From a virus: a stretch of 21,564 nt of DNA. Shown one piece after another: positions 1-21,564 of this stretch (its first letter is position 1; every line of letters starts with the position of its first letter). The stretch spans positions 1-21,564 of the IMG/VR virus record IMGVR_UViG_3300044639_001067. The stretch is one strand, 5' to 3'. The notes under the pieces were generated by a model, which was given only the letters and a program-made list of their open reading frames with translations, searched no databases and was not told the origin of the DNA. Position numbers and translations under genes: made by a program.

Positions 1-718
1 TACCTGCCGGCAACCCGAACGCATCTGTTCCTGTAACTTGAACTATACCTGTACCCGGGGCACTTAATATAATATTGCCATTGGCATTTTTAGATGTAAT
101 AGTATCGCCGTTTACTGTAAGATTGCCAAGAATAATATTACCAATATTACTTGTACTTGGTAATCCAAACTGTCCGCTATACACCGCACCACTAATATAA
201 ACACTATTGCCTGTAAAGCTAATAGGTTGATTGCTGGCATTGTAAGGAGTATTGTTACTGTTAAAGTTTAAGATACCCGACTGATAGTCAAATACCCATA
301 GATCATTGTTACCACTACCTGTAGCAAATACCTGTGTGCCTTTAGTTAATACGTTACCTGCTTGCCCGCTTGGACTGATATAAACTTTGATCTGATATGT
401 TGATCCAAACTCTGGTGGAATCCAGAATGTCCGTCCTGTTTGCCAAGTTAAAGTTGGTGTTGGAATTCCTGCTGTGCTAGTACATTCTATCGGAAGTGTA
501 GTCGGATAGACTGTTACAACACTACTGTTACTGCCAGGAATAATATTAGCGATTAGATCAGATTGTTGTAAGATTTTATCGCCACGTATTAACAGTGGAC
601 TTGGATTAGGTTCATTAGTCGCATCGATGTTGGCCGCTATGTCGGTCTTAGCTGCACCATAAACTATCTTCTTCCAAAGGTAGTCAACTTTTTGGCTATC
701 TGATGCGTTCTGAGCCAT
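1..718 (-). CDS. Virion structural protein, fibre-type (3' end outside window)
   Basis: An open frame starts with ATG at 716-718 and runs without a stop for 239 codons to the window edge, so the C-terminus is missing. The N-terminus reads MAQNASDSQKVDYLWKK. It is followed by a mixed beta-type sequence and then by the Gly-Asn-Ile/Leu motifs (GNIILGNLTVNGD, NGNIILSAPG) that also occur in the next genes upstream. Such GN(I/L)xVxGN repeats are common in fibre and surface proteins of aquatic T4-like phages. The start codon overlaps the stop of the upstream gene by one base (TAATG), so translation is probably coupled; I see no good ribosome binding site of its own. The exact role is unknown. It is inferred to be part of the fibre or surface decoration set. 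Confidence 0.75.
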   Translation of the reverse strand, partial: MAQNASDSQKVDYLWKKIVYGAAKTDIAANIDATNEPNPSPLLIRGDKILQQSDLIANIIPGSNSSVVTVYPTTLPIECTSTAGIPTPTLTWQTGRTFWIPPEFGSTYQIKVYISPSGQAGNVLTKGTQVFATGSGNNDLWVFDYQSGILNFNSNNTPYNASNQPISFTGNSVYISGAVYSGQFGLPSTSNIGNIILGNLTVNGDTITSKNANGNIILSAPGTGIVQVTGTDAFGLPAG

Positions 719-3624
719 TATGACACCGCCAATGTAGACACTGTTTGTCCACTTGCTAAAGCTATTCTAATTAATGCAACGTTGTTGGTTGCTGATGACA
801 TACTAACTGTTCCTAATGTCATTGTAAATGTTCCACTTAATGCCACATTAGCGGCAATTAGTGCTCCACTACCGCAACCATCTGATCCATTGCCACCAGC
901 ACCTGTATTACTTCCAGGAATACCGCTACCAGCATAGCTAGTCGAAGCAGTTAGCCAACCATTAAGTCCGCTAGTTGAATCGATAGTTGTACCGGGTGCA
1001 GCTACCCACACCCCTGCAACACCAGCTGGTGCTACAATATTTAAATTAAAGTTTGAAACGCCTGTACGTTGGAAGCCCATGGTAAAGTACTGATAACTAC
1101 TACCATCACTACTACGATTAGGTCCCACCGGCAAGAAACTTGCACTATAATTGCTGATGTCGTGACGTAATACACCTATACGAATCGTTGCTTCTTTGGT
1201 ACCTGCTACACCCGGATCACTAGCTTCAGTATAAACATTTGGTGTTGTCATAAAGTTAGTTAATCTTGCATACGCTGGGGTATGTATAGTATTAGCTAAG
1301 AAGTATGTGCTACGTACTGCTGGATTAGTATTAGCTGACGTGTTTGCAGATATTGCAATTTCACTAATACCACTTTGTGCCGCAGTATGCACTTGAATGC
1401 GTCTTGTGTTTACATTTCTTGCTGTACTAGTGCCGTTAACGTTAGTAGCTACAACTTGAATGTTAGCTACTGCTCGCACACTTGCTTGGTTAATTGCCAC
1501 AGTTAAGTTAGCAAAATTATATGCCGCAACATTGCCTGTACCTGCTACAGGAGTTCCGCTAGCTAACATTGGGCTACTTACGTTACTTAAGTTTACATAA
1601 GCGTGGGTATTAGCTAGGATAACGTTGCCACTACCTTCTAATACTGTGCCTGAGTTAACTGCTACTACGTTAGCTGTATTGTTCCATGTTTGGCCAAGCC
1701 AACTACTAATAGATACATCTTGTAACCATAACTGCGGACTACCTGTGTTAAAATACGGAACTCCAGAAATATAACGATATGTGCCCGGTGCTCTAATTGC
1801 TACATTGCCGCCACTAACTGTAGGTGCTGTAGTTACATCATCTTTGACAAACTCAACGTTGCCAGTAGCACCTGTTGTAGTATGATTTAACCCAAAGCGA
1901 TTAATACCAACTGGGATTGAACCGCCTTGCGCTATTACGTTAGCTTCAAACCCATAATAATATCTTGGGTAGTATGTTGAACTAGCAAAGGTGGTTGCAA
2001 CTCCTGCCGATGTTAGTAACCAATAGTCACTAAATGCTTCAATGCCTAAGTTGCCCGATATTGTTGCTGTTGTTTGAGCGGCAATATTTATATTACCACG
2101 AACTGTGCCATTTACCACTGCTTGTAAGAACCCTACATTGGCATTATAAGAATAACTAGTGCTTACATTACCCGTTGTGGTGATTAGTGTTGTGCCTGTG
2201 GCTACTGTTCTGCTTACACTAGCATTGGCTGTTAAGGTCGTGCCGCCAGTGTTGTCTACTGCACCACTGGCCAAGGTTGCATTTGTTCCTACACTACCTG
2301 TAAATGTTAATGTTTTTGTGTTTAATCCAGCTGGTGGACTTACACTGTTACCATAAACTTTTAATGTTGTCGATGTATAACGTGGAAGAATTGCTGGGTT
2401 AGTAATATCACTAGTTAGCAAGGCTAAGTTAACTGACAGTGTACCCGTACCTGTATTTGTAACATAGGTCTTGTTAGCATATGGTCCTTGGGCGCCGCCG
2501 GCTGATGTATTGTTAGATACGTTAGCATAAGTGCCGTCGCCCCAGTTAATACTCCAAGTAACTGCTGTGGCTGTATTAGTATTAGTTGTTGAGTTTTGTA
2601 GATAAACTATGTTACCTTGTATACTATAAAGATCGTTTCCTGTTAATGGGCTAGAACTAATATTAGCTCTAAATAATCCAAGTCCCATTGCAGGGTCAGC
2701 AGCATATATAGTGATGTAGTTAGTTCTTACTGCTCCTGCTGTGTTACTTGGGCTTGCGCCTGTTGTATTATTAGCAGTTACTATAACAGTATAAGGTGTG
2801 CCTACGTTAGTAGCGTAAGTATGTGGAATTGTTGAACTACTTGAAATAGTATTTGACGTACCGTCGCCCCAACTAACAACATATTGATTTACATTACCTT
2901 GTGGAACCATTGTTAATAATATAGTTTGTCCTACACCGCCAGCTGTAGTATTGGCCGAAAATGTAACACTGCGAACAAATGTATTAGTGAATAAATTCTG
3001 CGCTACGCTGTTAAGAATATCAATAGCGTCAGTAACCTTAGTGCTTGTTGTAAATCCTAAATAGGCCGCATTATTATCGGCTAAGTTTCCATCTGATGCA
3101 GACCCTAATGGAATTAAGTTACCGTAGTTAGTGCCTATTACCTGTTCATCAACATAGGCTTTAGTTGCTGCATCTGTATTATCAGTTGGTGTACCAACAT
3201 TAATAATTCTATTATTGCCAGCATTAATGTTACCGCTAATAAAAACATTGCCGATGTTGATGTTGGCTACAATTAAATTTCCACTAACAGTTAAATTTTG
3301 TAGTATACCAACATTAGTGATATTAGGTTGATTGGCTGTTTGTATAGTACCGTATAGGCCATTAGCATATACGTTGCGCCATTGGTTGGTGATTGTACCA
3401 ATGTCATAACTTATGTTAGCACCAGTATATACATGGCCGTTTCCAGCTAGGATGTTGCCGTTTACATGAAGAGCTTGTTGCGGGATGTCTGTGTTAATAC
3501 CAATACGATAATTAACTACGTCCCAGTATTGTAGGGTCAGCCCGGAAGAGGTCAGGCTAAGGTCTGTGCCTTGACGGTCTAGATTAGCTAGTAGAGAATA
3601 CCCCGGAACGCGACTGATTGCCAT
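718..3624 (-). CDS. Large fibre/adhesin-type structural protein with PKD-like domains (968 aa)
   Basis: This is the largest gene in the window. Residues 50-145 carry repeated Gly-Asn-Ile/Leu motifs, followed at 144-159 by GTPTDNTDAATKAYVD, a motif typical of phage tail-fibre proteins just before the shaft. Two WGDGT motifs, near residues 251 and 360, each followed by a Val-rich strand region, look like PKD/Ig-like beta-sandwich domains that often mediate surface binding. The rest is very rich in Asn, Thr, Ser, Ala and Val, with few charged residues. The C-terminus (about 905-935) is Gly-rich and resembles a fibre tip. A late-type box GATAAATA lies 24 bases upstream of the ATG, with a weak GGAT ribosome site between. 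It probably takes part in host recognition or decorates the virion. Which of these it is cannot be decided from sequence alone. Confidence 0.7.
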   Translation of the reverse strand: MAISRVPGYSLLANLDRQGTDLSLTSSGLTLQYWDVVNYRIGINTDIPQQALHVNGNILAGNGHVYTGANISYDIGTITNQWRNVYANGLYGTIQTANQPNITNVGILQNLTVSGNLIVANINIGNVFISGNINAGNNRIINVGTPTDNTDAATKAYVDEQVIGTNYGNLIPLGSASDGNLADNNAAYLGFTTSTKVTDAIDILNSVAQNLFTNTFVRSVTFSANTTAGGVGQTILLTMVPQGNVNQYVVSWGDGTSNTISSSSTIPHTYATNVGTPYTVIVTANNTTGASPSNTAGAVRTNYITIYAADPAMGLGLFRANISSSPLTGNDLYSIQGNIVYLQNSTTNTNTATAVTWSINWGDGTYANVSNNTSAGGAQGPYANKTYVTNTGTGTLSVNLALLTSDITNPAILPRYTSTTLKVYGNSVSPPAGLNTKTLTFTGSVGTNATLASGAVDNTGGTTLTANASVSRTVATGTTLITTTGNVSTSYSYNANVGFLQAVVNGTVRGNINIAAQTTATISGNLGIEAFSDYWLLTSAGVATTFASSTYYPRYYYGFEANVIAQGGSIPVGINRFGLNHTTTGATGNVEFVKDDVTTAPTVSGGNVAIRAPGTYRYISGVPYFNTGSPQLWLQDVSISSWLGQTWNNTANVVAVNSGTVLEGSGNVILANTHAYVNLSNVSSPMLASGTPVAGTGNVAAYNFANLTVAINQASVRAVANIQVVATNVNGTSTARNVNTRRIQVHTAAQSGISEIAISANTSANTNPAVRSTYFLANTIHTPAYARLTNFMTTPNVYTEASDPGVAGTKEATIRIGVLRHDISNYSASFLPVGPNRSSDGSSYQYFTMGFQRTGVSNFNLNIVAPAGVAGVWVAAPGTTIDSTSGLNGWLTASTSYAGSGIPGSNTGAGGNGSDGCGSGALIAANVALSGTFTMTLGTVSMSSATNNVALIRIALASGQTVSTLAVS

Positions 3625-3647
3625 TAATAATTATCCAACCTTTATAC

Positions 3648-3655
3648 TATTTATC
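3648..3655 (-). promoter_or_regulatory. Late-type promoter box GATAAATA
   Basis: The minus strand reads GATAAATA in the 38-base gap upstream of the ATG at 3624. It matches NATAAATA, which fits the T4 late consensus TATAAATA. The same 8-mer recurs at 5106-5113 and 6220-6227, always just upstream of a minus-strand structural gene. Confidence 0.6.
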
Positions 3656-3662
3656 TGGATAA

Positions 3663-4103
3663 CTAGGCTATGTTTGAAACTGTGCTTGCGAACCCGCTTA
3701 TGATTGTAATAGCTGCGCCGTTGTTCGGTGCGCTATTGAAAATAATGTTTCCAGTACCATTAAAAGTATAATTAGTTACAGGTATTTGGTACACAGTACC
3801 TGCATGTACCAATACTTTATTTTCATCACCTGATGTAAAATTTGTGCTTAGTGGCCAAAATTGTGTAGCTACTCCGTTGCCTGTGAAGTTATCTCTAGCA
3901 ATAGTAACGTTACCTTCACGTGCAATAGCATTCCAACTTGGCGTGCCTGTCATGTTAGCCCAAAATTCTAATTTACTTGTCGTTGTGTTCCATCGCACTT
4001 GCGCATTAGCAGGATTACTAGGACCAATACTACTAGTACCAGTAGGAACACCAAGAGCGTAGCTACCACTGCGGAAAACGGTATTCTTAAGCATGTGTCC
4101 CAT
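3663..4103 (-). CDS. Small virion structural protein (146 aa)
   Basis: This 146-residue protein is rich in Asn, Thr and Gly. Its central segment, QVRWNTTTSKLEFW, is closely echoed in the 221-residue protein two genes upstream (QLRWNETTKVWQ), so the two probably share a beta-structured domain. The C-terminal part (about 90-140) alternates short strands and loops. ATG at 4103 lies two bases after the upstream stop, consistent with translational coupling. A second in-frame ATG at 4094 has its own GGGAC site and is a possible alternative start. It is probably part of the same fibre or surface complex as its neighbours, but no specific family is recognised. Confidence 0.65.
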   Translation of the reverse strand: MGHMLKNTVFRSGSYALGVPTGTSSIGPSNPANAQVRWNTTTSKLEFWANMTGTPSWNAIAREGNVTIARDNFTGNGVATQFWPLSTNFTSGDENKVLVHAGTVYQIPVTNYTFNGTGNIIFNSAPNNGAAITIISGFASTVSNIA

Positions 4104-4105
4104 GG

Positions 4106-4411
4106 TTAGATCCCTACGTAACTTACTGTTGCCATTAGTTGTCCACCAGAATTACCTTTAATCTGGTCTCCTGAAGATAATACTAATTTTTCCATATCTA
4201 CAACAAATGTGTCTGCGGCGGCTATTTGAACTTCTTTGTATATTGCAGATGGTGTAGAGCTCACTGAATTTGGAGCAGCTACTGCCCATAAATTTAAATT
4301 TGCTGCCGACGATCCCTGATTGCAGAAATACATCACCGATACAACTGTATTACCAGAACTAACATAAATGTTAGCAGGTATTAACGTAAGAGCAGTATTA
4401 ATTATTGCCAT
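4106..4411 (-). CDS. Small hypothetical structural protein (101 aa)
   Basis: A compact beta-rich protein that begins MAIINTALTLIPANIYVSSG and ends QLMATVSYVGI. It has no signal peptide or membrane helix. A good AGGA ribosome site sits about 10 bases before the ATG. It lies nine bases after the upstream stop and two bases before the next gene, so it belongs to the same structural operon. Small proteins of this type next to fibre genes in T4-like phages are usually virion components or adaptors. That role is inferred from position, and I do not recognise the family with certainty. Confidence 0.6.
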   Translation of the reverse strand: MAIINTALTLIPANIYVSSGNTVVSVMYFCNQGSSAANLNLWAVAAPNSVSSTPSAIYKEVQIAAADTFVVDMEKLVLSSGDQIKGNSGGQLMATVSYVGI

Positions 4412-4420
4412 TTTTTATTC

Positions 4421-5086
4421 CTATAATATTAGTGAAAAGCCAAAAGCTCTTCGTTTTGTTACTAATTCTTCGTTAGTTGATGCAGGGTTCGTTACATATA
4501 ACCCAGTTTGTCCTGCTCCTTCAGCTGCTGCATTAAGAACAACACTACCTGTGGCCGCAGTATATACAACGTTAGCATATTTCATATTAAATGCACCTTG
4601 CACTGTAACATATGAAGTCGCACCCACGTTAGCATAAATTGTGTAACTATTAACATTTAGATTAGCACCCAATACCGGTGCTTTGTCATCAAATAATGCT
4701 GTTAAGCCAGTGCTGGATGTTGATAAGGTAGTATATTGACTACCATCACCTGGACTACCAGGTGTTACCCCACTAATTTGCCACACCTTAGTAGTTTCGT
4801 TCCAACGTAGTTGAACGTTACCACCGGGAGCAGTACCACGGGCAATTTCAATACCTGATGTAGTTCCCAAAGAACTAACACCGTTACCGGTTTCGCCTGC
4901 ATTAAGTGTAATAATATTATCTGTAATAACCTGTGTATTACTGCTAATAGCTGTAATATTACCGCGAACAGTAAGGTTACCAGTTACAAATAAGTGGTCT
5001 GTATCTAAGGTAATATTAGAACTCGCACTCGTTTTAAAGGGTGTTTGAATTACTAAATTACCGTTATATTTCTTTACGCTAGCCAT
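4421..5086 (-). CDS. Fibre-type virion structural protein (221 aa)
   Basis: Residues 28-60 carry the repeated beta motif seen in neighbouring genes (LFVTGNLTVRGNITAISSN). This is followed by QVITDNIITLNAGETG, a sequence style common in surface proteins of aquatic T4-like phages. The middle has a QLRWNETTKVWQ segment shared with the 146-residue protein downstream. The C-terminus (NPASTNEELVTKRRAF) resembles the ...TKAYVD-type end of fibre shaft segments. The late box GATAAATA at 5106-5113 sits 20 bases before the ATG, and a weak GGAT ribosome site is present. It is inferred to be a fibre or decoration protein and the first gene of a late transcript that runs leftward. Confidence 0.65.
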   Translation of the reverse strand: MASVKKYNGNLVIQTPFKTSASSNITLDTDHLFVTGNLTVRGNITAISSNTQVITDNIITLNAGETGNGVSSLGTTSGIEIARGTAPGGNVQLRWNETTKVWQISGVTPGSPGDGSQYTTLSTSSTGLTALFDDKAPVLGANLNVNSYTIYANVGATSYVTVQGAFNMKYANVVYTAATGSVVLNAAAEGAGQTGLYVTNPASTNEELVTKRRAFGFSLIL

Positions 5087-5105
5087 CGTTTAATCCAGTT
5101 TCTAT

Positions 5106-5113
5106 TATTTATC
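5106..5113 (-). promoter_or_regulatory. Late-type promoter box GATAAATA
   Basis: The minus strand reads GATAAATA 20 bases upstream of the ATG at 5086 and just downstream of the terminator hairpin at 5131-5158. The order terminator, promoter, gene marks a transcript boundary. Confidence 0.6.
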
Positions 5114-5130
5114 TTCAAAGCGAGAGATAA

Positions 5131-5158
5131 AAAAATAGCACCCGTAGGTGCTATTTTT
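5131..5158. terminator. Intrinsic terminator between structural genes
   Basis: A perfect 12-bp inverted repeat (AAAAATAGCACC / GGTGCTATTTTT) with a four-base loop, flanked by A and T runs so it can work in either direction. It lies 13 bases past the stop of the gene at 5171-6139 and would end that minus-strand transcript. Confidence 0.85.
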
Positions 5159-5170
5159 AGTTGACTAAAA

Positions 5171-6139
5171 TTAGTCGTTTGTTGCTAGTTTTACTGAAGT
5201 ACTTGCTACTGCTGTATTCATAGTCCATATAACATGGCTATTAGCAGCAAATTCTGTACCAGGAGTACCTGTACCACCTGGGAACAACAATGCTGTTTGT
5301 CCTTCAAGTTTACCTACCCAATATGTACCACCTGCGCTATCACTAGCTTGGATAGTCATCTGTCCTGAGGCTAATGGACCACCAGCTGCTGTAATTTGTG
5401 CTACTGATGGGTTATTAGCATCTTCGTTACCGTTAATACCTGTTGGAACTAGGCGAACTGTGTCTGTGCCTTGGTTGTTGGTTACTTTGTAACGACGTGA
5501 ACCTTTTTGTGAAAGGATATCAGATACTCTACCGCTTGTGCCTGTTGAGATCCATGCATTGGCTTGGATTGTATTAGCTGTTGTGACTGCTGGAATAAGA
5601 ACTGGTAAAATATCACCTAAGCGACCAACGTCACCAAAACTAACAGGTGAACTGATAGCTGCTGTGTTGGCTGTAGACATTGTAATATTACCGCTTGCAA
5701 CATCAACGCTAACAACACGAGTTGGATTACCTAATGTGGTTGTAGTAAAGAACACGTTAGCAACCATACCTGCATAGATACCGCTGGTTACACCGCTTGA
5801 GAATTTAAATACTTTGCCTGCAATTTGAGTAAATCCATCAACCACAACATTACCTGGTTTATTGAATGTCACTGTTGGAACTGATGTATAGCCACTACCT
5901 GCTTCTGTAATAGTAGCAGTAGCAACGTTACCGTCACCTGGTGCATTATCTGCCGCTGCAACAAAAGTAATAGTAGCTGCCGCTGTTGTTCCACCAATTG
6001 GACTTGCACTAAAACTAATTGTAGTACCAGCTGAATAGCTATTAGCACCATTAACAGTCAACGAAGCAATACCTTCACCACCTGGTGATCCTGCACCGCC
6101 AGTGCCGTTAAAAAATCTTTCATTAATTGGACGTCCCAT
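5171..6139 (-). CDS. Virion structural protein with GxGY-type repeat (322 aa)
   Basis: The N-terminus contains a Gly-rich stretch (residues 11-24, GTGGAGSPGGEG). It is followed by a beta-rich region with GSGYTSVPTVTF at 81-92, a motif I associate with repetitive structural proteins of aquatic phages. The remainder alternates short Val/Thr strands with Gly/Asn turns, as in a fibre or baseplate-wedge decoration protein. The ribosome site is strong (AAGGAG, six bases before the ATG). A leader of about 80 bases separates the late box at 6220-6227 from the ATG and contains two small inverted repeats (6177-6190 and 6196-6209). A strong terminator follows, so the gene is probably transcribed on its own. 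Its exact place in the virion is unknown. Confidence 0.65.
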   Translation of the reverse strand: MGRPINERFFNGTGGAGSPGGEGIASLTVNGANSYSAGTTISFSASPIGGTTAAATITFVAAADNAPGDGNVATATITEAGSGYTSVPTVTFNKPGNVVVDGFTQIAGKVFKFSSGVTSGIYAGMVANVFFTTTTLGNPTRVVSVDVASGNITMSTANTAAISSPVSFGDVGRLGDILPVLIPAVTTANTIQANAWISTGTSGRVSDILSQKGSRRYKVTNNQGTDTVRLVPTGINGNEDANNPSVAQITAAGGPLASGQMTIQASDSAGGTYWVGKLEGQTALLFPGGTGTPGTEFAANSHVIWTMNTAVASTSVKLATND

Positions 6140-6219
6140 TTGTTTCTCCTTATATGTTATGGCGTTCTAGGCCTACGCGGTGGGGACCGCATAAACTCTC
6201 ATTTAAGAGCGAACAAGTA

Positions 6220-6227
6220 TATTTATC
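6220..6227 (-). promoter_or_regulatory. Late-type promoter box GATAAATA
   Basis: The minus strand reads GATAAATA, the only late-type box between the divergent genes at 6139 (minus) and 6289 (plus). It lies six bases from the -35 hexamer of the oppositely directed sigma70 promoter, so late and early promoters sit side by side. Confidence 0.5.
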
Positions 6228-6232
6228 GTAAC

Positions 6233-6261
6233 TTGACTTTTTAACTGAAAGATAGTATAAT
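6233..6261 (+). promoter_or_regulatory. Near-consensus sigma70 promoter
   Basis: TTGACT (6233-6238) and TATAAT (6256-6261) are separated by 17 bases, which is the host housekeeping sigma-factor pattern. The start of transcription would be near 6268, giving a leader of about 20 bases with AAGGGGAG (6277-6284) ahead of the ATG at 6289. It would be active immediately after infection, unlike the late boxes used by the surrounding genes. Confidence 0.85.
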
Positions 6262-6288
6262 AGCTATTCATTTGTTAAGGGGAGTTGT

Positions 6289-7125
6289 ATGACTATGTAC
6301 AAGGGTGAACAGGTAACTGCTATGATTGGTGTGGCTAAGGCGCACAATGGCAGGTTTATTAATAATTTTTACATTGACGTTAACTTTATTGACATTGCAC
6401 TACGTGATGATGGTTTGATTAAATTTTGTAACAAGGATGCTACTGCTGAAAGTGTTATTAGCTATGCATTTAACGAGGCTGTACGTAGTTTATGTAGAAG
6501 CGACTACATGGACAAATTTTCTGCTGATGAATTTGTTGTTATTAATGAATACTACAAAGGCACTACTAAGAAACATGCTGAATTATTTGCTAACAGTGTT
6601 AAGGAAGGTACAGCACAGGTAGGATTTGACTGTAGGTATGCTAATATTACATTTGGCAACGGACACAGCGACTTTATTAAATGGAACATGGCAGTTAATA
6701 GACTGGGTGCTAATTATTTGTACTTATACAACGATTGGGGTACTACAGAACGCATAGCACATGAGACTAGGTTATATGGTGATGCTATGACTAGTGCTGA
6801 TAAGTTAACAGGTTGGCTGTGTACATGGCATGGTTTTACTAGAGCCTTAGATGACTACGATGTAGTTACTACTAGTGAACTTAATGCGATTATACGCAAA
6901 CGTCCTAAACTTGTAGGTGACAGATTAGTTAAGCGTGGTATAAGTGAATATGATGTTGAAACTGAAGCTAAGATTGAAAATATTGTAGAAGCATTGCGCA
7001 CTGAATTTGATAATGAAAGTTTAAAACAAACAGGTGCATTTATTAGCAAGGCTACATTTAATTGGCTTAAAGAGGAGCTTACAGAAGCAGTTACTAAAAG
7101 TGCAAACTATAAAATACTACACTAA
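6289..7125 (+). CDS. Unrecognised protein, probable early gene (278 aa)
   Basis: A soluble-looking protein with mixed charge and many aromatic residues. It has no signal peptide, membrane segment or motif I can assign. Visible points are an aromatic-rich middle (residues 125-190, with NYLYLYNDWG and WLCTWHG) and a charged, helix-prone C-terminal third (about 200-275). The start is fixed by AAGGGGAG, five bases before the ATG; the second ATG two codons on is less well spaced. It is the first gene behind a near-consensus sigma70 promoter and is followed by a second small gene and a terminator. This makes an isolated plus-strand pair inside minus-strand late genes. A role in early host modification is a guess from position and promoter type only. 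Confidence 0.7.
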   Translation: MTMYKGEQVTAMIGVAKAHNGRFINNFYIDVNFIDIALRDDGLIKFCNKDATAESVISYAFNEAVRSLCRSDYMDKFSADEFVVINEYYKGTTKKHAELFANSVKEGTAQVGFDCRYANITFGNGHSDFIKWNMAVNRLGANYLYLYNDWGTTERIAHETRLYGDAMTSADKLTGWLCTWHGFTRALDDYDVVTTSELNAIIRKRPKLVGDRLVKRGISEYDVETEAKIENIVEALRTEFDNESLKQTGAFISKATFNWLKEELTEAVTKSANYKILH

Positions 7126-7135
7126 GGAGATGGCT

Positions 7136-7375
7136 ATGAGCAAATATACAAAAATTGAACGTAGATTAGTTGATGGTAGAATTATTAGGCGTGATACTAA
7201 TAAAATTGACACTAAGATGGAAGATATTATTAGTAAACTTGCGGCTAAGTTGCTGTGGGATTTAGATGAGTTGTGTTACGAAAATTTAAATGGCGCACAG
7301 CTAACAGACAATAAATCTCATAAGATGTACGAAAAACTTACCTCAAGATTAACTAGGGCAGTGTGTACTAGTTAA
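7136..7375 (+). CDS. Small unrecognised protein, probable early gene (79 aa)
   Basis: A 79-residue, strongly basic N-terminal protein (MSKYTKIERRLVDGRIIRRD) followed by a helix-prone C-terminal half. No membrane segment or known motif is visible. ATG at 7136 is chosen because AAGGAG (7124-7129) lies six bases before it. The ATG at 7130 abuts that site with no spacing, and an in-frame start far upstream at 7034 would overlap the previous gene by about 90 bases. The ribosome site overlaps the stop codon of the 278-residue gene, so the two are surely co-transcribed and probably translationally coupled. Small basic early proteins in phages often bind host proteins or nucleic acid, but nothing here shows which. 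Confidence 0.7.
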   Translation: MSKYTKIERRLVDGRIIRRDTNKIDTKMEDIISKLAAKLLWDLDELCYENLNGAQLTDNKSHKMYEKLTSRLTRAVCTS

Positions 7376-7390
7376 TAAATTTAGTCAACA

Positions 7391-7414
7391 AAAAAGCCCC
7401 TTGCGGGGCTTTTT
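7391..7414. terminator. Strong bidirectional intrinsic terminator
   Basis: A perfect 10-bp inverted repeat (AAAAAGCCCC / GGGGCTTTTT) with a TTGC loop lies between the converging 79-residue gene (ends 7375) and gp23 (ends 7442). It has a T run in both directions and so would end both the early plus-strand transcript and the late capsid transcript. Confidence 0.93.
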
Positions 7415-7441
7415 CTTATCGATACCTTTAAGGTTTTAATC

Positions 7442-8611
7442 TTATTGGAATGATAGGTTAGAAACACCAATACTTTCTAAGTAGTCAGCTGCGTTACCTA
7501 GAGATGAAGCAGTGTTTGTAAGTTCAGCATAACCATAACGTGTCATGAAACCTACTACTGGTTCAAATGTATTTGGATCTAATACAACACCGCTAGACAT
7601 TAGAGGCACGTATGGGCAATAGAACGCAGCTGCATCAGCTTCGCTAGAACCTTTGTAACCTACTAACACTGAAGTACCTGTACCAGCATAGCTGTTTACA
7701 TAGATCTTCATGGCGTTGTTTAAAGTACCAACTAGTTTTGTGTTAGTCGGAGCTTCAAACGTACCTTCTGTTGTACGTGCAAAAGCTGAAGTAGTTGCAG
7801 ATTGCAATACTGTCAATGCTTCTGGACTTACAACTGCCCAGTTAGCTGCACCACGACGTGTACGTTGAGCGATCAAGTTAGCTGCGCGGTTAATTAAAAC
7901 AGCAAGAGCAGCGTGCTCGTCACCTACGAATGTAGCAGTACCAGATACTGTAGCTTGGTTGTAGTTGTATGTGTTACCAGAAAGAGCAGCTAAACTAGCT
8001 AAAATTTCTTGGTCAATTTCAACTGTGATTTCTTGTGCCAATGCAGCCATAATTTCAGCTTCAACATCTAAACCGTGCATAGATTGTGCATCTTGCGCAG
8101 CTTCAAATGTCCAACGTGCAGACAATTTACGTGTTTTTGCTTCAACTACTTGTTTCAAGATTTGAACGTTAATACGGTTACCTGGAGTACCTTCTAGTGT
8201 GCTTGTTGAAGCAGCTTTACCAGCAGTTGTACCAGAGTATGCAGTAGCGATCTTGAATGGACTTAATGCCTCGTCACCACCTACTGTGCTGTCGCCTGAT
8301 GTAGCTGTAACTTGATCAGCATAACGTACACGTAGAGTGTGAATTTGAGCCACTGGGCCAGTCATTGGTTGTACACCAACGATTTCGTTCGCAATAACTG
8401 TCGGCATTACACGACGGATTACCGGAAGAATAACGCGGTTTAATGTAGCTACGTTACCAACAGCAGTAGCGCCACTGGTTGCAGTTTCCATCAAGTGTTT
8501 CTTAGTATTTTCTAAAATTACTGCCATTGTGGTTCTTTTAGAACCTTGTAGACCTTCTAACAGGGCGTCTTTGGTCTCGTTCCAACGGCCTTCTAATAGT
8601 TGGGTTGTCAT
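7442..8611 (-). CDS. 23: Major capsid protein, T4 gp23 family
   Basis: This protein forms the hexameric shell of the head. Residues 58-95 (RVILPVIRRVMPTVIANEIV, then GVQPMTGPVAQIHTLRVRYA) are the conserved gp23 block, and RWTFEAAQDAQSMHGLDVEAE (core) and AEIMAALAQEITVEIDQEIL follow. At 389 residues it is much shorter than T4 gp23 (521). The shortening suits the compact version without the insertion domain seen in many aquatic T4-like phages. Possible gp21 cleavage sites of the (I/L)xE type lie in the N-terminus after residues 19, 34 and 42; cleavage after E42 would leave a mature chain beginning TATSGATA. The ribosome site is AAGG in an A-rich leader. It follows gp22 by 30 bases and ends before a strong terminator. 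Confidence 0.97.
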   Translation of the reverse strand: MTTQLLEGRWNETKDALLEGLQGSKRTTMAVILENTKKHLMETATSGATAVGNVATLNRVILPVIRRVMPTVIANEIVGVQPMTGPVAQIHTLRVRYADQVTATSGDSTVGGDEALSPFKIATAYSGTTAGKAASTSTLEGTPGNRINVQILKQVVEAKTRKLSARWTFEAAQDAQSMHGLDVEAEIMAALAQEITVEIDQEILASLAALSGNTYNYNQATVSGTATFVGDEHAALAVLINRAANLIAQRTRRGAANWAVVSPEALTVLQSATTSAFARTTEGTFEAPTNTKLVGTLNNAMKIYVNSYAGTGTSVLVGYKGSSEADAAAFYCPYVPLMSSGVVLDPNTFEPVVGFMTRYGYAELTNTASSLGNAADYLESIGVSNLSFQ

Positions 8612-8641
8612 TTCTTATTTTTCCTTAAAAAAAGTTTACTA

Positions 8642-9739
8642 CTATTTTAGCCCTGCTAAACGTTTGATATCGATGACATTGTCATCGTTCTCAATTACGT
8701 CAATTTTAGCAGATTTATCACCTGTCACTTCTTTACGACTTTCAGCAATCATCACTTTATCGGCTTTGACTGTTGGTGCGTTGTTTAGAACTGCTGGTAG
8801 ATATTTATCGTATGCAGCTTGTAGTCTTTCTGTCTGCACACTCTCAAGAAGACTGATCATTACTTCAGCTTTCTCTTTGTTTAATGGTTTTAATAACTCG
8901 TTCATTTTCTCTTTACGAGAAATGCTTTCGTTAATAACTCGAACTTCACGGTTCTTAGTTTCAACTAATGCTTCTTTTTCTGCAATAACTTGTTTGCTTT
9001 CTGCTAATTGTTTTTCTTTCTTAGCAAGAGTAGCTTGAAGTTTAGCGAATTCTTTGTTCTCATTTAAATGAGTTACAGCAAATTCAGCTGCGTATGCTTC
9101 AAATAAGCGACGACCAAACATGTTCTCACGAGCAGTTTGAATATCTTCTTTTAGTTGAGCTAATTCAGACCCTAGGTTTTGTGCTACTGCTTCTTTAACA
9201 AGACCCGCACTGCGTTTTACGAATGCACTTTGTAGTTCAGCTAGTTTTGATTTAGCTTCAGCAACAAGTTTAACTTTCGTTTCAACTACAGCTTGTTTGT
9301 CTTGCTCAAACTCTTTAATTTCTTCAGCCAACGCATGGATAACAAATTTTTCTAACTTAGCTACTGCTTCGTTTTGAACTTTTTTATCTGTACGTAGTTC
9401 TTGGATTTCTTCAGCTAATTTAGTAACCATAAAGTTATTAAATTTGCCTGAGCTTTCAACCATATGACGTTTAAATTTCACACGGTCTTCTGCTAGAGCT
9501 TGTTTCTCACTGGCGAACTCTTTAAGTTCAGCAGTAAGACTTTCAGTAACCATCTTGTCTAGAGCTTCAACCATTACTTGTTTGTCGTGACTATAGCGTG
9601 TCGCAAATTCTTCACGCAATTCAGCGCGAATAGTTTCACGAGCTTCATTAATTTGGCTAGCCCAAGCTTCTGTAATAGCAGTTTGGGTTGTCTCATTAAT
9701 GATACCAGAATCTAACAATGGTTTGATAGCGTCTAACAT
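8642..9739 (-). CDS. 22: Prohead scaffold (core) protein, T4 gp22 family
   Basis: The protein is almost entirely alpha-helical and charged, with long coiled-coil stretches (about residues 25-195 and 235-285). It has no Trp-rich or enzymatic features after the first helix. The segment ENMFGRRLFEAYAAEF (about 211-226) is typical of gp22 of T4-like phages. The scaffold fills the prohead and directs gp23 assembly, then is degraded by gp21. The 365-residue length exceeds T4 gp22 (269) but fits aquatic relatives. The C-terminal tail (DVIENDDNVIDIKRLAGLK) is acidic and then basic. A good AGGAG ribosome site sits eight bases before the ATG. It is placed between gp21 and gp23, exactly as in T4. A GATAAATA box occurs inside it, about 200 bases before gp23. 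Confidence 0.9.
   Translation of the reverse strand: MLDAIKPLLDSGIINETTQTAITEAWASQINEARETIRAELREEFATRYSHDKQVMVEALDKMVTESLTAELKEFASEKQALAEDRVKFKRHMVESSGKFNNFMVTKLAEEIQELRTDKKVQNEAVAKLEKFVIHALAEEIKEFEQDKQAVVETKVKLVAEAKSKLAELQSAFVKRSAGLVKEAVAQNLGSELAQLKEDIQTARENMFGRRLFEAYAAEFAVTHLNENKEFAKLQATLAKKEKQLAESKQVIAEKEALVETKNREVRVINESISRKEKMNELLKPLNKEKAEVMISLLESVQTERLQAAYDKYLPAVLNNAPTVKADKVMIAESRKEVTGDKSAKIDVIENDDNVIDIKRLAGLK
8812..8819 (-). promoter_or_regulatory. Possible internal late promoter for gp23
   Basis: GATAAATA on the minus strand lies inside the gp22 coding sequence (in codons for YDKYLP), about 200 bases upstream of gp23. It could supply extra gp23 transcript. It may also be a chance match in AT-rich coding DNA. 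Confidence 0.3.
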
Positions 9740-9748
9740 TCTGATCTC

Positions 9749-10390
9749 CTATTTTAATTTTAAATCTTTGATTAGGCTTAATACGCCTTCTCTTAGATAT
9801 TTCTGTACTTTTTGATCTGCACTGGCTTCTTTTGCCATTTCGAATACCTTGGCGCCACCACGCATATTCATCAGTCCTTCGTAAATCGCTGTTGGATATG
9901 CATTAGGAGCACTAGGTTGTGCAACTACATCTACAGTGACTATTTCAAAGTCACTGACTTTACCGTCACCCTCATTCACGTTTCCGCTACCACGAGAGCT
10001 AACGCCAAGTTTTACACCCGATTCCAACATAGTCTGAACTAACTGACCCATTGGAGTAGGTAAAATCTTTAATTTGCCAAAGCCATTAGGACCATCCATC
10101 CACATATCTGTAATCATGTGGCTTACACGGTCTAAGTTAATTTTCAAATCATCAGGGTGATCTACTTCGCCTAAAACGCTGTAGCCACCCTTGATTTGTT
10201 CATTTAACGTAGAAACGGCTTTCTCAATTTCATTTACAGGGTACACACGCTCATTGTGATTACGTACACCACCTTGAATGAATATACCTTTCATATAACA
10301 TGACTTGCCTTTGCCATCAGGAGCACTTTCAGTTAAGAACTCTATTCTAGCTGCATCGTATGTTAAGTTTTCTTTAAGGTATAAAGCCAT
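9749..10390 (-). CDS. 21: Prohead core protease, T4 gp21 family
   Basis: The serine protease that matures the prohead by cutting gp22, gp23, gp68 and similar proteins at (I/L)xE sites. The family blocks are clear: GEVDHPDDLKINLDRVSHMI (residues 74-93) with the catalytic His candidate H78, GVSSRGSGN (129-137) with Ser candidate S131 or S132, and VTVDVVAQPSAPNAYP (151-166) with a conserved Asp (D154). The length of 213 residues is close to T4 gp21 (212). An AGGA ribosome site precedes the ATG. It sits 13 bases after gp68 and nine bases before gp22, in T4 order. Assigning individual residues to the triad is inference by analogy. Confidence 0.95.
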   Translation of the reverse strand: MALYLKENLTYDAARIEFLTESAPDGKGKSCYMKGIFIQGGVRNHNERVYPVNEIEKAVSTLNEQIKGGYSVLGEVDHPDDLKINLDRVSHMITDMWMDGPNGFGKLKILPTPMGQLVQTMLESGVKLGVSSRGSGNVNEGDGKVSDFEIVTVDVVAQPSAPNAYPTAIYEGLMNMRGGAKVFEMAKEASADQKVQKYLREGVLSLIKDLKLK

Positions 10391-10403
10391 TATCTTTTCC
10401 TAA

Positions 10404-11246
10404 TTACTTACGTAGTGGGCTTTGTTTGTTAACAGCAACACTACCATCATTACCAGCTAGCTTACCTTCAGAACCTGTAGAAGCTTCTTTAGTTTTAAAT
10501 GCTGTTTTACCTGCATTAGCACCTGGTTTGTTTTGTGGGTTAGATACTAATGTACCTTTTGGTCTTTCAGTTGATGAAGGACGGTTACCGTTTTGATCTT
10601 GGTTACCACCTTTAGAAGTTACCGCTGTACCGCCCATGTCGTTTTTACCGGCTACTGTTGATTTTTTGTTAACTGCTACACTTTTACCTGTACCAACTGC
10701 TGCACCTTCGGAGTTGGCAGGAGCTGCAACTTTTTCTACATACTCACGTACAATAGATTCGTCAACTTCTTCGTCATCTTCTTCGTCATCTTCTTCAGAT
10801 TCGTAAAATTCTTCTGGATTAGCTTCATCGCTACCCATTTCGTCGCCACCAAACATGTCAGCGTGTTCTGCTTCACCTTCTTCGCCAGCCATTAGTGCAT
10901 CAAATTCAGCTTTAAGTTCGTCAAGTGCATCTTCTAGATCAACTACGCGATCTTCAATTTCTGCTTCACCTTGTTCTTCGGCACCAAATTCGTCGCCTTC
11001 TTCAGAATCAAACTCTTCTTCAGCGCCAAACTCTTCTTCTTCAGAAATGCCTTCTTCGTCTAAAGATACTTCGTCAACTAGGTCTTCAACTTCGTTGCCG
11101 CCCATTGTTTCTTCTAAGTCTTCTTCTGCTACTAAGCTCTCATAGATGTCGCGTGATTTCTCTACAACGATCTGATGGAATAATTCACGAGCTTTGTCAT
11201 TTTCATCATTAATGATGAACTCAACTAATTGTTCGTATTTGTTCAT
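10404..11246 (-). CDS. 68: Acidic prohead core protein, T4 gp68-like
   Basis: The N-terminus (MNKYEQLVEFIINDENDKAR, then FHQIVVEKSRDIYESL) has the gp68-like helical start found in T4-like phages. Residues 40-165 are extremely acidic, with runs of Glu and Asp interrupted by a helical segment (VVDLEDALDELKAEFDALM). The C-terminal third switches to a Gly/Asn/Lys-rich basic tail that contains the motif SVAVNK twice (KSVAVNKKS and GSVAVNKQS, the latter at the end). The acidic part resembles a phage core or scaffold role. The protein is about twice the length of T4 gp68 (141), as in other aquatic relatives. The leader of about 125 bases contains a 16-bp palindrome, and AAGGAG precedes the ATG. The identity rests on position between gp20/gp67 and gp21 and on the N-terminus. 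Confidence 0.75.
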   Translation of the reverse strand: MNKYEQLVEFIINDENDKARELFHQIVVEKSRDIYESLVAEEDLEETMGGNEVEDLVDEVSLDEEGISEEEEFGAEEEFDSEEGDEFGAEEQGEAEIEDRVVDLEDALDELKAEFDALMAGEEGEAEHADMFGGDEMGSDEANPEEFYESEEDDEEDDEEVDESIVREYVEKVAAPANSEGAAVGTGKSVAVNKKSTVAGKNDMGGTAVTSKGGNQDQNGNRPSSTERPKGTLVSNPQNKPGANAGKTAFKTKEASTGSEGKLAGNDGSVAVNKQSPLRK

Positions 11247-11268
11247 TTATGAACTCCTTGTGATAATA

Positions 11269-11284
11269 TAAGTTTCGAAACTTA
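11269..11284. repeat. 16-bp perfect palindrome in the gp68 leader
   Basis: TAAGTTTCGAAACTTA is self-complementary over 16 bases and lies 22 bases upstream of the gp68 ATG, ahead of its ribosome site. It could be an operator-type protein-binding site, or a transcript end or processing hairpin. No function can be assigned from sequence. Confidence 0.5.
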
Positions 11285-11374
11285 CATCGGTGTGATGTAT
11301 TATGTGTATATATTTACAAAATTTATTAAAAAGTGGGGTTATATGTGTGTTTTTTGAGCCAAAAGGTGAGATAA

Positions 11375-11599
11375 TTACATGCCGCCAGTGTCTGCTGGAG
11401 CTGCTTTGTATTGTTGTTGTACAGAGTCAATCTTCTTTTCGTGTTCTAATTTACGAATATCATTCATAATACGTAGACGATTTAGCTGTTTTAGAGTTAA
11501 TTTGGTCTTGCGGAGGTCGCGGAGTTTGACGGCAGTGTTGTCGTCCTTTTCTGTTTCATACCCTGCAGGAGTAGGTTCAAATATTTCTAATAGGTTCAT
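11375..11599 (-). CDS. Small prohead core protein, T4 gp67-like by position
   Basis: A 74-residue protein that begins MNLLEIFEPTPAGYETE, continues with a strongly basic helical stretch (KLRDLRKTKLTLKQLNRLRI) and ends in a short Ala/Pro tail. ATG at 11599 is preferred, 20 bases after the gp20 stop. An upstream in-frame ATG at 11668 would overlap gp20 by 50 bases and add a low-complexity segment with no ribosome site. In T4 the gene directly after 20 is 67 (80 residues), so position and size suggest the gp67 core protein. T4 gp67, however, is acidic at its C-terminus while this protein is basic, so homology is not shown. It is followed by a 128-base gap before gp68. Confidence 0.55.
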   Translation of the reverse strand: MNLLEIFEPTPAGYETEKDDNTAVKLRDLRKTKLTLKQLNRLRIMNDIRKLEHEKKIDSVQQQYKAAPADTGGM

Positions 11600-11618
11600 A
11601 AAGTTATTTACCAAATTC

Positions 11619-13334
11619 TTATAAACCTGCTCCGGGCTGTGCAGCTGCTGGTGTGCCTGGGGCACCAACTGCTTCTGGTGCTGCGCCTGGCACTGCGCCC
11701 GCGCCGCCTTCTACACCTAGTTCTTGTGGTGCTAGTGTATCTATGTCTTGTTGGATACCGGCATTAGTAACACCTACAGCACGTAGGCCTGCTTGTGGGA
11801 TGTCTGTATCATTAACTGTGCCGTTTTCTTGAGCCCATAGTTCGTCATTACGTTGCATTTCTTCTTCGCTTAGATCTAAATAACGCTCTAATAAGAAACG
11901 TTTAGCAAGGTAAGGAACTTGTTCTAGCTGTGTAAATGTTTGAATACGCACTTGGTCAACTTCTGCTTGACGATATTTTGCAAAGTTTTGAGGTTCATTA
12001 AAGCGCAATTCAAATAGACTGTTGTCAATGTTAACCCCTCTCCAACGCATGAACATTTTAAACTCGTTGTCAAGTGTTTCTGCGATCATACGTTGTAAAC
12101 GCATACAGTATTGATTAAAGCGCCATTCTTGAATTAATGCTGTGGTTGTTTTACCGTCACTATAGCTACGTTCACTTTCATCTGTACCGGTAGGCAAATA
12201 GCTACTAGGAATACGTAAGCCACGGAACATCTTGTTAGTAAAGTAACGTAGGTCGGTGATTTCACCTAAGTTTTGACCACCTGGGAATACATCAACGCTA
12301 CTACCACGGCCCTCTGCTGTTACTGGAAAGAAGTAATCTTCGTTAGTTGATAATGGATTATATGTAGCATCCATCATATTAACACCGCCGCCTGTTTGTG
12401 TAGGTATACGACGTTGGTGTATTTCATTTTTAACACGGTCAACATAGGCCATGGCCATGTGTGTGGGCATATTACCTACGTCAATCTTAAAGATACGACG
12501 TTCCGGTGCACGTTGTATGCGATAGATAATAATTGCATCTTCTAATAGTTCTTTTTGTTTAAAGATTTTAAAAATACTTTCTAGTACGCTAGTACCAAAT
12601 GGCCAGTTTAAGTCTAACCCTTCTGTTAGACTTAGGTGTACTACGTGTTCTGCATCTATGACAGCTTCGTTTTTAGCATGGCTGAAACGACTGCCGCCAC
12701 TGTGTGGTGTTTGTGGTTGCACATAAGCACCGCTAGGGCCGCCCACTTGCGGGTGATTAATAAATGTATCACTGCTACTTAAGGCCGTAGCTGTTAGGTT
12801 TTGGAAATTGATGTTCATGTCTTTGATAATGTACTGTTCTGGCTTTTTGCCTTCAGCTTCATTGACAATAACCTTGGTAACTTTGAACATTTCTGTCCAA
12901 TATAGTTTGAACGTTTCGGGGTCACGTAGAAATACTTGATCACCGTACTTAATACAGTTACGAAATAGTCTAAATAGACGTTTGTTTAGATCATTTAAGG
13001 TTACCCATTGCTGTAACTGATCTTTAAGAATTTTAACTTCGTTGTCTGTTGGGTCTTCTTTAAAGAACAAGTCAAAGCCTGTACCGTTTTCGATATTAGT
13101 CTGTGTACTAAAGTCAGCAATAATGTCAAGTGCGGCATTAACTTCACTGTCCATATCCATTTGCTCGTACTGATTATAACGTTCAGTACGATTCGGGTGC
13201 CCAATATATACTTCAGGTAGTTGACTGGCGAAGTTACGATAGCCGGCATCTGGCAGAGTGTTGCCTCCACCATTGCCCACAGGGCTCATCATACCGCTAG
13301 TGTTAGCAGTCTTAAAGTGTTTTTTCCACGACAT
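11619..13334 (-). CDS. 20: Portal vertex protein, T4 gp20 family
   Basis: The dodecameric portal through which DNA is packaged and ejected, and the initiator of prohead assembly. Family landmarks are YEQMDMDSEVNAALDIIADF near residue 60, KYGDQVFLRDPETF near 127, GLRIPSSYLPTGTDESERSYSDG near 370 and ALIQEWRFNQYCMRLQRMI near 400. The length is 571, slightly longer than T4 gp20 (524) because of a low-complexity Ala/Gly/Pro tail (about 540-571). ATG at 13334 has only a weak AGGT site. A late-type box, AATAAATA, lies 20 bases upstream, so this is the first gene of the head transcript 20-67-68-21-22-23. Confidence 0.97.
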   Translation of the reverse strand: MSWKKHFKTANTSGMMSPVGNGGGNTLPDAGYRNFASQLPEVYIGHPNRTERYNQYEQMDMDSEVNAALDIIADFSTQTNIENGTGFDLFFKEDPTDNEVKILKDQLQQWVTLNDLNKRLFRLFRNCIKYGDQVFLRDPETFKLYWTEMFKVTKVIVNEAEGKKPEQYIIKDMNINFQNLTATALSSSDTFINHPQVGGPSGAYVQPQTPHSGGSRFSHAKNEAVIDAEHVVHLSLTEGLDLNWPFGTSVLESIFKIFKQKELLEDAIIIYRIQRAPERRIFKIDVGNMPTHMAMAYVDRVKNEIHQRRIPTQTGGGVNMMDATYNPLSTNEDYFFPVTAEGRGSSVDVFPGGQNLGEITDLRYFTNKMFRGLRIPSSYLPTGTDESERSYSDGKTTTALIQEWRFNQYCMRLQRMIAETLDNEFKMFMRWRGVNIDNSLFELRFNEPQNFAKYRQAEVDQVRIQTFTQLEQVPYLAKRFLLERYLDLSEEEMQRNDELWAQENGTVNDTDIPQAGLRAVGVTNAGIQQDIDTLAPQELGVEGGAGAVPGAAPEAVGAPGTPAAAQPGAGL

Positions 13335-13353
13335 ATTTGTTTAACCTAGGTTG

Positions 13354-13361
13354 TATTTATT
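13354..13361 (-). promoter_or_regulatory. Late-type promoter box AATAAATA (head operon)
   Basis: The minus strand reads AATAAATA 20 bases upstream of the gp20 ATG, in the 62-base gap after the tape-measure gene. It is well placed to start the head-module transcript. Confidence 0.6.
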
Positions 13362-13396
13362 ATTTAACTAAAATTATAGTTTGCTATAAATTTTAA

Positions 13397-15976
13397 TTAG
13401 TTGGTATTAGCCGCTACTCTAGCGGTATGATCTACGTTTTGTCTCATTAAATTAGCAATTTCAGCCAAGTGAGCAGCGGCTTCTGCAGCACTGTCGTTAC
13501 GTTCGTCGTCATCCATTTGTTTCATTGCATTTTTAATAGGTGCCGCTTCTGGGCGTTTCATAAACTCTTCTTGCAATTGGTTTACGTCAAATCCTTCAAA
13601 TCCCTTCATACGATCTTTAAGTGTGGCCATACGACCTTCACTCATACCTACTTGCCAATCAAAACCGTTTTCATTGGTTCGCACACCTTTCTGCTCACGC
13701 ATAGCATCAATAGCAGTAACTAGACTTTCGACTGTAGCACTGCTCAATACACTGCTAGGTCCCTTGGTACTTACTGCACTATCAGCTATTGTTTGATTAA
13801 GGCCTTGAAGTTGTCGTGCTATCTCAGCCTGTAGTGCTGGCGAATTGACTACAGTTTTGTCTATGCCGTCATCACCGGTTAAGGTACCGGCTTGCAATTT
13901 CAAAGCGTTTATCACATCGAGTAGTTTATTAGTTGATATAGTGCTTAGAACTGTAGATGGGCCGCCTATAAGCTCTGGGCCGTTTTCACCAGCAATACCA
14001 ATTTTACCTGCACCAATAGTACCACCTTTGTCAAATTTTGGAGCATTAGGGATATTTTCATAGGATATGCCAAGATTTTCACCGTTAGGACCTGTATAAA
14101 CACCGTTCTGTGAACGTTTGATACCTTGGCTTTTTAACCAATCTGCTCGTTTCAAATTTCTTAATACTTGCTCGTCTGTCCCAGTTGCCATCGGTTGACC
14201 AAACGCATTTTTTTTCTTTCTTTCCTCACTTACACGATTTTTTTCGTCCCCTGTCATTTCTTTAGGTAGGTCATCGAGCATTTTTTTAACTTGACCTAAC
14301 ATAAGTGTGCTTATGTTAACAAAATCTTTGATAAACGGTAATAGTTCTTTTTCTAGGCCTATTTTTAAATCTTGTGTTGCCTTTTCTGCACCTATTAAAT
14401 TCTTAGTCAACTCGTTCTGAGTATCTGCAGCTTCACCTACTACTTTACTATTATCTGCAGCAGCTTTGGTATTTTTATTATTAAAGTCAACTAAGTTAGA
14501 CATTGATTTTGTAAGCGCACCAACTTCTTCGCCTGCAAAATATCCAGCTCTACCTAGAGCTTGGTTGGCCATAATGCTCTTATTCTGTACTTCGGCATAT
14601 TTGGCATTTGAGTTTTTAACTACATCAAGTGATAATGAACCGTCTTTAAAGGATTTGTATAGATCTTGACCTTGCTCTCTAAATCCTTTAACTTGTGCGT
14701 TCATCATTGCGCCGTGTTCGTTAATAACAGCTCCTTCTGATGCTACACGATCCATAAAGTTTTTCTTTTGATCGTCATTCATACCTGCCATTGAGGCAAT
14801 TACGTCAGTCATGTCGTAACCAGCTTGTGCTACTTTTTGTCTGAATATTAACTCTCTAGAATCCGCTTCAGCGGCTTCCATTTTTTTCTTAGCGTCTTCA
14901 CCGGTAATGTTAGCAATAGTACGCAGATTTTCTGCGTATTTTTTAGTTTGTTCAGCAACATCTTTATCATTGATAGTCTTACCAGTTATACGTAGCTGTC
15001 TAGTAACGTCGGATATTAATCCAACTTGTTCTTCAACTCCAAATCCTAAATTAAACAGTTGGGTTTTTAGAGCATCTCCGCCTGCTCTAAACGCACCACC
15101 GATGCGTTTAGTACCTTCAGTTACCCCTAATCCACTGGCTGCAATAGATGAGCTATTAACTTTTATAACGTTTGACATCTGCTCAACAGTTAGGCCTGCG
15201 CCGTTGGCTGCATTTCGCATACCTTCAACACCGTCAGTGAACAACGCACCCGATGCGTTCATTTGATTAAATGCTTTGTATGATTTTTCTACTTCTTTGC
15301 TAAGTATCTCAACCCCAAACTTAGCTAGTTTAGTCATTGTCTCGGCACCTGCATCTAATGCAGTACCTAATATTTTCATTGCGCCGCCGACAACAAATCC
15401 AAGGCCTTCGGTGGCAATGCCTGCGGCTATTGCCGCATCACCAAAGGCATTTAGGGTTCGTCCTACACCTTTGGCTGCCATACCAGCAACATCAATGCCC
15501 ATTACCATTAGTTCAGTGGCTAATGCTGTACCACCAGCATCCGCTTGTAGGCTTTTTACAAATTGGCCAGTACCTTGAAGAGTGCGCCCAACCATTTCAC
15601 CAGTTGCTTTACGAGTAGCTTCCGACAGGGCTTTAGTAGCTGCTTCGGCGGCTAAGTCTGCTTTCATTTTTTGTAGGACAACTTTCTTAGCTTGATTTTC
15701 GGCAGCAGAGGCAGCATCTGTAGATTCACTCAACTCTTCCATTGCATCATCTAGCTCTTGCATCTTTTTCTTCATATCAGAATACGAAGCTGCTTGTTTC
15801 TTAGATGCTTTAGTTAGATTATCAACTTCTTTTTGGAATTGTTGTGCAGATTTATTGGATTTTTTATAGATCTCAGCTGCCTCTTCGGTGTTGGTTCCCC
15901 AACGCTCAAAAAAATCTAATATCTGTTGTGCTTTTTGTTCATCCATACTTTTATAAACCTCAGTTTTGGCCACCAT
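13397..15976 (-). CDS. Tail tape-measure-type protein (859 aa)
   Basis: The N-terminal 120 residues form a charged coiled coil (EAAEIYKKSNKSAQQFQKEV and following). Residues about 135-240 are a long Ala/Gly-rich hydrophobic stretch typical of tape-measure proteins that insert in the membrane during DNA entry. Around residues 647-665, FDKGGTIGAGKIGIAGENG followed by PEL is the Gly-rich motif shared by many tape-measure proteins. The C-terminus is helical. ATG at 15976 is preferred over the TTG at 16000. The late box at 16002-16009 would start transcription near 15996, leaving the TTG out of the message. The ATG at 15946 is a further option. No good ribosome site is visible. It sits next to baseplate hub genes gp26 and gp51, fitting a T4 gp29 role, but direct similarity to gp29 was not seen. 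Confidence 0.75.
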   Translation of the reverse strand: MVAKTEVYKSMDEQKAQQILDFFERWGTNTEEAAEIYKKSNKSAQQFQKEVDNLTKASKKQAASYSDMKKKMQELDDAMEELSESTDAASAAENQAKKVVLQKMKADLAAEAATKALSEATRKATGEMVGRTLQGTGQFVKSLQADAGGTALATELMVMGIDVAGMAAKGVGRTLNAFGDAAIAAGIATEGLGFVVGGAMKILGTALDAGAETMTKLAKFGVEILSKEVEKSYKAFNQMNASGALFTDGVEGMRNAANGAGLTVEQMSNVIKVNSSSIAASGLGVTEGTKRIGGAFRAGGDALKTQLFNLGFGVEEQVGLISDVTRQLRITGKTINDKDVAEQTKKYAENLRTIANITGEDAKKKMEAAEADSRELIFRQKVAQAGYDMTDVIASMAGMNDDQKKNFMDRVASEGAVINEHGAMMNAQVKGFREQGQDLYKSFKDGSLSLDVVKNSNAKYAEVQNKSIMANQALGRAGYFAGEEVGALTKSMSNLVDFNNKNTKAAADNSKVVGEAADTQNELTKNLIGAEKATQDLKIGLEKELLPFIKDFVNISTLMLGQVKKMLDDLPKEMTGDEKNRVSEERKKKNAFGQPMATGTDEQVLRNLKRADWLKSQGIKRSQNGVYTGPNGENLGISYENIPNAPKFDKGGTIGAGKIGIAGENGPELIGGPSTVLSTISTNKLLDVINALKLQAGTLTGDDGIDKTVVNSPALQAEIARQLQGLNQTIADSAVSTKGPSSVLSSATVESLVTAIDAMREQKGVRTNENGFDWQVGMSEGRMATLKDRMKGFEGFDVNQLQEEFMKRPEAAPIKNAMKQMDDDERNDSAAEAAAHLAEIANLMRQNVDHTARVAANTN

Positions 15977-15981
15977 AAATA
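15974..15981 (+). promoter_or_regulatory. Late-type promoter box CATAAATA for gp26
   Basis: CATAAATA on the plus strand, 38 bases before the gp26 ATG. Its first three bases are the complement of the opposing gene's ATG. It faces the TATAAATA box at 16002-16009. Confidence 0.5.
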
Positions 15982-16001
15982 TAATATACGGTACTATCAA
16001 C

Positions 16002-16009
16002 TATTTATA
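16002..16009 (-). promoter_or_regulatory. Consensus late promoter TATAAATA for the tape-measure gene
   Basis: The minus strand reads TATAAATA, an exact T4 late consensus, 25 bases upstream of the ATG at 15976. It partly overlaps the gp26 ribosome site (AGGA, 16009-16012) on the other strand. Confidence 0.65.
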
Positions 16010-16019
16010 GGAAATAATC

Positions 16020-16886
16020 ATGACTCAAACGCAATCGTCTAATTTAACTAATCCACTGGCTAGACACTTTAGACAACCAGTGATCTACACTAAACTACCT
16101 AGCCGCGGACAATATTGGCCAGAAGGCAGCTTAGAATTGTCTATGACTGGTGAGTTACCTATCTTAGCTATGAGCACTAAAGACGAAATTATCTTAAGAA
16201 CACCTGATGCGCTGTTAAACGGACAAGGTGTTATCGATGTAATACATAGTTGCTGTCCTAACATCAAAGATGCATGGAATATGCCTAGCATCGACGTAGA
16301 TAGTGTTATTATTGCTATACGTATTGCCAGCTACGGTAATAAGATGGATTTCTCAAGTACATGCCCACATTGTAATACAGAGCACGACTATGCTATTGAC
16401 CTAGGTGTGGTATTAAATGGAATCGAAACTCCGAACTATAAAAAGGCCATCGAAGTTGACAATCTTAAGATTAAACTGCGCCCACAACCATACTTTAGTC
16501 TTAATAAAACCAACATTATTGCCTTTGAAGAACAACAATTATTAAGATCACTACAGCAGACTGGTGATTCTGCCGAAGATGTGCAGACAAAATTCAACAG
16601 TCAATTAAACAAACTAATTGATCTTAACATTATGATTGCTGCAGACAGTACAGAAAGCATTGAATTAGAAGATGGTCAAGTAGTAACTGACGGTAACTAT
16701 ATTAAAGAATTCTACTCAAACTGCGATAATAAAACAGTCAAAGCTGTTAAAGCTCGATTAGACGAATATAACAAACAGGCCAATATTAAACCATTTACAG
16801 TGACCTGTGGCAATGAAGAATGTGGTAAAGCCTTTGAGATTGATATTGTGTTTGACTTTGCAAGTTTTTTCGGAAAAGGCTCTTAG
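16020..16886 (+). CDS. 26: Baseplate hub protein, T4 gp26 family
   Basis: A 288-residue baseplate protein. The N-terminal block NPLARHFRQPVIYTKLPSRG (residues 11-30), the strand region ELPILAMSTKDEIILRTPD (45-63) and NGQGVIDVIHSCCPNIKDAW (67-86) match the T4-like baseplate hub family that includes gp26. Two cysteine pairs (C115/C118 in CPHC, C263/C268 near the C-terminus) look like a split zinc ribbon. A ribosome site, AGGAA, lies about seven bases before the ATG. It is followed 20 bases later by the gp51-like gene, the same order (26-51) as in T4. T4 gp26 is shorter (208), so the C-terminal zinc-ribbon part may be an aquatic-phage extension. Confidence 0.85.
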   Translation: MTQTQSSNLTNPLARHFRQPVIYTKLPSRGQYWPEGSLELSMTGELPILAMSTKDEIILRTPDALLNGQGVIDVIHSCCPNIKDAWNMPSIDVDSVIIAIRIASYGNKMDFSSTCPHCNTEHDYAIDLGVVLNGIETPNYKKAIEVDNLKIKLRPQPYFSLNKTNIIAFEEQQLLRSLQQTGDSAEDVQTKFNSQLNKLIDLNIMIAADSTESIELEDGQVVTDGNYIKEFYSNCDNKTVKAVKARLDEYNKQANIKPFTVTCGNEECGKAFEIDIVFDFASFFGKGS

Positions 16887-16906
16887 TCTTAGATAACGCC
16901 GAAGTT

Positions 16907-17101
16907 GTGGCCTTAATTGAAGGTTACGACAAGGACATAAGAGCCCTTAAAGATGATGCGTTACGTATGTGTTGGTATATGCGTGGTGGGTTATCTTATG
17001 ACGATAGTATGCTGTTAAGCAATACAGAAAAAGAAATCATCAACAAAATAGTAAAAGACAACTTAGAAACCACTCAAAAGAGCCATTTGCCATTCTTCTA
17101 A
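16907..17101 (+). CDS. 51: Baseplate hub assembly protein, gp51-like (64 aa)
   Basis: A short protein directly after gp26. Its sequence ALRMCWYMRGGLSYDDSMLL, then EKEIINKIVKDNLETTQKSH and the end LPFF, fits the C-terminal block of gp51-type proteins in aquatic T4-like phages. T4 gp51 itself is far longer (about 249). GTG at 16907 is the only standard start near the beginning. The open frame extends back over the gp26 stop, so the true start may be a little upstream at a non-standard codon. No strong ribosome site is seen, and coupling to gp26 is likely. gp51 is needed for hub assembly but is not a structural part in T4. Confidence 0.65.
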   Translation: MALIEGYDKDIRALKDDALRMCWYMRGGLSYDDSMLLSNTEKEIINKIVKDNLETTQKSHLPFF

Positions 17102-17133
17102 TTAAGTAACCTTATTAATTCCATTGCATAAAC

Positions 17134-17141
17134 TCTAAATA
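17134..17141 (+). promoter_or_regulatory. Possible late box TCTAAATA
   Basis: TCTAAATA (one mismatch to NATAAATA) lies 47 bases before the ATG of the small membrane protein. A short inverted repeat (CACTG/CAGTG, 17149-17164) lies between them. Confidence 0.3.
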
Positions 17142-17187
17142 ACTTACCCACTGTGCAAGCAGTGTTGGTATAACGGAGGTCCTATTA

Positions 17188-17421
17188 ATGGAAATCTTAG
17201 CAACAATTAAGAACTGGGCAGGCGCCCTTGCTGATACGATAGTTAGTGTTTTAGCTTTAGCTATCGTTCTAGAAGTATTATTCAAGGGAGCAGCTATCCC
17301 ATTCTTACCAGCTACAGACGTTATTGGTGGTGTAACAGAGATTGTTAAATCATTAGGAGCAGAAGGGGTTGTTGGTTTAGTGGCAGTGTGGGTACTGTAT
17401 TCAATTTGGAAAAACAAATAA
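17188..17421 (+). CDS. Small two-helix membrane protein (77 aa), holin candidate
   Basis: Two hydrophobic segments (about residues 14-32 and 58-74) flank a polar turn containing AIPFLPATDVIGG. The C-terminus (WKNK) is short and basic, so the protein probably lies in the inner membrane with both ends on the same side. GGAGGT, a nearly perfect ribosome site, lies seven bases before the ATG, which points to high expression. An intrinsic terminator follows 22 bases after the stop. Size and layout would fit a class II-type holin, but I see no lysis partner in the window. A membrane or virion-associated role is equally possible. Confidence 0.65.
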   Translation: MEILATIKNWAGALADTIVSVLALAIVLEVLFKGAAIPFLPATDVIGGVTEIVKSLGAEGVVGLVAVWVLYSIWKNK

Positions 17422-17443
17422 TTAGTTTTTTCTGAGTTCTAGG

Positions 17444-17475
17444 AAGGGCATAGTTTAACAGCTATGTCCTTTTTT
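17444..17475 (+). terminator. Intrinsic terminator after the gp26-gp51 transcript
   Basis: A 10-bp stem AAGGGCATAG / CTATGTCCTT (one G-T pair) with an eight-base loop, followed by a run of six T. On the minus strand the odd pair becomes A-C and no T run follows, so it works rightward. Confidence 0.85.
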
Positions 17476-17491
17476 GTTGTCTATTCGTTTT

Positions 17492-17940
17492 AGATGTCTT
17501 ACGACATCTGCTTTATCGCTTGCGCTCTAAAGCCTTTTCTTCTATTCTTTATTAAGTTAATTTACTTTGAATTAATGTAAGCTCTTAAACGTTATCATCC
17601 AGATATCAGTCACAATTTACCTGTCCGAGGCAAATTGCAACTGTCGCATCATCCGAGTACGGCATCACACTAACTATAAGAGATTGCTTTCAATAGCACG
17701 GAGGCGGTCAGCCTGTACCCCCTACTCTAGATTTCTCTGGCGGTAGCTCATACAGTCGTAGTTAGCCAACTGTCGTTTTGCTCCCAGGTCGATATGTTAC
17801 GGAGCCTGGATCATTCGGCTTTTACACCTATTGATATTGCCATTGCCGTCATGTGTGTAGTCTTATCTACACGTTCCACGTGCGGTACTTAAACGTAGCA
17901 CGATCCCCTCATGACACAGATCACATCTGCATTAGTGGCT
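17492..17940 (-). ncRNA. Candidate structured RNA, family unknown (about 450 nt)
   Basis: No protein frame covers this stretch, yet it is richer in G+C than its surroundings (33 of 60 bases at 17701-17760) and dense in helices. On the minus strand, 5' to 3', I see CAGAT/ATCTG (17917-17929). Next, a closing helix GTCATG/CATGAC (17910-17915 with 17848-17853) holds two hairpins, CGTGC-TAC...GTA-GCACG (17879-17902) and GTGTAG/CTACAC (17855-17872). A 10-bp hairpin CAATTTGCCT/AGGTAAATTG (17613-17637) contains one G-U pair. Two abutting hairpins close the 3' end: GCTTTA-GA-GC-GCAA-GC-GA-TAAAGC (17510-17533) and AGATGTC-GTAA-GACATCT (17492-17509). The two C(GNRA)G loops, the tandem G-A mismatches and the G-U pair exist only on the minus strand. 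The ends are approximate. An AATAAATT box (17944-17951), one mismatch from the late consensus, may be its promoter. No known family was recognised. Confidence 0.65.
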
Positions 17941-17949
17941 AATAATTTA

Positions 17950-18384
17950 TTACTTTGTAATTTTTAAATCTTTTACGGAATTTTTACCAAGTTTTAATTG
18001 AATAATGCCGTTGTAGTTGTTTTCACGCAACAAGACATCTTCCTTAAATTGGTAATAGGCTTCCAAGTAATTAGTTTCGCCTCTTGAGCTACACAGATGT
18101 ATAATCTCACGAGTAAATTTCTCTTTGCCTAGTTGCTCAATATCTTCTATTAAGCGGTGTGATGAGCCCCAATAATCTTTCCAGTCTGTTTCTATGACTT
18201 CGTGTCGTTTATTTTTCTTGCCTTTTAGAGGTGGTCTCTTTTTGATGGTAGTAAAGTACTTGCGGCCAATATAATCATGACCATTTGTTGTGTTGGTTAT
18301 TCTATATATAAAGCCATAATAGGTTTGAATATCCTCAGAGTCAAATATTACACCATTGTACGTCCAAGGATATTCATATGCCAT
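17950..18384 (-). CDS. GIY-YIG endonuclease, SegE-like
   Basis: A 144-residue single-domain nuclease. GFIYRITN (residues 24-31) and YIGRKYF (38-44) form the GIY-YIG pair with the conserved Arg R41. DYWGSSHRLIEDIEQLGKEKF (70-90) and NYLEAYYQF (105-113) with the metal-binding Glu candidate E108 complete the fold. Such proteins are widespread in aquatic T4-like phages and related to T4 Seg homing nucleases, but here no extra DNA-binding domain or intron is seen. The ATG lies eight bases after the upstream stop, and an AATAAATA box falls in that short region (18390-18397). The stop is directly followed by the candidate RNA on the same strand. The function may be mobility or host-DNA cutting, and sequence cannot separate these. 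Confidence 0.75.
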   Translation of the reverse strand: MAYEYPWTYNGVIFDSEDIQTYYGFIYRITNTTNGHDYIGRKYFTTIKKRPPLKGKKNKRHEVIETDWKDYWGSSHRLIEDIEQLGKEKFTREIIHLCSSRGETNYLEAYYQFKEDVLLRENNYNGIIQLKLGKNSVKDLKITK

Positions 18385-18389
18385 AAGTC

Positions 18390-18397
18390 TATTTATT
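18390..18397 (-). promoter_or_regulatory. Possible late-type box AATAAATA
   Basis: The minus strand reads AATAAATA, partly inside the stop codon region of the upstream 63-residue gene and only five bases before the nuclease ATG. A transcript from it would have almost no leader, so it may be a chance match. Confidence 0.25.
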
Positions 18398-18584
18398 TCG
18401 TTGCCTTAGCAGCATTTTTCTTCTCTTGAATTTCTGCACGGCGGGCCTTAGTTAGCTTGCCTAGGTCACCTAAAGCTCCACGAGCACGAGTTCCTGCTGC
18501 GCCTACTCCTTTGCCTTCAAATTTCTCATTTTCTGCTAGGTATGCATCATATGCTGCTACGATTTGTTCATGTGTTGTTGCCAT
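18393..18584 (-). CDS. Small basic histone-like (Hc1-type) protein, 63 aa
   Basis: The N-terminus is MATTHEQIVAAYDAYLAENE, and the rest is rich in Lys, Arg and Ala, including GTRARGALGDLGKLTKARRAEI (core, 31-52) and ending KKNAAKATK. The spacing of A-x-R-x-R...L-x-K-x-x-K...R-x-E-I resembles the Hc1-like histone H1 family of bacteria and phages. That points to DNA or nucleoprotein binding. AAGGAG lies nine bases before the ATG. It sits in a tight row with a second basic protein and the radical SAM gene. The family call is from pattern only. Confidence 0.6.
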   Translation of the reverse strand: MATTHEQIVAAYDAYLAENEKFEGKGVGAAGTRARGALGDLGKLTKARRAEIQEKKNAAKATK

Positions 18585-18595
18585 TTTACTTCTCC

Positions 18596-18766
18596 TTAGT
18601 GTTGTAACATTGCTTGTTTACGAGCAATTTCTTTTGAAATCTTTACTTTGTTTTTCTTTTGTTGCGTTTTTTCTAATAATGCTGTTAGTTGCGTAACGTT
18701 AAGCGGACCTAATCTAGGTTTGCCTGTACGTGTCTGCATAGGATTGCCTTTCTTCTTAACTGCCAT
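18596..18766 (-). CDS. Small basic conserved phage protein (56 aa)
   Basis: Reads MAVKKKGNPMQTRTGKPRLG, then PLNVTQLTALLEKTQQKKNK and a basic helical end with stop TAA at 18596-18598. The central GPLNVTQLTALLEK resembles hypothetical proteins I recall from aquatic T4-like phages. The protein has no Cys or membrane segment. AAGGAG lies six bases before the ATG and overlaps the stop codon of the upstream radical SAM gene, so translation is coupled. Nucleic-acid binding is plausible from the charge alone. The function is unknown. Confidence 0.7.
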   Translation of the reverse strand: MAVKKKGNPMQTRTGKPRLGPLNVTQLTALLEKTQQKKNKVKISKEIARKQAMLQH

Positions 18767-18775
18767 AACTGCTCC

Positions 18776-19792
18776 TTACCATTCTGTTGCGTACGATTGA
18801 TTTACCACTGCTTTATTACATTTAGTCCTACATTCCGACCTGGAGAAAATTTCAAACTCTTCTCGCCAAAATTCGTCAGTTAAGACCTCATTTAATGATC
18901 TTTGATTAAGATCGAACTGCTTTTTGCTTACATCTAACCACTCGTTGTTGTGTGCGTATCTATTTGCCACCCAACAGCAGGGAAACAAATGTCCTTGACT
19001 ATTAACAAATAGCCCTTTATTGCCAATACTACACAACGGAGTTACTTTGCCAAACGTAATCGCTTGGTTATATAATTTTAAATTAGTTTTTGCACCAATG
19101 GTGCTTTCTCTACGTTCGTTAAAATGGGTAAACACACGTTGAAATCTGTGGTCACTACTAATTAACTCGTCTCTAGGCTGCAGCGAGTCGCCTTCTGGGT
19201 ATATACTATATACTTTATGGAACTTTGTACTTAAAGTCAACTGAAATTGATCAAATCCTAGTTCTTTAGCCAACAGCTTCATATCTTCTAGCTTATCTTG
19301 ATTAAAACTAAAAGCAATGGCATCCCAGGTCATATAAACATGGCTACTTCCACGCAAAGTAGTAATGCCTTGTATGATACTAGCCCAATCGCTGTTTACA
19401 CGATACTGCTCGTTGCTGGCTTGATCCCATCCGTCTAAACTAAAGTGTACATGATCGTCTTGATCTAATGTCTGACCTAGTCTACTCCACCAATCTATAT
19501 TCTTATAGCTACCATTGGTAACAATAACAAACTTAACTGGCTTTATACTTTTAATATATTCAATGACATCTATTAGATCATGCGCATAGATAGGATCACC
19601 ATCGTCACCACAGAATGTAATCTTTTCTACATTAGACAGTATAAACTCTGGAGTAAAGTTCTTTTTAAAGAACTCTAACCGTAATTCTGTATTGACTAAA
19701 GTATCGGGCACTTCTGTGCGAGCACAACGCAGGCACTTTAATGTACACTTGCTAGATATCTCAATGTGCCAATGCCAGGTTGCTAGTTTCAT
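18776..19792 (-). CDS. Radical SAM enzyme with SPASM-type C-terminus (338 aa)
   Basis: CTLKCLRC at 16-23 gives the CX3CX2C cluster site for the 4Fe-4S centre that cleaves S-adenosylmethionine. CGDDGDP (61-67), TNGS (92-95) and FSLDG (117-121) fit the core barrel motifs. The C-terminal part has C254, then C272-C273 in PCCWVANRY, then C321 and C325. This matches a SPASM or twitch auxiliary-cluster region, as in enzymes that modify peptides or proteins. The ATG overlaps the gp46 stop (ATGA), so the two are co-translated. Substrate unknown. Possible targets are a phage or host protein, or a small peptide. Two short genes follow directly, but they lack Cys and look like basic phage proteins. Confidence 0.85.
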   Translation of the reverse strand: MKLATWHWHIEISSKCTLKCLRCARTEVPDTLVNTELRLEFFKKNFTPEFILSNVEKITFCGDDGDPIYAHDLIDVIEYIKSIKPVKFVIVTNGSYKNIDWWSRLGQTLDQDDHVHFSLDGWDQASNEQYRVNSDWASIIQGITTLRGSSHVYMTWDAIAFSFNQDKLEDMKLLAKELGFDQFQLTLSTKFHKVYSIYPEGDSLQPRDELISSDHRFQRVFTHFNERRESTIGAKTNLKLYNQAITFGKVTPLCSIGNKGLFVNSQGHLFPCCWVANRYAHNNEWLDVSKKQFDLNQRSLNEVLTDEFWREEFEIFSRSECRTKCNKAVVNQSYATEW

Positions 19793-21561
19793 TTTACTTC
19801 TACATCATTGTTATAGGTTGTAAACCCATTTTCTTTTACCACAGTTAAAATATTGTTCACACGACCAGCAAGTTCATCTTTATGCGACACTAACCAAATA
19901 GATTTGTTATTCTCTCTAGTCATTTTCTTAAGGATAGCTAAGGCATTTTCAACACCTGAAGTATCCATGCCCGAATCGACGAGCTCATCAATAAACAATA
20001 AGTTAATTGGTTGATATAAACTTTCCCATACATCACGGAATGCCCATGACAAGCTAAGGATAAGTCTATTACGTTCACCACGGCTCAAGTTATCAAAGTC
20101 TAACTCTCGTCCCAGTTCTTGTATTTCTACACTTAGATCGTTTAGGAACTTAACAGAGTGCGGTAAGCCAATCTTATCTAAGTAGTATCCTAGGCGTGCG
20201 TTTAAGTAGCTTAGGTTTTGGTCAATAATACGTTTACGTATAAATGAATCTTTGTTTGTTAATAGTTTCAATAAAAACTCTTGATGCTCTTTAACACGCA
20301 TTAGTTTATTCATTACAGCATAATCAATTTCAGCCAGGGCTGTGGTCTTCATTTCCTCAATCTGTTCATCGTAAGGATCAGTTTCGGCAATCTTACCTGC
20401 TAATTGCCCTTGCAAACTCGCCACAGTACTACGGTGATGGATTGCATCTTCTTCTTTATCGTAGAATACTTTTGGTTGTTGACCTAATTCACCTAATTCT
20501 TGTTTAGCTATTGTTAACGCTTGTAGATCTGTTTCGTGCTGGGTATGCAACGTTTGTACTTCACGTAAGCTGATTTCTTTAACTCCTAACATCTCTGAGT
20601 GCTTGTCGTCGTGTAGATCTTGTCCACAGCTACTACATTTATGATCTCGCAGTAACGCAATGTCGGCTTCTACCTTCTGTATATTTTTAGTTTCGCGGGT
20701 TAGGTCTTGATCAGCACGCAGTATCGCCTTATCTAAGTCGGCAATGTCTTTACGTGTTTGATTGTAAGTAGTCAATGCCTTGTGTGCTGCAATTTCTGTA
20801 TCAATATCAAGCTCTAATAAATTATCTAGTGCAGTTTGTAGTTTGCTTACATCTTCTGTGTGTTTGGTAGTCCACAAGTTTTGTCGACGTTTTAGGCTCT
20901 CAATTTGCTCTTGAATACGGCCATTTGCGTCAGTTATGGCCTTAATATTGAACTCTTCTTGCTGAATTGCATCCTTAGTAGCCTTACCCTGCTCTTTCAG
21001 CGAATCTGCCTTTTCACTTAATAATGTAATACCAAGTAGTTGTTCGATAATAGTACGTTGATCGTTGGCCTTAAGACTTAAGAACGGCTCAGTGTAGGTA
21101 TTAAGTGCTACAATATGTTTAAACATATCATGGCTCATACCTAGCAAGCGTTCAATTTCGGCTTGCGTTTCACGGCTATCGCCTTGGCTGTTATCATCCT
21201 TGGCTTCTTGTTCTTGTTCGCCGATATAGAATTTAAGTACATTTGACTTACGACCGCGTTCGATACGATAACTTTCTCCATTCACTTCGAAGTCGATGGT
21301 AACCAACATGCCTTTGGCATTAGTTTTATTAATTAAGTTATCTTTTTTAATATTTGTAAGTGCTGTGCCATATAAGCCGTACGACAATGCGTTAATGATA
21401 GTAGTCTTGCCTGTACCATTGCGTGCCCCGCTGTCGTCTCCACCTAAGTCAATGTTCTCGCCTAAGACCAAAGTTAGGTCTTGACGATCAAACTCAACGG
21501 CTTGTGTAGCATTGCCCACGCTCATAAAGTTGCGTACTGTTAAATTCTTTATTTTAAACAT
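19789..21561 (-). CDS. 46: Recombination endonuclease subunit, T4 gp46 (Rad50/SbcC-like)
   Basis: The ATPase partner of gp47 in the exonuclease that resects DNA ends for recombination-dependent replication. The Walker A region is SGARNGTGKTT (44-54). A long coiled coil (about 180-400) is interrupted by a zinc hook, CSSC (309-312). The ABC signature LSRGERNRL is at 492-500, Walker B LLFIDE at 521-526, the D-loop at 529-533 and the switch His at H560. The length of 590 is close to T4 gp46 (560). The whole gene is present, with the ATG three bases from the window end. gp47 would be expected just beyond the right edge. It heads the minus-strand gene row 46, radical SAM, two small proteins, GIY-YIG nuclease. 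Confidence 0.97.
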   Translation of the reverse strand: MFKIKNLTVRNFMSVGNATQAVEFDRQDLTLVLGENIDLGGDDSGARNGTGKTTIINALSYGLYGTALTNIKKDNLINKTNAKGMLVTIDFEVNGESYRIERGRKSNVLKFYIGEQEQEAKDDNSQGDSRETQAEIERLLGMSHDMFKHIVALNTYTEPFLSLKANDQRTIIEQLLGITLLSEKADSLKEQGKATKDAIQQEEFNIKAITDANGRIQEQIESLKRRQNLWTTKHTEDVSKLQTALDNLLELDIDTEIAAHKALTTYNQTRKDIADLDKAILRADQDLTRETKNIQKVEADIALLRDHKCSSCGQDLHDDKHSEMLGVKEISLREVQTLHTQHETDLQALTIAKQELGELGQQPKVFYDKEEDAIHHRSTVASLQGQLAGKIAETDPYDEQIEEMKTTALAEIDYAVMNKLMRVKEHQEFLLKLLTNKDSFIRKRIIDQNLSYLNARLGYYLDKIGLPHSVKFLNDLSVEIQELGRELDFDNLSRGERNRLILSLSWAFRDVWESLYQPINLLFIDELVDSGMDTSGVENALAILKKMTRENNKSIWLVSHKDELAGRVNNILTVVKENGFTTYNNDVEVK

Positions 21562-21564
21562 AAG

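Follow-up and report, generated by a model that had tools for sequence, protein, structure and literature searches.

Two genes of the plus strand, ORF A and ORF B, lie behind an early-type promoter among late minus-strand genes, directly beside the major capsid gene gp23 of a T4-like phage. What are such genes doing at this place? The stretch analyzed (called here the window) is 21,564 nt long and covers positions 1 to 21,564 of the IMG/VR virus record IMGVR_UViG_3300044639_001067. The phage is large and related to jumbo phages. The best 20 of 2486 named-phage gp23 records are jumbo phages, including Phosso, Vibrio 2.275.O, and PA5oct, with 63-68% identity, and gp23 identity is 75-98% across at least 80 metagenome relatives. 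The site between gp23 and the next late gene is probably a slot in which early genes are swapped, with ORFs A and B as one occupant.

Anatomy of the cassette and its borders

Table 1. Features of the gp23 region, with positions in the window
Feature	Position	Strand	Remarks	Score
Late structural-type gene	5171..6139	-	322 aa; behind the predicted freshwater-2 leader	
Freshwater-2 RNA (RF02980)	6137..6210	-	predicted 5' leader of 5171-6139; one border of the proposed slot	Rfam 51.8 bits (gathering 49.9)
Late promoter box GATAAATA	6220..6227	-	ahead of 5171-6139	
Putative early sigma70-type promoter, TTGACT-17-TATAAT	6233..6261	+	divergent to the late box, 5-nt gap	
ORF A	6289..7125	+	278 aa, pI 5.8, without family	
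ORF B	7136..7375	+	79 aa, basic, pI 9.2, weak matches only	
Predicted two-way hairpin terminator	7391..7414	both	common to gp23	
gp23, major capsid protein	7442..8611	-	other border of the proposed slot	Pfam Gp23 6.7e-97; PHROG major head protein 2e-98

The first-pass annotation proposed an early-type, plus-strand cassette of two genes amid late minus-strand genes, and this is supported. The promoter, both ORFs, the overlap of a stop codon with a ribosome site, and the hairpin were all recovered as claimed (Table 1), neither product has a recognizable family, and the region is variable among relatives. ORF A is preceded by a ribosome site, and that of ORF B (AAGGAG) overlaps the ORF A stop codon (TAA, 7123-7125). 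Codon use of ORF A is coding-like in its own frame alone (+0.29; the five other frames score -0.37 to -2.2). It is weaker in ORF B (-0.05 against -0.49 to -2.0 in the other frames), where the score resembles those of two window genes having family matches.

The promoter matches 11 of the 12 consensus bases and appears to be of the strong sigma70 early type. It is not beyond chance by sequence alone: the window has two sites with at least 11 of 12 matches (the second one at 19047), where 100 dinucleotide shuffles average 0.83. It is credible because of its position and its conservation in relatives, where a near-identical promoter precedes other cargo. The pattern TTGACTTTT-N9-GATAGTATAAT is found in 64 viral stretches. 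Seventeen of these are at the gp23 slot of relatives or in copies of the cassette (one of the 17 contigs, L131, stops before reaching gp23); the DNA examined for the remaining 47 has no gp23 match.

Late boxes had been claimed on both sides of the cassette. The box ahead of 5171-6139 is present; by its consensus, we take GATAAATA to be of the T4 gp55 type. Similar boxes precede other structural genes of the window. For gp23 the claim is not confirmed: this gene starts 30 nt behind 8642-9739, and NATAAATA is absent directly upstream of it. PHROG weakly links the product of 5171-6139 with a virion structural protein (0.0016) and with a connector (0.03), and homologues of the gene are found near gp23 in relatives.

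The hairpin at 7391-7414 folds on both strands (-15.0 and -19.8 kcal/mol, z -4.0 and -4.6). It was not listed by the terminator scan, we think because its T run lies inside the stem. Four relatives (L006-L009, gp23 88-96% identical) have no cassette. In these, the end of gp23, a similar hairpin, a late box (CGATAAATA, in L009 CTATAAATA), and the next gene, a homologue of the 322-aa gene, follow one another within about 165 nt. Since hairpin and late box already exist where the cassette is missing, the insert would start near 6233 and end near 7376. The cassette seems to borrow the two-way terminator of gp23, the hairpin being no part of the insert. The unit had also been called self-contained. 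This description has to be given up, as its terminator goes with gp23 and its promoter forms a pair with the neighbor's late promoter.

In another relative (L005) the hairpin behind gp23 is a different one and resembles the window hairpin at 5131-5158 (38 nt at 95%). A near-identical AAAAATAGCACC hairpin terminator is found at the end of one late unit in the window (5131-5158) and behind gp23 in L005 (11192-11229), as if terminators too were swapped.

ORF A has no credible match in Pfam (best 0.14), PHROGs (0.089), or PDB (0.88), and none at all in NCBIfam and PADLOC. A search against 50,697 phage records gave two matches only, with E values of 6 and 10. Among viral contigs, peptide patterns, which reach close relatives only, recover ORF A in L003 and L004; among genome contigs they give 14 matches, none of them a relative. 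Structure prediction, run without homologues, gave an unusable model of ORF A (pLDDT 33.6). Within residues 12-73, ORF B has weak matches to phrog_506, a transposase family (7e-4), and to a Cas12f model (0.029). These perhaps reflect only a basic helical stretch, and the same libraries hold no other credible homologue of ORF B.

A role in host takeover or anti-defense, raised in the first-pass annotation, is possible from the position and the promoter type. No credible homologue of known anti-defense or host-takeover proteins was found for either product, PADLOC models being for defense and not for anti-defense. A toxin-antitoxin-like or protein-inhibitor pair, directed against the host or its defenses, would also consist of neighboring genes behind an early-type promoter, the stop of one overlapping the ribosome site of the next, one with an acidic and one with a small basic product. 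Here, however, the larger gene comes first, and neither a toxin nor an antitoxin family is matched. We regard such a pair as quite unlikely. Location among virion genes could suggest that A or B is a late-expressed virion component. That is hardly credible for genes which are on the opposite strand with no NATAAATA ahead of ORF A on the plus strand, are missing from the relatives with an empty slot, and match no structural family.

Occupants of the site beside gp23

The reading of the site as a slot for swappable early genes depends on what relatives carry there. In total, 118 gp23 loci gave 83 unique slots once duplicates and loci of insufficient sequence had been removed. The 66 slots having at least 1500 nt after gp23 were analyzed, and 17 shorter ones were excluded. 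Taking the first ORF of 80 aa or more, 22 of the 66 have it on the opposite strand and 41 on the same strand, and three have no such ORF; ORFs were called mechanically, and single cases may be wrong. The set of 83 is enriched for occupied slots, as two of the searches required the promoter or a family of 108-aa proteins. Among slots found by the gp23 search only (again at least 1500 nt), 7 of 51 begin with an opposite-strand ORF.

This 108-aa family is the cargo of the 17 slots with the promoter pattern, except for the two copies of the cassette (L003 and L004). A search with the family gave 25 loci, 24 of which adjoin gp23; in the other one the contig ends first. Its PHROG matches are weak (best 0.0076; two of five members), and structure prediction from 11 sequences is unusable (pLDDT 44.4). 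A relationship of ORF A or B to the family was rejected (hhalign probability 0.3%). Some slots have extra genes of 162, 58, 171, or 267 aa. The 267-aa product matches endonucleases (PHROG 1.1e-12) and has no Pfam match. GIY-YIG/NUMOD3 endonucleases are found on the gp23 strand in the slots of L010 and L054, and the slot of L164 carries an endonuclease. In PA5oct, gp328, annotated as a putative Hef-like homing endonuclease, comes directly after gp23.

Non-core accessory genes thus vary at this site between core genes, as they do in hyperplastic regions of T4, and the site looks like a changeable cargo slot. Opposite-strand genes of 340-386 aa were also seen between gp23 and the next late gene in L051, L053, L054, L065, and L067, the one in L065 having TPR and glycosyltransferase-9 similarity. 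These are possibly another class of cargo.

Endonucleases in the same slot of three relatives, and by annotation in PA5oct, could mean that the cassette was carried by, or is left over from, an element of the homing-endonuclease or transposon type, with ORF B as a degraded TnpB-like piece. The matches of ORF B to the transposase family and Cas12f would fit, but they span a single stretch of about 60 residues. No nuclease family (GIY-YIG, HNH, or LAGLIDADG) was found in ORF A or B by Pfam, PHROG, and further profile searches, and the three copies of the cassette (window, L003, and L004) are intact and identical. Such an origin is very unlikely.

Some other genes of the window, all on the minus strand where a strand is given, are recorded here. 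A SegE-type GIY-YIG endonuclease gene is located near the structural cluster (17950-18384, -; Pfam 2.4e-37). It is followed by a gene for a 63-aa histone H1/Hc1-like phage protein (18393-18584, -; Pfam 6.8e-10) and one for a Radical SAM/SPASM-like protein near the curated cut-offs (18776-19792, -). The latter adjoins 19789-21561, which by eye presumably encodes a Rad50/gp46-type ATPase.

Swapping of slot contents between phages is suggested by pairs of contigs. L003 and the window have zero mismatches over 6203-7459 (1257 nt). Outside this tract, 493 of 4431 aligned positions differ (11%), and no other identical run exceeds 131 nt. The identical cassette is present in L004 as well, whose contig as a whole is 98% alike. 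L160 and L161 have 1804 nt of slot in common and gp23 ends differing by 11-13%; in L161 the identical tract extends to the contig end. The reverse is found in L094 and L141, which share the last 1200 nt of gp23 without a difference but not the slot contents. Empty, replaced, and identical-cassette cases together point to gene exchange at this element among relatives, with the caveat that short metagenome contigs behind these cases, above all L161, could be assembly chimeras.

Identities of gp23 and the 108-aa gene are not correlated (Mantel rho 0.00, 13 slots). This was dropped as proof of slot mobility, for control pairs of neighboring genes are also weakly correlated (gp23 with 8642-9739, rho 0.29, 12 loci; gp23 with 9749-10390, rho 0.05, 11 loci). 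The whole cluster seems to recombine, so that the Mantel test is not specific to the slot.

The divergent promoter pair and the freshwater-2 leader

The -35 hexamer of the early-type promoter (from 6233, +) begins 5 nt from the late box (6220-6227, -). The same 5-nt gap between GATAAATA and TTGAC is found in 10 slots: the window, L003, L004, L005, L092, L098, L115, L118, L141, and L156. These have seven distinct cargo sequences, and as six of the seven are from one family, the common gap may come partly from common descent. For this count, a loose pattern matched 22 of the 83 slots. Seven without GATAAATA were removed (L013, L039, L054, L060, L062, L072, and L081; equal spacing is seen in L039 and L072), and L021 was set aside (6 nt, poor -10). 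Four slots (L160, L161, L164, and L171) have an 8-nt gap and another promoter. L094 and L154 hold the 108-aa family without the 5-nt geometry.

Among 13 records searched, the pair of late box and TTGAC at 5 nt occurs at 10 sites in seven records, and the reversed-pattern control gave none. Six of these sites are at the gp23 slot, three lie 16-17 kb away, at a second site in the records of L005, L092, and L107 (L177, L178, and L179), and one is elsewhere. On the late side of the second site there is a virion structural gene, then a match to a tail sheath stabilizer (first 110 residues searched). The early-type side has small unknown genes, a gene of about 402 aa, and then a gene matching a head-tail adaptor. 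Being structural, this last gene speaks against an all-early plus side at the second site. In all three records, a separate GATAAATA lies about 30 nt upstream of the start of the head-tail adaptor gene, and the stretch from this gene to the early-type promoter contains no further NATAAATA.

The L005 record, 188.8 kb long, contains 13 matches to the promoter class TTGAC-N18-TATAAT (reversed control, 1). Seven of the 13 are in the 118-138 kb region among mostly small minus-strand genes, some of which, read by eye, we take to encode thymidylate synthase, dihydrofolate reductase, and SAM synthetase. TTCATTT behind the -10 was rejected as a general early leader; it occurs once each in two of eight records.

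One could also regard A and B as orphan genes of an ordinary kind under a host-like promoter, the slot and its 5-nt geometry being a mere tolerated insertion between transcription units. The promoter taken alone is within chance, the surrounding capsid genes recombine broadly anyway, and a geometry in common could be shared descent. Against this view, the gap is equal ahead of seven different cargo sequences and recurs among other genes at the second site, and we think the view unlikely.

The other border of the proposed swappable slot is marked by an RNA. The late transcript of 5171-6139 is predicted to start with a freshwater-2 RNA, its leader scoring over the cut-off of the family. At E <= 0.001 there is one freshwater-2 match per record in 16 of 17 related records, which were picked for holding gp23; 11 of the 17 are above the gathering cut-off. 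All 16 matches are downstream of gp23 on the same strand, 93 to 2730 nt away. No match was found in 14 control genomes, nor within 5 kb of gp23 in Phosso, Vibrio 2.275.O, and PA5oct (E <= 0.1). The literature searched gave no paper on the freshwater-2 RNA (RF02980).

Proposed working and comparison with known systems

The slot is bordered on one side by the terminator of gp23, which would act in both directions, and on the other by the late promoter with its freshwater-2 leader. Cargo such as A and B runs opposite to the late genes and follows an early promoter of the host (sigma70) type. From this arrangement we infer the following order of events. Right after infection, the host polymerase would transcribe ORFs A and B and stop at the hairpin common to gp23. 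Later, the phage late polymerase would occupy the late promoter. Judging by polymerase footprints in general, polymerases on promoters this close would exclude each other. The two enzymes would not fit side by side, and early cargo expression would be excluded during structural gene production. The cargo, presumably of accessory function, would be swapped between phages through recombination in the conserved borders.

A wider reading is offered tentatively, at somewhat less than even confidence. In a clade of large T4-like phages, the fixed divergent module (late box, 5 nt, and sigma70 -35) may switch expression from early to late in such a way that the two states exclude each other, and it may be reused at a second early/late boundary. 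At gp23, together with the freshwater-2 leader, it may form a plug-in slot which makes its cargo early and turns it off once the neighboring late gene is on.

If the proposed working is true, it explains how new early genes are taken up inside an essential late cluster with neither program harmed. Freshwater-2 RNA and gp23 would then be a search handle to collect early accessory genes, which are likely, though not proven, to supply host-takeover and counter-defense functions. The freshwater-2 RNA, for its part, gets a repeated genomic context within a phage clade.

Homing endonucleases are known beside essential phage genes (PMC10448857). The position directly after gp23, as in PA5oct, and the exchange of genes among phages are similar here, but the A/B cassette has no nuclease. 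In T4-like genomes, hyperplastic regions (HPRs) hold variable accessory genes between conserved core genes (PMC3797505). Unlike these broad regions, the present site is one small slot within the capsid gene cluster.

Another known system is the PeSL, reportedly described by Arbiol in 2010 and Comeau in 2014 (both cited in PMC4503421) as a mobile regulatory cassette of T4-type phages. A PeSL is defined by a stem-loop terminator directly joined to a promoter as one composite element. In PeSL cassettes, a sigma70-type early promoter and a stem-loop go with small accessory genes that shuffle between T4-like phages. The present cassette is alike in its apparently strong sigma70-type early promoter (in the same class as those of the L005 small-gene region) and, with the chimera caveat given above, in the exchange of genes among relatives. 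It differs in that the hairpin is 1.1 kb from the promoter, at the opposite end of the cargo, so that the two do not make one composite element. Also, the hairpin is that of gp23, and the promoter is paired with a divergent late promoter and a freshwater-2 leader. No description of this divergent geometry, or of the address which freshwater-2 gains here downstream of gp23 on the late strand, was found in the literature searched. The best reading is that the slot is related to the HPR and PeSL modules of T4-type phages and differs from them by its divergent pair of early and late promoters.
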